Shown in pieces: positions 1 to 64,000 of a stretch of DNA of 64,000 bases. The DNA lies in contig NZ_VTRT01000008.1 in assembly GCF_008274585.1 (NCBI RefSeq), positions 124,001 through 188,000 on the forward strand, written 5' to 3'. The position numbers were made by a program, and so were the translations under genes. The stretch is from Pedobacter sp. BS3 (GTDB lineage: Bacteria; Bacteroidota; Bacteroidia; Sphingobacteriales; Sphingobacteriaceae). Each line of letters opens with the position of its first letter. Within the stretch, counting starts at the first letter, position 1. Under the pieces are notes generated by a model that was not told the origin of the DNA, did not search any database, and was given only the letters and a program-made list of their open reading frames with translations.

Positions 1-16
1 GCGCAAGCTTGTCACA

Positions 17-2737
17 TTATTTTACAGTATAACGGTATGTTCCGCGGGCTACGTTTCCTTCAGCGTCAAAACCTTCTACAATAGCACGATAGGTGCCTCT
101 GCCATCGGCATTGTAGTACTCAAACGAGGCATTCCCGCTTTTATCGATCAGCACATTAGGATTCCAGTATATGGTTGTGCGCAGGTCGTTGCCGGGAACG
201 CTTTTACTGGGCACATCATATTTGGGCGAATAAAATTGCCGGGCTTTATCGTAGCCTTTCGGCGAAATGGTGAGCTGGTTACTCTGCGGCAGCATTCTTT
301 TCAGATCGTCAATTTTCATTGGCGTGCCTTTGGGCGCTTCCTTCATGTTAATGACTACCACACCATTGGTGCTATACAGCCTGTTGATACCGCTCACGCC
401 GTCCTGGAAAAACACTTCTACAGATTCTATCTCGGCTGGATTAAGGCTGCTGACGTATGGAATGTCGGCGGGCATACCTTTTACAAATACCTGCACGGGT
501 GTACGGCCGCCGGCATTGTAATCGCGGGTGAGGTATAGATTATCATCCGCATAGGTAAGACCGGCCGTCATCAGGCAATTCAATATCATGCCGCAGGCAG
601 TAAACTGGTCGCCGGACAGAGTTCGGTCGGCGAGCATGCTTAACCCGGTTAAAGCGGGATAATCTTCGTGGCTGGGTTTCTTGCTTACTTTCTCGGTAAT
701 TACCACCTCTTTCAGCACATTCATGCTGCGATGCTGGCGTTCACTGTTTTTCAGATACGGTGCAAGGGTGCTGTCGATATTGATAACTTCCTCATAAGGT
801 TCGGTTTTAACCGATGCTGCCGGAGCGTAGGTATTATCCAGCATGATCATCATGTTTTTACCGTTCACATTGTATTTGGCGCTCACTATTACCTTCGATG
901 AATCGGGAAAAACCAGGTTAGAGAACTTGAACTTCCCGTAGGCGTCGGTTGTGGCTTCGGCAGAGAAATGTTTATCGGGAACCTGGAGACGTACTTTACC
1001 TTTAAATACCGGCATCCCGTTAAGGGTACGCAACGTTCCGCTGATCTCTATACCCTGCTCGGGCATAAAATACAGCTTGGGATATTTGCCCGCGATAATA
1101 TCGGGGTATGAAAAATAACGATAGCCCTGCGTAAGCATCAGCACATCCAGATCTGCCAGCCGCTTTGCATCGATATGATTGAAATAATAATTCGGTTGTT
1201 CGATATAGCCTTTCAGATCTGACGACAGCAGCATGGCGCTCAGAATGGATGTTTCAGCGTTTTCATTATATGGCACCTTGGTTTCGTCAACCACAGCTAC
1301 CGAGAAATTGCCTTCCACGGGCTGTTTATCTCTGCGGGCAGCCACCGTCATTTTAACCCGCTGGCGAATGGTATAGGCCGGTTTCTCGGTAGTAACATTC
1401 AGGCTCAGATCGCCGGCATGCCGGATAAATGCCAGCCGCTCGCTCAGGGGCTGACCGCCGGAGGTTAACAGGGTAACCTGGGCCACACCTGAAGGAAACT
1501 TTGATTTGGGGATGCTGGCTGTAAACACCTGGCTGCGCAACGCGGCCTGGGCCGCATAACATACAATACCTCCGCTTTGGGCGATAATGTAAAAGCTCTT
1601 TCCGCGATATTTGGCAAAGAAAGGGTCGTTAGCAATAACTTTCACACTCAGACTTTCCGCGTCTTTATTGTTTACACTGATGCTGATACCTTCGTCCTGC
1701 ACCTGCGGAAGATTGTAGATGTGGTGTGTTCCATCGGGAAAGGTAACGTTGGCCTTGTACGTTTGCCCGCTTTGCGGAACCAGAATAAATGTTCCCATGC
1801 CTAAGTGCTGCGACTGAAATTTGGCAACTTCTACATTGTCTTTATCCAGTATCACACCTTTAACATCTACGCCCAGTCCATTGGGTTTGATGGCTTTAAA
1901 CGCTACCTGTAAGGGAATGCCTGCGTTCAGGGCGCCGCCCTCGGGGAAAAACTGTACATCGGCGGCCTGCTGTGTAATTATTCCTTTTAGCTGGAATGAG
2001 CTACTTAACGACCGCTGAACATCTACACTTAACGCCGTTTGTAAAACACCGGCCTTCGGCACTTTTTTGCCATCGGTTACGGGAATAGTAAGATAACCGG
2101 CGCCGTCGGTAGTGCCCCTGCCCTTGCTTATTTCATCAAATCCGTCCAATACTTTCCAGCTTACCCGCTTGTTGATATAGGGCTTACCGGTTTGATCTTT
2201 GAACTGTATGCGGGCATTTACTTTCGGACTTCCGCCCGTAACCGGGATGCTTGTATACGAAATATGGGTTACCAGCTCTTTGTTGATGGCGTTACCTACC
2301 GGGATGGTCTTGGTAAAAATCCGTGGATCCTGGAAATTGAGCATCCAGTTGGTATAGGCCCTGATGTGGTAATTGCCTTGTTTATAGGTGAGCGACGGCA
2401 AAGGTAATCCGCCGGATGCTGTTCCGTTGGTAACCAGCAGCTTAATGGTTTGCACCAGCGAATCGGCATCGTTAACCACATCGATATACAAAACTTTGCT
2501 TAACAGCGATGGCTGATAGTTGGCGGTTAAATAGGCTTTGTACCAAACGGTGTCGCCAACGGCATAATAAGGTTTATCAAATTGTATATATACCTTTTCC
2601 TGCGGAAAGCTGGCAGCGTACTTTACGGTTTTGCTGATAATGGAATCTAAACGGATGCTATCCTGCTGTGAAAATGCCGGAACAGTAAGGGCTATACTAA
2701 ACGCTAAGAAAAGGGCTAAACTTTTTAAATAACTCAT
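17..2737 (-). CDS. Exported macroglobulin-like protein with a TonB-plug-like C-terminal domain
   Basis: A 906-residue exported protein. Residues 1-23 form a signal peptide ending in AFSQQ. Residues about 48-75 (YIQFDKPYYAVGDTVWYKAY) match the MG2 fold of alpha-2-macroglobulin-like proteins. Several Ig-like or carboxypeptidase-regulatory segments follow, for example around KVRLQVPDKHFSAEATTDAYGK. Near residues 750-800 a segment reads like a TonB receptor plug (FVKGMPADIPYV, then IESVEVFFQDGVSGINRLY and GVVVINMK), but no beta barrel follows it. Such proteins are common in Bacteroidota and are usually annotated only as plug-domain or MG2 proteins. A role in protein-protein contacts at the outer membrane or in the periplasm is inference. 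The gene stands alone, with 235 bp of spacer upstream. Confidence 0.75.
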   Translation of the reverse strand: MSYLKSLALFLAFSIALTVPAFSQQDSIRLDSIISKTVKYAASFPQEKVYIQFDKPYYAVGDTVWYKAYLTANYQPSLLSKVLYIDVVNDADSLVQTIKLLVTNGTASGGLPLPSLTYKQGNYHIRAYTNWMLNFQDPRIFTKTIPVGNAINKELVTHISYTSIPVTGGSPKVNARIQFKDQTGKPYINKRVSWKVLDGFDEISKGRGTTDGAGYLTIPVTDGKKVPKAGVLQTALSVDVQRSLSSSFQLKGIITQQAADVQFFPEGGALNAGIPLQVAFKAIKPNGLGVDVKGVILDKDNVEVAKFQSQHLGMGTFILVPQSGQTYKANVTFPDGTHHIYNLPQVQDEGISISVNNKDAESLSVKVIANDPFFAKYRGKSFYIIAQSGGIVCYAAQAALRSQVFTASIPKSKFPSGVAQVTLLTSGGQPLSERLAFIRHAGDLSLNVTTEKPAYTIRQRVKMTVAARRDKQPVEGNFSVAVVDETKVPYNENAETSILSAMLLSSDLKGYIEQPNYYFNHIDAKRLADLDVLMLTQGYRYFSYPDIIAGKYPKLYFMPEQGIEISGTLRTLNGMPVFKGKVRLQVPDKHFSAEATTDAYGKFKFSNLVFPDSSKVIVSAKYNVNGKNMMIMLDNTYAPAASVKTEPYEEVINIDSTLAPYLKNSERQHRSMNVLKEVVITEKVSKKPSHEDYPALTGLSMLADRTLSGDQFTACGMILNCLMTAGLTYADDNLYLTRDYNAGGRTPVQVFVKGMPADIPYVSSLNPAEIESVEVFFQDGVSGINRLYSTNGVVVINMKEAPKGTPMKIDDLKRMLPQSNQLTISPKGYDKARQFYSPKYDVPSKSVPGNDLRTTIYWNPNVLIDKSGNASFEYYNADGRGTYRAIVEGFDAEGNVARGTYRYTVK

Positions 2738-2972
2738 CAGGACAATTTAAGGCGTATGAATTTCGGCTAAATTTATTTATTCTGGCGCTGTATTGTATGT
2801 ATTTTTTTAAACTTTAACATAATTTTACAATTCAGGGCTAACGTTTAAACCAGGTAAATCGCATAAAATCAACTTGCTTACAACAAATTTGGCATCAAAG
2901 CAACTATCTCAAATTTCCGGGATTTAGCCCTGTTCAACTTTAAACTTTCCACCTTAAACTTCAGACTTAACA

Positions 2973-3575
2973 TTAGTTATTTTTAGCGCTAACATATTTG
3001 CTTCCCCGCAGGTAGAAACGCCAGGGAATACTTTGGTAAGGTTCTGATACGTTCAGTCCGATGCGTGCCGACGCGGCAATTTGTTCGTCGGGATAATGCA
3101 GACCTTGATCCTCAATCCACACTTCATTGCCGGTAAGCGGAACTCCGTTATGCAATTTGGTTAATCCAAGTGCCTGGGCCAAAGCTCCCGGCCCGCGACA
3201 AAGACGGGTATCCTGGTTAAAGATATTCCGGCGCAAACGTATCGTCTCCAATCCTACGGTAGGTTCTATAGCCCGGATGAGGATAGCGTGAGATTCGTCA
3301 GGATTACCCGTAACAATATTGAGCATGTGATGAATGCCGTAACAGATGTACATGTACACTACCCCGCCGGCACTGTACATCATTTCGTTTCGCGGTGTAC
3401 GTTTATGGTTATAAGCATGCGAACCAGAATCCTCCGGCCCCCGATACGCCTCGGTTTCTACAATAATGCCGCCGGTTAGCTGTCCATCCACACAGGTGAA
3501 TAAGTATTTACCTAATAATTCGCGGGATAAGGCTACCACATCATCTCTCCGGTAAAAATCAACGCCAAGCTTCAT
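2973..3575 (-). CDS. Alkyladenine (3-methyladenine) DNA glycosylase, AAG/MPG family
   Basis: Excises alkylated purines such as 3-methyladenine as the first step of base excision repair. At 200 residues it has the normal length of the compact bacterial AAG family. The signature VETEAYRGPEDSGSHA starts at residue 39. By alignment with human AAG, E42 corresponds to the catalytic Glu125, Y44 to Tyr127 and H53 to His136. The downstream NEMMYSAGGVVYMYICYGIH block is also typical. The ATG at 3575 begins the conserved N-terminus (KLGVDFYRRDDVVALSRELLGK). It lies 45 bp downstream of the perM-PAP2-fRMsr operon. The short spacer is filled with TTAAAAGT-type repeat, so it may be cotranscribed or independent. 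Confidence 0.93.
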   Translation of the reverse strand: MKLGVDFYRRDDVVALSRELLGKYLFTCVDGQLTGGIIVETEAYRGPEDSGSHAYNHKRTPRNEMMYSAGGVVYMYICYGIHHMLNIVTGNPDESHAILIRAIEPTVGLETIRLRRNIFNQDTRLCRGPGALAQALGLTKLHNGVPLTGNEVWIEDQGLHYPDEQIAASARIGLNVSEPYQSIPWRFYLRGSKYVSAKNN

Positions 3576-3620
3576 GCAATAAGTTAAAAGTGGAAAGTAG
3601 AAAGTTAAAAGTCAAAACAA

Positions 3621-4094
3621 TTATAAAATTAATGAAGCGAATTTTTCGAGCCAGGTGCGGTCGGTTTCATCAAAAAAATCCGGAAACTCGCTGTCCACAT
3701 CCAATATGGCTATAACTTCTCCTGCCGGGTTGAATACCGGAATTACAATTTCTGATCGCGAAAGCGAGCTGCAGGCAATGTGCCCGGGAAACTGATCAAC
3801 ATCGGGCACAATAATATTTTGCCGTTGCTGCCATGCCGTACCGCAAACGCCTTTTCCTCTGGCAATGCGGGTACAGGCTACCGTTCCCTGAAAAGGGCCT
3901 AACACCAGCTCATCACCTTCAACGAGATAAAATCCTACCCAGAAAAAACCGAACTGTTCTTTTAAAGCGGCGCATACATTGGCCATGTTGGCAATCCGGC
4001 TGGTTTCGCCGTTCAACAATGCTGTAACTTGCGGGTAGAGCGATCGATATTGATCTTCCCTGCTTCCGCTGATGATATTCAGGTCTTCTGCCAT
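3621..4094 (-). CDS. msrC: GAF-domain free methionine-(R)-sulfoxide reductase
   Basis: Reduces free methionine-R-sulfoxide to methionine in the cytoplasm. The 157-residue protein is a single GAF domain. Its three cysteines C74, C84 and C108 (in VACTRIARGKGVCG and GHIACSS) have the same 10 and 24 residue spacing as the catalytic and resolving cysteines of E. coli fRMsr (C84, C94, C118), which separates it from generic GAF sensors. Its ATG shares one base with the stop codon of the upstream PAP2 gene (TAATG), so translation is probably coupled. It is the last gene of the three-gene operon 5907-3621. Confidence 0.9.
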   Translation of the reverse strand: MAEDLNIISGSREDQYRSLYPQVTALLNGETSRIANMANVCAALKEQFGFFWVGFYLVEGDELVLGPFQGTVACTRIARGKGVCGTAWQQRQNIIVPDVDQFPGHIACSSLSRSEIVIPVFNPAGEVIAILDVDSEFPDFFDETDRTWLEKFASLIL

Positions 4095-4813
4095 TATGTT
4101 TTTTGTTCCGGGATAGTTTCAATATTGCGTTTACTGTATTTTTCCAGCTTTTGCAGGATAGCCAGCGAAATGACAAGCCATAATGTGCCGGTACAGAAAC
4201 CGGCCAGTACATCGCTGGCATAATGCACCCGCAGGTAAATCCGGCTAAAGCCGATGCTTAAAATCAGCAGCAGCAAAGCAATGATAATGAGTGTGCGCTT
4301 ATATCCTGATGAAACCGTATGCCAGCAGATGTGTATCAATAACCCGTAAAACGTCACGCTACTCATGGCGTGTCCGCTCGGGAAGCTCAGGCCGTGTGCA
4401 GGCTCCAGCAAGGGTATCAGTGGGCGTTGCCGGCTGAACATAAATTTGAGTAAAAACATCAGTATCACACTGGTTAGTGCAATTACCGGAACTTTTATAG
4501 AATACCAGCGATGTTTTTTAATAAACAAATAATACAGGGTGAGCAGGATATTAGCGGTTATCAGGAACTGGTAATTGCCTAAAAACGAAAGGAACAGCAT
4601 CAGGCTGGTGTTCCGGTTACTCACCAACGAGCGTACATAACCGAATGCCGCATCATCAAAATATTGGGCTTGATCTACAAAAACATACTGAACAATGGCT
4701 AAAAATGCCACCAATGCCAGTATGACCAGTGTCAAGGCGATCAGTGTTTCGGTGGTAAACAGCAACAGTGCCGCCACCGTACGATTGTATACATGCTTTA
4801 CGTGACGGATCAT
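4094..4813 (-). CDS. PAP2-family membrane phosphatase
   Basis: A 239-residue integral membrane protein with about six hydrophobic segments. All three PAP2 (acid phosphatase/lipid phosphatase) motifs are present: KFMFSRQRP at 123-131, PSGH at 145-148, and SRIYLRVHYASD at 190-201, with H148 and H197 as the expected catalytic histidines. Family members dephosphorylate lipid phosphates such as undecaprenyl pyrophosphate or phosphatidic/phosphatidylglycerol phosphate on the outer face of the inner membrane. The exact substrate cannot be read from the sequence. It sits in the middle of a coupled operon, with start and stop codons each overlapping the neighbour by one base. Confidence 0.9.
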   Translation of the reverse strand: MIRHVKHVYNRTVAALLLFTTETLIALTLVILALVAFLAIVQYVFVDQAQYFDDAAFGYVRSLVSNRNTSLMLFLSFLGNYQFLITANILLTLYYLFIKKHRWYSIKVPVIALTSVILMFLLKFMFSRQRPLIPLLEPAHGLSFPSGHAMSSVTFYGLLIHICWHTVSSGYKRTLIIIALLLLILSIGFSRIYLRVHYASDVLAGFCTGTLWLVISLAILQKLEKYSKRNIETIPEQKT

Positions 4814-5907
4814 TATATCCGGAAAATGTTTTTAATCAGCTTTACTTGTTTCTGCATGGAGATCTCATCGCCGAGCAGAATGCCCCATGGACGCAGGTCG
4901 TCAATACGATCAAACACTATTTTCAGCATGGCGATATAAGGCACGCACAAAAACATGCCCGGTATTCCCCAGATCATTTCGCCGATAATAATGCCCAGCA
5001 TAACTATCAACGCATTCAGCTTCACCTTACCTCCTACCACTACGGGCATAATAATATTGCCGTCGAGCGAGTGAATGAGCAAAAATGCAATGGCTACAAA
5101 CAGCGCTTTTGCAGCGGATGCCGTTGCAAAGGTGATAAGCACACTGATGAGCAATGCCGTAAAAATGCCGATATAAGGTACTACATTAAAAATGCCGGTC
5201 AGCATACCCAATAATATGGCATACTTCACGCCCATAACAGACAGTACAATACAGGTAATTACGGTGAGGATACACATTTGCAGGAATAACCCGGTAATAT
5301 ATTGCTTGATGATACGCTGTATCTGCCGGGTTATCTCAAATATGGTATCGGCATGCTGCTTATTAAACAGGGCCAGTAAAAACTGGAAAAGCAGTCTCCT
5401 GTTCAGCAGGATGAAAAAGGTGAATAATAAGGTAAAGAGATAAAATAATAAAGTGGATGATAATGTGAGCAGCGTTATGCCAATTACCGAAGCGGTTGAT
5501 GCCAGCATTTTGGTGGCGCTGTCATTGATATATGTAATTTGTTTGTTGGCGTTAATGTTAAACCGGTGATATATCCATAGCTGCAGATCGTGGAAAGCAT
5601 TGGTGATCTGTGCTTTCAACATGGGCCAGTCGCTGATCAGGTTACTTAACTGGTTACCTAACAGAAATAATACCAGGCTGACAATAATTACCAGCAGCAA
5701 TACCGAAAACAACGCTGCCAATCCGCGTTTCATCCTGCACCGGCGTTCTAAAAATGAAGCTGCCGGCATCAGCAGAATAGCGAATAAAAAGGCAAACAGT
5801 AAGGGTGCAAGTATCTCCTTGCCGAGAATGGCCAAATATCCCATGGCAATGATCATGACCAGGATAAATGCGATACGTGCATAAAAGGGTAAAATAATTT
5901 CTTTCAT
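4813..5907 (-). CDS. AI-2E/PerM-family transporter
   Basis: A multi-pass membrane protein of the AI-2E (PerM/YdiK) family, 364 residues from the ATG at 5907. It has N-terminal hydrophobic pairs, a central amphipathic region (TRQIQRIIKQYITGLFLQM) and the conserved C-terminal block YAILLGMLTGIFNVVPYIG with later GGKVKLNALIVMLGIIIGE. Some family members export autoinducer-2 and others are Na+/H+ antiporters, so the substrate is unknown. The frame stays open to 5949, but those 14 codons lie inside the 52-bp repeat at 5927-5978 and have no ATG, so the ATG at 5907 (MKEIILPFYA) is preferred. First gene of the operon with PAP2 and fRMsr. Confidence 0.88.
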   Translation of the reverse strand: MKEIILPFYARIAFILVMIIAMGYLAILGKEILAPLLFAFLFAILLMPAASFLERRCRMKRGLAALFSVLLLVIIVSLVLFLLGNQLSNLISDWPMLKAQITNAFHDLQLWIYHRFNINANKQITYINDSATKMLASTASVIGITLLTLSSTLLFYLFTLLFTFFILLNRRLLFQFLLALFNKQHADTIFEITRQIQRIIKQYITGLFLQMCILTVITCIVLSVMGVKYAILLGMLTGIFNVVPYIGIFTALLISVLITFATASAAKALFVAIAFLLIHSLDGNIIMPVVVGGKVKLNALIVMLGIIIGEMIWGIPGMFLCVPYIAMLKIVFDRIDDLRPWGILLGDEISMQKQVKLIKNIFRI

Positions 5908-5926
5908 AGTGGTTAGTTGTTTAGTT

Positions 5927-5978
5927 AGCCTCATCCCTAACTCCGCCAACTGGCGGAAGAAGGGAACCGGTCTGTGCT
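5927..5978. repeat. 52-bp dispersed spacer repeat, copy 1
   Basis: A block identical over 52 bp to 8176-8227 and in the same orientation. It contains the palindrome CCGCCAACTGGCGG. It lies directly upstream of the perM-like gene and is followed by CT-rich text (ttgtctcttacttctttgct) that is also shared with the spacer at 13055-13140 on the opposite strand. Confidence 0.9.
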
Positions 5979-6071
5979 TCTTGACTTGTCTCTTACTTCT
6001 TTGCTCTTGTTTCTATTTAGCCTTAAATCTTATGCCTTATGCCTTTCATAACTCTAAAACCGTGCATCTTT

Positions 6072-6755
6072 TCATGTGGTTAAATTTACCGAAACGATCC
6101 CGTTTAAGCCCCGCAGCTGCTCTATAAATGCTATCATATTGTTTCGTGGGGTCAGCTTATCCATCTCAAAATCAAATTCCTGTTTTTTATCTTCAGAATC
6201 GGCATATAAGCGGATCTCTGTAAATACTACCTGATTGGCAACGGCCAGCTTCTCAATATCCTGCAATACAACCTTGCCTTCCTGGGCAATAACCTTCAGG
6301 GCATGTATACGTGAACTATTAAAAATTCGTTTTTCGATAGGTTTTATTACAGCCAGGATGATAAGTATCAATACGGTTGTAAATGTGGCCGCAACATATA
6401 AGCCACCTCCAACGGCCAAACCAACGGCAGCTACAGACCATAGTCCCGCAGCGGTGGTCAGTCCGCGAACAACCTGACCGCGAAGGAACAGGATAGTGCC
6501 TGCACCGATAAAACCGATACCGCTAACTACCTGCGCCGCTACACGTGAAGGGTCTAATTCAACGCCGGGTTTACCAACTACATCAGAAAATCCATGAATA
6601 GAAACGATCATGAACAGACACGAGCCTGTACAGACCAGCATGTGGGTACGCAGACCGGCAGCCCACTCCAATCGCTGTCGCTCCAGGCCAACCAGCATAC
6701 CCAGAACAACGGCAATGCAAAGCCTGATAATGGTTTCAGGAATAACGTAATCCAT
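6072..6755 (-). CDS. MgtC/SapB-family membrane protein
   Basis: A 227-residue protein. The N-terminal half has four or five transmembrane segments with the MgtC family signature (GMLVGLERQRLEWAAGLRTH near residues 19-38, then GVELDPSRVAAQVVSGIGFIGAG and GLTTAAGLWSVAAVGLAVGGG). The C-terminal 80 residues form a soluble ACT-like domain. The family is linked to growth at low Mg2+ and inhibition of F1Fo ATP synthase in pathogens; the role in environmental Bacteroidota is unproven. It is a single gene. A candidate -7 box (TACATTTG on the minus strand) lies 25 bp upstream. Confidence 0.9.
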   Translation of the reverse strand: MDYVIPETIIRLCIAVVLGMLVGLERQRLEWAAGLRTHMLVCTGSCLFMIVSIHGFSDVVGKPGVELDPSRVAAQVVSGIGFIGAGTILFLRGQVVRGLTTAAGLWSVAAVGLAVGGGLYVAATFTTVLILIILAVIKPIEKRIFNSSRIHALKVIAQEGKVVLQDIEKLAVANQVVFTEIRLYADSEDKKQEFDFEMDKLTPRNNMIAFIEQLRGLNGIVSVNLTT

Positions 6756-6779
6756 TGAAAATTTGAATTGATTATTCTA

Positions 6780-6787
6780 CAAATGTA
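6780..6787 (-). promoter_or_regulatory. Candidate -7 promoter box for the MgtC-family gene
   Basis: On the minus strand this reads TACATTTG, matching the Bacteroidota -7 consensus TAnnTTTG, about 25 bp before the ATG. No clear -33 TTTG is visible at the usual spacing. Confidence 0.4.
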
Positions 6788-6861
6788 TCCTTATTTGGTT
6801 TAGAATATGAATAAAAAGTAGACTAACCCGGTTGTCGTATCGGAAAACAACAAACAAAATT

Positions 6862-7056
6862 TCAGCCCAGGTACGCCTTTATAACCGCTTCGTAGGGCTC
6901 TTTAACCAGGTAAATAAACGGTTCTTCGTCCTCATGCGACGCTTCCAGGATAATCCGTGTTCCGTTAAAGGTGGGCTCTATGGTAATTACCCGCTTCTTT
7001 TCGAATGTAACCAGTTGATTGTCTATCAAAAGTGTAAAGAAATCGGCCATACTCAT
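6862..7056 (-). CDS. Small hypothetical protein (64 aa)
   Basis: A short open frame from the ATG at 7056 (MSMADFFTLLIDNQLVTFEK). I do not recognise the family. The protein has alternating charged and hydrophobic strands and ends in EAVIKAYLG, with no signal peptide or membrane segment. The predicted structure is a small beta-rich cytoplasmic domain. It is divergent from the oxidoreductase at 7121, and a 64-bp spacer could carry both promoters. It is preferred over the overlapping plus-strand frame because of its balanced composition and in-frame ATG, but it could be spurious. Confidence 0.5.
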   Translation of the reverse strand: MSMADFFTLLIDNQLVTFEKKRVITIEPTFNGTRIILEASHEDEEPFIYLVKEPYEAVIKAYLG

Positions 7057-7120
7057 AATACGTTGAAACAAACAAATAGTTTATTGTAAATTCACACCGG
7101 TAAAACAAGCAGGCAACAGG

Positions 7121-8173
7121 ATGAAAAAAATACAGGTAGGATTGATCGGTTTTGGCATGGCAGGCCGGGTTTTTCATGCGCCCATAATCAGCAGTGTTCC
7201 CGGCTTTAACCTGCATAGCGTCACAACAAGCAAACCGGAAAGTGCAGAAATTATCCGGCAGAAATACCCGCAGGCAACAATTAAAACCCGGGCCGAAGAG
7301 GTATTTGCCGATGCTGCCATTGACCTGGTTGTGATTGCTACGCCAACACATTCGCATTTTGAGCTGGCTCAGAAGGCCTTAGCTGCCGGAAAACATGTGC
7401 TGGTTGATAAACCGTTCACCGTTACATCACAGCAGGCCGAAGAGTTGATACAACTTGCCCAGGCTCAAGACAAATTGCTCACGGTATTTCAAAACCGGCG
7501 GTGGGACAGCGATTTTAAGACGGTTAAAAAGGTTATTGAAAGCGGATTGCTGGGGCAACTGGTTGAACTGGAAGTTCATTTCGACCGCTTTCGCAATTAT
7601 ATTAAGGGAGGTACCTGGAAAGAGGAGGATGTGGATGGCGCCGGTACCTTATACGATTTAGGCGTGCACCTGGTTGACCAGGCGGTAACACTTTTTGGTA
7701 ATCCGCAGGCAGTAACTGCCGATATCCGTGCCCAGCGACCACAAAGCCGGGTGATCGATAATTTTGAGATGATCCTGCATTATCCCCAGCTAAAAGTTAC
7801 CTTAAAATCCGGCTACCTGGTGAAACAACCGGGGCCTCATTTTATTCTCCTGGGCGATAAAGGCTCATTTGTAAAACAGGGCATGGATGTACAGGAAGAG
7901 CAGCTAAATAATGGTATGACGCCTTTAGAGCCGGGCTTTGGCAAAGAGCCGGAAGAACTGTGGGGAACCATCAGCACTGAATACGAAGGCCTTGAAATCA
8001 ATGGAAAAATCACCAGCGAAATTGGTTCCTACATCGATCTATATAAAAATATAGCCGGGGTAATAAACAATGGTGAGTCGCTCATTGTTACCCCGCAGCA
8101 GGCAAAAACCAACATCCGCATCATTGAGCTGGCCCTGCAAAGCCAGGCCGAGAGAAGGACTGTGGAGTTTTAA
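7121..8173 (+). CDS. Gfo/Idh/MocA-family NAD(P)-dependent oxidoreductase
   Basis: A 350-residue cytoplasmic dehydrogenase. The N-terminal Rossmann fold starts with GLIGFGMAGRVFHAP (residues 7-21). The family's catalytic lysine is in LVDKPF (K97). The C-terminal sheet domain contains YDLGVHLVDQAVTLFG, with the conserved His of the second motif. Members oxidise or reduce sugars, inositols and related polyols; YdgJ/YvaA-like scyllo-inositol dehydrogenases are the nearest pattern I recognise, but the substrate is not certain. The ATG at 7121 gives the canonical start. It is monocistronic, and its stop is followed within 3 bp by copy 2 of the 52-bp repeat. Confidence 0.88.
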   Translation: MKKIQVGLIGFGMAGRVFHAPIISSVPGFNLHSVTTSKPESAEIIRQKYPQATIKTRAEEVFADAAIDLVVIATPTHSHFELAQKALAAGKHVLVDKPFTVTSQQAEELIQLAQAQDKLLTVFQNRRWDSDFKTVKKVIESGLLGQLVELEVHFDRFRNYIKGGTWKEEDVDGAGTLYDLGVHLVDQAVTLFGNPQAVTADIRAQRPQSRVIDNFEMILHYPQLKVTLKSGYLVKQPGPHFILLGDKGSFVKQGMDVQEEQLNNGMTPLEPGFGKEPEELWGTISTEYEGLEINGKITSEIGSYIDLYKNIAGVINNGESLIVTPQQAKTNIRIIELALQSQAERRTVEF

Positions 8174-8175
8174 AA

Positions 8176-8227
8176 AGCCTCATCCCTAACTCCGCCAACT
8201 GGCGGAAGAAGGGAACCGGTCTGTGCT
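8176..8227. repeat. 52-bp dispersed spacer repeat, copy 2
   Basis: Identical to 5927-5978. It begins three bases after the oxidoreductase stop codon. The spacer 8174-8473 holds no gene. It is made of this block, CT-rich filler and the inverted module 8325-8418. Confidence 0.9.
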
Positions 8228-8324
8228 CCTTATCTTGTTTCTTGCATCTATGTTCTTGTCTCTAAATGCTATCCATCATGAACTATACAGACATTGTCAA
8301 TTATCAACTGTCCATTATTAAAAA

Positions 8325-8418
8325 TTGCTTCCGGTCTTTTCTGACTTTCGGTCTTCCGGACTATAAGCTATGAACCATGAACTATAAGCCTACCTAAAAC
8401 CTGCAACTTATAACCTTC
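8325..8418. repeat. 94-bp inverted dispersed repeat, left copy
   Basis: The reverse complement of this segment recurs at 12934-13027 with three mismatches in 94 bp. The text includes ccggtcttttctgactttcg and ctatgaaccatgaactataa. The two copies flank the SCO, cytochrome c, prmC, tRNA-Ser and HD-protein genes in inverted orientation. Confidence 0.88.
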
Positions 8419-8445
8419 TATCTTGCAATCCACCTTTGGCAGCGC

Positions 8446-8453
8446 TATCTTTG
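8446..8453 (+). promoter_or_regulatory. Candidate -7 box for the SCO/cytochrome operon
   Basis: TATCTTTG, matching TAnnTTTG, with CTTG at 8421-8424 as a possible -33 element 21 bp upstream. The ATG lies 20 bp downstream. Confidence 0.45.
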
Positions 8454-8473
8454 TTGGCATAAACACCATCGTG

Positions 8474-9112
8474 ATGAAAAGAATCAGCTATTTCCTGCTT
8501 TTAACCGGCCTCCTGTCTTCCTGCGCACAAAAAGAACAGAAACTGCCTATACTGGGCAGTCGCGAACCGGTTGAAAAGACAGTGGATGGTAAAACCGTGG
8601 TAGATACGGTTTATCAAACCATTCCGTCCTTCAAATTCATCAACCAGGATAGTGTAACGGTAACCGAGAAAGACTTTGATAATGTGGTTTATGTTGCCGA
8701 TTTTTTCTTTACCAGTTGTACCAGCATCTGCCCGGTTATGCACCGCAACATGCTGAAAGTATACCATGCTTATAAGAACAATCCCGGAGTTAAAATTCTA
8801 TCACATAGCATTGATTCCAAATACGATACGCCGTCCGTGATGAAAAAATATGCTAAAAAGCTAGGCGTAACAGGTAATCAATGGCAATTTGTTAACGGGC
8901 CACACGATGAAATCTACAACATTGCCGCAAAAAATTATCTGGTATCGGTAGAAGAAGACGGTAACGACCCGCAAAATTACATCCACCAGGGTTGGTTTGT
9001 GCTCATTGATAAACAAAAACGCTTACGCGGAGCCTATGACGGAACTAATCCCCAGCAGGTTAACCAGCTTATAAAAGATATACAGGTATTGCTTAACGAA
9101 TATAAGCACTAA
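8474..9112 (+). CDS. SCO1/SenC-family copper chaperone lipoprotein
   Basis: A 212-residue thioredoxin-fold protein that delivers copper to cytochrome oxidase CuA or acts as a thiol reductase. The N-terminus MKRISYFLLLTGLLSSC is a lipoprotein signal with acylated C17. The metal-binding CxxxC is C82/C86 (FFTSCTSICPVMH) and the third ligand is H171 in YIHQGWFVLID, so all copper ligands are present. The frame extends upstream to 8423 with a non-ATG start, but the ATG at 8474 makes a proper lipoprotein signal and lies downstream of the -7 box. Its stop overlaps the ATG of the cytochrome gene (TAATG). Confidence 0.93.
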   Translation: MKRISYFLLLTGLLSSCAQKEQKLPILGSREPVEKTVDGKTVVDTVYQTIPSFKFINQDSVTVTEKDFDNVVYVADFFFTSCTSICPVMHRNMLKVYHAYKNNPGVKILSHSIDSKYDTPSVMKKYAKKLGVTGNQWQFVNGPHDEIYNIAAKNYLVSVEEDGNDPQNYIHQGWFVLIDKQKRLRGAYDGTNPQQVNQLIKDIQVLLNEYKH

Positions 9113-9540
9113 TGAAACGCATCATCACCCTAAGTCTCTTACTGCTGGTTTGTATCACCATTATTTTTAACGCCTGCCAAAGCCAGGCCGAACTGGATTA
9201 TGCCCGGTACTACGTGAATGGAAAAGGCTTGTACGAAGCACATTGCCAGAACTGTCACGGAGAGGATGGTAAAGGCTTAGGTCAATTGTATCCTCCACTA
9301 ACCGACAGCCTGTTTCTAAAGCGAAACCGCACCAAGCTCGGCTGCATTATTAAAAACGGCTTATCGGGCAAAATTGAGATCAACGGACAGGAATTTGATG
9401 GCCAGATGCCTGCCGAAACCCAGATGACCAACATGGAAATTGCCCAGCTGGTAACCTACATCACCAACTCCTTTGGCAATAAAAATGGACTGTATGATGT
9501 CAATGCCGCCGCTGCCGACATAAAAAACTGTGATAAGTAA
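9112..9540 (+). CDS. Mono-heme c-type cytochrome lipoprotein
   Basis: A 142-residue cytochrome c. An N-terminal hydrophobic segment ends in FNAC, giving a likely lipidated C22. The heme site is CQNCH (C45, C48, H49), and the probable axial methionine lies in DGQMPAETQMTN. It is translationally coupled to the SCO gene, which fits an electron donor or an oxidase assembly partner at the periplasmic face of the membrane. It is convergent with prmC, with a 164-bp spacer that shows no further gene. Confidence 0.92.
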   Translation: MKRIITLSLLLLVCITIIFNACQSQAELDYARYYVNGKGLYEAHCQNCHGEDGKGLGQLYPPLTDSLFLKRNRTKLGCIIKNGLSGKIEINGQEFDGQMPAETQMTNMEIAQLVTYITNSFGNKNGLYDVNAAAADIKNCDK

Positions 9541-9704
9541 TTTTCAGCATTATTCTTGTATATCCGGGAAGAATATTGGTAAAGTACAGAGCATTTCCGC
9601 CAGGTTTAATTTCCTCTTATCGCGAATAATGTTAGCTTTAGGAAAAGGGCATCATTTTATATCTATCATCACAATTAGCGAATAGATCATTTAACCCGAA
9701 AACA

Positions 9705-10562
9705 TCATCGCATCGCTTTCACCATCCGGTCTTTCCCGTTAAGGTCTTTACGTAGCTCTACCACAGTGAATCCTTTATCTTTCAATAAACTAATCGTTTC
9801 GTTCCCGAAACGTTCATTGATCTCGAAGAACAACATGCCATCCCGGTTAAGCTTTTGCAGCGCAAAACCGGCGATAGCCCTGTAGAACAATAATGGCTCT
9901 GCATCAGGAACAAACAAAGCGGTAGCCGGTTCGTGGTGTAATACGTTGGCAGACAGCATACTTTTTTCAGTTTCTGCAATGTATGGCGGATTGCTGACAA
10001 TAACGGAATACGTATTTGGCCCCAGTAAAAAACCGGCCGGGTTTAAGATGTCATCCTGGTGAAAACCTACAGACACCTGGTTTAAAGCGGCATTTTGCCG
10101 GGCAACATCCAGCGCAGCAGCCGAAATATCCATAGCACTAACCTGCGCCCGGGGGAACTTTGTTTTCAGGCTGATGGGAATACAGCCACTGCCGGTACCT
10201 ATATCTAATATTGTAGCAGGCTGTTCCGGAATGTTCATCTCTTCGATGATCCAGCTTACCAGCTCTTCGGTTTCCGGTCGTGGGATCAGTACCGCCGGAT
10301 TTACCTTGAATGTTAAGCCGAAAAATGTTGCTTCGCCTAAAATATACTGTACCGGTTTGCCCGATCTTAACGCTTCCAGCACCCGGATCACCTCTTGCTC
10401 TGCCCTGCTATCCAACGGTTCATTCCCTTTTAACACCAGTTGCGGCCTGCTTAAACCGCAAAAATGCGACAGGGTATAATAAGCCAGTTCCCGGGCCTCA
10501 GAAACGTCGTACAATCCGGATAACGTAGTTTTAAACAGGCTGATGGTTTCGGCGAAGGTCAT
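9705..10562 (-). CDS. prmC: Peptide chain release factor N5-glutamine methyltransferase PrmC
   Basis: Methylates the GGQ glutamine of release factors 1 and 2. From the ATG at 10562 the protein has 285 residues, close to E. coli PrmC. It has an N-terminal helical domain, RPETEELV at 95-102, the SAM loop DIGTGSGCIPI and the catalytic NPPY at 191-194. The frame is open to 10610, but the extra residues (MPAIAGIFVCGNLFCS) are not family-like and overlap the spacer to the tRNA. The last 13 codons and the 3' flank recur as a partial duplicate at 56376-56440. Confidence 0.94.
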   Translation of the reverse strand: MTFAETISLFKTTLSGLYDVSEARELAYYTLSHFCGLSRPQLVLKGNEPLDSRAEQEVIRVLEALRSGKPVQYILGEATFFGLTFKVNPAVLIPRPETEELVSWIIEEMNIPEQPATILDIGTGSGCIPISLKTKFPRAQVSAMDISAAALDVARQNAALNQVSVGFHQDDILNPAGFLLGPNTYSVIVSNPPYIAETEKSMLSANVLHHEPATALFVPDAEPLLFYRAIAGFALQKLNRDGMLFFEINERFGNETISLLKDKGFTVVELRKDLNGKDRMVKAMR

Positions 10563-10626
10563 GGAGCAAAACAAATTACCGCAAACAAAAATACCCGCTA
10601 TTGCGGGCATTCACTTGCGTTCTTAG

Positions 10627-10713
10627 CGGAGAGAGCGGGATTCGAACCCGCGGTACCGTTTCCAGTACGACAGTTTAGCAAACTGTTCCTTTCGGCCTCT
10701 CAGGCACCTCTCC
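10627..10713 (-). tRNA. trnS: tRNA-Ser, anticodon GCT
   Basis: An 87-nt cloverleaf on the minus strand. The acceptor arm is GGAGAGG/TCTCTCC with discriminator G. The anticodon arm ACAGTTTGCTAAACTGT has anticodon GCT. It has the long variable arm expected for serine, and the T arm is GCGGGTTCGAATCCCGC. CCA is not encoded. It decodes AGC/AGU. Confidence 0.96.
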
Positions 10714-10791
10714 TTTTCCGTTGCTTACATACTTAATTTGTGCAACCGGGCTGCAAATATAGCAAATCAATAAAGCCTTCAAAAAATATTT

Positions 10792-12873
10792 TTATTTCTC
10801 TGCTGCAGCGTAATCAATGCGCACGTGGTAGATGCCAATCAGCATATTTTTAAATATCACTTTAATGGTTTCTATATCTTTCAGTGTGATATCGCTGTCG
10901 TTAAGCTGTCCCTGCTCCAGCTTGTAATCCACAATGCGATCTACCAGATCGCTAAGGCTTTGAGCCGTAGGTTCTTTTATACTTCTTGATGCGGCCTCAA
11001 CAGAATCAGCCAGCATAAGCACAGCCGTTTCCTTAGAAAAAGGTATGGGCCCCGGATACCGGAAAATATTCTCGTCCACTAACTTTTCAGGAAAATTTTT
11101 CAGGAACGATTGATAAAAATAATCTACGCGGGTATTTCCATGATGGGTGCGGATAAAATCGACGATCACTTCGGGCAGGTGATTGCGGCGTGCCATCTCT
11201 ATGCCCTTATGCACGTGCCTGATAATGATCTGTGCGCTTTGTTCGTACGACAGTTTGTCGTGCGGATTGCTGCCTTTGTTCTGATTTTCGATGAAATACT
11301 GCGGATTTTCCATCTTGCCGATATCATGATACAATGCTCCGGCCCGCACCAGCAAGGCATTGCCGCCAATTTTAAAGATAGCCGCTTCGGCCAGGTTAGC
11401 TACCTGCAGCGAATGCTGAAATGTGCCCGGCGCTTTGTACGACAGCTCCCGCAACAGTTTTGAATTGGTATTGGTAAGCTCAATCATCGTGATATCAGAA
11501 ACCACGCCAAACATACGCTCAAATGCGTAAATAAGCGGATAAGCCAGCAAGGACAGCAACACACTGAATATAAAAGGCACAAAGTTTAACCATTCAATAT
11601 CCGTTAATGTGCCTACCCTAATGAGCGAAATTCCCAGATAAGCCACAAAATAATTCAGCAATATCAGTAAAGCTGATGTAAGAAACTGTTCACGTTTCAC
11701 CAGGTTTTTGATGCTGTAAATGGCTACCATACCGGCTGTGATCTGGATAACCGCAAATTCAAAGCTGTTAGGCACAAAAAAACCGGCGATCAATACTACC
11801 AGCAGGTGAATATTCAGCGCCAAACGGGTATCAAATAATATCCTGATAATAATGGGCACAATGCAATACGGAATGTAATACAGGTTAGGGATTTTCAGCT
11901 TAATAGCCCACGACAGCGCAACCAGCATAATGGTTATTACCAGCAATATCAGCGAGATGAGACGGTTATCGCCAAAAATATCCTTCCTGAAAAGGTACAG
12001 GAACACCATGAGTAATGTTACTACCAGTCCAACTAACAGGAACTGCCCTAACAAGATCATCCGCTTATCGCCTATGATCTTTGCATCCTGCTCATAAGTC
12101 TCGCGTAACGATTCCAGTTTCTGGTAAATCTCGCCCGTTATAACCGATCCGTTTGCCACAATGAGTTCTCCTTTTTGCACCATTCCCCGCGTGGTAGATA
12201 TATTGCTCAACGCTTCGGTTTCCAGCTTATCCGTTAAACGGTCATCATAAATGTAATTCGATTGCAAATGATCTTGCAAAAGGTCTATCAGCCAGGCTTT
12301 ATTTTTTAAGCCGGTTTTGTTCACCTCATCCTCGGCAAACCGTGATGCTTGTTCAATAGTGAAGATATCGGCTGTATTAAGCTGCTTAGCCACATTATTG
12401 GTTAGCAGCGTAAAATTATAATTAGCATTATTCTGCTGATATTTCTTCGATAACGTGGATATACCCCGCTGGTAAATTTCTTTGAGAATACGCGTTCCTA
12501 TGGCGAGGTATTCAGGCTTTAGCTTATCATCAACAGCGGCATTATCCCAACGCAGGTTGAAATCAGAAGTAAACGTTTCCAGCTGCCGGCTGGCAACACG
12601 CAAATCGTTTTGATATACCGGTAAAACCGATTTCAAAATCTCAGCCTGGCTTTTCTCAATCTCAGCATTGGTTTTATTGATTGGAAAATTATAAGGTGAG
12701 ATCAGGTCTTTCTGCATCCAGACCTTACCCTTTTCATATTCGTATTTAAACCGTGCCTGCTTGGGTAATGACAGCGTAATCACGGCCACGCTCAACACCA
12801 TCATTACAAATTTGATATTCGCCGAATATTGCTGGTACAAGCCTATAGGACGGTTTTTGTTCCCTTTTGTCAC
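10792..12873 (-). CDS. 7TM-HD cyclic-dinucleotide phosphodiesterase (PgpH-like)
   Basis: A 693-residue membrane protein of the 7TMR-HD family, to which the c-di-AMP phosphodiesterase PgpH belongs. One N-terminal transmembrane helix (about 25-42) is followed by an extracytoplasmic 7TMR-HDED domain (about 45-275), then seven helices (about 280-460), then a cytoplasmic HD domain. The metal motif is ALYHDIGKM, followed by HVHKGIEMARR and IVDFIRTHHGN. The translation start is GTG at 12873; no ATG fits the conserved N-terminus. A TAATTTTG -7 box lies about 30 bp upstream. c-di-AMP hydrolysis is inferred from the family. Confidence 0.9.
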   Translation of the reverse strand: MTKGNKNRPIGLYQQYSANIKFVMMVLSVAVITLSLPKQARFKYEYEKGKVWMQKDLISPYNFPINKTNAEIEKSQAEILKSVLPVYQNDLRVASRQLETFTSDFNLRWDNAAVDDKLKPEYLAIGTRILKEIYQRGISTLSKKYQQNNANYNFTLLTNNVAKQLNTADIFTIEQASRFAEDEVNKTGLKNKAWLIDLLQDHLQSNYIYDDRLTDKLETEALSNISTTRGMVQKGELIVANGSVITGEIYQKLESLRETYEQDAKIIGDKRMILLGQFLLVGLVVTLLMVFLYLFRKDIFGDNRLISLILLVITIMLVALSWAIKLKIPNLYYIPYCIVPIIIRILFDTRLALNIHLLVVLIAGFFVPNSFEFAVIQITAGMVAIYSIKNLVKREQFLTSALLILLNYFVAYLGISLIRVGTLTDIEWLNFVPFIFSVLLSLLAYPLIYAFERMFGVVSDITMIELTNTNSKLLRELSYKAPGTFQHSLQVANLAEAAIFKIGGNALLVRAGALYHDIGKMENPQYFIENQNKGSNPHDKLSYEQSAQIIIRHVHKGIEMARRNHLPEVIVDFIRTHHGNTRVDYFYQSFLKNFPEKLVDENIFRYPGPIPFSKETAVLMLADSVEAASRSIKEPTAQSLSDLVDRIVDYKLEQGQLNDSDITLKDIETIKVIFKNMLIGIYHVRIDYAAAEK

Positions 12874-12901
12874 GTTACTATTACTATTTGCGGTTAATTT
12901 C

Positions 12902-12909
12902 CAAAATTA
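12902..12909 (-). promoter_or_regulatory. Candidate -7 box for the 7TM-HD gene
   Basis: On the minus strand it reads TAATTTTG, matching TAnnTTTG, 28 bp before the GTG start. Confidence 0.4.
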
Positions 12910-12933
12910 CTAATATTTATGCCAAAAAAGGTG

Positions 12934-13027
12934 GAAGGTTGTAAGTTGTAGGTTTTAGGTAGGTTTATAGTTCATGGTTCATAGCTTATAGTCCGGAAGA
13001 CCGAAAGTCAGAAAAGACCGGAAGCAA
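12934..13027. repeat. 94-bp inverted dispersed repeat, right copy
   Basis: Inverted copy of 8325-8418, with three mismatches. Confidence 0.88.
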
Positions 13028-13299
13028 GAAAAGGTGGAAGGCAGAAGGTTTAAGGCTATAATTAGAAACAAGAGCAAAGAAGCAAGAGACAAGACAAAGA
13101 CATAGAGAGGTAAAAGGTGGAAGGTTTAAGGCTATAATTAGAAACAAGAACATAGAAGCAAGAGGCCAGATATTAAACAGAAACTACTCCCTCTCCCTTG
13201 GAGAGGGTTGGGGTGAGGCTAACCAAAAACTAACAACGAATTATTAATTTAAAACCTGTGCCTTGTTTTTACTTTTAACTTTTTACTTTTAACTTTCAA
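13028..13299. repeat. Repeat-mosaic spacer
   Basis: No gene is visible between 12874 and 13300. After the 94-bp module come two imperfect copies of a phrase containing aaggtttaaggctataatta (about 13044 and 13117), each followed by gaaacaagarca-type text that also occurs inverted near 5980-6035. Then come a G/C-arm module (ccctctcccttggagagggt, 13189-13208, continuing with tggggtgaggct) and TTTTAACTTT heptamers (13268-13298). The last element abuts the next ATG. Confidence 0.75.
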
Positions 13300-13300
13300 C

Positions 13301-14209
13301 ATGAGAACATACTTATTGCTTGCCATCCTGTTTACTATGTGTTCGGTTTCCGCTTTTGCGCAACAACATGCAGAAGGCGAAAAATACATCCGGCAGCTTG
13401 ATCTGTACCAGGACAGCCTGAATGCATTAAGCTATAAAATGATCAATGATCCCATTGATCCGCAACGCTTTAATGCCAATTATGCCTTTACCAGGATGCT
13501 TGTAAAAGCGTTGAAAACACCGCATTCCTTCAATTATAATTTTGATTCGCTGAAGACCATCAGCATTGTAACACCTCCCGACCGCCGTTTCCGCATTTTA
13601 ACCTGGCACGTAATGTACGATGATGGTAGCTACCGTTATTACGGATGCATACAAAAGAATAATCCCGACGGAAAGCTGGATATGTTCGGTATGGTTGATT
13701 ATACCCCGAAAATCAAAGATCCGGCCGATACCGTAACCAGCAACGATCGCTGGTACGGCGCCCAATATTACAGCATTGTACCGGTGTTGTACAATACTCC
13801 CATACAATATTATGTTTTATTAGGCTGGAAGGGCAATACTGCTAAAAGCACCAAAAAGGTTATTGATGTGTTGTATTTTAAAAACGGAAAGCCTGTTTTC
13901 GGGATGCCCGTATTTGAAAAAACAACAGCTAAGCGTATTATTTTTGAATACACACGCCAGGCATCCATGCTGCTTAAATACGATGCAAAGACCAACATGA
14001 TCGTTTTTGATCATCTGGCCCCGCCAGACCCGAAGCAGAAAGACAATTTTGCAATGTATGGCCCTGATTTTACGTATGATGGTTACAAGCTTTTTAACGG
14101 CCGGTGGAAGCACTTATCCGATTTACCGTTAAAGAACGAGCCCACAGATACAGATAAAGATTTTAACGACCCCAAAAATCCGCAAAGAAAAATCAGCAGA
14201 AAATTTTAA
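13301..14209 (+). CDS. Exported hypothetical protein
   Basis: A 302-residue protein with a clear signal peptide (MRTYLLLAILFTMCSVSAFAQQ) and no other membrane segment. I do not recognise a named domain. The mature part has repeated aromatic-rich strands (DGSYRYYGCIQKNNPDGK, PIQYYVLLGWKGN, LYFKNGKPVFGMPVFE), suggesting an all-beta periplasmic protein. It lies 45 bp upstream of the dipeptidyl peptidase gene in the same direction and may be cotranscribed with it. Confidence 0.75.
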   Translation: MRTYLLLAILFTMCSVSAFAQQHAEGEKYIRQLDLYQDSLNALSYKMINDPIDPQRFNANYAFTRMLVKALKTPHSFNYNFDSLKTISIVTPPDRRFRILTWHVMYDDGSYRYYGCIQKNNPDGKLDMFGMVDYTPKIKDPADTVTSNDRWYGAQYYSIVPVLYNTPIQYYVLLGWKGNTAKSTKKVIDVLYFKNGKPVFGMPVFEKTTAKRIIFEYTRQASMLLKYDAKTNMIVFDHLAPPDPKQKDNFAMYGPDFTYDGYKLFNGRWKHLSDLPLKNEPTDTDKDFNDPKNPQRKISRKF

Positions 14210-14254
14210 AATCAGCTTGCTGATGTGCATTTTTAGAAGATTATTACAACGTTA

Positions 14255-16432
14255 ATGAAAAAAGTACTGATTCTGCTCCTGCTTTGCAATGGTGCGTTCG
14301 CACAGGTTAAGAAAGATTTTACGCTGGAGGATATTTTTAAGAAAGGAACATTTGTTGCCCGCAAAGTTTATGGATTACAATCGCTACATGATGGTAAAAC
14401 TTATGTATCTATCGAAACCGATCCGCTTACCAACCTGCGTTATGTAGCCCGCAATAAGTACAGCGACGGAAAGCAGGCAAGCATTTTATATCGTGAAAAC
14501 GAGCTGATGTATAAAGGCGAGCAGCTACCGATAAGCACCGATTTTAATGCCGGTGAAAGCAAAGTACTGATCTCAGCCGGCGAGGAACCTGTTTACCGGC
14601 GTTCTACCAAAGCCAATTATTTTGTTTACGATATTACGGCAAAGAAGATCACCCAGATATCCGATAAAGGCAAGCAGCAATATGCCACCTTTTCGCCCGA
14701 TGGCAACAAAGTGGCATTTGTTCGTAACAATAACCTGTTTATCAAAGATTTAGTTACCGGCAATGAGCAAAAGATCACAACTGATGGGAAAATAAATAAG
14801 ATCATCAACGGCGGCTCAGACTGGGTTTACGAAGAAGAATTTTCCTTCGCACAGGCCTTTTACTGGAGCGCCGATAGTAAAAAAATAGCCTATTATAAAT
14901 TTGATGAATCGCTGGTTCCCGAATACAGCATGACGATGTACGATGGTCTCTATCCTACCGAATATCGCTATAAATATCCAAAAGCAGGCGAACGGAATGC
15001 CACCGTAAGCATTCATGTGTATAACCTGGATGACCAGTCGACTAAAATCATGGATGTCGGGCCCGAAACCGACCAGTATATTCCCCGCATTCGCTGGACA
15101 GCCGATGTGAATACACTGTGCATTTTACGGATGAACCGTCACCAGTCAAAGCTGGATTACCTGCTGGCGAATGTGGCAACAGGTACTTCAAAAGTCATTA
15201 TGACCGAAGAAGACAGATCCTATATCGATATCAACGATGAGAAATTAACCTTCCTGAATAACGGGAAAGAATTTATCAACGTGAGTGAACGCGACGGTTA
15301 CAATCATATCTATCTTTATGATATGAACGGAAAAATCGTCAGGCAGATCACTAAAGGCAACTGGGATGTAACCGATGTATATGGCGTTGACGAAAAGAGG
15401 AAGCTCATTTATTATCAGTCCGCAGAAAACTCTCCACTGCAACGCGATATATATGCTATCAGCTTTGACGGTAAGACCAAAAAGCGCTTAAGTAACACCG
15501 CCGGAACCAATGATGCCACGTTCAGCGCCGATTTCAGTTATTTTATTCTAAAACATTCAACAGCCAATTCACCGGCTACTATTACCATTAACACCAATAC
15601 CGGGCAGCAGGTGCGCATGCTCGAAGATAATGCCGAATTACGTAAAAAGCTGAAACACTATAATTTCAGCAGCATTGATTTCTTTACATTTAAAAATTCA
15701 GAGAATGTAACATTGAACGGCTATGTGATCAAACCGGCTGATTTTTCGCCCGGCAAGAAATACCCGGTGCTGCTGTATGTTTATGGCGGTCCCGGAAGCC
15801 AGCTTGTAGCCGATAGCTGGGGTGGAGTGAGGAACATCTGGTTAAATTATATGGCACAAAAAGGTTATATCATCGCTTGTGTAGATGGCCGGGGAACCGG
15901 GTTTCGCGGCGCCGTATTTAAAAAAGTCACTTATAAAAACCTTGGACATTATGAGACGATTGACCAGATAGAAGCAGCGAAGTGGTTAGGGCAGCAATCT
16001 TATGTAGATGCGTCACGCATCGGTATCTGGGGCTGGAGCTTCGGCGGATATATGTCGTCTCTATGTATTACCAAAGGCGCCGACGTATTTAAAATGGCTA
16101 TCGCGGTTGCTCCTGTAACTACCTGGCGATATTATGACAGCATTTATACCGAGCGCTACCTGCAAACACCGCAGGAAAACCCGGACGGATACGACAACAA
16201 TTCTCCTATAAACTTTGCATCCAAACTAAAAGGCAAATTTTTGCTGATACACGGAACCGGCGATGATAACGTACATTTTCAAAACAGCGTCATGTTTTCA
16301 GAAGCGCTGATACAGGCCAACAAACCGTTTGAACAGGCTTATTATCCGAACAAAACACACAGTATTTCCGGCGGAAACACCACCTTGCACTTATACAGTA
16401 AGATGAGCGACTTTATTTTAAAGAATTTATAA
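14255..16432 (+). CDS. Dipeptidyl peptidase IV (S9B serine protease)
   Basis: A 725-residue exported peptidase (signal MKKVLILLLLCNGAFAQ) that releases X-Pro or similar dipeptides from peptide N-termini in the periplasm. The N-terminal beta-propeller carries the double-Glu motif DWVYEEEF that anchors the substrate amino group in DPP4. The C-terminal alpha/beta hydrolase has the nucleophile S595 in GWSFGGYMS, the acid in HGTGDDNVH (about 670-671) and the catalytic His in NKTHSISGG (about 702). Its stop overlaps the start of the POT transporter (TAATG), a strong functional link: dipeptides produced here can be imported by the next two gene products. Confidence 0.94.
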   Translation: MKKVLILLLLCNGAFAQVKKDFTLEDIFKKGTFVARKVYGLQSLHDGKTYVSIETDPLTNLRYVARNKYSDGKQASILYRENELMYKGEQLPISTDFNAGESKVLISAGEEPVYRRSTKANYFVYDITAKKITQISDKGKQQYATFSPDGNKVAFVRNNNLFIKDLVTGNEQKITTDGKINKIINGGSDWVYEEEFSFAQAFYWSADSKKIAYYKFDESLVPEYSMTMYDGLYPTEYRYKYPKAGERNATVSIHVYNLDDQSTKIMDVGPETDQYIPRIRWTADVNTLCILRMNRHQSKLDYLLANVATGTSKVIMTEEDRSYIDINDEKLTFLNNGKEFINVSERDGYNHIYLYDMNGKIVRQITKGNWDVTDVYGVDEKRKLIYYQSAENSPLQRDIYAISFDGKTKKRLSNTAGTNDATFSADFSYFILKHSTANSPATITINTNTGQQVRMLEDNAELRKKLKHYNFSSIDFFTFKNSENVTLNGYVIKPADFSPGKKYPVLLYVYGGPGSQLVADSWGGVRNIWLNYMAQKGYIIACVDGRGTGFRGAVFKKVTYKNLGHYETIDQIEAAKWLGQQSYVDASRIGIWGWSFGGYMSSLCITKGADVFKMAIAVAPVTTWRYYDSIYTERYLQTPQENPDGYDNNSPINFASKLKGKFLLIHGTGDDNVHFQNSVMFSEALIQANKPFEQAYYPNKTHSISGGNTTLHLYSKMSDFILKNL

Positions 16433-17961
16433 TGACAGACACAGCATCACAACCGGCAACGCTCGAAGAAATACAAAACTTTGGGGGTAAATATCCCAAA
16501 CAGCTCTGGTACCTGTTTTTTTCTGAAATGTGGGAGCGCTTTTGCTTTTACGGAATGCGGGGTATGCTTACCTATTTTATGGTTACACAGCTGTTTTTTA
16601 AGGACGATGCGGCGCAACTGCAATACGGTGCTATACAAGCGTTTGTGTATGCCTTTACTTTTGTAGGCGGCTTATTTGCCGATAAAATTTTAGGATTCCG
16701 GCGCTCGTTATTCTGGGGAGGTTTGCTCATGATTGTGGGCAGCTGCATTTTAGCATACGATCCTAAAGCCTATTTCTTCCTGGGGATAAGCTTTACGGTA
16801 GTAGGTACAGGTTTTTTTAAGCCCAACATATCCACCATGGTTGGCCAGCTATATAAAAGCGGCGATTATCGCCGTGATGCCGGTTTCTCTTTGTTTTATT
16901 CAGGCATTAACCTTGGCGCCCTGTTAGGAGGATATTTATGCATTGCCATTGGTAAAAGTAACCATCCCTGGTCGTGGAATTTAGCGTTCGGCCTGGCCGC
17001 TGTTGTAATGACCATTAGCTTGATAACCTTTGTTTTTACTAAAAGATCATTAGGCCCTATCGGACTTTCGCCCTTTGAAAGCAGACAGTTGGAAACCGAC
17101 AATCGGGATACTTCATCCGAACAGAAGTGGAAACCACTGCTGGTTTTTATAGGCTCATTAGCAGTTATCCCGGTTATCATGAAAATGGTTTCCAAAACCG
17201 AGTACACCGATTATTTCATGTACACCATCGGCCCTTTAACGCTGCTTTACCTGTTTTATGAAATGACACAGTTTTCAAAAGCAGAGGTCAGGAAATTATG
17301 GGCAGCACTGATATTTATTATTTTCTCCATCATTTTCTGGGCATTTTTTGAGCAGGCCGGCGGTTCATTAAGCCTGTTTGCGGCTCGTAACCTGGATAAT
17401 AAGCTCTTAGGCCTTATCCCGGTTGACCCCAACGGGGTGAACAACTCAGCAAACTCATTATTTGTTATCATTTTTGCACCCATTATAGGATTGATCTGGT
17501 TATCGCTATCGAAAAAACGGAAAGAGCCTAATACTGTAGTTAAATTTGGCCTTGGTTTTATTTTCCTGGCTATAGGCTATTGGGTGTTTTTCGCTACCCG
17601 CTTTTTTGCAAATGCGCAGGGCATCGCCAACCTCGATGTATTCACCTTCGCCTATTTTTTTGTAACCCTTGGCGAGTTGTGCCTCTCTCCCATCGGCTTA
17701 TCCATCATGACCAAATTATCGCCACACCGGTTACAGGGCGTGATGATGGGAACATGGTTCCTGGCCAGCGCTTACGGGCAATATGTTGCCGGAATTATTG
17801 GCGCAGGCATGGCGCAAAGCAATGAACATTATACCGTATTTCAGCAACTGATAGACTATACCAGCGGCTACAAACAGCTCGCCATATATGCGTTCATATC
17901 AGGAGTTGTATTGATTATATTGTCGCCGGCTATCAGAAAGCTCATGCAGGAAGTAAAGTAA
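16432..17961 (+). CDS. POT-family proton-dependent di/tripeptide transporter (first copy)
   Basis: A 509-residue, roughly 12-14 TM major facilitator of the POT/PTR2 family. The proton-coupling motif ExxERFxYYG is present as EMWERFCFYGMRGML near residues 28-42. The second PTR signature appears as FFKPNISTMVGQLY and the C-terminal motif as FEQAGGSLSLFA. It imports short peptides with H+. It is coupled to DPP4 by a one-base overlap and followed 76 bp later by a second POT gene. Confidence 0.93.
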   Translation: MTDTASQPATLEEIQNFGGKYPKQLWYLFFSEMWERFCFYGMRGMLTYFMVTQLFFKDDAAQLQYGAIQAFVYAFTFVGGLFADKILGFRRSLFWGGLLMIVGSCILAYDPKAYFFLGISFTVVGTGFFKPNISTMVGQLYKSGDYRRDAGFSLFYSGINLGALLGGYLCIAIGKSNHPWSWNLAFGLAAVVMTISLITFVFTKRSLGPIGLSPFESRQLETDNRDTSSEQKWKPLLVFIGSLAVIPVIMKMVSKTEYTDYFMYTIGPLTLLYLFYEMTQFSKAEVRKLWAALIFIIFSIIFWAFFEQAGGSLSLFAARNLDNKLLGLIPVDPNGVNNSANSLFVIIFAPIIGLIWLSLSKKRKEPNTVVKFGLGFIFLAIGYWVFFATRFFANAQGIANLDVFTFAYFFVTLGELCLSPIGLSIMTKLSPHRLQGVMMGTWFLASAYGQYVAGIIGAGMAQSNEHYTVFQQLIDYTSGYKQLAIYAFISGVVLIILSPAIRKLMQEVK

Positions 17962-18037
17962 TAGTATATTATTTATTGACTGTTTTAACACCGGTTACCT
18001 GTTTTGAATTTTAACTTTAAACTTTTGACTTTAACAC

Positions 18038-19792
18038 ATGAACAACGATCTATTTAAACATAAAGTTATAGGCCATCCGGAAGGATTATTTGTCCTGTTT
18101 TTTACCGAGATGTGGGAGCGTTTCTCCTACTATGGTATGCGGGCATTGCTGGTACTGTTTCTTACTTCGTCTATCATGGGCAATAATCCCGGCTGGGGAT
18201 GGTCCAGAGAAAGTGCGTTAGCAATATATGGCTCTTATACCTCACTGGTGTATCTTACACCCATTTTAGGGGGCTACATAGCAGATCGTGTTATTGGTTA
18301 TCGCTGGGCAGTGATTTTGGGCGCCTCAATTATGACCTTGGGTCATTTATCAATGGCGATGGAATTTCACCATGCTTTTATGTATATCGGTCTCTGTTTG
18401 CTGGTTATTGGTAACGGCTTATTTAAACCCAATATCACTTCTGTCTTGTCCGAAATGTATAAAAATCATCCCGAGAAAAAAGATGGCGCCTATACCATAT
18501 TTTATATGGGCGTAAATGCAGGAGCTTTTCTGGGGATGTTGCTATGCGGCTATATTGGCGAAAACCCTAATTGGGGATGGAGCTATGGTTTTGGCCTGGC
18601 AGGTATTTTTATGCTTGTAGGCGCCTTGCAGTTTTATTTCACTCAGAATATATTGGGTTCTATAGGCCTAAAACCGGTAACCGATAAAGCTAAGCCCCTG
18701 CAAACAGAGGAAAATGCCGAAATGGAAAAACGCAATCCATTTTCACGATTTGATCTTATTATTATTACCGCTATTTCTTTAATCGGTCTTATTTGGATTA
18801 TTAATGATCCAATATCAAAAACCAGTACATTAAACCTGTTTAAATTCCAGGTCGGTAACCTTGACGGTAGTAGTTTTGCCATTCTAACAGCATTTATTTT
18901 GTTCCTTTTTTTAATTGTAAAACGTATATCACAATATGCACCCATATTACGAGATAAGATGATAGCCGTTGTTGTATTGTCATGTATCTCCATATTTTTC
19001 TGGGCCGCCTTTGAACAGGCCGGTGGTTCGATGACCATATTTGCCAACGATTATACAGCCAGGGTGTTGCAGGGTAATGCCAAAATTGTTTTCAATGTGG
19101 TGAATACCGCCATAACCGTGGTGCCGCTTATCATCATTACGTATGTATTGCTCAAGCTATTTGGCCAAACATTCGGCCGGTTCGCATTGGGTAATATTAT
19201 TCTGGCCTCAGGCTTCCTGATTATATGGATTTTAGTGATTTACATGCTTAAAAATCAATACTATGACGAAAAAGCAGAAGTGCCTGCAACCTGGTTTGGT
19301 ATATTAAATTCCTTATTTATTATATCATTTGCTCCGCTGATCTCTAAAATATGGGAAAGTAAATTTAATCCGTTTGCCACATTTAAAAACGGTTTTGGTA
19401 TGATCTTACTAGGCGTTGGTTTCGCGGCTTTGGCATTCGGTGCCAGTACTATTCCGCAGGGGGCAAAAGTAGCCTCGGTAAGTATGATCTGGCTGATATT
19501 GGCCTATTTCTTCCATACTATGGGCGAATTGTGTATCTCGCCGGTAGGACTGTCGTATGTCAGTAAACTGGTTCCGGGACGCATGATCGCCATTATGTTT
19601 GGCATGTGGTACCTGGCTAGTGCAATTGGTAATAAAATAGCCGGTACTATGGGGGGCATGATCGATGAAATAACTTTGCAATATTCCATGTCTACCTTCT
19701 TTTTAATTTTTACCTTCGTACCTGTCGGTTTAGGCATATTGATCATGCTGTTAACGCCAGTAATGAAGAAACTGATGCACGGGGTGCATTAA
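18038..19792 (+). CDS. POT-family proton-dependent di/tripeptide transporter (second copy)
   Basis: A 584-residue paralogue of the preceding gene, with EMWERFSYYGMRALL near the N-terminus, FKPNITSVLSEMY, and FEQAGGSMTIFA. It is longer because of a larger central loop and extra helices. The spacer before it contains TTTAACTTTAAACTTTTGAC heptamer repeat, so it may have its own promoter. Two adjacent paralogues next to one peptidase suggest different peptide preferences, which is inference. Confidence 0.92.
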   Translation: MNNDLFKHKVIGHPEGLFVLFFTEMWERFSYYGMRALLVLFLTSSIMGNNPGWGWSRESALAIYGSYTSLVYLTPILGGYIADRVIGYRWAVILGASIMTLGHLSMAMEFHHAFMYIGLCLLVIGNGLFKPNITSVLSEMYKNHPEKKDGAYTIFYMGVNAGAFLGMLLCGYIGENPNWGWSYGFGLAGIFMLVGALQFYFTQNILGSIGLKPVTDKAKPLQTEENAEMEKRNPFSRFDLIIITAISLIGLIWIINDPISKTSTLNLFKFQVGNLDGSSFAILTAFILFLFLIVKRISQYAPILRDKMIAVVVLSCISIFFWAAFEQAGGSMTIFANDYTARVLQGNAKIVFNVVNTAITVVPLIIITYVLLKLFGQTFGRFALGNIILASGFLIIWILVIYMLKNQYYDEKAEVPATWFGILNSLFIISFAPLISKIWESKFNPFATFKNGFGMILLGVGFAALAFGASTIPQGAKVASVSMIWLILAYFFHTMGELCISPVGLSYVSKLVPGRMIAIMFGMWYLASAIGNKIAGTMGGMIDEITLQYSMSTFFLIFTFVPVGLGILIMLLTPVMKKLMHGVH

Positions 19793-19942
19793 TAAAAGGT
19801 GGACGGTGAAACGGCAAAAGGTGTAAGGCAATATAAAAAGTCGAAAGTTAAAGGTTGAAAGTTAAAAGTTAACTAAAAGCGCAGTCCGGCTCCCCTCTCC
19901 CTCGGAGAGGGGTTGGGGGTGAGGCTTCAATACGTTCATACA
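19793..19942. repeat. Repeat-mosaic spacer with G-rich arm module
   Basis: Contains AAAGTTAAAAGTT heptamers (19838-19872) and a module with tcccctctccctcggagagg (19890-19909) and ggttgggggtgaggct. The same module occurs at 13187-13220 and, diverged, inside fecR at 38376-38450. Confidence 0.75.
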
Positions 19943-20683
19943 GTGTCTGATAGTTTAGTTATAATTCCTACATACAACGAGAAAGAAAACATTGAAAAGA
20001 TCATCCGGAAAGTGTTTTCGCTTCCGCATAATTTCGAGGTTTTAATTATCGATGACGGTTCCCCGGATGGCACGCCACAAATTGTAAAACACCTGCAGGA
20101 AACCGAATTTCATGGCCGTTTACACATTGAGGAACGGGCCGGTAAACAAGGCTTGGGCACAGCTTATATTCATGGGTTTAAATGGGCGTTAAAGCGCAGC
20201 TATGAATTTATTTTCGAGATGGATGCCGATTTTTCGCACAATCCCGAAGATTTAATACGCTTACGGCAAGCCTGTCTTGATGGCGCCGATATGGCCATTG
20301 GGTCGCGTTATGTAAAGGGCGTTAATGTAGTAAATTGGCCCATGAGCCGGGTACTGATGTCGTATTTCGCATCAGTGTATGTACGCCTGATAACTGGAAT
20401 CGACATCCAGGATGCTACCGCCGGTTTTAAATGCTATCGCCGTATTGTGCTCGAAACCATTAACCTGGATAAAATTAAGTTTGTGGGCTACGCCTTCCAG
20501 ATTGAGATGAAGTTTACAGCCATTATGCACGGATTTAAGGTGGTGGAAGTTCCCATTATTTTCACCGACAGAACCGAAGGAACCTCTAAAATGAGCACCC
20601 GCATTTTCCGTGAAGCCTTTTTAGGTGTTATACAGATGAAAACCTCCAGTTGGTTCAGGAAGTACCCGAAAATAAACGGATAA
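19943..20683 (+). CDS. Polyprenol-phosphate mannosyltransferase-like GT2
   Basis: A 246-residue family 2 glycosyltransferase similar to dolichyl/polyprenyl-phosphate beta-D-mannosyltransferase, which moves a hexose from a nucleotide sugar to polyprenyl phosphate. Motifs are VIIPTYNEKENI at the N-terminus, DDGSPDGT, and EMDADFSHNPED with the metal-binding DxD. It has no C-terminal membrane domain, as in the soluble DPM1 type. I chose GTG at 19943 (VSDSLVIIPTYNE) because the longer frame begins inside the repeat module at 19913. Neighbouring genes give no pathway hint. Confidence 0.87.
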   Translation: MSDSLVIIPTYNEKENIEKIIRKVFSLPHNFEVLIIDDGSPDGTPQIVKHLQETEFHGRLHIEERAGKQGLGTAYIHGFKWALKRSYEFIFEMDADFSHNPEDLIRLRQACLDGADMAIGSRYVKGVNVVNWPMSRVLMSYFASVYVRLITGIDIQDATAGFKCYRRIVLETINLDKIKFVGYAFQIEMKFTAIMHGFKVVEVPIIFTDRTEGTSKMSTRIFREAFLGVIQMKTSSWFRKYPKING

Positions 20684-20859
20684 GGACTCGGCTTAGTGGA
20701 CAGTTGACAATGGATAATGGACAATTGAGAATTGAATGACAGTGGGCAAAATGAACAACTTTTAATAGCATTGGAACCATGTTATTAAAGTTACCAGAAG
20801 CGCCAATTTTCGTCCTGTTAATTAGGTGCGATAATAGTGTCTGTCATAGGAAAAAACTA

Positions 20860-21130
20860 TTAAAATAAATCACTGTGTGTTCCGGTTCGCGTTAATGTTA
20901 TGAGTTTTATGGTTTCGTCTTGCTTCCAAATTAAAAGCCAATCGGGTTTTATATGGCACTCCCAATAACCATCCCAATTTCCAGACAAGATATGTGGTCT
21001 ATATTTTTTCGGAAGCTTACCCTCTCTACCAATAGCGTAACTACATCGTCTAAAAGAGAAACTTTCAATCCACGTTTTTTAGCTAATTTTAAATCCTTTT
21101 AAACCTGCTGCTTTCTTCTAATTTATACAT
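20860..21130 (-). pseudogene. Frameshifted YafQ/RelE-type toxin remnant
   Basis: On the minus strand from the ATG at 21130, the three frames together spell a YafQ-like mRNA interferase of about 89 residues: MYKLEESSRFK, then KDLKLAKKRGLKVSLLDDVV, then GKLPKKYRPHILSGNWDGYW and ECHIKPDWLLIWKQDE, ending in RTGTHSDLF. Two indels break it: one base missing in an A-run after codon 11, and an AG duplication (gtagagagggtaag) before GKLPKK. Both breaks are read directly from the sequence; the family call is from its resemblance to YafQ. It lies 3 bp downstream of its antitoxin remnant. Confidence 0.75.
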
Positions 21131-21133
21131 AAA

Positions 21134-21357
21134 TTAGCTATAAAGCTGTTTTCTAAAATCTTCAAGTGTGGTTTTTGTTGTTTTCCCACTTTCAACTTCT
21201 TTAATAGCTTTTATAGTTTGCTTATTAGGCTTTTTTAACGATTGGGCATTCGGCTTATCTGAGCTTTTTTCTGAAATCTCAACATAAGGCAAGTTAGACA
21301 GATAGTCTATAAGCGCCTTTACTTCTTTCTTTGATTGAGTTTAAGTGTAAGTTCCAT
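21134..21357 (-). pseudogene. Frameshifted antitoxin partner of the YafQ-like toxin
   Basis: From the ATG at 21357 the frame reads MELTLKLNQ and then hits a stop in an A/G-rich run. The other frame continues as VKALIDYLSNLPYVEI through TKTTLEDFRKQLYS and a stop. Together they give a roughly 74-residue antitoxin immediately upstream of the toxin remnant, in the usual antitoxin-toxin order. One indel in AAAGAAAGAAG separates the two halves. Both partners are therefore dead. Confidence 0.65.
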
Positions 21358-21454
21358 AACGCTATTTCTATAGTACAAAAGTACAAAAAACCATTAAAAT
21401 CCTGAAAGTCCATAAAATCAAGTCTCCCTTTAAAGGATTTAGGGGCCAATCTGC

Positions 21455-21462
21455 TATATTTG
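21455..21462 (+). promoter_or_regulatory. Candidate -7 box for ruvB
   Basis: TATATTTG, only 4 bp before the ruvB ATG, which would give a very short or absent 5' leader. Confidence 0.45.
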
Positions 21463-21466
21463 GTCT

Positions 21467-22489
21467 ATGAACGAAAACCTTGATCCTTCCTCCGAAAACC
21501 TTGGTCCGGCGGAACGTGAGATTGAAAAAGTATTGCGGCCACAGGCGTTTGAAGATTTTACCGGTCAGGCTAAAATACTGGAGAACCTGCGCATCTTTGT
21601 TCAGGCGGCCAGACTGCGTGGTGAGGCGCTGGATCATGTGTTGCTGCATGGCCCTCCCGGATTAGGAAAAACCACCCTTTCTCATATTATTGCCAACGAA
21701 ATGGGTGTAGGCATAAAAATCACTTCCGGGCCGGTGCTGGATAAGCCTGGCGATCTGGCCGGTTTGCTGACCAACCTGGAATCCGGCGATATCCTGTTTA
21801 TTGATGAGATACACCGGCTTAGTCCGCTGGTAGAAGAATATTTATACTCGGCGATGGAAGATTTCAAGATTGATATTATGCTTGAAACCGGCCCTAACGC
21901 CCGTTCGGTGCAAATATCGCTGAACCCATTTACATTGGTAGGTGCTACCACCCGATCCGGTTTACTTACTGCGCCCCTGCGGGCTCGTTTTGGTATTAAT
22001 TCGCGACTGGAATATTATGATGCCAAGCTGCTTACGACCATTGTGCTGCGGTCGGCATCCATATTAAAAACACCAATAACGGATGAAGGCGCTTACGAAA
22101 TTGCCCGCCGCAGCCGGGGAACACCACGTATTGCCAACGCATTATTACGTCGTACCCGCGATTTTGCACAGATAAAAGGCAACGGAAATATTGATACCGC
22201 CATTGCACAATATGCTCTTAACGCGTTAAATGTTGATGAGCATGGCCTGGATGAAATGGACAATAAGATACTGATTACCATTATTGACAAGTTTAAAGGC
22301 GGCCCTGTAGGTTTAAAAACCATTGCTACGGCAGTGGGTGAAGATGAAGGAACTATTGAGGAAGTGTACGAGCCATTCCTGATACAGGAAGGCTACCTGA
22401 TGCGTACCTCACGTGGGCGTGAATGTACCGAAATTGCTTACAGGCACCTGGGAAGATTAAAAACCGGGGGTAATCAAACGCTTTTTTAA
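21467..22489 (+). CDS. ruvB: Holliday junction branch-migration helicase RuvB
   Basis: The AAA+ motor of the RuvABC complex, 340 residues, full length. Walker A is GPPGLGKTT, Walker B is FIDEIHR, sensor 1 is [19 protein letters not shown], and the C-terminal winged-helix domain contains [29 protein letters not shown] and RTSRGRECT. The ATG at 21467 gives a family-typical N-terminus ending in [11 protein letters not shown]. ruvA and ruvC are not in the window. Confidence 0.97.
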
Positions 22490-22502
22490 GTTCTTAATGA
22501 TA

Positions 22503-22602
22503 CGAGCTAAAAAGCTCGCATCCAATGCTGAGGAATTCAAAGCCTCTGATTGCGCTCGTTTTACAATAACGAGTGCCTCATTATCCGGCGTTTGTAACGC
22601 CG
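22503..22602. repeat. Palindromic spacer repeats (covarying family)
   Basis: Three adjacent palindromes: CGAGCTAAAAAGCTCG (22503-22518), then GCTCGTTTTACAATAACGAG, then CCGGCGTTTGTAACGCCG. The last two recur as a pair at 58664-58714 with altered loops. They belong to the family with centre TT(G/A)(C/T)AA also seen at 52726-53333. Confidence 0.75.
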
Positions 22603-22665
22603 CAGGCTTCATAGATAACAACGCATACATCGTTTTGAACGCTGCCTGCGTTAATAAATAATAAA

Positions 22666-22699
22666 AAAAGAGCCGCATATCCAGATATACGGCTCTTTT
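22666..22699. terminator. Bidirectional terminator between ruvB and rpmA
   Basis: The stem AAAAGAGCCG pairs with CGGCTCTTTT around an inner ATAT/ATAT, flanked by A-runs on one side and T-runs on the other. It works for rpmA on the minus strand and could also stop ruvB transcripts. Confidence 0.8.
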
Positions 22700-22719
22700 A
22701 ATGTATTTAAACCGAGGAG

Positions 22720-23139
22720 TTATTCTGCGCTTTCAGCGACAGCTTCTGTTTCTTCAGTTGCTTCTTTCTTTGCAGCAGCCTTTTTAGCCGGAGCTTTTTT
22801 AGGAGCAGCCTCTTCTACTTTCTCAGCCTTAGGTTCTGTAGCTTTTTTAGGAGCAGCTTTTACCGGAGCTTCAACAGCAACAGGCTGTGCGGGTATAACA
22901 GATACGTATGATTTGTTATTCGCTTTTTTCTTGAAAATAACAGTACCATCTGCCAGGGCGAACAAGGTATGATCTTTACCTATACCCACGTTCTTATCAG
23001 GATGATGTTGTGTACCACGCTGACGAACAATGATGTTACCTGCAATAGCGGTTTGTCCGCCGAAAATTTTGATACCTAAACGTTTGCTATGCGATTCGCG
23101 ACCGTTCTTGGAACTACCGGCCCCTTTCTTATGTGCCAT
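22720..23139 (-). CDS. rpmA: Ribosomal protein bL27 with a long acidic/basic tail
   Basis: Large-subunit protein near the peptidyl transferase centre. Residues 1-85 are a normal bL27 ([37 protein letters not shown]). The protein then continues for more than 50 residues of low-complexity Ala/Lys/Glu/Pro ([20 protein letters not shown]), giving 139 residues against a usual 85-90. It has no N-terminal Firmicutes-type propeptide. It lies downstream of rplU with a 44-bp gap, in the standard order. Confidence 0.97.
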
Positions 23140-23183
23140 GGATTTATTTTTTAGGGCTGAATCTCAGCCAGTGCAACCTTAAA

Positions 23184-23495
23184 TTATAACGAAATACCAG
23201 TAATTTCTATTTTAGTAAATTGCTGACGGTGACCGTTTTTCTTTTTATAACCTTTTCTGCGTTTCTTTTTGAAAACGATTACTTTATCACCTTTTAAATG
23301 CGACACGATCTTAGCCGAAACTTTAGCGCCTTTCAATGCATCTGCACCTACTTTAACATCACTTCCGTTTGCAGCTAACAATACACTGTCAAATTCAATA
23401 CTAGCGCCTTCATCTCCCTGTAACCTGTGTACAAAGATCTGCTGGTCTTTGGCAACCTTAAATTGCTGTCCGGCTATATCTACTATTGCGTACAT
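23184..23495 (-). CDS. rplU: Ribosomal protein bL21
   Basis: A 103-residue protein of standard length, with [20 protein letters not shown] at the N-terminus and [20 protein letters not shown] near the C-terminus. First gene of the rplU-rpmA operon. A TATATTTG -7 box lies about 40 bp upstream, and the leader is very A/T-rich. Confidence 0.97.
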
Positions 23496-23534
23496 GTTTG
23501 TTAATTAATTATTTTTTAATTTTTAAATGAGGCG

Positions 23535-23542
23535 CAAATATA
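23535..23542 (-). promoter_or_regulatory. Candidate -7 box of the rplU-rpmA operon
   Basis: On the minus strand it reads TATATTTG, matching TAnnTTTG, about 40 bp before the rplU ATG. Confidence 0.5.
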
Positions 23543-23669
23543 GGGTTTATAGTTTAAAAGAACAAATCTTCTCTTTTAGAGTATTTCAATCAGAGCATCA
23601 GTCCCGGCACAAACCTTGCGCTCCAGATCGTAAAAATTCACTACTGAGCGATTTACATACGATTCTGCT

Positions 23670-26165
23670 TTATTCGCCCATATCAATTGATCTTCCTCCC
23701 CGCCCATTCTGGTTAAATATCCTGAAAGTTAAGCGTTGACCAGCAGGTAAAGGATGGCTATACTTCGGGCTGTACAATGTTGGTTCTGTGCCGTCTGTTG
23801 TATACCTGATTGCTAAATTTGGATACTGCGAATTTGCATATACTTTTCCGTTCTCTATTTTTATGCCGGGCGTTGGTATCCTGTAATTAAACCCACTAAG
23901 AAAATAATCTAACCGGTTAAGCTCGGTCTGTCCTACGGCATTTACAAATGAGTTATATGCCGCATCATACATCTGTTTCGATTTTGCGGAACCTGGTTCG
24001 GTTGCCCAGCCTGGATTTTTTGCCCAGGCCCGTTCTATTACTCCAAAAAGCTTTGGAAAAAGAAGGTACTCAAACGTATTTTCAGAGAAAATTATCTCGC
24101 TCCACAATGGGGCTTGTATTCCAACTATGTTTTCTTTCCCTTTCTCTGTTAGCTGAACTTTATTGTCACCGTAACCTGCCCTTAAAGGCTTTCCTTCTGC
24201 ATCCTCTATTGGGCTTTTATAATAGTTATATGGTATAAAAGCAAATGGCTTATCTACATCAACATAACCGCCCCAATATTGACCGGGTTCGAAATAGCTT
24301 TTGTTATAAGACAGATCTAAATACATGTTGGTTACGTTTGTAAGCACCACTTTATAACCTGCATTGGCTAACCTATAAGCTAAATCTTCATTGCCTGAAA
24401 GATTGTTCCATACATCGGCGTGGAAATTTTCTGTTGAAAAAAGTGGGTTCAAAACCATTTTCCCTTTTACCTTTTGTAATCCTATTTCTTCCCAACCTGA
24501 TAAGTAAAGGCCCCTTTGCTTCAACATTTTATTAATTTTATAAAAATAATAACTCCAAAGGCCTTCTGGCTTTTTAACTGTACCTGATTGTATTAAAGCG
24601 GCAACGGCCGGCGATTTTTCCCATACGCCTACAGGTACTTCGTCACCTCCGAAATGTATAGTGCTCAATTCTGCACCTGCGTCTTTGTACATGGAAATAA
24701 GTTCATCACTTACTTTTTGCAGAAATGTATAGGCTGATGGCATTGCCACATTAATTACATTATCGTTAAACCCCTGTATTGAACGGTACCGGGATTGATC
24801 GTTTAAATCGCAAAGCAGGTAGCGTTCTGCTTCCTGCCTGTTGTTTAGCCTGATGAATTTTTGATACCGGGAATCCATTGATTTAATGGCAGCACGGGCA
24901 TGGCCAGGTGTTTCTATTTCCGGGATAATTTTTACATGCCTTGATTTGGCAAATTTTAATAACGCTACAAAATCACGCCTTTTTAGATATCCGCTACCGG
25001 TTTTATTATTTCTATAAGGGCCCGACCCATACGAGGGAACAATTTGATTAAACTCTGTCACTGTATGTCCCCGATGCCCTCCAACTTCCGTTAGCTCGGG
25101 TAGACCTGGGATTTCCAGCCGCCAACCTTCGTCATCACTGAAATGCAGGTGAAGCACATTAAGCTTATATAAAGCAATCACCTCAATTACTTTTTTAATT
25201 TGTTCGGCCGACTGGAAATTTCTTGCAATATCCATCATAAAGGCCCGGTGTTTAAACCGGGGTTCGTCATTAATCTGAAAAGATTTAATGGTTATTTTAC
25301 TCCTGTCGCCTGCCCAAACACGGTTTGGCAACAGGAGCTTTAATGACTGCAAAGCATAAAAGACTCCGGCATTCGTTGTGGCATTAATTTGAATTTTATC
25401 CGGATTTACTTTTAACTGGTAAGCTTCGTCTTTGAGATTTTTGATATAATTTATTACAATGATATTAGTTTTTAACGAACCATTGATAGTGGGAGTAAAA
25501 CCTGCCAGAGTATTAAAATCTTTTACAAAACCGGTTACTTCTGCTATGAACTTGGGGGGAGTTATAATATTCAGTTTTGGCGACACAACAAATTCCCCCT
25601 TTTGGCGCTCGTAAAAATAAGGTGTTGGTAATATTGGAGAAAAGCTACCGGCTTTCAGTAACGTGGTTTTAGCATTTTTCTCGTACACTAACTTAGCTAA
25701 CTCCAATTCACTGGCCTTAACATTTTCAATTGTATGGGTTTCAAACTTTATCGGATAAGCTGTCGTATCGTTATCAAGGACCAGGTAAAACCCCTTGGGA
25801 TAATCTGTAAAGTTTTTAATTGTCCTGGTAAGGATGTCAATTTTAAAAGTCTCACCTGTTTTTAATGTCCTGAAACCTGGCTTTGGAGAGAGTTTAAAGA
25901 AATCGCCATTAATGTGCGTTATTGTTACCGGTGCTGTTGTTGAATCTAAAACTCTGGGATTAGAGAAGTTGAAATAAATTGTCCACCCTGAGGATCTTAA
26001 TTCGGTGTTGCCCGGGTTTTTTAACGTTAAAGATGATAAAGTTTCCCCGGTATTTTGGTAAGATACCGCTGTTACCTGAAATGAAATTTCCAGGTTAGGG
26101 TTTTGTCGCGGTTTTACAAGGGTTGCCATTACCAAAACTGTAATTAGCAAAATTAAATTCTTCAT
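23670..26165 (-). CDS. GH20 beta-N-acetylhexosaminidase
   Basis: An 831-residue exported exo-hexosaminidase that removes terminal GlcNAc or GalNAc. Hydrophobic N-terminus (MKNLILLITVLVMATLV). Residues about 25-150 resemble a CHB_HEX chitobiase N-terminal carbohydrate-binding domain. A GH20b segment follows (LKTNIIVINYIKN), then the catalytic barrel with HLHFSDDEGWRLEI and the D508-E509 pair in HFGGDEVP. A chitobiase C-terminal (Fn3-like) domain ends the protein (AIRYTTDGTEPT). It is the last gene of the PUL, 22 bp after the NagX-like gene, and likely finishes degradation of oligosaccharides imported by SusCD. Confidence 0.93.
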   Translation of the reverse strand: MKNLILLITVLVMATLVKPRQNPNLEISFQVTAVSYQNTGETLSSLTLKNPGNTELRSSGWTIYFNFSNPRVLDSTTAPVTITHINGDFFKLSPKPGFRTLKTGETFKIDILTRTIKNFTDYPKGFYLVLDNDTTAYPIKFETHTIENVKASELELAKLVYEKNAKTTLLKAGSFSPILPTPYFYERQKGEFVVSPKLNIITPPKFIAEVTGFVKDFNTLAGFTPTINGSLKTNIIVINYIKNLKDEAYQLKVNPDKIQINATTNAGVFYALQSLKLLLPNRVWAGDRSKITIKSFQINDEPRFKHRAFMMDIARNFQSAEQIKKVIEVIALYKLNVLHLHFSDDEGWRLEIPGLPELTEVGGHRGHTVTEFNQIVPSYGSGPYRNNKTGSGYLKRRDFVALLKFAKSRHVKIIPEIETPGHARAAIKSMDSRYQKFIRLNNRQEAERYLLCDLNDQSRYRSIQGFNDNVINVAMPSAYTFLQKVSDELISMYKDAGAELSTIHFGGDEVPVGVWEKSPAVAALIQSGTVKKPEGLWSYYFYKINKMLKQRGLYLSGWEEIGLQKVKGKMVLNPLFSTENFHADVWNNLSGNEDLAYRLANAGYKVVLTNVTNMYLDLSYNKSYFEPGQYWGGYVDVDKPFAFIPYNYYKSPIEDAEGKPLRAGYGDNKVQLTEKGKENIVGIQAPLWSEIIFSENTFEYLLFPKLFGVIERAWAKNPGWATEPGSAKSKQMYDAAYNSFVNAVGQTELNRLDYFLSGFNYRIPTPGIKIENGKVYANSQYPNLAIRYTTDGTEPTLYSPKYSHPLPAGQRLTFRIFNQNGRGGRSIDMGE

Positions 26166-26187
26166 TTATAACTGTTAATTACCGATT

Positions 26188-27360
26188 TTAAATTCTGAGC
26201 CGTATGTTTTTCTTTTCGAGCAAGCATGTAACAGTTACTATTAATAATGCATAAAGCAGTGATTTTAGCAACCCTATTTCCGCGGAGCGCCAAAATACAG
26301 GTAAACGAAAAGTCACAAAACCTAACAGAGAGTAATGGATGTATGGCAATAAATAACACGTTAAGGTGCTGGTGCCCGCTGGCTTAACCAGCTTATACCA
26401 GTTTATCTTTTTCTTTACATCGGTAAGGAAAACAAAAAAAGCAAAACAAATAATACTTAACGCGGCACAAATGGTTGCCCACGATGGGGTTGCCCTGATT
26501 TTTGATATACCCCAGACAGAGCGTGTTGCAATGCCAAAGCTCAACAGTATTATGGCCATTATTAAAAGACTAAACCAGAACCGATTTTTAATGCCCATGG
26601 TTCTGTATAGAATAGCAGTAATTGCACCTACGGTGGTAAGTGTTGGTAATGCACCGTCCTGTATAACCCAAACTCTATTTTTTACAACATCCAGAAAGCT
26701 AAGCCAGTTAAAATAAGGTGCTGCATTCAGGAAAATAAAAAGTGCTAAAATTATTATCTGGGCAGCCAGTTTACCTTTAGTAAGTAAAAAACATAGGCTG
26801 GAGATGAGATAACACCAGCCTATTAATCCTAAAATACCCCACCAATAAGTTTGCATGGCTCCTAAGCCGTTCCCCGTTTCGGTACGATATAATAATGCCA
26901 GGGTAAACAGTAAGGTTATGCCTGTTAATTTCAACGCGATAGCTCGTTTTGACGTGGGATACCGGTAATCTAACCAAATCAGGAACAATGCACTTATTAA
27001 TAACAGCATCCAGACTGGTTTGGGCAAAATTGTATCGCCGCCGTAAACCTCCGCGTTCACCAGGAACAGGCCCATTGTAAGCAATGCCAGCGTTCTCCAT
27101 AAAATATGAGTTACGATGCCGACATTATTTTCTCCTTTTTTTCTTCGCCCATCAATAGCGTATGGAATAGAAAGACCTACTATGAACAAAAATGCAGGAA
27201 AAATAAAATCGGCCAGACCCATATCATCCACGTGTGCAGATGCATGGCCCAGCCAGCCGGGAATATCAACCAGGGTCCATAGGTCATTCACAAAAATCAT
27301 CAGAAGCATAATTATTGCTCTGAATGCATCAATAGAAACTAATCTGCTTGTTTTAGGCAT
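26188..27360 (-). CDS. NagX-like (DUF5009) multi-pass membrane protein
   Basis: About 390 residues with roughly ten transmembrane helices. The N-terminal block RLVSIDAFRAIIMLLMIFVN with FLFIVGLSIPYAI is characteristic of the NagX/DUF5009 group, related to heparan-alpha-glucosaminide N-acetyltransferase. In other bacteria nagX sits with GlcNAc catabolic genes, and roles in GlcNAc transport or acetyl transfer have been proposed. Its place between GH20 and secreted PUL proteins supports a GlcNAc-related job. The ATG at 27360 is chosen over an upstream TTG. Confidence 0.82.
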   Translation of the reverse strand: MPKTSRLVSIDAFRAIIMLLMIFVNDLWTLVDIPGWLGHASAHVDDMGLADFIFPAFLFIVGLSIPYAIDGRRKKGENNVGIVTHILWRTLALLTMGLFLVNAEVYGGDTILPKPVWMLLLISALFLIWLDYRYPTSKRAIALKLTGITLLFTLALLYRTETGNGLGAMQTYWWGILGLIGWCYLISSLCFLLTKGKLAAQIIILALFIFLNAAPYFNWLSFLDVVKNRVWVIQDGALPTLTTVGAITAILYRTMGIKNRFWFSLLIMAIILLSFGIATRSVWGISKIRATPSWATICAALSIICFAFFVFLTDVKKKINWYKLVKPAGTSTLTCYLLPYIHYSLLGFVTFRLPVFWRSAEIGLLKSLLYALLIVTVTCLLEKKNIRLRI

Positions 27361-27391
27361 ATTCAAAACCGGGTTTGCTTTTTTTGAGGTA

Positions 27392-28876
27392 TTATTTTAG
27401 AAATTTCACACTTTGTCTTTGGTTACCTGTAATGAGTGTGGCTACATAAACTCCTTTGCTTATTCCGTTTACGGGAAGCTCAATATCGTTATATCCCTCC
27501 TTTAACTCAAAATTACCCTGGCTAAGTTTCCTTCCGTTCATATCTGTAATTGTAACGGTTGAGTTTTTTACAACGGCAGTGTAAATACTCATTTTTATTA
27601 TGCCGGAAGACGAACCCAGCACGGTGATTTCTGTGGGGTTATCCAATGTTTTAACGACAACTGTTTTAGAATACTGATGAATAGTACCGTCTAAATCAAT
27701 TTGGCGTAATTGATAATAACTCGTACCTGCTAAAGGGTTTTTATCTATATACTGATAGTTTTGGGGAGTATTCGTGGTGTTATTCCCAGCCACTTTATCA
27801 ATCACTTTAAAATCTGTTGGGTTAGCTGATCTCAAAACCTCGAAATAAGAATTATCTTTTTCAGAAGCTGTTGCCCAGTTTAGCTGTACCTTATTTTTGA
27901 GCGTAACCGCGTCAAAAGACAGCAATTTTACAGGCAATGTACTGGCAGGAACATACGCCATTTCAATTTTCCCTACCGACAGTTGAAGGTCTGAGGAGCT
28001 GTTTGCTGTAAATATGCCCACACTATTGATTGAAGTATTGGTTGTATTCTCGGTACTTGCCGGGAAATTATATTGTGGCACTCCTGCGCTTATTTGATAC
28101 GATTTTTGATTATTATTAACCCATAAATGATAAGCGCCTGGCAGTACTGTGTAAGTAACTGAGTTTCTCACATAATCTGCAGGTGATGGGGAATTATTAC
28201 AGTAAAATTCGAACGTATTATCTATATCCTTAGTTAAGGGTGTCCCTGTTTGCGAGTTAAAACTACCATCATACGCTACCTCTATAAATCGGGGCGTAAC
28301 ATCAGATCCTGAACCATCAGGACCTGTCCTACCCCTTCTGTAAGCCCAGGCAGGAGAGTCTCCCCCATAAATGTCAAAGCTCAAACCTCCAAAAATACTT
28401 TGGCCATTATCATAATAAGTGCTAAAAAGAGTTGGATCATTATAAATGTTGGTTTCATCGGCTGCATCATCCGAGGTATTGCCGAACACAAAAAATACGT
28501 TGCCCGTATTTGTACCGGCATTTAATTTTAAGGTAACTATAATGCTGGTAACTGCCGATGTGGTGGTGTTTTTGTAAAGAGAAAACTTGCTATAATCTGC
28601 AGTAGTACTTGCTTTTGCTATCATTTTTGTAGCTGTACCGGTACCCGAAAAGGTAAATTGCGAATTACTGTTTGCCGGCAACATTACTTTAGCCAAGCCA
28701 GAAGGTGGCACCGGTAAAAACGCAGATGAGGCGGTTGATCCGCTGGAATAACCCGGGGTTCCCGCAGATGCAGAAAAATCATAGCTATATATTGTTGAAG
28801 CCTGGTTTACCCAAACTCCCTGGGCAGACACAAAGCTGCTCAGGGCGCATAACGCTGGTAATAGTAATTTTTTCAT
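27392..28876 (-). CDS. Secreted PUL protein with type IX sorting domain
   Basis: 494 residues with a signal peptide (MKKLLLPALCALSSFVSAQ). Residues about 20-320 are paralogous to the product of 28906-29856: both share (T/A)PRFIE(V/I), (F/I)(E/Y)(F/C)CNNS-type, WVN and YNFP(A/S)S blocks in the same order. A Fn3-like segment follows (VQLNWATASEKDNSYFEVLR, then YYQLRQIDLDG). The last 75 residues are a type A T9SS C-terminal domain (VTITDMNGRKL, GISKGVYVATLITG, ending in SVKFLK), so it is exported to the cell surface. I do not recognise the N-terminal domain; a glycan-binding or lyase-like role is only suggested by context. Confidence 0.8.
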   Translation of the reverse strand: MKKLLLPALCALSSFVSAQGVWVNQASTIYSYDFSASAGTPGYSSGSTASSAFLPVPPSGLAKVMLPANSNSQFTFSGTGTATKMIAKASTTADYSKFSLYKNTTTSAVTSIIVTLKLNAGTNTGNVFFVFGNTSDDAADETNIYNDPTLFSTYYDNGQSIFGGLSFDIYGGDSPAWAYRRGRTGPDGSGSDVTPRFIEVAYDGSFNSQTGTPLTKDIDNTFEFYCNNSPSPADYVRNSVTYTVLPGAYHLWVNNNQKSYQISAGVPQYNFPASTENTTNTSINSVGIFTANSSSDLQLSVGKIEMAYVPASTLPVKLLSFDAVTLKNKVQLNWATASEKDNSYFEVLRSANPTDFKVIDKVAGNNTTNTPQNYQYIDKNPLAGTSYYQLRQIDLDGTIHQYSKTVVVKTLDNPTEITVLGSSSGIIKMSIYTAVVKNSTVTITDMNGRKLSQGNFELKEGYNDIELPVNGISKGVYVATLITGNQRQSVKFLK

Positions 28877-28905
28877 AATCTTATATTTTTAAATGATTTA
28901 GTAAA

Positions 28906-29856
28906 CTATTTGATAGATTGTACAGAGATATTGCCGAGTAAAAACTCCAATGCATTGGGTCTGGGGGTGATGCTGCCAGAGGTATTAAACGAGATACTGT
29001 TTATGGCAGAGCCTAAAGCTGTTTCTTTGCTCGACGGAAAATTATATTCGCCCAGACCCACATTAATTTTGATGTGCTTTCCATTTACCCACCATTGATA
29101 CGTTTGCGGCGCAACCTCAAAGCTTACCCCATCTCTGGTATAGGTTTGCGCCTTATCAGAATTATTGCAATAAATTTCTATGGCATGGGCTTTACCTTTA
29201 TTAAATGGGGTTGGTTCTTTAATTTCAATAAACCTGGGTGCCTCGGTATCTTTTGTGCCCATTCGTGGTTGTCTGTAACTGTAAGCTATAAATTCACCTT
29301 CAAACACCTCCAGCTTTATTGCTCCAAATAAATCTTTAGTATCCCACCATTCAGACATTTGTATGCCATTATTAAATGTATTTGTATTGTCCGGTGCGTC
29401 TGTAGCTGTGTTACCAAATGGTATCATGATTTCTCCGCTGGTTGCATAACTGTTCACTGTCAGGGTAAAACTAAAAGCGGTAACAGCGGATGTAGGGAGC
29501 CTATACAAAGCGAACTTGCTTATTTTTGCCACTGATGTTTCAGTAGGCTTTCCTGAAGATGCGACCATTTTAAGGTTAACCGCACTTCCTTTGCCCTGCA
29601 AAGCAAAGGATGCGCCGGTGTTTGCATCTATAGAAAGTTTAGCTGCGCCCTTTTCAGGAGCCGGCAAAATGCCTTGTTCTTCGCCGTTTATTGATACAGA
29701 CTGTACCATTTGGGCGCTACCGGAGAATTTTGCTTTACCGGCTTTGCCTGATAAATTATACTTGATTGTTACTTCTGCTCCATTCCATTTTCCCTGAGCA
29801 TTTACCGCCGAATGAAAAATGAAAAACGCTATAAGTGTAATTGCTATTTTTTTCAT
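28906..29856 (-). CDS. Secreted PUL protein of unknown family (paralogue of neighbour)
   Basis: 316 residues with a signal peptide (MKKIAITLIAFFIFHSAVNAQ). It aligns along its whole length with the N-terminal two thirds of the protein at 27392-28876 but has no T9SS domain or lipobox. It is therefore probably periplasmic, or carried by another route. It is tryptophan- and aromatic-rich (SEWWDTKDLFGA, YQWWVNGKHIK), compatible with a beta-sandwich that binds sugars. The function is unknown. It is the first gene after the hairpin at 29925-29950, which separates it from the GH18 genes. Confidence 0.75.
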   Translation of the reverse strand: MKKIAITLIAFFIFHSAVNAQGKWNGAEVTIKYNLSGKAGKAKFSGSAQMVQSVSINGEEQGILPAPEKGAAKLSIDANTGASFALQGKGSAVNLKMVASSGKPTETSVAKISKFALYRLPTSAVTAFSFTLTVNSYATSGEIMIPFGNTATDAPDNTNTFNNGIQMSEWWDTKDLFGAIKLEVFEGEFIAYSYRQPRMGTKDTEAPRFIEIKEPTPFNKGKAHAIEIYCNNSDKAQTYTRDGVSFEVAPQTYQWWVNGKHIKINVGLGEYNFPSSKETALGSAINSISFNTSGSITPRPNALEFLLGNISVQSIK

Positions 29857-29924
29857 CTGTTTATATTTTTATTTTTTATAAGATAATGCAGTCCCCTACC
29901 ATTAACGCATTATTTTTTGCGTTG

Positions 29925-29950
29925 AAAACCCAGGCCCAAGCCTGGGTTTT
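29925..29950. terminator. Strong hairpin inside the PUL (attenuator or processing site)
   Basis: AAAACCCAGGC and GCCTGGGTTTT form a perfect 11-bp stem with a 4-nt loop. It lies between the GH18-like gene and the downstream secreted-protein genes. The stem ends in U-runs on both strands, so it may be a partial terminator lowering expression of the distal four genes. Confidence 0.6.
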
Positions 29951-30056
29951 AGTTATTATCCCTTATTGCTATGTGTAGTTGCTAAGGCTTATACGTATAT
30001 AAACAAACCCGAACTGAATTGCACCACAAGAAAAAGGATCGCCGGGTTCATATCTG

Positions 30057-31406
30057 CTATTTAAGTTTATTTGAAACTACATTTAGTAAAGAACTTGTTC
30101 CTGCAACATCATAATCTTCAGCCCACAGGTATGCGCCTTTAAATCCATTCGTCTTTATGTAATCGGCTTTCTGAGTTACCAATGGCAAACCGTTATAATA
30201 AGCCCCCTGAGCAATTTTATCGGTATGCTCATTCTGTGGCGCACTTGCATCGGCCGCAACAATATCTTTATACATCATATAGCCGTAAGATCCCCAGCTC
30301 AGATTGTTTCCATTCGCATCAATCGCATCGTATCTTAAGCCGAATGCAGGTATACCAATAACAAGTTTATCTTTAGGATAGCCTTTTGTATTTACCCAAA
30401 TGTTGGCAGCATCAATCATAAACTGAAGGCTGGACGGCTGACCTCTTGGCGCACCGGGTCCAACGGTTAAACCATCTTCAAAAGCATGTACGTTTATCCA
30501 GTCTGCCGCCATAAGGCTCAGATACTCCCAGTGCAGATAATTTACAGTTACTGTTGCGGTTACAATAGCACCGGCAGGCAATGCTGCTTTCAGTTCGTTT
30601 AGAAATGGAGCTACCGATCTGGTCATCTCTGCAGAAACATCATAAGAATCATTACCCAGATCGGTCATCATGATATCAACACCGTCTAACTTCCTGTTTG
30701 CTACATACGTTTTAATATTCTCTATCAGTGTCGCCCTTTTGTCGGCAGTGTTTATTGAAAGGCCGAAATCGGTACTATTGTATAATGACCAGCCATCAAT
30801 ACCCGACAGCCTGCCTGTTATTCCCAGTAAAACGGGAACCCCGTTAATATGACCACGAGCTACAATTTCATCAATATTTTGATTCGTGTTACCCTTGGAA
30901 TAATCAATTGCAGTTGATGATATTACCCTTGCCCCGTTAAAAGCTACGTGAGTTACTTTTGACCAGTCAATATCTGTTGCCTTACCATTTTCTGACAGGT
31001 ATGCCATTATTACATGGGTATAATCTTTCGGTGTATAGGTATCAGGGCTTACCAGTATGTTGGAAATCCTGGTAGAGGTTTGCCCGTTATAGGTTGCTTC
31101 TACACGAAGCTCATACTCGCCACCTGCTGTTGGTGTAAAAGTATAAGCTGTATCGGTTGACACTTGCTGTCCATCAACTTTCCAGACAATCTTTGTTTTC
31201 TCAAATGGTTTTGGCGAGAAAGTTAACCCATTATAAACTGCCGACTGACCTTGATTAATTACCCTAGTGCGTGCAATAAAAACACCGTTATTATCAAAAA
31301 TACGGGGATGAAAATTATCATCTATCTGCATTTCTTCTCCGTTCTTACATCCGTTGAACGCGAATAGCGAAACGATGGTAAGTATTAAGCAGGCTAATTT
31401 TTTCAT
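30057..31406 (-). CDS. GH18-like surface lipoprotein lacking the catalytic acid
   Basis: 449 residues. The lipoprotein signal ends in FNGC (C20). Residues about 45-125 form a PKD/Ig-like domain (KIVWKVDGQQVSTDTAYTFT). Residues about 128-449 are a GH18 barrel (HVIMAYLSENGKATDIDWSK, THVAFNGA, GAYLWAEDYD). The canonical DGxDxDxE site reads DGVDIMMT at 241-248, so the third Asp is Met246 and the proton donor Glu is Thr248. Hydrolysis by the usual substrate-assisted mechanism is therefore unlikely. A surface glycan-binding protein, in the position where SusE/SGBP genes normally lie, is the likely role. It is 28 bp from the active GH18 gene. Confidence 0.85.
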   Translation of the reverse strand: MKKLACLILTIVSLFAFNGCKNGEEMQIDDNFHPRIFDNNGVFIARTRVINQGQSAVYNGLTFSPKPFEKTKIVWKVDGQQVSTDTAYTFTPTAGGEYELRVEATYNGQTSTRISNILVSPDTYTPKDYTHVIMAYLSENGKATDIDWSKVTHVAFNGARVISSTAIDYSKGNTNQNIDEIVARGHINGVPVLLGITGRLSGIDGWSLYNSTDFGLSINTADKRATLIENIKTYVANRKLDGVDIMMTDLGNDSYDVSAEMTRSVAPFLNELKAALPAGAIVTATVTVNYLHWEYLSLMAADWINVHAFEDGLTVGPGAPRGQPSSLQFMIDAANIWVNTKGYPKDKLVIGIPAFGLRYDAIDANGNNLSWGSYGYMMYKDIVAADASAPQNEHTDKIAQGAYYNGLPLVTQKADYIKTNGFKGAYLWAEDYDVAGTSSLLNVVSNKLK

Positions 31407-31434
31407 GATTATATTATTTTATCAATAAATAACT

Positions 31435-32427
31435 TTATTTTTTATTCTGGTTAATAACCGACAACAGGGATTTTGCATCATTGGTATCGGCAAAAATGTG
31501 CCATATCATTACGCCCCCGGCATTTTTATCGGTAACAAAATCTACCTTCTTTTTAATAGTCGGCATACCGTTATAGTAAATGATGCCTTTATTGGGCACG
31601 TTAACCGTATCCAGGTTTTCTGAGCCCGGATATTGTGTAATGATTTCTTTATAAGTATAGCTTTCCTGGATATCGGGGCCGAAACCATAACCATAAAAAG
31701 GCAAGCCTAAAACCAGTTTAGCTACGGGTATTGCCCGTTTTATGCTCCAGTAGTTAAAATCGGCTACTGCGCTTTCGTAGGTTGAATGCGGACCTGGCTT
31801 ATCTTTGGCCCATGGCCCGGTATGATCATAGGCCATAATATTAATAAAATCAAAAAGCGCCAAGGTTTTGTCAGAAACTGCATCTCCCTGCCAGGTTGCC
31901 TGTGCCGAAGTAAGCAGCTTTTTTTGCGGGGCCAATCTTTGCGACAGGGCAGCAATAAGGGGCTCGTAATTGGCATCAATAAAATCACCTTCCAGATCGA
32001 CATCAATTCCATCAAAATTATTAGTCTGTGCAAAGGCTACCATATTGTTAACCAGGCTTTGTACTTTATCAGGCTTTATTAAATCTTTTAAGTAAGCAGA
32101 AGCATTTCCGCCACCTATTGAATAAAGTACCTTGATTTTTTTCGTATGAGCTTTTTCAACTACGGCCGCTACTCCTTGTGGCACAGAAAACATCCCATTC
32201 ACATCGGGATTAATAAAGGCAATGTTAAGGTGGGTTATTCTTCTAAAATCAAACCCTGCCGATACTGAATCCAGATTGCCCTGATTAAACATATAGCCAA
32301 CTATCTTAAACGTTTCGGATGATGGGCCGGCAGTATATTTTCCTACCCCATTCATTGCCTTACTACAACTGGTAAAACAGATAAATACAGCGCACAAGAA
32401 AGCTATCAATATTTTCACTTGTTTCAT
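31435..32427 (-). CDS. GH18 glycoside hydrolase lipoprotein (chitinase/endo-GlcNAcase type)
   Basis: 330 residues from the ATG at 32427. The lipobox is CFTSC (C21). The full GH18 signature is present: DGIDVDLE at 139-146 with catalytic E146. The expected strand motifs YSIGGG, IMAYDHTGPW and LVLGLPFYGYGF are also there. It cleaves beta-1,4 bonds next to GlcNAc, in chitin or N-glycan chitobiose cores; the exact substrate is not determined. The longer frame to 32487 overlaps the end of susD and lacks a signal peptide, so it is rejected. It is likely the surface endo-enzyme feeding SusCD. Confidence 0.9.
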   Translation of the reverse strand: MKQVKILIAFLCAVFICFTSCSKAMNGVGKYTAGPSSETFKIVGYMFNQGNLDSVSAGFDFRRITHLNIAFINPDVNGMFSVPQGVAAVVEKAHTKKIKVLYSIGGGNASAYLKDLIKPDKVQSLVNNMVAFAQTNNFDGIDVDLEGDFIDANYEPLIAALSQRLAPQKKLLTSAQATWQGDAVSDKTLALFDFINIMAYDHTGPWAKDKPGPHSTYESAVADFNYWSIKRAIPVAKLVLGLPFYGYGFGPDIQESYTYKEIITQYPGSENLDTVNVPNKGIIYYNGMPTIKKKVDFVTDKNAGGVMIWHIFADTNDAKSLLSVINQNKK

Positions 32428-32440
32428 GATCCTGTATAAG

Positions 32441-34036
32441 TTATTTATCCCACCAAACTCGCCCGTTCCAACTATCCACGCCTCCAAGCGCCGCTAAGGC
32501 TTCGTTAAAATTGGCTTTATTCTGTTCTTCTTCAGAGTAAGGATATTCAAACCTTCTGGGAATGGTTAAACTCTGACCAGTCTCGGAGATACCAGTCGCG
32601 GGAGCCAGCGCAGGGAAACCGGATCGCCTCCAGTTGGCATAAGATTCCGGCCCGTTAAGTAATAAGGCCACCCATAATTGGTTGTTAATGTATTCTATTT
32701 CCCGGCCTGCCACCAAACCATTACCCTGAATAAATGTATCGATTTCTGATTGTGGAATGTCAGGCCCATCGGGGAACAGGCTTAGTTGCCTGCATGCGGC
32801 TTCCAATCCTTTTGCATAATGCTCATTAGCGGTAGCTCCAAACGTAGCGCCGAATCTTATTGTGGCTTCGGCCAGTAAAAACTCCACTTCTGCATAAGTG
32901 AGGTGTAAATATGGCGCATTGAATCTTAATAAGAAATTGGCCAGTTGGCATTTTTGATCGTTATTTGTGGCTGCTATTGTTCCCTTACCGGGCACGTTTA
33001 TACTTATCTCGGGAAGGAAATCATCCCATATATAAGCTCCGGGCCTTACACCGACATAACCCGTCAGCGGAACCAGCTGATCTGTAATATCTGTACGGTT
33101 TTTAGGGGTACTGCTGCTGGCGTCTATATAATAACGGACAATATACTTGAGCCGGGGATCATTGGTATTTCTTAATTGATCTAAAAAAACTGTTGTAAAA
33201 CGCCCGGGAACAGCACCACCATTAAAAAACGATGCTGATACGGCATTGCCCCTGACATTACCCTTTCCTACTTCTTCGTACGGATTTTGTATGTCTTCAT
33301 GCTTTAACATACAAATGTCGTCGTTAGAGGTAAAAACCCCGGCATTGTATGCGGCCTGCGCTTCTGATTTTGCCTTGGCCGCGTCAACTTTAACTAAACG
33401 CATGGCTAAGCGCAAATGCAGCGAATTTGCAAATTTCTTCCACAGGGCAATATCTCCGTTGTAGAACAAGTCGCCTTTAACGGCATCTTTGCCAGGATCT
33501 AATTGCGCCGAAGCTTCGGTTAATTCCTTAAAAAAGTCATCGTAGATTTCTGATTGTTTATCAAATTTGGCTTTAATACCTAAACCGGCCTGAAAATAGG
33601 GTATATCACCATAAAGATCTGTTATCCTGGCAAATGAGTACACTTTCATAATACGGCACACGGCATTTAGGTTAGTTTTATCGGCTACTCCCGTTGTCCT
33701 TTTAACAGCATCAATAATATTTACCAAATCTTTGGGATACGTTTCTTCCCACAGTACCCCCATTACATTGGGGCTGTTAAAGTAAATTCCTCCCCAACGG
33801 TTACTGTACGATCCGGCAATTTGTTGCACCAATGGCATGGTCATCATGAAACTGGTTCTTTCATTACTGTTTAAATCCCCCGAATATCTCAATTGAACTG
33901 TTGTAAGCTGAACAGAAGGATCCATATTAGCGGATTTCGTTGGATCGATATTGGTATCGCCAAACTTTTTGCAAGAGACACACATCAATACAAAGCATAA
34001 AGCTATCGATGTGAATTGATTTATATTCTTTTTCAT
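32441..34036 (-). CDS. SusD/RagB-family nutrient-binding lipoprotein
   Basis: 531 residues with a lipoprotein signal (CFVLMCVSC, acylated Cys about 22). It has the SusD-like TPR/helical framework, with NIDPTKSANMDPSVQLTTVQ near the N-terminus, ITDLYGDIPYFQAGLG and LTYAEVEFLLAEATIRFG. It belongs to the second SusD-like subfamily. It binds oligosaccharide at the cell surface as the lid of the SusC transporter, whose gene lies 29 bp upstream. Confidence 0.93.
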   Translation of the reverse strand: MKKNINQFTSIALCFVLMCVSCKKFGDTNIDPTKSANMDPSVQLTTVQLRYSGDLNSNERTSFMMTMPLVQQIAGSYSNRWGGIYFNSPNVMGVLWEETYPKDLVNIIDAVKRTTGVADKTNLNAVCRIMKVYSFARITDLYGDIPYFQAGLGIKAKFDKQSEIYDDFFKELTEASAQLDPGKDAVKGDLFYNGDIALWKKFANSLHLRLAMRLVKVDAAKAKSEAQAAYNAGVFTSNDDICMLKHEDIQNPYEEVGKGNVRGNAVSASFFNGGAVPGRFTTVFLDQLRNTNDPRLKYIVRYYIDASSSTPKNRTDITDQLVPLTGYVGVRPGAYIWDDFLPEISINVPGKGTIAATNNDQKCQLANFLLRFNAPYLHLTYAEVEFLLAEATIRFGATFGATANEHYAKGLEAACRQLSLFPDGPDIPQSEIDTFIQGNGLVAGREIEYINNQLWVALLLNGPESYANWRRSGFPALAPATGISETGQSLTIPRRFEYPYSEEEQNKANFNEALAALGGVDSWNGRVWWDK

Positions 34037-34065
34037 TGCTTTTTCATTATTAATGCCCGTCCCAA

Positions 34066-37000
34066 TTAAAACTTAAAATTCAAGTTGAAGCCGTAGCTAC
34101 GTCTTCCGGGTAATGAGCCATATTCAATTCCCTGACCATTTCCGTTATTGTAATTAGAGTCCGGATCTACATTAGGAACATTTTTATAGATGATAAATGG
34201 GTTTCTGGCAACCAGGCCCACCTGTACATCTTTTAGTTTCCATTTTCGGGTCAGCGAAACAGGTAAATTATAACTTAGGGTCAATTGTCGCATTTTTACA
34301 TACGAAGCATCATAGATATACGGTACAGCTACTGCGTTTGAAATATCCCCTAAGGTGGTCCAATAATTAGATGGTTCTACCGCAGTGGTATTTTGTACAT
34401 AAACAGGATTTCCATCTGTATCAACACCTGTCTGAACAACTCCTTTTGGAACCAGTCCTCTTACCTTGCCCTGGTCTCTCCATTGTTGAATGGTTAAACC
34501 CGCGGCTTGCCTTTCTTCTTCCGATTGAATCCATTCTGCCCTACCCTCTAACGTAGTGAGCAATGAACCGTTTGCCGCGGCAAAATAATTGGTCAGTGAT
34601 AATAAATCAGCTCCGTACTTTACATCTATTATGGCAGATAAGCTAAAGTTCTTATATCGCACATTACTGGTCAACCCGCCGGTCCAATCGTAAATACCTT
34701 TACCTAAAACCTCACGGTTAGCGCTTAATAAAGGTTGAAGGGTAACCGGATCAAGGATTATATCGCCTTGTGAGGTTCTTTGATAATTATAGCCCAATAT
34801 TGAACCGTATGCCTGCCCGGGCATTGCTACAATAGAAACACCTGCCCACCTCGCGTCAGACAGGCTGATAAAAGGTGTTCCTTCAGCAAGTGATTCAACT
34901 TTATTTATATTTCTTGCAAACACTATGTTCAGGTCCCAGCTAAAGTTCTTTCCTTTAAGAGCATTTCCATTTACAGCTACTTCTATACCTTTGTTGGTAA
35001 TAGTGCCCGCATTAACAATTTGAGAGCTGTAACCTGAAGAAGGAGAACTGGGCACAATGTTCAGCTGATCTTTTGATTTTGAGTTGTAGTAGGTAACATC
35101 AAGCCCTAACCTGTTTTTAAAGAACTTCAGTTCAGTACCAAACTCATAATTAAAGGTTGTTGTCGGCTTTAAATTATCGCTATATCTCACCTCTGTAGAA
35201 AGTCCCCCTGTAGGCATGCCATTAAAAGATAAGGCGTTGCTCCGGTAGTATTGAGAGGTTAGATAGGGATCTGTATCTGAAGCAACCTGAGCTACCGAAG
35301 CTCTTAATTTTCCGAACGACAAAATCTCTGTACCCATTTTAAAAGCATCAGAAAAGATAAAACTGCTGCTTAACGATGGGAATAATTTACTATTGTTATT
35401 AACCGGCAAGGTTGAAAAAGCATCCTGTCTAAGCGTTGCGTCAATATACAGATACCCTTTATATCCTGCAGAAAGCAGTCCATAGGCCGAATTAAAGCTT
35501 CTTTTACTCCCAATTGGAGATACGGACTGGGTTGTATAGCTTGTGGGAATAATCACATCTGTGATTGCCTGATCTGTAAATTGATTAACCGTACCAGCCC
35601 TGTTATTTCTGGTTATACTAACGCCTAACCGGGCAGACAGGTACAATGACGGGGTAACCTGACGCTGCATTGAAACTAACGCGTCCGCTTCTATAGTGTT
35701 GTATTTTACATTGTTCTGATTTAAAGTACCTGTTAAAGCACCAGGCGTTGTTCTGGGGCTAAAGGACTCAAAATCAACATTGGTTTGATCTGACGCCGCC
35801 CTCGCCTGAAAACTTAACCAGCTTAGGATATTATAATTGAACTGCGCTGAAGCCAGCAACCTGTTCTTTCTGGTATTGTTCCACATCTCGTTAATTACCC
35901 AATAAGGATTTAAACGATACTGGTTACCATTGTTCCAATCCAGGTAACTTCCGTCCGCATTTTTATATTCATGGGCAAAACGGGCCTGATCTACTGTATT
36001 AGCCAGGGATAAAAACGCGTTTCCGATATTCGCCGGGTCATCTGCCAATGAAGGTCGATTGTTTACATCTTCCGTCATATAAAAGGCTCTGGCAGTCAGG
36101 GTGACCTTTGAGCCAAACTTTGAACTTCCACTAAACGTAAACGAGTTTCTGTTAAGGCCACTTTTAGGAATGATATCGTTATTAGTGAGGTTTGAATATG
36201 AAAAACGAAAATCATTGTTATCTATGGCATTAGAAAACGACAGCGTGTTTACAAATGTAGAACCTGTTCTGAAAAAGCCATCTATATTATTCCTGACATA
36301 GGCGTAAGGAACTCTTGCACCGGTACCTGTAATCACGGTCAGGTTAGGATCGATACGAGCGCCGAAACTCCTTGTTAATGTATTATAGTCCTGAACCTGC
36401 AGTGTGTTGACTAACTCGTTTGTTCCTTGTCCATACAAGGATTGATACCCGTCATAGCTGGTTAGTTGCGACTCGATGGATGTAGTACTGTTAAACTCTA
36501 TGCCTAAACCTTTTTTGCCCCCGCCTTTTTTTGTGGTAATTAAAATCACCCCGTTACCTGCTCTGGAGCCATATAAAGCCGAAGCCGAGGCTCCTTTTAA
36601 CACGCTTATTTTATCGATATCATCCGGGTTAATCGCAGAAATAGCGTCTCCTAAATCTACTCCCGAAGCGTATTGGCCAGATCCTGTTCCTCCGTAATTG
36701 GAATTGTCAATAGGTATACCGTCAACAACGTATAACGGCTGGTTATTTCCGGTTAATGTTGTGTTTCCTCGCAGAGTAACCTTAGAAGCAGCCGTAGGCC
36801 CACCGGCTGTACCGCTAATTATCAACCCGGGCACCGTACCGGCAAGTGAGTTAATTACATTGGTTTCCCTGGCTTTATTAAATGTTTCTCCATCAACTTC
36901 TGATACCGCATAACCTAAAGCCCGCTCTTTCCGCTGTATGCCTAAAGCTGTTACCACTACTTGTGATAATTTGATTTCTTCCGGCTTCAGATTAACGATT

Positions 37001-37647
37001 ACCGTTGTTTTAGTATCATCAGCAATTATTGAATAATCTGCAAAACCAATGATCCTAAACCTGATAATATCGCCTTTATCTGCCTGAATGGTGAAGCGTC
37101 CTTCCTCATCAGTTGATACCGATTTGCTTTTGTTAATATTGGTAACCGTAACCCCTGGCAAAGCAACGTTCTTTTCATCGGTTACCTTACCTGTAAGGTC
37201 TATTGTTTTAATTTGTACTGAAGACAACGCGTCCTCTTTAATTACTATAGATTTTTCATTAATACTGTAAGTTAGGGAAGCGCCAGAAATACAGTACTGT
37301 ATTACCTCTTCTACAGGCGTATTGATAAAATCAGCTTTGATGGTCTTTTTATCATTCAGCGTTTCGGGCAAATAAAAAACATCGTATCCTGTTTGTCTTT
37401 TAATTGTTTTAAACACCTGTTTGATGCTTACCTGACTCTGGCTCATGGTAATTCGTTGCCCATAGCTTACGGCACTTACTTGTACTATAGTTGCACACAA
37501 TAAAATGGCGACGAGTTTCATTCTTAATATCCAGTTAGTTTTATTCACCCGGCGCAACCCCTTGCTGATCTTTAGCGGAAGGTGAATTTTTGATATGTGG
37601 CACTTAAGCCAGCATACACTTTGCATGTAAAAATTGTACATTTTCAT
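34066..37647 (-). CDS. SusC/RagA TonB-linked outer membrane transporter with STN domain
   Basis: 1193 residues from the ATG at 37647. A long N-terminal extension precedes the signal (RMKLVAILLCATIVQVSAVS). Then come an STN domain (ITMSQSQVSIKQVFKTIKRQ), used to signal to FecR/anti-sigma, a carboxypeptidase-like domain (DLTGKVTDEKNVALPGVTV), a plug with KISVLKGASASALYGSRAG, and a 22-strand barrel ending in YGFNLNFKF. The STN domain together with the upstream fecR and ECF sigma genes shows trans-envelope induction by substrate. It imports oligosaccharides using TonB energy. Confidence 0.95.
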   Translation of the reverse strand: MKMYNFYMQSVCWLKCHISKIHLPLKISKGLRRVNKTNWILRMKLVAILLCATIVQVSAVSYGQRITMSQSQVSIKQVFKTIKRQTGYDVFYLPETLNDKKTIKADFINTPVEEVIQYCISGASLTYSINEKSIVIKEDALSSVQIKTIDLTGKVTDEKNVALPGVTVTNINKSKSVSTDEEGRFTIQADKGDIIRFRIIGFADYSIIADDTKTTVIVNLKPEEIKLSQVVVTALGIQRKERALGYAVSEVDGETFNKARETNVINSLAGTVPGLIISGTAGGPTAASKVTLRGNTTLTGNNQPLYVVDGIPIDNSNYGGTGSGQYASGVDLGDAISAINPDDIDKISVLKGASASALYGSRAGNGVILITTKKGGGKKGLGIEFNSTTSIESQLTSYDGYQSLYGQGTNELVNTLQVQDYNTLTRSFGARIDPNLTVITGTGARVPYAYVRNNIDGFFRTGSTFVNTLSFSNAIDNNDFRFSYSNLTNNDIIPKSGLNRNSFTFSGSSKFGSKVTLTARAFYMTEDVNNRPSLADDPANIGNAFLSLANTVDQARFAHEYKNADGSYLDWNNGNQYRLNPYWVINEMWNNTRKNRLLASAQFNYNILSWLSFQARAASDQTNVDFESFSPRTTPGALTGTLNQNNVKYNTIEADALVSMQRQVTPSLYLSARLGVSITRNNRAGTVNQFTDQAITDVIIPTSYTTQSVSPIGSKRSFNSAYGLLSAGYKGYLYIDATLRQDAFSTLPVNNNSKLFPSLSSSFIFSDAFKMGTEILSFGKLRASVAQVASDTDPYLTSQYYRSNALSFNGMPTGGLSTEVRYSDNLKPTTTFNYEFGTELKFFKNRLGLDVTYYNSKSKDQLNIVPSSPSSGYSSQIVNAGTITNKGIEVAVNGNALKGKNFSWDLNIVFARNINKVESLAEGTPFISLSDARWAGVSIVAMPGQAYGSILGYNYQRTSQGDIILDPVTLQPLLSANREVLGKGIYDWTGGLTSNVRYKNFSLSAIIDVKYGADLLSLTNYFAAANGSLLTTLEGRAEWIQSEEERQAAGLTIQQWRDQGKVRGLVPKGVVQTGVDTDGNPVYVQNTTAVEPSNYWTTLGDISNAVAVPYIYDASYVKMRQLTLSYNLPVSLTRKWKLKDVQVGLVARNPFIIYKNVPNVDPDSNYNNGNGQGIEYGSLPGRRSYGFNLNFKF

Positions 37648-37781
37648 CAATTTGTAATTGTCGTCTTTAGCGATGATGAAGAAATCGCCAATATTGTTTC
37701 AACCAACAATATTGTCTAAGTTTGACAATCTGTTTAAGTTCAAAAATGGTTATACTACTTTTTTGTCGGGACAGAAAATTG

Positions 37782-37808
37782 ACCGGTGGTGGTTCCAAGC
37801 ACCCCGGT
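37782..37808. promoter_or_regulatory. Hairpin in the fecR-susC spacer
   Basis: On the minus strand ACCGGGGTG pairs with CACCACCGGT (one bulged A) around an 8-nt loop. It sits 135 bp before susC in a 272-bp spacer with no gene. No U-run follows directly, so it may be an attenuator or processing site rather than a simple terminator. Confidence 0.45.
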
Positions 37809-37919
37809 TTTTCATCATATCCGGTTAGGGTCCTCTTTGTTTTCTTCTCATATCTGGTTAGTTTTAATTGGGATTATCTTATATATTGATTTTCGCTTGT
37901 CTTCGTGTTTACATGAAAT

Positions 37920-39173
37920 CTATTTCAGAATAACTTTTCCATTTTCTATACTGAAGTGCAGCGCACCCGCGAGTTCCATAGTTTTCAGCACTGTCGAAAT
38001 ATTCCTGTATTTGGAAATAGTTCCTGCCAATGGTCTCTCCCTTAAATGTTCATTTTTATACACTACTTCTACGTCATACCATCTGGCCACTTCCTGCATC
38101 GCTTCGTCCAGGGTTTTTCCTGAAAATTGGAAATAACCATTTTTCCAGGCAATAGCATCTTCTGCGTCAACATCTGCTACTTTAATATTTCCTCCGGTAA
38201 AAACAGCCTCCTGGTTGGGTCTTATTATGCGTGAATAACCTGTTTGTAGTGCCAATATCCTCACACTGCCCTCAAGTAATGTGGTTTTGATTGCTTGTTT
38301 GTCTCCATAGGCATTAATGTTAAAGTGCGTACCCAATACTTCTACCTGTTGGCCTTTAGTAATTACTATAAAGGGTAATCTGCCCTCACCCCGGCTCTTT
38401 CCTTTGGAGAGAGCGTTTGCAGCGCCGGATTTCTGGGAATTAAGGAGAACTTTAGCTACTTCAAAATAACCTTCGCCTGTTAACGTTACCCGACGCTCAT
38501 TGCCGGTAAATGTAGTTGGGTAGATTAATGATGAAGCCGCATTGAGCCACACTTTGGTTCCATCAGGCAAAACAACCTGGTATTGCCCGCCACGGGGAGT
38601 TTCAATGGTGTTAAAGGCAACCTCTCCTCCTGCCTTCTCCTCCAAAGGAATCCTTTCGGATAAAGGAACGGGGGCTTCTCTATTGGCTGTATAAACCAGT
38701 TGTCCATCGGCCGCCTTGGAGATTTTCACACCGGTTTGTTCGGCAAGCTGACCGTTAGCGGCATCGGTTAACGATATCTTTTTACCATTGCTTAATGTTA
38801 AAATAGCCTTATTGCCACCTGGCTTAATTTGAAGCCGGGTATATTTTTCTGTATTATCCTGCCGGGTTATATAATATACAACCCCAATTAACGATACTAC
38901 CAATATAGCAGCAGCTACACGGGCCCAGTTGGGGAGCACCCTTATTACTTTTGTTTGTGCTTTGGTATTTAAAGCAATCCTGTCTTCTATCAATTGATAT
39001 AGTTCGTTTTGAAGCCGGCTTTTTTCAGTGCTGTCTAATTTAGATGTGTAGCTATCCTTTTGGTCAAAGGCATTATAATACGCATTCAGGAATCTTTTTT
39101 CCTCCTCCGTTGCATTTCCCGCCTGAAATTTATCAAGTATTTCGAAAAATTGCTCTTTTTTTAGCTGTTGCAT
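37920..39173 (-). CDS. FecR-family anti-sigma factor with an in-frame repeat insertion
   Basis: 417 residues. A cytoplasmic N-terminal sigma-binding region is followed by one transmembrane helix (about 81-97, VAAAILVVSLIGVVYYI) and a periplasmic FecR domain (TPRGGQYQVVLPDGTKVWLNAAS, GEGYFEVAK, EVLGTHFNINAYGD). It ends in an STN-like secretin domain (LDEAMQEVARWYDVEVVYKN). Between EGYFEVAK and PFIVITKG, where family members have a few residues, there are 25 extra residues (VLLNSQKSGAANALSKGKSR, then GEGRL). They are encoded by 38376-38450, which resembles the spacer module at 13187 and 19890. It transmits the SusC signal to the sigma factor. Confidence 0.9.
   Translation of the reverse strand: MQQLKKEQFFEILDKFQAGNATEEEKRFLNAYYNAFDQKDSYTSKLDSTEKSRLQNELYQLIEDRIALNTKAQTKVIRVLPNWARVAAAILVVSLIGVVYYITRQDNTEKYTRLQIKPGGNKAILTLSNGKKISLTDAANGQLAEQTGVKISKAADGQLVYTANREAPVPLSERIPLEEKAGGEVAFNTIETPRGGQYQVVLPDGTKVWLNAASSLIYPTTFTGNERRVTLTGEGYFEVAKVLLNSQKSGAANALSKGKSRGEGRLPFIVITKGQQVEVLGTHFNINAYGDKQAIKTTLLEGSVRILALQTGYSRIIRPNQEAVFTGGNIKVADVDAEDAIAWKNGYFQFSGKTLDEAMQEVARWYDVEVVYKNEHLRERPLAGTISKYRNISTVLKTMELAGALHFSIENGKVILK
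38376..38450. repeat. Spacer-type repeat module inserted in frame in fecR
   Basis: 75 bp (25 codons). Its core CTCTCCAAAGGAAAGAG followed by CCGGGGTGAGGG on the minus strand parallels ctctcccttggagag/ttggggtgagg at 13189-13219 and the module at 19890-19925. It introduces no stop codon. Confidence 0.6.
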
Positions 39174-39241
39174 GTATATCTTTTATACACGTATGCCAGC
39201 AGCATGCTTTTGCCCAGTTGCTGATGAAAAAAATTAAAAAA

Positions 39242-39820
39242 CTATTTTTGGGTCAATAACAGGAAAATATTAACAATGAATATTGCCGTTTTAAGTTTTG
39301 CAAGCGCCCGACCTAAATGATTTCTTACAGTTTTGGGCGAGATGTTGAGTTTTTCTGCAATTTGATCGGGAGTAAATCCTTCCTTATAACGCATATTAAA
39401 GATAATACGTTGTTGTTCTGGCAAGGCATTTATTAATGCTTCATACGCGGCTACCAGTTCTTTTCTAAGCACAACTGCGTCCGTATTGCCGCCGTATTGT
39501 TCAAGTTCATTATAAATCTCTGTCAGGGGAACGAAACGTTGCCGCTTTTTAAGATGGCTAAAAACCTGGTTCTTGGTTACTGTGGTCAACCACGCCGGCA
39601 AGTTCTTAATTTCTGCGCTTCCAGCTTTGCTCCACAGGCAGGCAAAAACATCCTGAACAACATCCTTAGCATGATCGATGTCATCAAGACGTTTAAATGC
39701 TTCGTCTATAACATCAGACCAATACCTGTTATATAATGTCTGAAAAGCTAAAGCGCTTCCATCACTCAGTTCACTAAGTAATTTACTGTCTTCTTCGCTA
39801 TGTTTCTTACCTGCAAGCAT
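39242..39820 (-). CDS. ECF RNA polymerase sigma factor (PUL regulator)
   Basis: 192 residues from the ATG at 39820. Region 2 is FQTLYNRYWSDVIDEAFKRL with DHAKDVVQDVFACLW. Region 4 is INALPEQQRIIFNMRYKEGF followed by the helix-turn-helix EIAEKLNISPKTVRNHLGRA-type segment (here TPDQIAEKLNISPKTVRNHL). This is the Bacteroidota ECF group that pairs with FecR and SusC. It lies 68 bp upstream of fecR and should drive the PUL when SusC binds substrate. The hydrophobic C-terminal tail (FIVNIFLLL) is typical of the group. Confidence 0.92.
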   Translation of the reverse strand: MLAGKKHSEEDSKLLSELSDGSALAFQTLYNRYWSDVIDEAFKRLDDIDHAKDVVQDVFACLWSKAGSAEIKNLPAWLTTVTKNQVFSHLKKRQRFVPLTEIYNELEQYGGNTDAVVLRKELVAAYEALINALPEQQRIIFNMRYKEGFTPDQIAEKLNISPKTVRNHLGRALAKLKTAIFIVNIFLLLTQK

Positions 39821-39981
39821 GCGGTCAATACACAAATCTAAAAAACTTTACCAATAATATACTATGCATAAATTTTAAAAGAAAACAATATTGGTATGAG
39901 CCAAGTTTACAAAAGTCAGTCTTTTTTCCATGCTTAATTATGCCGTTACATATCAATACTTTAACTGATATTATAGGTACT

Positions 39982-40388
39982 TTACTTTAGGCGGATTTTC
40001 ATTCGGAGATTTGCGAACAAAGTAGAAAATAAGACTTTGATTTGTAAAATATTCCTATTACGGCAAATAACGATAAAAAATAAGGTCCCCTTCAGATTGT
40101 ATAGTATAAATAGAATTATTATGCATAAGCAAAACCCGGTCTGAATTTCCAGCAACGACCGATAACTGTGGTCTGTAATAACTATACCCTTGTTAATTTT
40201 TTGCTGCCGGATCATTTTCTGGAGTTCTCTGATCGCTATCGGTGATAGCGCTTTGAAAGGCTCATCCAATAAGGTATAACCTGATTTTAAGGAAAGGATC
40301 CAAACGCATTCGATAATTCTAAGCTCCCCGCCGGACAATTCGCTTATTTTCTTATCTCTCAATGCATAAATAAGCTCATTATGCTCGA
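39982..40388 (-). pseudogene. 5'-truncated ABC-transporter ATPase fragment
   Basis: The minus-strand frame carries the ABC signature ELSGGELRIIECVWILSLKS, Walker B YTLLDEPF and the H-loop IVITDH, but no Walker A. The frame is open backwards through IEHNELIYALRDKKIS to about 40388, where homology ends at the GH2 fragment. After the H-loop the protein quickly turns into an unrelated hydrophobic tail (CLCIIILFILYNL). Half of an ATPase domain cannot bind ATP alone, so this is a remnant. Confidence 0.75.
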
Positions 40389-41135
40389 TTGGATTTTTCA
40401 GGCGCCATTAAACCCCGTGGATATTTCCGCCAATCTTTATGGAGTAGTAAGCCAATGGCATATTTGGGCACTTATCCCATAGGGGTCGACCAAAATAAAT
40501 ATTTGGAAGATGATGTGCTTTCGCAAATTGAACAGGCCGAAAACCAGACCGGCAAACTATCAATGGACGCATGGGCTAAATGGAACTATCAGCAAGGTTC
40601 GAAAATTAGAGTGGTGTGCTATACCAACGCCGCAAAAGCGCAGCTCGTGCTCAACGGTAAAAAAATTGGCAAAGCAAAACCTTACAATACCAACACGGGC
40701 ATTATACATTGGGATATTCCTTTTGAAGCGGGTAAGCTGGAAGTTGTAGGGCTAGACAAAAACAACAAAGAAACTGCCAGATATGCCATAAACACCCCTC
40801 AACAGGCTTATGCCATAAAGATTACAGAAGCCGATAGCAAGATTGAAAAAAATGGCGGTGTAGCCCAAATTCGCCTGCAAATAGTGGATAAAAATGGCGT
40901 TAGGGTGGCCCACGCAAACAACGAAATTTTATGCAACGTAACCGGGCCTGGCGAACTGTTGGGCCTCGAAGCAGGAAACAATGTTGATATGGGCGATTAT
41001 ACAGATAATAAGCAAAAGGCTTACAAAGGAATGCTTACGGCATATATTAGGGCTACAGGAAGTTTGGGCGATATTAAAGTGGAATTAACCGCCAAAGGTA
41101 TTAAAGGTGAAAAAGTTAATGTTGTAGTTTATTAA
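40386..41135 (+). pseudogene. 5'-truncated GH2 glycoside hydrolase (C-terminal fragment)
   Basis: The plus-strand frame begins mid-domain with LDFSGAIKPRGYFRQSLWS, a motif found in the catalytic barrel of Bacteroidota GH2 beta-galactosidase-like enzymes. It continues with the DUF4982-like/Ig region (KIRVVCYTNAAKAQLVLNGK, HWDIPFEAGKLEVVGLDKN) and a final Ig-like domain. The sugar-binding N-terminus and most of the barrel are missing. There is no ATG or signal peptide, so it is not expected to be functional. Its 5' end abuts the 5'-truncated ABC fragment head to head at about 40386-40390. Confidence 0.8.
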
Positions 41136-41473
41136 TATTAATATGAGGTGAGCTGCGCCTATTTCCATTATTGGCTTTAGTTGATGATACCTCAACTTTG
41201 GAAAGCTGTTGATTTTGGGAATGTCAGAAGTGTCAACAAGGATAATAAGTGCATTTCTTAATTCTTTTATTTCACCAAGTATCTATTTTTCTACAGCTAA
41301 AAATAAGCATAAAAAATACCAACTTCAACTAAATAAGCACAAAGCCATCCTAATAAAGTAGCTAACATCATATATATAAAAGTTTTCAATCTCCTATAGT
41401 AATAGCTCATATTGATTATAAAAATTAATATTCAAACCACTTCTTAAAAACCCCTTTGCCGACGCTTCCCCCT
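41136..41473. other. A/T-rich spacer without a clear gene
   Basis: No intact gene. On the minus strand an open stretch (about 41275-41096) without an ATG reads LGEIKELRNALIILVDTSDI and then PKINSFPKLRYHQLKPIMEI. It looks protein-like and may be a decayed gene, but I cannot assign it. The rest is A/T-rich with multiple stops. Confidence 0.4.
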
Positions 41474-41620
41474 ATCCGTAGAGTTTCCACCGATTTAAAA
41501 AAATTGAATTAAGATTACAACAGAAAATTGATAGTTTTCGTCATCTTTCAGATTTGAAGACAGAGCGCACTATCAATAACTTAAAAAGCTGTTGTACAGT
41601 TTCCGAAGGGCTCTACGGAT
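41474..41620. ncRNA. Long nested inverted repeat, candidate structured RNA or small mobile element
   Basis: Three perfect complementary blocks occur in nested order. ATCCGTAGAG (41474-41483) pairs with CTCTACGGAT (41611-41620). TACAACAG (41516-41523) pairs with CTGTTGTA (41589-41596). ATTGATAG (41527-41534) pairs with CTATCAAT (41570-41577). A weaker apical stem involves TCTTTCA and TTGAAGA. I do not recognise the family. A non-autonomous transposable element or a non-coding RNA are the main options; the strand is not determined. Confidence 0.5.
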
Positions 41621-41632
41621 TAACATATAGAA

Positions 41633-41765
41633 AAGAGTCTACAGACTCTTGTAAACAAATATAAAATTCCATGTCGGCATACCATACGTACCCTGTTTCA
41701 AATGAGTTCAAAAACTCATTATTATTTCACCAATCCGGAGTGACACTTGCGCTGAACACTCCGGA
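41633..41765. other. Cluster of three further hairpins
   Basis: AAGAGTC-TACA-GACTCTT (41633-41650), AATGAGTT-CAAA-AACTCATT (41701-41720) and TCCGGAGTG-N14-CACTCCGGA (41734-41765). All stems are perfect. They lie directly after the nested repeat and 3' of the orphan sigma gene, so one may act as its terminator on the minus strand. Confidence 0.6.
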
Positions 41766-41842
41766 CAGGTGAGTTGGTTAACCGTTCTCAACAAACTTGG
41801 ATATTTAAATTTTCAGCCTTTCAGAAACTTAATTCAAGAAAA

Positions 41843-42430
41843 CTATAAATGAAGAAAGAAAACAAAAAACAGGTAAGTAATTCCGTGGTAATCGAAGTGC
41901 CGGCGTAACGTTTTTAAAGCAGCAACCAAATGGTTTTTAACAGTATTTTTTGAGATATTTAACCGCTCTGCGATCTCCTCATGCGATAACCCGTCAAACC
42001 TGCTTAACCGGAAGATCAATTGCTGTTGCTTGGGAAGTTCGGATATAGCATTCTCGGTAAAACGCATTAAATCAGACAGAAACACGATTTCTTCTGTATG
42101 ATTATCATATTCTGTAAGCAAAGCAAACAATTGATCGCGAAGCTGTTGTGTACTTGTACCCTTACGAAAAGTATCTAAAACCAGCCGGCGGGCTATAGTA
42201 AATAAATAGGGATGTATGGGTAGTGTTTCATCCAGCTTATCCCTACTGGTCCATAAACTTAAAAACGTTTCCTGTACAATTTCTTCGCTTTGCTCCTTAT
42301 TTTTAAGAAAAGCATAAGCAAACTGGTAAACTTTACGATAGAAACGATCGTAAACAAGCCGAAAAGCATCCTGATCGCCTTTACGTAAGCGACCAACATC
42401 ATCTGAATTAATCATCGGCTCATGCGACAT
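41843..42430 (-). CDS. Orphan ECF RNA polymerase sigma factor
   Basis: 195 residues. Region 2 is FRLVYDRFYRKVYQFAYAFL with SEEIVQETFLSLW. Region 4 is ISELPKQQQLIFRLSRFDGL followed by the HTH EEIAERLNISKNTVKNHLVA. It is of the same ECF group as the PUL sigma factor, and such genes are normally followed by fecR, susC and susD. Here the downstream side holds only the hairpin spacer and the truncated GH2/ABC fragments, so its cognate PUL appears to have been lost. Start ATG at 42430 (MSHEPM); an internal ATG at 42415 is also possible. Confidence 0.9.
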   Translation of the reverse strand: MSHEPMINSDDVGRLRKGDQDAFRLVYDRFYRKVYQFAYAFLKNKEQSEEIVQETFLSLWTSRDKLDETLPIHPYLFTIARRLVLDTFRKGTSTQQLRDQLFALLTEYDNHTEEIVFLSDLMRFTENAISELPKQQQLIFRLSRFDGLSHEEIAERLNISKNTVKNHLVAALKTLRRHFDYHGITYLFFVFFLHL

Positions 42431-42720
42431 AATTGGACAGTTTACCTAAAGCGTTAATTTTTGGGATGACCAGCAATTAGCTCAAACTTATGAAAATCTG
42501 CTACAAATGCAAAAAAGTTGAAAGTGAAAAGCTGAGCGCAGCGCTCCTGCCACTTGTCTCGATAACTCAGAGTTCGAGTTAAAAGCCATGCATAAAATAC
42601 CTGTATTCTAAATGCTTAAATAAGACATATTATTCCATTAAAATCACACGGCCTTATATTTTGCTTTAAAAAATCGACCTGCTTTGTGCATTTACACAAT
42701 GAAATTTAATAATGTATTTA

Positions 42721-42728
42721 TATCTTTG
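42721..42728 (+). promoter_or_regulatory. -7 promoter box of tRNA-Arg
   Basis: TATCTTTG, matching TAnnTTTG, 7 bp before the first base of the tRNA. Confidence 0.55.
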
Positions 42729-42735
42729 CGCCACT

Positions 42736-42807
42736 GCACCCGTAGTTCAATGGATAGAATGTCAGATTCCGGTTCTGATGATAGGAGTTCGAATCTCTTC
42801 GGGTGCA
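42736..42807 (+). tRNA. trnR: tRNA-Arg, anticodon CCG
   Basis: A 72-nt cloverleaf. The acceptor is GCACCCG/CGGGTGC with discriminator A. The anticodon arm TCAGATTCCGGTTCTGA has anticodon CCG, and the T arm contains GAGTTCGAATCTC. CCA is not encoded. It decodes CGG. Confidence 0.96.
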
Positions 42808-42934
42808 CAAGCCAGGCGAAAAAGTCAGTATATGATTTTTTCGCTTTTTTATTTGGAGACACTTGCACGCATGACTGAATACTCTATTGGATTTGTTGAG
42901 CGATTGCTATCTTATCAGGATATAAAACGGCACT

Positions 42935-43327
42935 TTACTTACCCAATAAGCGAGCGAACAATTCTATTTTGTCAAATTCTGTATACAGATGGGTATAGCC
43001 TATTGCAACGCAAACCGATAATAAATTCCCTATTAAATAATAGTCATTAAACTTATTATCCAATTCTCTTTTATTTTCTTTGTTGTCTGTTGTTTCACTA
43101 TGCTTTAATCGTGTAGCAAGCTTTAAAGCACTAAAGAATGTTAACGCACTGGTTTGAGAGTTGATCAGGGCAACCATAAGAAATGTCCTTTCCAATACTC
43201 CCTTTATAACCGATCGCCAATCAATACCGTTCTTTTTATACCATATTTGTGCAATTGCGCTAAATACAAATGCCAGAATAATCTCACTTACAAGCATTAT
43301 ACTGAATAATATAGAAAATTTACCCAT
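42935..43327 (-). CDS. Small membrane protein coupled to SatD
   Basis: About 130 residues from the ATG at 43327 (MGKFSILFSIMLVSEIILAF). Three hydrophobic segments are visible (about 6-28, 45-60 and 92-110), separated by a charged loop (LKHSETTDNKENKREL). I do not recognise a family. Its start overlaps the end of the SatD-like gene by 8 bp, indicating translational coupling and a shared function. In other bacteria SatD homologues also neighbour a membrane protein, so this may be the equivalent partner, though with an unrelated-looking sequence. Confidence 0.7.
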   Translation of the reverse strand: MGKFSILFSIMLVSEIILAFVFSAIAQIWYKKNGIDWRSVIKGVLERTFLMVALINSQTSALTFFSALKLATRLKHSETTDNKENKRELDNKFNDYYLIGNLLSVCVAIGYTHLYTEFDKIELFARLLGK

Positions 43328-43964
43328 ACGATGTTTTGGCAATATAGTTTATAATTTTTTTCATGGCTTCATATTCCTCAACCTTGAGTGATTTTTCCCG
43401 CTTCCACATTAACGAACGATTTTTATGAAGTTTTTCGGCAACAAGTTTATAATCTTTCAATAATAGGAAGTTCTTTATCAATTCTCCATCTTTTTCGATA
43501 TTCCAATCATCTACAACCTGTTGATATACGATAAATGCTTCATTTAATATCCCGGAAAGCTCCTGATTTGTGAGCACAAAGTTGAATCTTTGGGGGGTTT
43601 CCTTTAAATTATTCAGGGTTTCCCGGGCTTGCGTTAACCCCGGTCCCAACATCCCATAAGCTATTTTACTGTTAATAGGAGTTTCTATTTTACCCTCCAT
43701 CAGCACATACCTGAGCTTAAAGGGAACTGCGGTAACAACCATATCTTCTTCCAAGGCTAATATAGTATTAACCGCACCTGATAAATCCGTCATTACACCT
43801 TGGAATTCATCTCCCAGGGTAATGGTTAAGGGGGACTGAATATTCTTTTTACAACTGGTATTAATACGATCAACCGATTGTTTAAAGCTATTTATTAATC
43901 GCTCCTGGTTTAAATCGCGGCTTTTTATAATATCAGCCATTAGTACATAAGACAGTGCATTCAT
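43320..43964 (-). CDS. SatD-family protein
   Basis: About 214 residues from the ATG at 43964. The N-terminus carries the SatD hallmark YVLMADIIKSRDL, then SPLTITLGDEFQGVM and FKLRYVLMEGKIETPINS with AYGMLGPGLTQARETL. The C-terminal 50 residues look like a helix-turn-helix (KNFLLLKDYKLVAEKLHKNRS-type region), so self-regulation through DNA is plausible. SatD was named from streptococcal secretion and acid tolerance work, but its biochemical function is unknown. A 30-bp inverted repeat lies at 44006-44035 in its promoter region. Confidence 0.82.
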   Translation of the reverse strand: MNALSYVLMADIIKSRDLNQERLINSFKQSVDRINTSCKKNIQSPLTITLGDEFQGVMTDLSGAVNTILALEEDMVVTAVPFKLRYVLMEGKIETPINSKIAYGMLGPGLTQARETLNNLKETPQRFNFVLTNQELSGILNEAFIVYQQVVDDWNIEKDGELIKNFLLLKDYKLVAEKLHKNRSLMWKREKSLKVEEYEAMKKIINYIAKTSYG

Positions 43965-44005
43965 AATGTTGCACAAATATTGAAATAATTATATTAATTT
44001 CAAAT

Positions 44006-44035
44006 AATGTGAAACAAATAGCATTATTTCACATT
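44006..44035. promoter_or_regulatory. Inverted-repeat operator candidate upstream of satD
   Basis: AATGTGAAA (44006-44014) and TTTCACATT (44027-44035) form perfect 9-bp arms 12 bp apart, about 40 bp before the satD ATG. They fit a dimeric repressor site, possibly bound by the SatD C-terminal HTH. Confidence 0.55.
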
Positions 44036-44070
44036 TTATGAAACAAGCCCAAAAATCCTGTTTATATACA

Positions 44071-44103
44071 AAAAGACCGCTGCGATTAACAGACGGCCTT
44101 TTA
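44071..44103 (-). terminator. Rho-independent terminator of the glycine-zipper gene
   Basis: On the minus strand AAAAGGCCG pairs with CGGTCTTTT (one G-U), followed by a U. It lies 26 bp after the stop codon. Confidence 0.75.
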
Positions 44104-44128
44104 ATATATGTTGATTTGAAGTTCGCGT

Positions 44129-44593
44129 TTATTTAGCTCTGCCGGATTTTTTATCTTCACCCCGGCCAATGGCATAACCTGTTCCTGCACCTATCAAACC
44201 TCCGATAATAGCACCCCGGCCATTTTTCTTATCGATAATTGCACCACCCACAGCGCCGGCTCCGGCGCCAATTACAGCGCCTTTAGCTGCCGAGCTCCAG
44301 CCTTTTTTCTTGGTTTGAGTGGCTTGCGACTGTGTTGTTGTACTTGAATAGGAAGTATGCCGAACACTATTTTCCCGGCGAGCCTGAGCAGCAAGAGCTG
44401 CCTGCTCCTGCTCTTTTTTCTGCGCTTCGGCCTTTTTAAAACTATCCAGCTTCAGGCTGTCACGCACCATTTTTAAAGAGTCTTTATATTTCTGGGCCAC
44501 TACATCTGTACCGTTTGCCCCGTTCATTTTAGCATCACTGTTGCACGCTGCTACTATAGCGGCTATCGCGACAAGAGATAATATTGTTTTCAT
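44129..44593 (-). CDS. Glycine-zipper lipoprotein (YMGG-like)
   Basis: 154 residues. The lipoprotein signal ends in AIVAAC (C17). A central Lys/Gln/Ala-rich coiled segment (DSFKKAEAQKKEQEQAALAA) precedes a Gly-zipper hairpin (GAVIGAGAGAVGGAIIDKKN, then GRGAIIGGLIGAGTGYAIGR). Glycine zippers insert in or pack against membranes, and such proteins are abundant envelope components of unclear function. It is monocistronic with its own terminator. Confidence 0.85.
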   Translation of the reverse strand: MKTILSLVAIAAIVAACNSDAKMNGANGTDVVAQKYKDSLKMVRDSLKLDSFKKAEAQKKEQEQAALAAQARRENSVRHTSYSSTTTQSQATQTKKKGWSSAAKGAVIGAGAGAVGGAIIDKKNGRGAIIGGLIGAGTGYAIGRGEDKKSGRAK

Positions 44594-44689
44594 CTGTTTA
44601 AGTTTTATTTTGACTTCGATATGCTAATCCTGATAAAGTTAGCAGAAAAGCATATACCAGCTTTATCAAAGAAAAAACTATGCCAGCAT

Positions 44690-45325
44690 TCATACCGGTC
44701 TCCTTCCGACCTGCATTTTTGCTATTAAAACTACAGCAAACGATACTAACAGAAAGGCCAGACCTACTATCAGGCTGTTTCTCAGCACAAATGGGTATCC
44801 AATTTTATTGACATCAATAAAAGGGTACGGGTAAGTTTTTAGATAAAGTCCCAACAGCAGAATGTATACAAAATAGCACAAAGGATAAATCAACCAGCGA
44901 AACGACGTTTGCCAGTTTAATTCCTTTTTAGGTACGTATATAAACCAGTATAAGCTAAAACTTAACGGGATAACCACATGCAACAACTCATCAGCCAGAC
45001 GCTGAAGACCTGCGGGATGCCATAACCCGCGAAGGATAACATTGTATATTATCCCTACTATTACAATATACACAACAGTGCCGCCCAACACGGTAGGACG
45101 GGTAAAGAAACATGCACCATAATCTTTATTCGTTATTAGTGCAGTGCAACATATTGCAACCAATATATTGGTTAATATGGTAAAAAAGCTAAAGAATGTC
45201 ATCACGGTTTGGAACACCGGCGATGTACGGTTAACAAGTATAAGATATAACTGAAGCAAAATGGCGAACCACCCTGCTAAAGCAATCAAGAAAAGGAATA
45301 AGGTTTGTTTAGTTAGCATTGACAT
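44690..45325 (-). CDS. Pr6Pr-family membrane protein
   Basis: 211 residues with six transmembrane helices. The pattern FFSFFTILTNILVAIC, then LADELLHVVIPLSFSLYWFI and CYFVYILLLG, is that of the Pr6Pr family, related to the FAR-17a/AIG1 group. No enzymatic role is established for the bacterial members. It lies 26 bp downstream of the CHAT gene in the same direction, so it could be the last gene of that transcript. Confidence 0.82.
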   Translation of the reverse strand: MSMLTKQTLFLFLIALAGWFAILLQLYLILVNRTSPVFQTVMTFFSFFTILTNILVAICCTALITNKDYGACFFTRPTVLGGTVVYIVIVGIIYNVILRGLWHPAGLQRLADELLHVVIPLSFSLYWFIYVPKKELNWQTSFRWLIYPLCYFVYILLLGLYLKTYPYPFIDVNKIGYPFVLRNSLIVGLAFLLVSFAVVLIAKMQVGRRPV

Positions 45326-45351
45326 TAAATATACAATTTATCCTGCAAATA

Positions 45352-48060
45352 CTATATCCAATATTTCTTATATTTTCCTGAGCGCCAAAATACTATACCC
45401 ATAACCAGCAAAAACAACACTGCTCCCACATACCAATACCAATGTGTTAAAGCAGGTTCCGGTTTTAAGGTTTGCGGCTTACCGATATAAACCAGGTCGG
45501 CCCAGTAATAGGGTAATAACATGGCGGTATTGGCGTGTTTTGTACCAAGCCATTGCAATTTAGCCTGACGCAGCGCATTAGCCGTCGATTCTCCTTTTTG
45601 AAGATGTTCATAAAATGCGGTAACCAGCCCGGAAGCGGCTTTATCATTTACATTCCATAAACCGGCCAGCACTCCCCGGGTTCCGGCAGCAATAAATCCA
45701 TACGACAAACTAAGCACCCCCTCGCCTTTCGCAACTTCTCCATCGGCGGTACGACATGAGCTTAATACCACCAGCGACGGAACCTGCTGCTGGGCCGTCA
45801 GCTCGAACAGGAAAAAGCGTTTATCGATGAATTGTAATACCGGCTCATTTTTAAACGGATAAGAATGAGTACTGATGTGCAGGATATCGGTTTGTGGTAA
45901 AACGGCCTTAAACGTTTCCAGCGTTGCCTTTCGGTCTGTATAAAAGCTACCGCGAAACTTCCCGCTGATGGCTTTTGCCTCGGCCGCGACAGCAGGGATG
46001 GTAACGGCGGTATTGGGTGTCTGGGTAATAAAAAAACCGGCAAAGGTTGTTTGCCCGGATTGTTTCCTCGGCGCCTCGTTTAACCAGGTATTCAGCGAGT
46101 AGCTATATTGAATGTCAGTACGATGCAACAGAAACGGCCATTTTCGGATATCTGCTACATAATCAGGTCGGGTAACTAATGCATCAAACGGAACAAGGCC
46201 AAGTACATCATCGGCAACTATCAACACCTTTTCATGCTCGGTTCCGGTTAAACCGGTCAGGTATTTCCGGTAAATAGCGAACGATTGCTCATAAAAAGCC
46301 TGCGGATTATTCATCATGGCTGCTGCACCCTGATGATACCAGATTTGCAGGTAATCTTTAACAGCAGCCAGCTCCGTGGTGGCATTATTAATTCTGCGGA
46401 TGTCGAGCACCTTACCTTTTTCTGCCGCGATGATATAAACGGCGCTCGTATCGGCAAAATACTCAATCAGCCTGTACCCGGCAGGGATACGCTGCAAAAG
46501 TGCATTGCCGGTCAGCACCGTATGCTGTGCAAATGCCGAAGCCGGGTATTTTAACCGGATTTGTTTATTGACCGAGGCCAGCTCATACTGCGCCTCCTGT
46601 TTATTTTGCTGAAGTTTCTGCTTATCGCGATGATTAACCAGCGCTTCACGCTCATAATACACAATAGCCCGTTCCAATGCAACCCGCCGCTTGAAAAGCG
46701 TATCGGTTTGGGCTAAAGACGCGTGCTGCCTGTTGCGGTTCACCTGCTCTGACAACACCCGTGCTTTAGTACGCTCCGCGATATCCAGCAGGATTTGCGC
46801 ATAAACAGCGTCATGACTTTTTTGCCAGATGCGGTAAGCGATATCCATAGCCATTCCGGCAACATGTTTCGCATCGCCCTGGTAATGCAGCTTATCACTA
46901 ACCGTAGCGTATTCATTTCTGGAACGTTCACCGGTTTCCAGCGCCAGCAGGATATTATCCAGTGCAGCCCGGTCGTTGCCAAGGGCAAGCAGGCACCTGG
47001 CACGAACAATAAAGGCGTCGTATAAACGATTCTCGCCGTATAATACCTGCTTATCCGGCAAGGTTGTCCGTGTAAACTTGTATGTGGGGAGCAAAACATC
47101 TAATGCCTTGTTCGCATCATCCAATGCCTTTTCGGGATGTTTATCGTCAAGCCAGGTATTGGCGGTTTGTATCATCAGACCGGCCATTTCACGCCTGCGG
47201 CTACCCTTAAAGTACCGGTTGATTACATTCAATCCCTGGTTGTAATAACTTCGGGCAACACCCGGCTGATTATGCTTACGGGCCAGGTTACCGGCCAGTG
47301 TATAGGCGCTTAGCAACCAATAAGCCGTATTGGCCGATACATTGGTTTTCGTTAAAATGGCCAGGGCCTGCTCAACCGCGATGGTCGCTTGCTGATAGTC
47401 GCTATCATCATACCATACATCGGCCAGTGTATTGTATAACAGGCCTTTTTCGGATACGTCTTTTTTGAGATACAGAAATCCTTTTTTACAACAGTTTAAC
47501 GCCATAGCCAAATTGCCTGTTGATTTATAGGAAATAGCCATATTGCTGTACACCGATGCTATCAGCACACTGTCTTTACGGGCAAAGGCCATCGCCAGGT
47601 TTTTATCCTGTATAAATAAAGCCCGCGAATAATCGCCCAGGCGGGTATAATTGTTTCCCAGGGGTTTCAGCAGGTATTCGGCTATGTCGATTTGATTGGA
47701 GGGATGCTTCTGAAAATAGGCGTAAGCCTGCTCATAACAATCAATGGAGCGTAACACATTGCCATCGTAAAGCTGGTAATATCCCTGGTTAATCAGCAGG
47801 TTCAGAAAGGCTTCATGTTCGGCGGCGGTAGCCGGCTTTCGCCAAATGCCTGTGCCGGTCTGCATCAGTACGGCAAGCCGTTTATCCGGGTTTGTATGAC
47901 TGTAATCAATGCGGCTGTATATCCACTCGGACAGGTTATCGGCTTTCCTGAGGCTGTCCAGGCGGTTCTGTACCACATTTCCGGGTATCGCGAAAGCAAG
48001 AGCAGGGCAGCATACCAGTACCAGTACAATGAAATGGTGTACATATTTCCTGCTGTTCAT
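45352..48060 (-). CDS. Exported TPR-CHAT caspase-like protein with C-terminal anchor
   Basis: 902 residues. The signal peptide (HHFIVLVLVCCPALAFAIPG) is followed by an array of tetratricopeptide repeats (about 60-430, e.g. LGDYSRALFIQDKNLAMAFA). A linker helix region comes next (about 440-530), then a CHAT domain (about 590-850). The catalytic dyad is intact: H732 in ILHISTHSYPF and C769 in VVLSSCRTADG. One transmembrane helix near the C-terminus (YVGAVLFLLVMGIVFW) leaves a short KYKKYWI tail. The topology implies a periplasm-facing, inner-membrane-anchored protease candidate, unlike the cytoplasmic CHAT enzymes of defence systems. It follows the PKD-protein gene by 27 bp. Confidence 0.88.
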   Translation of the reverse strand: MNSRKYVHHFIVLVLVCCPALAFAIPGNVVQNRLDSLRKADNLSEWIYSRIDYSHTNPDKRLAVLMQTGTGIWRKPATAAEHEAFLNLLINQGYYQLYDGNVLRSIDCYEQAYAYFQKHPSNQIDIAEYLLKPLGNNYTRLGDYSRALFIQDKNLAMAFARKDSVLIASVYSNMAISYKSTGNLAMALNCCKKGFLYLKKDVSEKGLLYNTLADVWYDDSDYQQATIAVEQALAILTKTNVSANTAYWLLSAYTLAGNLARKHNQPGVARSYYNQGLNVINRYFKGSRRREMAGLMIQTANTWLDDKHPEKALDDANKALDVLLPTYKFTRTTLPDKQVLYGENRLYDAFIVRARCLLALGNDRAALDNILLALETGERSRNEYATVSDKLHYQGDAKHVAGMAMDIAYRIWQKSHDAVYAQILLDIAERTKARVLSEQVNRNRQHASLAQTDTLFKRRVALERAIVYYEREALVNHRDKQKLQQNKQEAQYELASVNKQIRLKYPASAFAQHTVLTGNALLQRIPAGYRLIEYFADTSAVYIIAAEKGKVLDIRRINNATTELAAVKDYLQIWYHQGAAAMMNNPQAFYEQSFAIYRKYLTGLTGTEHEKVLIVADDVLGLVPFDALVTRPDYVADIRKWPFLLHRTDIQYSYSLNTWLNEAPRKQSGQTTFAGFFITQTPNTAVTIPAVAAEAKAISGKFRGSFYTDRKATLETFKAVLPQTDILHISTHSYPFKNEPVLQFIDKRFFLFELTAQQQVPSLVVLSSCRTADGEVAKGEGVLSLSYGFIAAGTRGVLAGLWNVNDKAASGLVTAFYEHLQKGESTANALRQAKLQWLGTKHANTAMLLPYYWADLVYIGKPQTLKPEPALTHWYWYVGAVLFLLVMGIVFWRSGKYKKYWI

Positions 48061-48087
48061 TGAAGCCGTGTTTACCGGCTAATTTAA

Positions 48088-50064
48088 TTAAATTTTCCAG
48101 CTCAGGTAAAAGTACAGCCGTTGCCCCTCTTTACCGGGATAATAAAGGTAGCGCATACCCAAAGTCGGCCCCGTACGAACCAAACCAGCCTGCACATCGC
48201 CGAACAGGGCCACTTTCCAGGTATTAAAGCTGCTTTTATCCACAGCGGATTTCTCCTGGAACATCTCTGTTGTGCCTTGTGCATTAGCAACATATATATT
48301 TTTAGTGGTTTGTTTGGTGGTGCTCAGGTTGGCATTTACCAGTGTTCCGGCTCCTACTCCTACCCAGCGATTCAGGTTGTAACGTAATTGTACCGGGACA
48401 ATATCAATGGTTACCACCTTGCTTCTCAGGTATTCATCGGTATGGTCTATTTTATAATCACGCCCGTTATAAACAATATAGCCTTCGCCGGTATGGCTAA
48501 CCAATGTTTCCGATTCATCGTACCGGCTTACATATATTTCGGCCTGTAAATATTTACGATACGGCGCATAAGGCGAGATACTCAACCCGAAGCTGAAATT
48601 ATTATTCCCGGTAAGCTGTTTGGAAGCATGCCCGGGCCGTGTGCCGTAAACTGCTATAATGCCGGGTGATAATCCCGGTTTAAAGACTCCGCGGGAGCGA
48701 TTGGTATAAATAGGCTCATTTTTATCGAATACGATGGCTGCCTGACTGGCAAACGGCAGCTTTTTAGGTTTCTTAGTGAAGCGTACGCTATACTCAATGT
48801 ATCCCTTGGTAGAATCCACATCGTTTACCCCTTTCTGCTTCACGCCGGGCAGGTAAATGTTTTTGAACACAAACTGTACGCTATCTTTAAACCGCAGGGT
48901 ATCTATACAGCTCTGACCGGCGTAGGCCGAATCGCAGGGTAAACAACGCGGCTGCATATCGCCTATTTTCAGGCTGCTGACATCTACTACACCGGGCATT
49001 TTAACACCGATGGCTACTCTTTTAGCAGGCCCTTCGCCGGTATTCTGGAAACGTACCTTGTATTTCAACTCTCTTTTTTTGCCGGTAAACCGGTAATTCA
49101 TCCGCCGGTTTTTGAGCATCATTTTATTCGGGTCGTGTGAGGCGACAATCTGTAGCTGCAAATCAAAGGTTTCGGGTTTCAATATGGGGTCGTCGGGAAC
49201 AAACATCCCCGACAGGGTAACTACCGCGTTGGTGTCCTGCACCATTTCGGGCGTAGTTTTGAGCGATACAAAAAGGTAGCGTTCTTCGCCGGATTTCAGC
49301 CCGTTAAAATCCCATACGACATTTGCCCGGTATGCTTCATGCTTTTCTTTCGCACTGCTTCCGCTTGCCTTTTTCTGCTCTTCCGCCTTAGCGGCAGCGC
49401 CTTTCTGCTTCCAGTCTTCGACTGTTTTACCCGGAACATCCACATAAGCTAACTGCATATTCAAGGGCGATGCCGAACGTTTTTCGCCATGATAGGCACG
49501 CACATCCTGTAATACAAAGTTATTTTGCTTAAACTCCTTTTCGTTATACCATAAGGCGACCTTGCCTTTCATCTCCAAAGCGCCCCATTCGGGTTTATTC
49601 CGGTAACCTATCAGCAAAATCATTTCTTCGCCGGGACGCGGCATCCGGTTGGTTTTCATTTCAAGGCTTCCGCCGGATTTGAAAAACGCCGGTGCGTTGA
49701 CCGCGGCAATGGCTGTTGTTCTACTGGTTATCAGGATACGCTGGGGACGGCTTGGAGGTGGTTTCCCATCATCGTAATTATTGGTGGCATACAGGCGTAC
49801 ATTATATTTTCCCGTATCGGGATACGTGTGTAACGGCTCTTTCTCGAACGAAAACTGTCCGTCGCCAAACTCCCAGAAATAGGAATAGAACGGCGCAGGT
49901 GCTCCTGCAACGGGTCGTAAATCGCGTAAAGCGGAACTGAATCTAACCTGGTTGCCGGTTACCAGCGGATGAATGACAGCGGGAACGGTATCTGTAGCAG
50001 GCGTTTGTGCACCGGCACACAAACCTATCAGGCAGATAGTTAACGTAAGATAGAGGCGTTTCAT
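48088..50064 (-). CDS. Exported PKD-domain protein
   Basis: About 658 residues from the ATG at 50064 (an ATG two codons earlier is also possible). The signal peptide ends in GLCAGAQ. A PKD domain lies at about 40-110 (YFWEFGDGQFSFEKEPLHTY). A long beta-rich middle (DUF11-like, KVRFQNTGEGPAKRVAIGVK) follows. The C-terminal 170 residues show alternating aromatic strands ending in LYFYLSWKI, which resembles an outer-membrane barrel edge. I infer an envelope-spanning or surface partner of the CHAT protein, whose gene lies 27 bp downstream. Confidence 0.75.
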   Translation of the reverse strand: MKRLYLTLTICLIGLCAGAQTPATDTVPAVIHPLVTGNQVRFSSALRDLRPVAGAPAPFYSYFWEFGDGQFSFEKEPLHTYPDTGKYNVRLYATNNYDDGKPPPSRPQRILITSRTTAIAAVNAPAFFKSGGSLEMKTNRMPRPGEEMILLIGYRNKPEWGALEMKGKVALWYNEKEFKQNNFVLQDVRAYHGEKRSASPLNMQLAYVDVPGKTVEDWKQKGAAAKAEEQKKASGSSAKEKHEAYRANVVWDFNGLKSGEERYLFVSLKTTPEMVQDTNAVVTLSGMFVPDDPILKPETFDLQLQIVASHDPNKMMLKNRRMNYRFTGKKRELKYKVRFQNTGEGPAKRVAIGVKMPGVVDVSSLKIGDMQPRCLPCDSAYAGQSCIDTLRFKDSVQFVFKNIYLPGVKQKGVNDVDSTKGYIEYSVRFTKKPKKLPFASQAAIVFDKNEPIYTNRSRGVFKPGLSPGIIAVYGTRPGHASKQLTGNNNFSFGLSISPYAPYRKYLQAEIYVSRYDESETLVSHTGEGYIVYNGRDYKIDHTDEYLRSKVVTIDIVPVQLRYNLNRWVGVGAGTLVNANLSTTKQTTKNIYVANAQGTTEMFQEKSAVDKSSFNTWKVALFGDVQAGLVRTGPTLGMRYLYYPGKEGQRLYFYLSWKI

Positions 50065-50185
50065 TTCCATGGTTGATAAGGAAAGTTTAGCAATTATACA
50101 TATTCCGTTTTACGAAACAAACAGCGATGAGCCTGACGGCCCATCGCTTAACCACTTATCTGTCCCAAAACATCCGGAGTTCCTG

Positions 50186-51157
50186 TTAATAACCATCTAA
50201 GGCATTGATAGCGGTCTGAATAGCATCTTGTGTAGTTTCGCTTAAGCTCAGGGTTTCGCTCATGTTGGCGGTAATGGTGGCCTCTTTCTGAGCCAGGTAA
50301 TAATGACCATCCTTGATAGCGAACGATATGAATTTACCTTCAACGCCAACAGGCATGACATCGTCGTAGCTCTTTACTTTATTGGGTCCGTCGGGAGTGT
50401 ACAGCTGGGCGGCAACATTGCTTCCCTTAGCACAGAAGTACACGAACGTTTCACCGCTGAATCCACGGAAGGTAGCTAATGCACCGGGGTTATTTTGCAG
50501 CTCTACCCGCACGGTAGTTTTAGGATTGCTGTAGCTGTAGAACACATCGGTATTAATCCAGCCCAGGTTACCGAAATCAAAAATAAAGCTGTCGGTTGTT
50601 ACATCGCCTTTCACGTCGCGTTGTCCGCCTTGTCCGTTAGCATTTTGCGGCGGATTTTGCCATACCATCTGCTGGGCATCGTTTTGTACGCCCTGCCAGA
50701 TGTTGGTATAGGGTTTTCCGTTAGCCGGGATAGAAATCTTTACGGGCACGGCCAGCTCGTTATCCACGCTGCTGCCATTAGCTTTTACATCAATGTAGAT
50801 AAAACCATGCGATTCGAGCGGGGCGCCTGAAATGTGATTGGTGTTGGTTCCGCTCAACAATACCTGGCTGCGTTTCAGCATTTCGTAAGCCTCTACGGTT
50901 ACTGTACCGCTTACCGGGCTTCCGTTTTTGGTAAGCGAACCGGCCGGAAATGTAATTTTAGTTCCGCCGGCCAGTGTAACGGTTTGCGGTAAGGCCGAAG
51001 CATTGATGCTTACGGTTTGTTTTTTCGAGCCTAATTGCTCAGTAAATTCCTTCGCACTGCGTACAGAACCGGTACGGTCTGTTTTATCTTTTTTACATGC
51101 GGTAAATGCAGCTAATAAAACTGCTACTAATACGGGGGTTAATGTTGACTTTTTCAT
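50186..51157 (-). CDS. Lipoprotein of unknown function
   Basis: 323 residues with a lipoprotein signal ending in AAFTAC (C21) followed by KKDKTD. The mature part begins with a ZU5/Ig-like region common in Bacteroidota lipoproteins (VTLAGGTKITFPAGSLTKNG, then GTVTVEAYEML). The rest is all-beta. No catalytic motif is seen. It is divergent from the sigma factor at 51346 and precedes the PKD and CHAT genes on the same strand, so it may be the first gene of that transcript. Confidence 0.75.
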   Translation of the reverse strand: MKKSTLTPVLVAVLLAAFTACKKDKTDRTGSVRSAKEFTEQLGSKKQTVSINASALPQTVTLAGGTKITFPAGSLTKNGSPVSGTVTVEAYEMLKRSQVLLSGTNTNHISGAPLESHGFIYIDVKANGSSVDNELAVPVKISIPANGKPYTNIWQGVQNDAQQMVWQNPPQNANGQGGQRDVKGDVTTDSFIFDFGNLGWINTDVFYSYSNPKTTVRVELQNNPGALATFRGFSGETFVYFCAKGSNVAAQLYTPDGPNKVKSYDDVMPVGVEGKFISFAIKDGHYYLAQKEATITANMSETLSLSETTQDAIQTAINALDGY

Positions 51158-51345
51158 GTTATGTTCAATTTAGTAGTGCCTACTCGTTTATGGCCTTTCA
51201 GCATTCGCCATTTGTTTTTTGATGATATATCAGGCCCGTTTGATTTTTGTTACCCCTGTTACCTGAAAAAAATTTCAGATGTTTAACTTAGAGGCTGTAA
51301 AACAGGTTGAACCGGCTGAATAAACCTTTGATTAACACAAATAAA

Positions 51346-51933
51346 ATGGGCAAAACACATCCCGACCAGCAATACATTACGGCGCTGCTTACCAATAACC
51401 AGGTATTGATTGGGCAGATCTACAGTAAGTTCTTTGGTAAGATAAAACGGTATATCGTTAACAATAACGGCTCGGAAGATGATGCCGCCGATATTTTCCA
51501 GGAAGCGCTTATTGACATTTACCAGCAGGCAAAGCATAAGGCGTTTGTGCTTACGTGTCCGCTGGAACCCTTTTTACTGATGGTATGCAAACGCAAATGG
51601 CTTAATGAACTGAAAAAAAGAGCGGTTATACCGGTAACAAATCAGTCCGACGATTTATTATCTATTGGTGAGGATGTTTTTGCCCAGGCAGAAGAGCTGC
51701 TGAGGCAGGATGAAGAAGCCCGCCACTTTGCGGATATGTTTAAAAAGTTGGGTGAACGGTGCCAGGAGATTATCAGGCACAGCCTTACCGGCGAAGCACA
51801 GGAAAAAATCGCGGAAACGCTGGGCGTAACATACGGCTACCTGCGCAAAAAGAAATCGGAATGTATGGCGACACTGATTCAGTTAATTCAAAAGTCAAAA
51901 GTCAAAAGTCAAAAGTTAAAAGTTAAAAGTTAA
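51346..51933 (+). CDS. Sigma-70-family (ECF-like) sigma factor
   Basis: 195 residues from the ATG at 51346 (MGKTHPDQQYITALLTNNQV). Region 2 is EDDAADIFQEALIDIYQQAK. Region 4 contains GERCQEIIRHSLTGEAQEKI and the HTH AETLGVTYGYLRKKKSECMA. The last 13 residues (KSKVKSQKLKVKS) and the stop codon are encoded by the heptanucleotide repeat 51891-51936, so the C-terminus could vary in length between strains. It is followed 18 bp later by a membrane anti-sigma-like gene and is divergent from the lipoprotein/PKD/CHAT genes, its likely targets. Confidence 0.87.
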   Translation: MGKTHPDQQYITALLTNNQVLIGQIYSKFFGKIKRYIVNNNGSEDDAADIFQEALIDIYQQAKHKAFVLTCPLEPFLLMVCKRKWLNELKKRAVIPVTNQSDDLLSIGEDVFAQAEELLRQDEEARHFADMFKKLGERCQEIIRHSLTGEAQEKIAETLGVTYGYLRKKKSECMATLIQLIQKSKVKSQKLKVKS

Positions 51934-51936
51934 AAG
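51891..51936. repeat. Heptanucleotide tandem repeat
   Basis: Three units AAAGTCA followed by three units AAAGTTA and a partial AAAG. It encodes the sigma factor C-terminus and stop. The same heptamer text fills spacers at 2938-2970, 3586-3616, 13268-13298, 18005-18036, 19838-19872 and 53694-53720. Confidence 0.92.
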
Positions 51937-51951
51937 AAATACCATAAAATC

Positions 51952-52677
51952 ATGGAAACCTACAGCTTTGAAGATATTTCACGCTTTGCCGACGGCGAGA
52001 TGACGGGAGAAGAATTAACCCGTTTTGAGGAGCGCCTGCAACAGGACGAGAACCTGCGAAACGAGGTGGCTTTTTACCGTAATGTACAATCGTCGTTGCG
52101 GATGAAACTGGTAAAGGATGACCAGGACAAAGCTCTTGAAGATACCCTGCACAGACTTTCGAAAGAGCATAGCAGCCGTACCGCGAAGATTGTGCCTATG
52201 CGCCGGTACGCGGCCTGGGCTTCGGCCGTAGCCGCCGTCTTTGTAATTTTCATGGTTTGGATGCCCTGGAAGAAAGACCTTTACCAGCAATACAACACCA
52301 CCGAAATGCTGACTACCGCCGAGCGTGGCGATGCTACCACCAATAACATGCAAACTGCTGCCGATGCCTTTAATAACAAGGATTTTGAAAAGGCCAAAAC
52401 ATTACTGGCACAAGTGGTTCAGGCTGAGCCGGATAACAGCATGGCCCGGTTTTATTATGGTGTTTCCTTACTGGAAACCGGCGATATTGCCCAGTCCAGG
52501 AAAACGTTAGCTGATGTTTACCAGGGTGCGTCCGTATTCAAATACGAAGCGGCTTTCTATATCGCACTAAGTTATCTAAAGCAACACGACAAGTCTCATT
52601 GCAAGGAATGGTTAATTAAAATCCCAACCGATGCAGCTAACTATGATAAGGCGCAGGAGCTGTTGGGGAAGTTGTAG
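51952..52677 (+). CDS. Membrane-anchored anti-sigma-like TPR protein
   Basis: 241 residues. The N-terminus (DISRFADGEMTGEELTRFEE, then LRNEVAFYRNVQSSL) resembles the cytoplasmic domain of anti-sigma factors but lacks the zinc-binding HxxxCxxC. One transmembrane helix lies at about 84-102 (WASAVAAVFVIFMVW). The periplasmic part has two or three TPRs (FNNKDFEKAKTLLAQVVQAE, MARFYYGVSLLETGDIAQSR). It follows the sigma gene by 18 bp, so it probably holds the sigma factor at the membrane and could sense periplasmic TPR partners such as the CHAT protein. Confidence 0.82.
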   Translation: METYSFEDISRFADGEMTGEELTRFEERLQQDENLRNEVAFYRNVQSSLRMKLVKDDQDKALEDTLHRLSKEHSSRTAKIVPMRRYAAWASAVAAVFVIFMVWMPWKKDLYQQYNTTEMLTTAERGDATTNNMQTAADAFNNKDFEKAKTLLAQVVQAEPDNSMARFYYGVSLLETGDIAQSRKTLADVYQGASVFKYEAAFYIALSYLKQHDKSHCKEWLIKIPTDAANYDKAQELLGKL

Positions 52678-52725
52678 CCCCTACTCCCCTGAGGGAGAGA
52701 GCCGAAATATAGCATATTTGATTGA

Positions 52726-53333
52726 GCGAAGCTCCAGCTTCGTTCAACCACTTTAAAGCCTCTGGCTTTAGTTATAAATCAGGTTAGGCTGCAAAGCCAA
52801 TCAGCAACAAGGGTGACTATCCGGATTACAAATCCGGGGTTATTACCGCCGGGATTACAAATCCCGGCGAGCTAAAGGCGAAGCTCCGGCTTCGTTCAAT
52901 TACCTTAAAGCCTCTGGCTTTAGTTATAAATCAGGTTCGGCTACAAAACCAATCAGCAACAAGGGTAACTACCCGGATTACAAATCCGGGGTTATTACCG
53001 CCGGGATTACAAATCCCGGCGAGCTAAAGGCGAAGCTCCGGCTTCGTTCAATTACCTTAAAGCCTCTGGCTTTAGTTATAAATCAGGTTCGGCTACAAAA
53101 CCAATCAGCAACAAGGGTAACTACCCGGATTACAAATCCGGGGTTATTACCGCCGGGATTACAAATCCCGGCGAGCTAAAGGCGAAGCTCCGGCTTCGTT
53201 CAATTACCTTAAAGCCTCTGGCTTTAGTTATAAATCAGGTTAAGCTGCAAAACCAATCAGCAACAAGGGTGACTATCCGGATTACAAATCCGGGGTTATT
53301 ACCGCCGGGATTACAAATCCCGGCGAGCTAAAT
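52726..53333. repeat. Four tandem 152-bp units of hairpins
   Basis: Units start at 52726, 52878, 53030 and 53182 with exact 152-bp spacing. Each carries four palindromes: CGAAGCTCCGGCTTCG (unit 1 has a variant), AAAGCCTCTGGCTTT, CCGGATTACAAATCCGG and CGCCGGGATTACAAATCCCG plus GCG. Units 2 and 3 are the most similar (both have ggtaactacccgg); units 1 and 4 share ggtgactatccgg. No open frame runs through. Confidence 0.93.
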
Positions 53334-53716
53334 CACATAGTGATTCCTTCGGAACAAATCTCACCGAGCTAAAGCTTTACTCAATCACTTTATTTTACTT
53401 CCAGCTATAGTTACACCAATTCACTCCAGCGAGCGGGTCAATACCCAATACCTGTACCCGGTAATGGCTTGCTGTAGCTTGGTCAGCCTGGCAGGATCCT
53501 TCCCTGAATACCGTGGAAGAACAACATTATTCACTTTGACAAGGATTTTAAATAACCATTTCATCTATTCACAAAAACCAGACTTGACACCAATGTTATC
53601 CATCATACTATTTTATGCTGCTAATATGAGCAGATTACCCCGTTTTAACTTTCAATCCCAAACCCCGAATTACCCGGGGGAGTTTCACTACGTTCAACTT
53701 TTAACTTTCCACTTTT
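53334..53716. other. Spacer after the tandem repeat
   Basis: No convincing gene. A plus-strand open stretch (53464-53730) starts without a good ribosome site and ends in TTTAACTTT spacer repeat. A 21-bp segment (53682-53702, core TTTCACTACGTTCAAC) recurs inverted at 56254-56274. Confidence 0.55.
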
Positions 53717-54172
53717 TCACTGAGATTTAACGGCCTCCACCCCAAAACGGTTTAAAAAATCTACGCCTTCATCGCTGGACAAGCCTTTATAAGCTGCATA
53801 GGATTCCTTGTAAATCACTTTTTTGATACCCGATGAGAATATCAGCCGGGCACATGGCAAACAGGGCGATAAGGTGACATACAAGGTTGATCCGGCTAAC
53901 TCAGCACCGTTCTTTACCGCATATAGAATAGCGTTTTCCTCGGCATGAAGCGCCAGCGAGCAACTGCCACGGGCATCCCGCGGACAACCGGTTTCCGGCC
54001 ACTCCTCATCGCAATTGTGCGTCCCTGCCGGCGGACCATTATACCCGATAGATATAATGCGGGTATCTTTGGTCAGCACTGCTCCCACCTGGGCTTTCAC
54101 ACAATGCGACCGCCGGGCCAGGTTAGCTGCCAGATCCATAAAAATAGTTTCAAATGCCGGCTTCTGTATCAT
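53717..54172 (-). CDS. dCMP/cytidine deaminase family protein (ComEB-like)
   Basis: 151 residues from the ATG at 54172. It deaminates dCMP to dUMP for thymidylate synthesis. The zinc site is H76-A-E78 (HAEENAIL) with C104 and C107 (SPCLPC). The substrate-loop motifs AVLTKDTRIISIGYNGPPAG and HNCDEEWPETGCPRD are typical of the dCMP deaminase/ComEB group. The longer frame to 54238 adds a hydrophobic stretch (VSAITLISILLM) that is not part of the family and overlaps the end of the neighbouring gene, so the shorter start is chosen. Confidence 0.92.
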   Translation of the reverse strand: MIQKPAFETIFMDLAANLARRSHCVKAQVGAVLTKDTRIISIGYNGPPAGTHNCDEEWPETGCPRDARGSCSLALHAEENAILYAVKNGAELAGSTLYVTLSPCLPCARLIFSSGIKKVIYKESYAAYKGLSSDEGVDFLNRFGVEAVKSQ

Positions 54173-54215
54173 TAATAAAATGCTGATCAATGTAATGGCG
54201 CTAACATAACTATTT

Positions 54216-55355
54216 TTATAGATTACCGGAAGCTTCATCCAGCCATTCCCAATAATTTTCCCGGTGGATAACTTGTGTTATAGCCGGTTTATAGGTTTCT
54301 ATAAACACTTTCGGGAAACGAACTTTTATATCAGGCTTCCATTTCAGTTCAAAAGCCCTGAGTATTCCATCCTGTTCTTCAAGATAATCCACTTCAGCCT
54401 GGCTCCTGTTTCTCCAAAAATATGTATTCCCGGAGAAACCGCTATAAGCCAGTTGCTTTTTCCGTTCACTGATAATAAAGTTCTCCCACAATGCGCCTGT
54501 ATCATTACGCTGGCTTAACGGAGAAAAGTTATTAATTATGGTATTTCTTACGCCATTATCATAAAAATATATTTTCCGGGTGCTGTTTATTTCATTACGC
54601 AGGTTCCTGGAAAAAGGAGGAAGCCGAAAGATTACAAACGTTTTTTCCAGCAGGTCTATGTAAGCGCTCACTGTTGCCTTATCGGCGCCAACAGCCTGTG
54701 CAAGCTCATTGTAAGAAACCTCGCTACCTACCTGCCAGGCCAAAGCCTGTAAGAGTTTCAACAATAATTCCGGTCTTCTGATACCGCCTGATTCCAATAT
54801 GTCTTTGTACAAATAGCTTCCGGCCAGATTGCTCAGAATTTCCTTTGCATTATGCGGATGGGTAATGACCTCCGGATACATGCCCGTGATCAAAAAATTT
54901 TCTAACAGAGGTAATGTTTTGGCAAACGATTCATGCTCCCTGATCTCCAGCCACGATAAAGGATACAAACGGTACTCCCACTTGCGTCCGGTAAGGGGCT
55001 CATTGATCTTACCGGCCAATTCCAGGGCCGAAGATCCTGAAATAAATAATTGAATATCTTTTTTTGCATCAATGATCATTTTAGCGCTCAGCCCTATATT
55101 TTCCATCCGCTGCGCCTCGTCTATTACAATTACTTTGTAATTACCAATATAGCGGTTAATAAATGCCTGGGTTGGATTGCTCCATAATAAACGGGTTTCA
55201 GGATCATCACCATTAATGAGCAAATAATTGCCTAATGATGCTGCTATTTCAGTGATCAGGGTAGTTTTACCAACCTGTCGGGGCCCTAACAAAATGATCG
55301 CTTTTTTATAATCAATTTTATGAACAAGTACATCTTTTAAAGTTCTGTTTATCAT
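54216..55355 (-). CDS. AAA ATPase with DUF4143 domain
   Basis: 379 residues. The N-terminal AAA domain has Walker A GPRQVGKTT at 23-31, Walker B YKVIVIDEAQRM and sensor LFISGSSALEL. A winged helix (YNELAQAVGADKATVSAYID) and a C-terminal DUF4143/PD-(D/E)XK-like domain follow (FWRNRSQAEVDYLEEQDG and AFELKW). These ATPases are abundant and mobile in bacteria and archaea with unclear function. The TATATTTG box at 55376-55383 suggests its own promoter. Confidence 0.9.
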   Translation of the reverse strand: MINRTLKDVLVHKIDYKKAIILLGPRQVGKTTLITEIAASLGNYLLINGDDPETRLLWSNPTQAFINRYIGNYKVIVIDEAQRMENIGLSAKMIIDAKKDIQLFISGSSALELAGKINEPLTGRKWEYRLYPLSWLEIREHESFAKTLPLLENFLITGMYPEVITHPHNAKEILSNLAGSYLYKDILESGGIRRPELLLKLLQALAWQVGSEVSYNELAQAVGADKATVSAYIDLLEKTFVIFRLPPFSRNLRNEINSTRKIYFYDNGVRNTIINNFSPLSQRNDTGALWENFIISERKKQLAYSGFSGNTYFWRNRSQAEVDYLEEQDGILRAFELKWKPDIKVRFPKVFIETYKPAITQVIHRENYWEWLDEASGNL

Positions 55356-55375
55356 ATTTTGGCGATTATATTCTC

Positions 55376-55383
55376 CAAATATA
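55376..55383 (-). promoter_or_regulatory. Candidate -7 box for the DUF4143 ATPase gene
   Basis: On the minus strand it reads TATATTTG, 20 bp before the ATG. Confidence 0.5.
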
Positions 55384-55625
55384 CCAACATTTAGCGAACA
55401 TAATCCCCAAATTATAATTTTTAAAGCTCAATATCAAGGTTAGGGAATAAAGCAAAAACTCAACTAAGCAATATTCAACTGATATACAGTAAGCAACTGA
55501 CTCTAAATATTTTACCGGGCTCCATACTTTTTCCGCATGAAAAAAAGAAACATTTTTCTGCTTTAAACTGTCTATCTTAATTTATTTTGCTTAAAATCGC
55601 AGCTATTAAGAACTAACAGCGCTTA

Positions 55626-56243
55626 ATGATCGAGTCAATTATATCAGGCATTGGGCTGGGAATTGTGCTATCGTTTGTAACAGGCCCCGTATTTTTTGCA
55701 CTCATAAAAACCAGTATCGAGAAAGGTTTTCATGCCGGTCTCTCCCTGGCCGGCGGTGTATTGATGAGCGATATCATCTACGTATCGCTTAGTATTTACG
55801 GCTCCTCTTTCCTGGCCATTGAGCGCCAATACCGCACCCCTATCGGATTGGTCGGCAGCATCATCATGCTAAGCATCGGGGCTTATTACCTGTTCAAAAA
55901 GGTTAAGATCAACTACCAGAAAACTACCTCCAAAAAGCACAATACCGGTTATTTCTTCAAGGGATTTTTGATGTGCATCTTCAACCCGGGGATGTTATTG
56001 TATTGGGTTACCGTAACGGGAGGGGTAATGTCTATCAGTGGAGGGAACCTGAAGCCACAGCAAATACTGCCGTTCTTTGGCTGTATACTGATCACCCAAT
56101 TCAGCATGGACAGCCTGAAAGCCTACTATGCCAATAAGCTGCGCTACCGCATTAAAGAAAACACGCTGGCCTGGTTTAACCGCATTGCAGGAATATTGAT
56201 CATTATTTTCGCCTTCCGGCTGATGTTTGGGGTATTGCATTAA
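55626..56243 (+). CDS. LysE-family amino-acid exporter
   Basis: 205 residues, six transmembrane helices. The LysE/RhtB hallmark is SFVTGPVFFALIKTSIEKGF near residues 17-36, with GGVLMSDIIY and FLMCIFNPGMLLYWVTVTGG. The family exports amino acids or related metabolites. The ATG at 55626 gives a standard N-terminus. It is monocistronic, with a spacer of repeat text after it. Confidence 0.88.
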   Translation: MIESIISGIGLGIVLSFVTGPVFFALIKTSIEKGFHAGLSLAGGVLMSDIIYVSLSIYGSSFLAIERQYRTPIGLVGSIIMLSIGAYYLFKKVKINYQKTTSKKHNTGYFFKGFLMCIFNPGMLLYWVTVTGGVMSISGGNLKPQQILPFFGCILITQFSMDSLKAYYANKLRYRIKENTLAWFNRIAGILIIIFAFRLMFGVLH

Positions 56244-56253
56244 TTCAAAATTC

Positions 56254-56274
56254 AAAAGTTGAACGTAGTGAAAC
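56254..56274. repeat. 21-bp inverted copy of 53682-53702
   Basis: Core GTTGAACGTAGTGAAAC, exact reverse complement of the segment at 53682-53702. It is flanked by ATTCAAAATTCAAA text and CCCCGACTATTCGGG. Confidence 0.75.
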
Positions 56275-56375
56275 CCCGACTATTCGGGATTAAAATTCAA
56301 AATTCAAAAATTGGAAGCTCGTTGTAACGCCAAAACGCGGGCTTACAACCAAACTTCTACTACCGTCCCTGAAAT

Positions 56376-56440
56376 GATTATTTACACCCGAAAACATCAT
56401 CGTATCGCTTTCACCATCCGGTACTTCCCCTTAAGGTATT
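56376..56440 (-). pseudogene. Duplicated 3' end of prmC with its downstream flank
   Basis: About 65 bp at roughly 89% identity to 9686-9748. On the minus strand it reads KFQYLKGKYRMVKAIR and a stop, against DLNGKDRMVKAMR and a stop at the end of PrmC. The homology continues past the stop (TGATGTTTTCGGGT). The open frame closes upstream at about 56470, so it is a fragment with no visible function. Confidence 0.7.
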
Positions 56441-56550
56441 GAAATTTGATCATGGCAATGCCAAACTATCCACCAAAAAAGAAAAGTGGTGATCAATGAA
56501 TTAAAACTCTTTGCACAAATTCAAAACAGAAAAACTGACGCTTTTATCAC

Positions 56551-56558
56551 TATATTTG
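56551..56558 (+). promoter_or_regulatory. -7 promoter box of rnpB
   Basis: TATATTTG, 5 bp before the first base of the RNase P RNA. Confidence 0.55.
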
Positions 56559-56563
56559 CACCT

Positions 56564-56941
56564 GCAAGCCGTTCTATCGCTCAGTCCCCGTAAATGCGGG
56601 ATGGAGAGGAAAGTCCGGGCAACACAGAGCATCCTGCTTCCTAACGGGAAGGCGCCGGTTATACGGTGACGGAAAGTGCCACAGAAAATATACCGCCTGC
56701 TTCGGCATGGTAAGGGTGAAATTGTGAGGTAAGAGCTCACAGCTTTTCCGGGCGACCGGGATTGCGGTAAACCCCAGGAGTTGAAAGACCAAATAAATCC
56801 CGAACCTGGAATGGCTCGTTCCAACGCGGTTCTGCTGCTTTCGGGAAGGGTAGGTCGTTAGAGCCGGTTAGTGATGGCCGGCCCAGATAAATGATAGAAA
56901 TCCGGCTCAGGCCGGATACAGAACCCGGCTTACAGGCTTGC
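56564..56941 (+). ncRNA. rnpB: RNase P RNA (class A)
   Basis: Catalytic RNA of RNase P, which matures tRNA 5' ends. The 5' end GCAAGCC pairs with GGCTTGC at 56935-56941. The conserved core GAGGAAAGTCCGGGC (near 56603) and ACAGAAA segments (near 56682) are present, as is the 3' conserved region with GATAGAAATCCGGCT. A T-run follows the 3' end directly and probably terminates it. About 378 nt, normal for class A. Confidence 0.95.
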
Positions 56942-57027
56942 TTTTTTTACAGACCCAAAACAAACCATATACAATTGTGTTTTAACAACATGTTTAGAAT
57001 TCAGGGGTAAACCCGGCTTAAGCTCTT

Positions 57028-58407
57028 ATGACAAAAATTTTAATTATTGATGATGAGCGGGCTATCCGCAACACCTTACGGGAAATTTTAGAGTACGAAG
57101 ATTATATTGTTGACGATATTGACAATGGCATTGAAGGCCTGGAGCTGATCAAAAAAAATGATTATAACCTGGTTCTGTGCGACATAAAAATGAGTCGTAT
57201 GGATGGCATGGAAGTGCTTACCGAAGGGCTGGCCTTAAAACCGGACCTGCCATTTATCATGATATCCGGCCACGGAACCATAGAAACAGCCGTTGAGGCC
57301 AGCAAAAAAGGTGCGTTCGATTTTATTTCCAAACCGCCCGATTTAAACCGGCTACTAATCACCGTTCGCAATGCGCTCGAAAAAGGGAACCTGGTTACCG
57401 AGACCCGTGTATTAAAACGCAAGGTGAGCAAAACCCGCGAAATACTGGGCGAATCTCCGGCGATATCACGTATCAAGGAAACCATAGATCGCGTTGCCCC
57501 TACCGATGCCCGCGTATTGATTACCGGCGCAAACGGCAGCGGTAAAGAGCTGGTTGCACGATGGCTACACGAAAAATCAAACCGTTCTGGTGCACCGCTT
57601 ATCGAAGTGAATTGTGCTGCCATTCCTTCAGAGCTGATAGAAAGCGAGTTATTCGGGCATGAAAAAGGCTCGTTTACCTCGGCCGTTAAACAGCGCATCG
57701 GTAAGTTCGAGTCGGCCGATGGCGGCACGCTTTTCCTGGATGAAATTGGCGACATGAGTCTTTCGGCACAAGCCAAAGTGCTGCGGGCCTTGCAGGAAAA
57801 TAAGATCACCCGGGTTGGCGGCGAGAAGGAGATTGATGTAAACGTACGTGTGATAGCGGCAACCAATAAGGATTTGCTTAAAGAAATTGAAAACGGCAAT
57901 TTCCGGATGGACCTGTACCATCGCCTGAGTGTGATCATCATTCATGTACCGCCGCTCACCGAACGCAAAGACGATATACCGGTGCTTGCCCAAAGCTTTT
58001 GCGAGGAAATTTGCAGCGACTACGGCATGCCAACCAAAAAATTTACCGAAGGGGCTATCGCAGCATTAAAAACACTTCCCTGGACGGGAAATATCCGCGA
58101 ACTGCGTAATATGGTAGAGCGCCTGATCATCCTGAGCGATAAGAGTATTACCGATGCCGATGTACGGAATTTTGCTAACCCCTCCGTGCCGGGAGGCAGT
58201 ACCGGCGGAGGCACATCATCCACAATGGATTATGACCAGTTTGCCAACTTCCAGGAATATAAAGACCATGCCGAACGCGAATTTATCAAGTATAAGCTGG
58301 AGAAAAACAACTGGAATGTATCAAAAACTGCCGATGATATTGATATTCAACGTAGCCACTTATACAGCAAAATAGAGAAATACGGCCTGAAACGGGTAGA
58401 GCAGTAA
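57028..58407 (+). CDS. NtrC-type sigma-54 response regulator with GSFTSA loop
   Basis: 459 residues. Receiver domain 1-120 with phospho-acceptor D52 (LCDIKMS). AAA+ domain about 140-380 with Walker A GANGSGKE at 167-174 and Walker B GGTLFLDEIGD. C-terminal Fis-type HTH (NVSKTADDIDIQRSHLYSKI). The sigma-54 contact loop, normally GAFTGA, reads GSFTSA at 214-219. It is a lone regulator with no histidine kinase next to it. It should respond to phosphorylation and activate promoters, but dependence on sigma-54 needs proof given the loop change. Confidence 0.92.
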   Translation: MTKILIIDDERAIRNTLREILEYEDYIVDDIDNGIEGLELIKKNDYNLVLCDIKMSRMDGMEVLTEGLALKPDLPFIMISGHGTIETAVEASKKGAFDFISKPPDLNRLLITVRNALEKGNLVTETRVLKRKVSKTREILGESPAISRIKETIDRVAPTDARVLITGANGSGKELVARWLHEKSNRSGAPLIEVNCAAIPSELIESELFGHEKGSFTSAVKQRIGKFESADGGTLFLDEIGDMSLSAQAKVLRALQENKITRVGGEKEIDVNVRVIAATNKDLLKEIENGNFRMDLYHRLSVIIIHVPPLTERKDDIPVLAQSFCEEICSDYGMPTKKFTEGAIAALKTLPWTGNIRELRNMVERLIILSDKSITDADVRNFANPSVPGGSTGGGTSSTMDYDQFANFQEYKDHAEREFIKYKLEKNNWNVSKTADDIDIQRSHLYSKIEKYGLKRVEQ

Positions 58408-58962
58408 GTTTTTTAGTTGTTGATGATCAGAAGCTCATATTACCGGGCTGCTTCTGATCGGAAAACTTTACCAGAGACCGGTCTTTTTAAATTTCATGAA
58501 ATCATGTTTTTATTGCTGTTGGTGGAGACACCGGCAGCGGCTGAGATCAATAGGAATGACGTTACAGAAAAGATTGCTTTGATTGTCTTAAGCAATATTG
58601 CAGCGTTGCAAACGCCGTTTTATGGCATCCCGGTTGCAAATCGGGACGAGCCTGCATCCTGTTTGCGCTCGTTTGCAAAACGAGTGCATAAATCTCCGGC
58701 GTTTGTAATGCCGGTAACAGCTGCCTTTGATTATCTTAAGCAATATTGCAGCGTTGCAAACGCCGTTTTCTGGCATCCCGGTTGCAAATCGGGACGAGCC
58801 TGCGCCTTAACCCGGACTCACGTTAATTTATGTTTTTCTATAAGTAACCAACCTCATCAATTAAAAATCATTTATAATTCTTAATTAAGATAACATTGTT
58901 TCTAATTTTCTTCGAAGTACTGTAATATTATTAATTTCGGTTTCGGTATCTGTCTATATAGC
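58408..58962. repeat. Palindromic repeat spacer with a 148-bp-spaced direct repeat
   Basis: No gene is accepted. A segment starting CTTAAGCAATATTGCAGCGT occurs at 58587 and again at 58735. Each copy (about 69 bp) carries GGCGTTTGCAACGC-type and CCCGGTTGCAAATCGGG palindromes. Between them lies a pair of palindromes also found at 22551-22602. The plus-strand frame 58417-58884 runs across these repeats and is judged spurious. Confidence 0.8.
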
Positions 58963-60216
58963 TTGAATCATATTTGTTTTATTTTCTTAATAACAGGGGT
59001 TGCTGGTTACCTGCTTGTTATTGCATTACTAATCCGTTTTAGTTATGAGCATCGCTTAGCTAATATAATACTGTGCTCAGCCTTTGTTTCTATTATATGG
59101 TGTACGTTAATGTGCCTGTTATTTGTTAGCGGAGAAATAAAACATTATCCAAACTTATTTAATACAGGTATTCCTCTCTACTATCTTTTTGCTCCGGCGG
59201 CTTACCTGTACGTACGGTTACTATTGTCGTCTCAAAAAAGGTTAAAAAAATACGACTGGCTCCATTTAATGCCCTCCATACTGGCGCTTATTGGCATTTT
59301 GCCGTTTATCTTTAAAGGTTCTGCCGATAAACAACGTACTATAAATATGATCGTCCATGATCCCGGCTATTTTTTTACATCTTCTTATTTCATTATCCCT
59401 CAAAAGATCCATTTTCTGATCCGAAAGATCCAGGCTGTTATCTATTTATTTTTTCAATGGAAATTCACGCTTTCTTTTAATAAAGAGAATATGCCCCGGC
59501 CCACTAAGCGTTGGATATATTATTTTAATATATTGGTTTCTTTCCTAACCATAGCCATTGGGATAATGGTTATAAAAGTTTTTTTTATCAAAGACGGTTA
59601 CCTGGGCAGAGAATCGCTTTCTGTATGCATCAGCATAGGTATGTTCAGCTTGGGTATCGGACTGTTCTTCTTCCCTCATCTGCTTTATGATATGAAAGCG
59701 GCATTTACTGCGGATAATATACATCTGCCGGATGGACCATCTTTAACCAGCCCTTTACCCATCCTGGCGGCTTCTGATGAGGTTTACGAAAACAAATTAC
59801 CACAGGAGGACAAGAAAAGTAAAGAATTAATTATAACCGGTAAAGTATTAGCTGATATCATTATAAAACTTGAAGAAAAGCTGGAAAAGCATCAATTATA
59901 TCGCCAAAAAGGACTTACCATATATATGCTCGCCACCCAGTTAAATGTATCTACCAGGAATTTATCATACCTGTTAAACCAGCATTATAAGCTTAGATTT
60001 AATGATTTTATAAACATTTACCGTATCCGGTACGTAAAACAGAAAATAAAAGAAGGCTTTTTAAGCAATCTTACCATAGAGGCTTTAGCCGAAGATGCCG
60101 GTTTTTCATCCAGGAGTACATTCTATACTGTTTTTAAGCGAAAAACGGGTATGTCGCCCGCTGAGTATATTGCCAAACTGCCGGATACCGCCAGCAAAGA
60201 GCTGAAGATACCATAA
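58963..60216 (+). CDS. AraC-family regulator with N-terminal membrane sensor
   Basis: About 417 residues. Seven hydrophobic helices cover about residues 3-240 (FLITGVAGYLLVIALLIRF, ending in GIGLFFFPHLLYDM). The C-terminal 100 residues are an AraC double HTH (TIYMLATQLNVSTRNLSYLL, then NLTIEALAEDAGFSSRSTFY and TVFKRKTGMSPAEY). Such membrane AraC regulators are frequent in Bacteroidota and sense an unknown extracellular cue. No ATG is available before the first helix; TTG at 58963 is the best start. Its spacer to the next gene (375 bp) holds no gene. Confidence 0.85.
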   Translation: MNHICFIFLITGVAGYLLVIALLIRFSYEHRLANIILCSAFVSIIWCTLMCLLFVSGEIKHYPNLFNTGIPLYYLFAPAAYLYVRLLLSSQKRLKKYDWLHLMPSILALIGILPFIFKGSADKQRTINMIVHDPGYFFTSSYFIIPQKIHFLIRKIQAVIYLFFQWKFTLSFNKENMPRPTKRWIYYFNILVSFLTIAIGIMVIKVFFIKDGYLGRESLSVCISIGMFSLGIGLFFFPHLLYDMKAAFTADNIHLPDGPSLTSPLPILAASDEVYENKLPQEDKKSKELIITGKVLADIIIKLEEKLEKHQLYRQKGLTIYMLATQLNVSTRNLSYLLNQHYKLRFNDFINIYRIRYVKQKIKEGFLSNLTIEALAEDAGFSSRSTFYTVFKRKTGMSPAEYIAKLPDTASKELKIP

Positions 60217-60591
60217 ACCCGGTATTTGCCGGCGTATATAGCAGGTTACCGGAGTGTGCTGATATGTCCAAACTACCGTAATCCGGACATAAACACGGCT
60301 TCTTTTTACCGTGACTGATCTTTTTGACGCTTATTTTTGCCTGAACAAATATTCAGATTGAAGAAATGCAAGAAACATTCAGACCTCAGCACGCTAAACA
60401 GAATTATGACCTATTTGAGTTACTCACCCAAACACATAATCAGCCTGCTTTGTAGTAGCCGGAACCTATATGTTTTTACAGGTTTTTTTTTGACAACTAT
60501 AGTTTACAACAGCCTTCATTAGGCCATATATATTTTTCTTTGTATAAGATGAATGCTCTCGATGTTAGCCGAAACTTAATTCTCTCACAAT
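60217..60591. other. Spacer without a gene
   Basis: Only a weak hairpin (ATGTCC/GGACAT, about 60263-60292) and A/T-rich text before the LuxR-type regulator. I see no clear TAnnTTTG box. A short plus-strand frame (60337-60522) lacks coding character. Confidence 0.4.
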
Positions 60592-61215
60592 ATGATATCA
60601 ATAGGAATAATTGACAAAGACACCTACTTTCTATCCAGTCTCAGTAACTATTTAAAGAGGTTTGTTAATTTTAATGTAGAATGCCAGTACCATGATTTAA
60701 ATGAATGTAAAAAGGAGCCCAAAACGTTAGAGAAATTAGATATTTTATTGCTCGACCAAAAAACAATACGTCTTAGTGATATTAAACACCTGAACCAGTA
60801 CACCACGGCAAAGCAGATCTTTTTAACCGACGAGGTTCATCCCAGGGAGCTTATTTCTGTAATTAAGCACGGTGCATCGGGTTACATTTTAAAGACAGGA
60901 AATTTTTACGAGATCTTTAACGCTATTTCTATAGTGCACACCGGGGGATGCGCATTGGGGCCCCAAATAGCTAAGATCATTGTTGATTCGATTAAAAACG
61001 AATCGCACCCGGAATGGCAGGTTTTAACTAAACGCGAACAGGAATTTGCGAGAGAGGTTTTCAAAGGCTTAACTTATAAAGAAATTGCAAATGAGCAGTG
61101 CGTAAGCTTGTCTACCGTTAGCTTTCATTTGCAGAATATTTATTTAAAACTTAATGTTAAATCACGGGCCGAGCTTGTTTCAAAGTATTCTATGATGGAA
61201 TGCTGGAGACATTAA
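60592..61215 (+). CDS. LuxR/NarL-type response regulator with divergent receiver
   Basis: 207 residues. The N-terminal receiver has D8/D10 and the acceptor position D55 in LDILLLDQKT, the T/S position in FLTDE and a Lys in YILKTGNF, so phosphorylation is possible although the domain is diverged. The C-terminal LuxR HTH is clear: LTKREQEFAREVFKGLTYKE followed by IANEQCVSLSTVSFHLQNIY. It is convergent with the PAS protein and shares a terminator with it at 61248-61286. Confidence 0.88.
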   Translation: MISIGIIDKDTYFLSSLSNYLKRFVNFNVECQYHDLNECKKEPKTLEKLDILLLDQKTIRLSDIKHLNQYTTAKQIFLTDEVHPRELISVIKHGASGYILKTGNFYEIFNAISIVHTGGCALGPQIAKIIVDSIKNESHPEWQVLTKREQEFAREVFKGLTYKEIANEQCVSLSTVSFHLQNIYLKLNVKSRAELVSKYSMMECWRH

Positions 61216-61247
61216 TGCATACCCCGGCCTTATCCGGATTTTCTCAG

Positions 61248-61286
61248 CACCCTTTTTCAGATTTTTAAGACATTTGAAAAAGGGTG
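61248..61286. terminator. Bidirectional terminator
   Basis: CACCCTTTTTCA (61248-61259) and TGAAAAAGGGTG (61275-61286) form a perfect 12-bp stem with a 15-nt loop between two convergent genes. Confidence 0.8.
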
Positions 61287-61297
61287 TTCTTATATCC

Positions 61298-63409
61298 TTA
61301 CAGGTCATGATGATGAATGGTATCAGAAATATTTTTGATGATATGATCTAACTCAAGCGCCGAACGCTTTAATAATATCCAGTATTCGTTACGTTCAGGT
61401 TCATCATTACATACACCTGCTATATCTATTATGCCCAGAATATTTGCTACCGGCCTTCGTATTTCATGCGAGCTCATCCAGGCTACCCTTTTTAATATTT
61501 CTGTTTGCCTGCTTAACCGGGCTTCGCGTTCTTTTTTTTCTGTGATCTCCTGCTCTATAGCCACAAACCCCGACAGATTGCCCTTATCATCAAATACTGC
61601 TGTGCATGTAATTCTTACCCAGTATTTTCTGCCGGTTTTGGTGTAATTTACTATCTCAACAGAAAAAGACTGCCGGTTTAAAAGTGCATAGCGCATTTTG
61701 TTCCTGGTATTTTCATCTGTCTCGCTGCCCTGCAAAAGCAGCCCCGGAGATCTTCCCAGGGCTTCCCGGAATGAGAACCCGGTGAGTGATGTAAAGGCCG
61801 TATTAACCCAGGTTATTTTACCTTCCGGATCTGTAATAATGATCACATTATCAATTTTCTCTATCAGGCTGATCAGTCTTTTGTTTTCAATATAGATCTT
61901 CTCTAACTCATCGATATCCTTCAGGGCGCCTATTACCTTAACGGCTGTGCCGCCGCTGTAAATTATTTTACAATGGTCTACTATAAACTTGTATGCCCCA
62001 TCGGCACACCGGAAACGATAATGCCGGGTTAAGCTCAGGTAGTTATTCCGGGTAGCATGGTCAAGCTGCCCGTTAGCCTTATTGGCATCATCCGGATGAA
62101 TTTTACCGATCCACCATTCTTTAGTAACATTTACAGTGGTTAAATTATATCCGAAAACAGATGCTATAGAGCGGTTCCATATAATGGAATTATCCATAAT
62201 ATCCCATTCATAAATAGCATCATGCGTGACATTAAAGATCAGCTGATAACGCTTCAGGTTCTCGCGAAGCTCTTCTTCTTTCTGCTTTTTTTCTGTAATA
62301 TCCTGCATGGCGCCAATAAGCCTTAACGGGATACCCGCACCGGATATATCAAGAAAGCTGCGTTCAAGAACGTGCCTGTAGCTACCATCGGCGCAGCGAA
62401 AACGGTACTCTTCTTTTCTTTTTTCAATTTTACCGGCAATACCGGCCTGTACCTTCTTTTTGATACGCTCTATATCATCCGGGTGGATATGATCATACCA
62501 CCACTTTACAGAACCTGCCTGGATTGGTTCATGTCCAAAAATTCCCTTTAATCCCCTGTTCCAGGTAATTTTACCGGAAATGAGATCCCACTCCCAGATA
62601 GCATCGCTTGTTGCTTTTGATAAAATATTATAACGTTTTACATGCTCAATCAGCTTCCTGTTAGCTTCCAAACAGGCCGTTACATCCCGCGAGGTAATGA
62701 TGGTTCCGTTTACCGCAGGATCATTAAATGCATTTACCAGCGTAACCTCTACCCACCGGTAATGCCTTTTACTGTAAACATACCTGAACGGCAATATCTT
62801 AACCTCCGGCTCTTTACCTATTTTGCTGAATTCTTTTAAAACGCGAACGCGATCTTCGCGGTGGATGAAAGAAAAGCTGTTATAACCCAGTACATCCCGG
62901 CTTTTTACACCCCAGTACTTTTCTACAGCAGGACTTATGTAGGTATACAGGCCTTCTGAATTAATAACAGCCATCAGGTCTGTGCTATGCTGTAGCAAAG
63001 CCTGAAGCCTTTTTTCTGCCAGAACCGGCGTGTTTTGTGTAACCGGTGTAAGAACCGATATGGTAAGAAGTATGACCTTGTTATCTGAAAAGGCAACCGG
63101 CCGGCCTGTTAATTTCACACAAAATGCCTGGCCGTTCTTTTTTACATGCTTGTTCCATATTGCAGTAGCGGGATCACCTGTTTTTATCCCGGTTATGGCA
63201 TGATTAAAACCGGAGATTTTACCAGGCCATAAATTCCTAATATCCATACCCAGAAACTCATCGTATGTGTAACCATACGCTTTAACGGCCATTAAATTTG
63301 CATCCAGAACCTGAAAAGTATCTGCATTGAATACTAACTGGGGTAGCGGACAATGATTAAAAAGCTCCCGATAATTTACTGTCTTTAAATTGGCAAGCTG
63401 TGGTATCAT
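61298..63409 (-). CDS. Multi-PAS sensor ending in a lone HisKA-like domain
   Basis: 703 residues with five PAS/PAC units, several with the S-box pattern (e.g. TSDAIWEWDLISGKITWNRG, then HPDDIERIKK; THDAIYEWDIMDNSIIWNRS). The C-terminus is a HisKA-like segment with H648 in MSSHEIRRPVANILGIID. Only 56 residues follow, so the HATPase catalytic domain is absent and the protein cannot autophosphorylate alone. No transmembrane helix is seen, so it is probably cytoplasmic. It may be phosphorylated by, or dimerise with, another kinase, and could feed the adjacent LuxR-type regulator. Confidence 0.88.
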   Translation of the reverse strand: MIPQLANLKTVNYRELFNHCPLPQLVFNADTFQVLDANLMAVKAYGYTYDEFLGMDIRNLWPGKISGFNHAITGIKTGDPATAIWNKHVKKNGQAFCVKLTGRPVAFSDNKVILLTISVLTPVTQNTPVLAEKRLQALLQHSTDLMAVINSEGLYTYISPAVEKYWGVKSRDVLGYNSFSFIHREDRVRVLKEFSKIGKEPEVKILPFRYVYSKRHYRWVEVTLVNAFNDPAVNGTIITSRDVTACLEANRKLIEHVKRYNILSKATSDAIWEWDLISGKITWNRGLKGIFGHEPIQAGSVKWWYDHIHPDDIERIKKKVQAGIAGKIEKRKEEYRFRCADGSYRHVLERSFLDISGAGIPLRLIGAMQDITEKKQKEEELRENLKRYQLIFNVTHDAIYEWDIMDNSIIWNRSIASVFGYNLTTVNVTKEWWIGKIHPDDANKANGQLDHATRNNYLSLTRHYRFRCADGAYKFIVDHCKIIYSGGTAVKVIGALKDIDELEKIYIENKRLISLIEKIDNVIIITDPEGKITWVNTAFTSLTGFSFREALGRSPGLLLQGSETDENTRNKMRYALLNRQSFSVEIVNYTKTGRKYWVRITCTAVFDDKGNLSGFVAIEQEITEKKEREARLSRQTEILKRVAWMSSHEIRRPVANILGIIDIAGVCNDEPERNEYWILLKRSALELDHIIKNISDTIHHHDL

Positions 63410-63799
63410 GGATATTTTTCAATACAATTTCACGCTCTTAAAGCATGAAACTTCATTTAATGCATATCGTTAGTAAAAAATAGCCTTATAAGTTCGGGCC
63501 ATACTTAAGGACAATAGTTTCTATAACCATCGGCTATAGTGGATGCGGTTTACGTCCTGAGAAGCAGTAAAACAAAAAATACATAATCCATAAGCAGCGT
63601 TGCCGGTAAAGACTGCCATATATATTTTTCCGCCCAGCTATCGCGAGCTGCCTTATAGAGTAAGAAAAATGTCATCGTTAATTTATTATTGCTCAGCTTT
63701 TCTGTGAACGTACGGGGGTGAATAGCTCCTTAAACAGGATGACGGAAAATCAGGCTTTTTAGACACCCCCGTACTACATGATCTTATACTGTAAACAAC
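63410..63799. other. Spacer with a long inverted repeat
   Basis: No gene is visible. GTACGGGGGTG (63710-63720) and CACCCCCGTAC (63764-63774) are perfect 11-bp arms 43 bp apart, just 3' of the partial gene that ends at 63800. Confidence 0.55.
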
Positions 63800-64000
63800 T
63801 TATATTTTACTACATTCCTCAATCAATATCGCCCGGTTTTTTTCAGGTGATATATCGCCGATATGATCATCAAGTCCAACTGTAGTACTTAAATTATTCT
63901 TATCAATCAGATAGTTTTTAATAATCTTTACATGATCTCCCCATTGCGCTTTAAAATCATAGCGTTGGCCAAGTTGCAAGAGCGTAGTTGTAAGTTTTCC
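63800..64000 (-). CDS. C-terminal part of an unknown protein, cut by the window end
   Basis: The minus-strand frame is open from the window edge to TAA at 63800-63802, giving 66 residues. It contains TLLQLGQRYDFKAQWGDHVK, then IIKNYLIDKNNLSTTVGLDD, and ends in IEECSKI. I do not recognise the family. The composition is that of a soluble, mixed alpha/beta domain. Confidence 0.6.
   Translation of the reverse strand, partial: GKLTTTLLQLGQRYDFKAQWGDHVKIIKNYLIDKNNLSTTVGLDDHIGDISPEKNRAILIEECSKI

Follow-up and report, generated by a model that had tools for sequence, protein, structure and literature searches.

Gene order of the module

The known settings of clan CD CHAT enzymes are separase, gasdermin defence and CRISPR. 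The window analysed here, a stretch of 64 000 nucleotides from Pedobacter sp. BS3, encodes a CHAT protein that appears to be exported, next to a sigma factor and a membrane protein resembling an anti-sigma factor, and raises the question of what such a protease does beside a transcriptional switch. The locus comprises the following features.

45352..48060, minus strand: TPR-CHAT protein of 902 residues, predicted to be exported, with the dyad H732/C769 and a C-terminal transmembrane anchor (874-892)
48088..50070, minus strand: PKD-DUF7619-DUF7849 protein, with a predicted C-terminal eight-stranded outer-membrane beta-barrel (466-660)
50186..51157, minus strand: exported lipoprotein, with an invariant lipobox cysteine (C21)
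51177..51211, minus strand: DUF805b RNA (Rfam RF02914), a candidate cis-regulatory leader of the lipoprotein gene
51227..51255, minus strand: predicted sigma promoter of the lipoprotein-PKD-CHAT operon, with a -35 element GGGTAACA (51255-51248) and a -10 element TGATAT (51232-51227)
51346..51933, plus strand: ECF-type sigma factor of 195 residues when read from its likely start, ATG 51346; the open frame itself begins at TTG 51307
51952..52677, plus strand: transmembrane anti-sigma-like protein, with an N-terminal cytoplasmic part, one transmembrane helix (86-104) and a periplasmic TPR domain

All of the genes described in the initial annotation, namely a minus-strand set and a divergent sigma/anti-sigma pair, are present. 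The conserved unit in Bacteroidota is a sigma–anti-sigma pair divergent from lipoprotein, PKD/barrel and TPR-CHAT genes, five genes in all. Comparison of relatives' loci recovered this five-gene order in Sphingobacteriaceae, Chitinophagaceae, Flavobacteriaceae and Fulvivirgaceae, and its recurrence in four families implies that the grouping is not due to chance. The proposal of a dedicated sigma/anti-sigma pair holds, as does conservation of the gene order; a general scattering of the genes in relatives, which would have spoken against it, was not the pattern found. In 80 named Bacteroidota loci, CHAT immediately follows the PKD gene at 69 of the 74 with room for it, and the sigma/anti-sigma pair is divergent at 60 of 71; the anti-sigma-like gene comes directly after sigma at nearly all loci compared. 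The Pr6Pr gene (44690-45325), also counted in the initial set, follows CHAT at a distance of 26 bp in this genome but does not adjoin CHAT in relatives, and was ruled out as a module gene.

In some relatives the sigma/anti-sigma pair is unlinked from the lipoprotein-PKD-CHAT genes, the PKD-CHAT adjacency surviving this separation, and in others a subtilase lies between sigma/anti-sigma and CHAT. Where the cluster is split, the locally missing sigma was located elsewhere in the same genome in 11 of 12 genomes, and the locally missing CHAT in three of three. At one locus (L307), a transmembrane TPR protein with no apparent sigma-binding part adjoins the relocated CHAT gene.

The TPR-CHAT protein and its partners

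The CHAT domain matches Pfam PF12770 with 158.9 bits (cut-off 24) and is accompanied by TPRs and a signal-like N-terminus. The model (pLDDT 90.8) has a caspase-like domain after the TPR helices, and its fold matches Csx29 (Z 31.9) and separase (Z 28). The dyad H732/C769 is conserved without exception in close (37/37 and 58/58) and wider (153/153) homologues, and the neighbouring CHAT motifs are kept. An N-terminal signal was found in 145 of 152 homologues and a C-terminal transmembrane helix in 124, of which 116 have a positive tail; the predicted topology is a signal peptide, a periplasmic TPR-CHAT part and a C-terminal membrane anchor. The earlier description of the CHAT protein as exported and intact in its dyad is borne out, and CHAT is quite probably an active periplasmic protease. 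A search of a defence library gave a single weak match, to BovA (19.6 bits), on CHAT, and no Cas gene or gasdermin family match was found among the ten scanned genes of the locus.

The sigma factor has the region 2/4 architecture of sigma-70 and matches the NCBIfam ECF model TIGR02937 (57.2 bits, cut-off 42.9), Pfam region 2 alone staying below its cut-off (19.1 bits, cut-off 24). It is 40–70% identical to its orthologues, most of which begin near M14, so that ATG 51346 is the likelier start. The N-terminus of the single-pass protein encoded directly after it gave sub-cut-off matches only (RseA_N, 15.4 against 24 bits; zf-HC2, 13.7 against 22.2; NF052375, 36.2 against 100). Arg125 in its linker is near-invariant. 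As a diagnostic cleavage site this residue was rejected, being present in 57% of anti-sigma homologues without a CHAT neighbour and in 63% of those with one outside the module. On the other side of the locus, the DUF7849 part of the PKD protein matches eight-stranded outer-membrane barrels (Ail and the OmpA barrel), and the lipoprotein has no Pfam family among 24 members, apart from stray matches.

Predicted promoter of the lipoprotein-PKD-CHAT operon

A conserved motif, GGGGTAACAA followed by a fixed spacer and TTGATAT, faces the lipoprotein or PKD gene in 79 of 87 orthologous intergenic regions, compared with 1.66 in shuffles. Strict matches number 120 in 3.4 Mb of DNA; 87 of them lie at most 900 bp upstream of a lipoprotein or PKD gene, and most of the others lie 15–106 bp upstream of further genes of the same loci, which are mostly exported-looking. 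Only two of the 87 loci have the motif towards sigma, and autoregulation of sigma through this promoter was discarded. No gene follows the one extra exact match in the Pedobacter genome (C12:295008).

The presence of the promoter tracks that of the sigma orthologue across loci: it is still found where sigma is unlinked (L089, L092, L141 and L142), and is absent in the one genome tested that has no close sigma orthologue (G156/L082). Conservation shows the promoter itself, and sigma very probably uses it to drive the lipoprotein-PKD-CHAT operon, in which CHAT, starting 27 bp behind the PKD gene, is normally the third gene. The expectation that the sigma regulon would include the PKD and CHAT genes holds for the usual arrangement, but not for the relocated CHAT genes of three genomes: no promoter was found before these intact genes, while the lipoprotein-PKD genes of the same genomes retain it.

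The DUF805b RNA between promoter and lipoprotein gene scores 36.4 bits (gathering threshold 35.6, E = 1.3e-8) and is the sole copy above the cut-off in the genome. It was rejected as a module-specific element, occurring in 80 of 121 family genomes and ahead of many other genes; a literature search for this RNA found no paper.

Wider family of sigma/anti-sigma loci

Beyond the five-gene module, a wider family joins CHAT to sigma and a TPR-bearing anti-sigma without the PKD protein or the module lipoprotein. A CHAT gene lies within 5 kb at 34 of 50 such loci, in several orientations, and about one third of the sigma/anti-sigma loci have none within this distance. Ten neighbours scanned at CHAT-less loci included no other caspase that could substitute for CHAT; they encode TonB-type receptors, OmpA/PD40, PKD and other proteins. 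Among paralogues in 11 genomes, CHAT co-varies with the anti-sigma of its own locus, the observed value being reached by only one of 500 swaps.

Proposed mechanism and alternatives

We propose, at about even chances, that the module is a dedicated envelope-sensing ECF system in which CHAT acts upstream, on the membrane anti-sigma. At rest, the cytoplasmic N-terminus of the anti-sigma would hold sigma, with the TPR domain displayed in the periplasm, as its sequence suggests. The exported TPR-CHAT protein would be anchored in the inner membrane through its C-terminal helix, and, judging from sequence and fold, its protease domain and the anti-sigma TPRs would share a compartment. CHAT would be activated by a cue; probably either the TPRs detect this cue or the PKD/barrel protein or the lipoprotein, at the outer membrane, passes it on. 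Acting like a site-1 protease, CHAT would then cleave the periplasmic part of the anti-sigma, and one candidate site is the conserved region around Arg125, next to the membrane. Further proteolysis would release sigma, and the free sigma would presumably use the GGGGTAACAA - TTGATAT promoters to transcribe a small number of further genes for exported proteins besides the lipoprotein-PKD-CHAT operon, giving positive feedback and surface remodelling. The three genomes in which CHAT is encoded in trans without the promoter while lipoprotein-PKD keep it fit a role of CHAT upstream of sigma.

The main rival, which we consider rather unlikely, casts CHAT as an effector of the response. Sigma, freed in some other way (for example by another site-1 protease), would induce lipoprotein-PKD-CHAT, and CHAT would mature or destroy proteins of the envelope or surface, for instance the lipoprotein, the PKD/barrel protein or proteins of invaders. 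The usual position of CHAT inside a sigma-driven operon fits this role too, as does a PKD-CHAT adjacency that outlives separation from sigma. It is less easily reconciled with CHAT genes that stay intact outside the operon, with a wider family that keeps CHAT with sigma and anti-sigma where the PKD protein and lipoprotein are missing, or with the co-variation of CHAT and its anti-sigma.

It is more doubtful still that CHAT is mainly a non-proteolytic co-regulator, whose TPR scaffold would bind the anti-sigma TPRs and gate the release of sigma, doing with two proteins what DdvA would do in a single chain. DdvA, described as a transmembrane anti-sigma, does have a CHAT domain, both proteins here have TPRs and membrane anchors, and the protein beside the relocated CHAT of L307 would suit such a role, but the invariance of the dyad and the kept motifs around it are hard to explain without catalysis. 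Finally, that two divergent units merely share a locus and no pathway is scarcely credible: their unlinking in some relatives and the presence of an unrelated gene, Pr6Pr, in the same strand run would allow it, but the separated parts stay in the same genome and retain the promoter, and the linkage recurs in differing orientations in paralogous families.

If CHAT does act upstream of sigma, the module would be a new transmembrane signalling route for Bacteroidota, and periplasmic caspase-like signalling is simple to test in laboratory strains by way of its promoter, its split loci and the one catalytic cysteine. More tentatively, CHAT proteases may be a class of their own, periplasmic enzymes of the site-1 type that act on the membrane anti-sigmas of Bacteroidota, an extracytoplasmic counterpart of Csx29-Csx30-CASP-sigma with several paralogous systems per genome and a caspase/separase-type control of envelope transcription.

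Comparison with known systems

In the RseA/DegS/RseP sigma-E pathway, a membrane anti-sigma is cut by a periplasmic site-1 protease to control an envelope regulon. The proposed module resembles it in all three respects, but DegS is a PDZ-domain serine protease, non-homologous to CHAT, and the sensor differs. Separase (clan CD) shares the TPR-like helices and the caspase-like domain fold, but is eukaryotic, cleaves cohesin and has no signal peptide or membrane anchor.

The Myxococcus protein DdvA has DdvS as its sigma partner, and its target genes form a CBASS-CRISPR island. Its structures are titled 'transmembrane anti-sigma factor DdvA', with the molecule name CHAT domain-containing protein (PDB entries 8rot and 8rw5); it is the only PDB sequence match of the module CHAT domain, C769 aligning with a cysteine. 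DdvA likewise combines a CHAT domain and an anti-sigma role in a membrane protein, but in one chain according to the PDB title, whereas here and in relatives the transmembrane TPR anti-sigma and TPR-CHAT are separate genes. ECF54 has conserved subtilase and CHAT proteins in its genetic context, with proteolytic control only proposed, and was described among mainly actinobacterial mechanisms without an anti-sigma factor (PMC8999054). The CHAT context, and the subtilase at some relatives, are thus shared, but an anti-sigma-like gene follows sigma at nearly all of our loci. Searches of the literature on exported CHAT proteins paired with a sigma factor in Bacteroidetes returned nothing directly on the module. 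The novelty first ascribed to the setting should be put more modestly, as a variant, since links of CHAT proteases to sigma/anti-sigma control are known from Csx29/Csx30, the ECF54 context and DdvA.

The closest parallel is Craspase, also called DiCASP, in which the TPR-CHAT protease Csx29 cleaves Csx30, an inhibitor of CASP-sigma (PMC10028731). In both systems a TPR-CHAT protease is linked genetically with a sigma factor and an inhibitor of that factor, and Csx29 is the best fold match. However, Csx29 is cytoplasmic, RNA-activated and bound to Cas7-11, whereas this CHAT is predicted to be exported and membrane-tethered, and has no CRISPR effector; it is not a member of the Csx29 family NF041237 (13.9 bits, threshold 300). 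The sigma partner here is a membrane TPR protein, in which no similarity to Csx30 was detected. If the proposed mechanism is true, a conserved non-CRISPR periplasmic CHAT would mean that the logic of Craspase, a protease cutting a sigma inhibitor, is also at work in ordinary envelope signalling, from which it may even have arisen.

Gene content and conservation of the module

The 4.8 Mb genome of Pedobacter sp. BS3, whose relatives at the family level correspond to Sphingobacteriaceae records (such as L049 and L086, Paradesertivirga), carries the following features of the module in the window:

51307–52677, divergent from the lipoprotein, PKD and CHAT genes: ECF-type sigma factor, followed by an anti-sigma-like protein that has a single transmembrane (TM) helix and, C-terminally, a TPR domain
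51255–51227, minus strand: predicted promoter, 70 bp before the lipoprotein ATG
51211–51177, minus strand: DUF805b RNA (RF02914; 36.4 bits), between the predicted promoter and the lipoprotein start codon
from 51157 down to 45352, minus strand: lipoprotein, then PKD–DUF7619–DUF7849 protein, then TPR-CHAT protein

The sigma orthologues and the DNA suggest ATG 51346 as the sigma start. A second ECF sigma factor of 195 aa (41843–42430, minus strand) lies a few genes from CHAT on the same strand and, unlike the module sigma, matches Pfam regions 2 and 4 strongly. The open frame at 42712–43050 (plus strand) starts with VVQWIECQIPVLMIGVRISSGAQ, a pattern usual for read-through of a tRNA gene, and is probably not a protein gene.

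Gene order was read in 37 loci of related genomes and in 80 named loci found via the PKD protein. The arrangement anti-sigma, sigma/divergent lipoprotein, PKD, CHAT recurs in Pedobacter, Mucilaginibacter, Chitinophaga, Niastella, Lutibacter, Aquimarina, Fulvivirga and others, bearing out, Pr6Pr aside, the gene set described by the initial annotation. Counted on all open frames, CHAT immediately follows PKD in 69 of the 74 named loci with room (direct inspection showed CHAT also to be present in locus L144), and the sigma and anti-sigma genes are divergent and at most 7 kb away in 60 of 71. Of 296 Bacteroidota genomes sampled, 16 have the barrel domain of the PKD protein (15 above the cut-off), and CHAT adjoins the gene with this domain in 14/14 fetched loci of that survey, window excluded. 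The Pr6Pr gene (44690–45325), previously counted as a member, is not conserved among the relatives' loci and is not part of the module.

The CHAT and PKD proteins

A hydrophobic N-terminus (145 of 152 CHAT proteins), a C-terminal TM segment (124 of 152) and a positive tail after it (116 of these 124) indicate that the TPR-CHAT part lies in the periplasm and the tail in the cytoplasm, in line with the predicted location of the CHAT domain outside the cytoplasm. The dyad described as intact, H732 and C769, is kept in all 153 alignable homologues. The AlphaFold model (pLDDT 90.8) matches Craspase Csx29 (Z 31.9, 566 residues aligned, r.m.s.d. 6.4 Å) and also separases; for the CHAT domain alone, the sole PDB sequence match is DdvA, with one Cys aligning to C769.

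Another exported CHAT with an intact dyad (962 aa; L083:8702–11590, G000:C24) is encoded in the same genome, with neither sigma/anti-sigma neighbours nor an obvious C-terminal anchor. Elsewhere, a second TM–TPR protein related to the anti-sigma is convergent with CHAT (L055:11468–12082, L058:11463–12227 and L307:4160–4750, the last with no apparent sigma-binding N-terminus) and stays with CHAT even after CHAT has moved off from sigma.

The PKD-protein model (pLDDT 86) ends in a C-terminal barrel whose matches include the eight-stranded barrels of Ail and OmpA; DUF7849 thus most likely forms a barrel in the outer membrane, and PKD and DUF7619 are most likely Ig-like domains at the N-terminal end of the protein.

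Promoter and regulon

A motif made up of GGGGTAACAA, a fixed spacer and TTGATAT is common to the intergenic regions. It faces the lipoprotein/PKD gene in 79 of 87 loci, against 1.66 expected in shuffles, and is directed at sigma in 2 of 87; we infer that the module sigma uses it. Strict matches number 120 across the 3.39 Mb of DNA fetched. Of these, 87 lie just upstream of a lipoprotein or PKD gene; most others lie 15–106 bp ahead of further genes in these loci, many of which encode exported proteins, such as the OmpA-family genes in L063–L068. The genome carrying the window holds three one-mismatch sites; two of them lie before genes for exported products, one a lipoprotein of 190 aa and the other a protein at least 491 aa long.

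One group of genomes in the family (L063:5865–7655 and c8 homologues in L062, L064, L065, L067, L068 and L085) has the motif before an OmpA-type outer-membrane protein gene convergent with CHAT, and not before the PKD operon; this is likely to be a switch of regulon member.

With sigma elsewhere, the promoter is retained before PKD/lipoprotein in L089, L092, L141 and L142, and in a weaker form in L052, L054 and L057. It is absent before PKD/lipoprotein in L082 (genome G156), which has no close sigma. A search over 6.5 kb did not find it in L124 and L125, two Lutibacter loci with PKD as part of a longer operon. The motif was also looked for at relocated CHAT genes and not found. The motif supports, in the main, the proposal that the sigma regulon includes the PKD and CHAT genes, with the exception of relocated CHAT.

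The DUF805b RNA is the sole above-cut-off copy in this genome and is common before other genes in the family, so that it would add a second, general layer of control to the lipoprotein operon. It is an orphan candidate cis-regulatory RNA, often preceding short exported proteins or GG-leader-like peptides elsewhere in the family.

Co-retention and the role of CHAT

The module parts are co-retained per genome even after loss of linkage. Three genomes (Nubsella and two Chitinophaga) with sigma–anti-sigma–lipoprotein–PKD and no CHAT on site each have one intact CHAT of the same subfamily at another site (E < 1e-270). Conversely, 12 genomes/records (two of which, G117 and G416, look like one genome) have PKD–CHAT without a local divergent sigma; 11 carry a close sigma orthologue elsewhere (239–279 bits; runner-up at most 126 bits), and in the twelfth, G156, the best relative scores 126 bits.

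An anti-sigma alignment search extended the family. Among 50 further homologues, taken from the best-scoring matches so that shares among all homologues may be lower, sigma is adjacent in 43 and a CHAT gene lies within 5 kb in 34, in several orientations and without PKD–DUF7849. Which exported protein accompanies them varies: it may be a beta-helix or PKD lipoprotein, or a subtilase. In genomes with several systems, CHAT distances track the distances of the anti-sigma and sigma from their own locus; of 500 swaps, 1 does as well for the anti-sigma and 3 do for sigma. The subtilase (Peptidase_S8) neighbours, as in L217:10893–12206 and L190:9995–11377, recall the ECF54 subtilase and CHAT context.

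The module, promoter, active-site conservation, probable topology and fold are supported computationally. Mechanistically, the anti-sigma would bind sigma and CHAT would cleave a protein. CHAT may be an effector of the sigma response, as its position, mostly within the induced operon, would suit. We favour a signalling protease acting on the anti-sigma, because CHAT is tied to sigma/TPR-anti-sigma pairs generally while other partners vary, co-varies with the anti-sigma, and may exit the sigma-driven operon yet persist, whereas lipoprotein and PKD retain the promoter. One candidate cut site for such a protease is R125, a near-invariant Arg (93% within the module) in the linker that follows the TM helix of the anti-sigma, although this residue is not confined to loci linked to CHAT.

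Comparison with known systems

The proposed logic is that of Csx29–Csx30–CASP-sigma (PMC10028731) and equals that of RseA/DegS. The module CHAT is not Craspase: the Csx29 model gives it 13.9 against a cut-off of 300, and it is, by contrast, exported, with no CRISPR gene nearby. CHAT proteins were noted earlier in ECF54 neighbourhoods (PMC8999054), and DdvA, deposited in the PDB as a transmembrane anti-sigma factor, illustrates that anti-sigma and CHAT can be a single protein, whereas the module is an exported two-protein form. Given these precedents, the CHAT–sigma/anti-sigma kind is already known; what is new is that this form is exported, divided between two proteins and coupled to an outer-membrane regulon.
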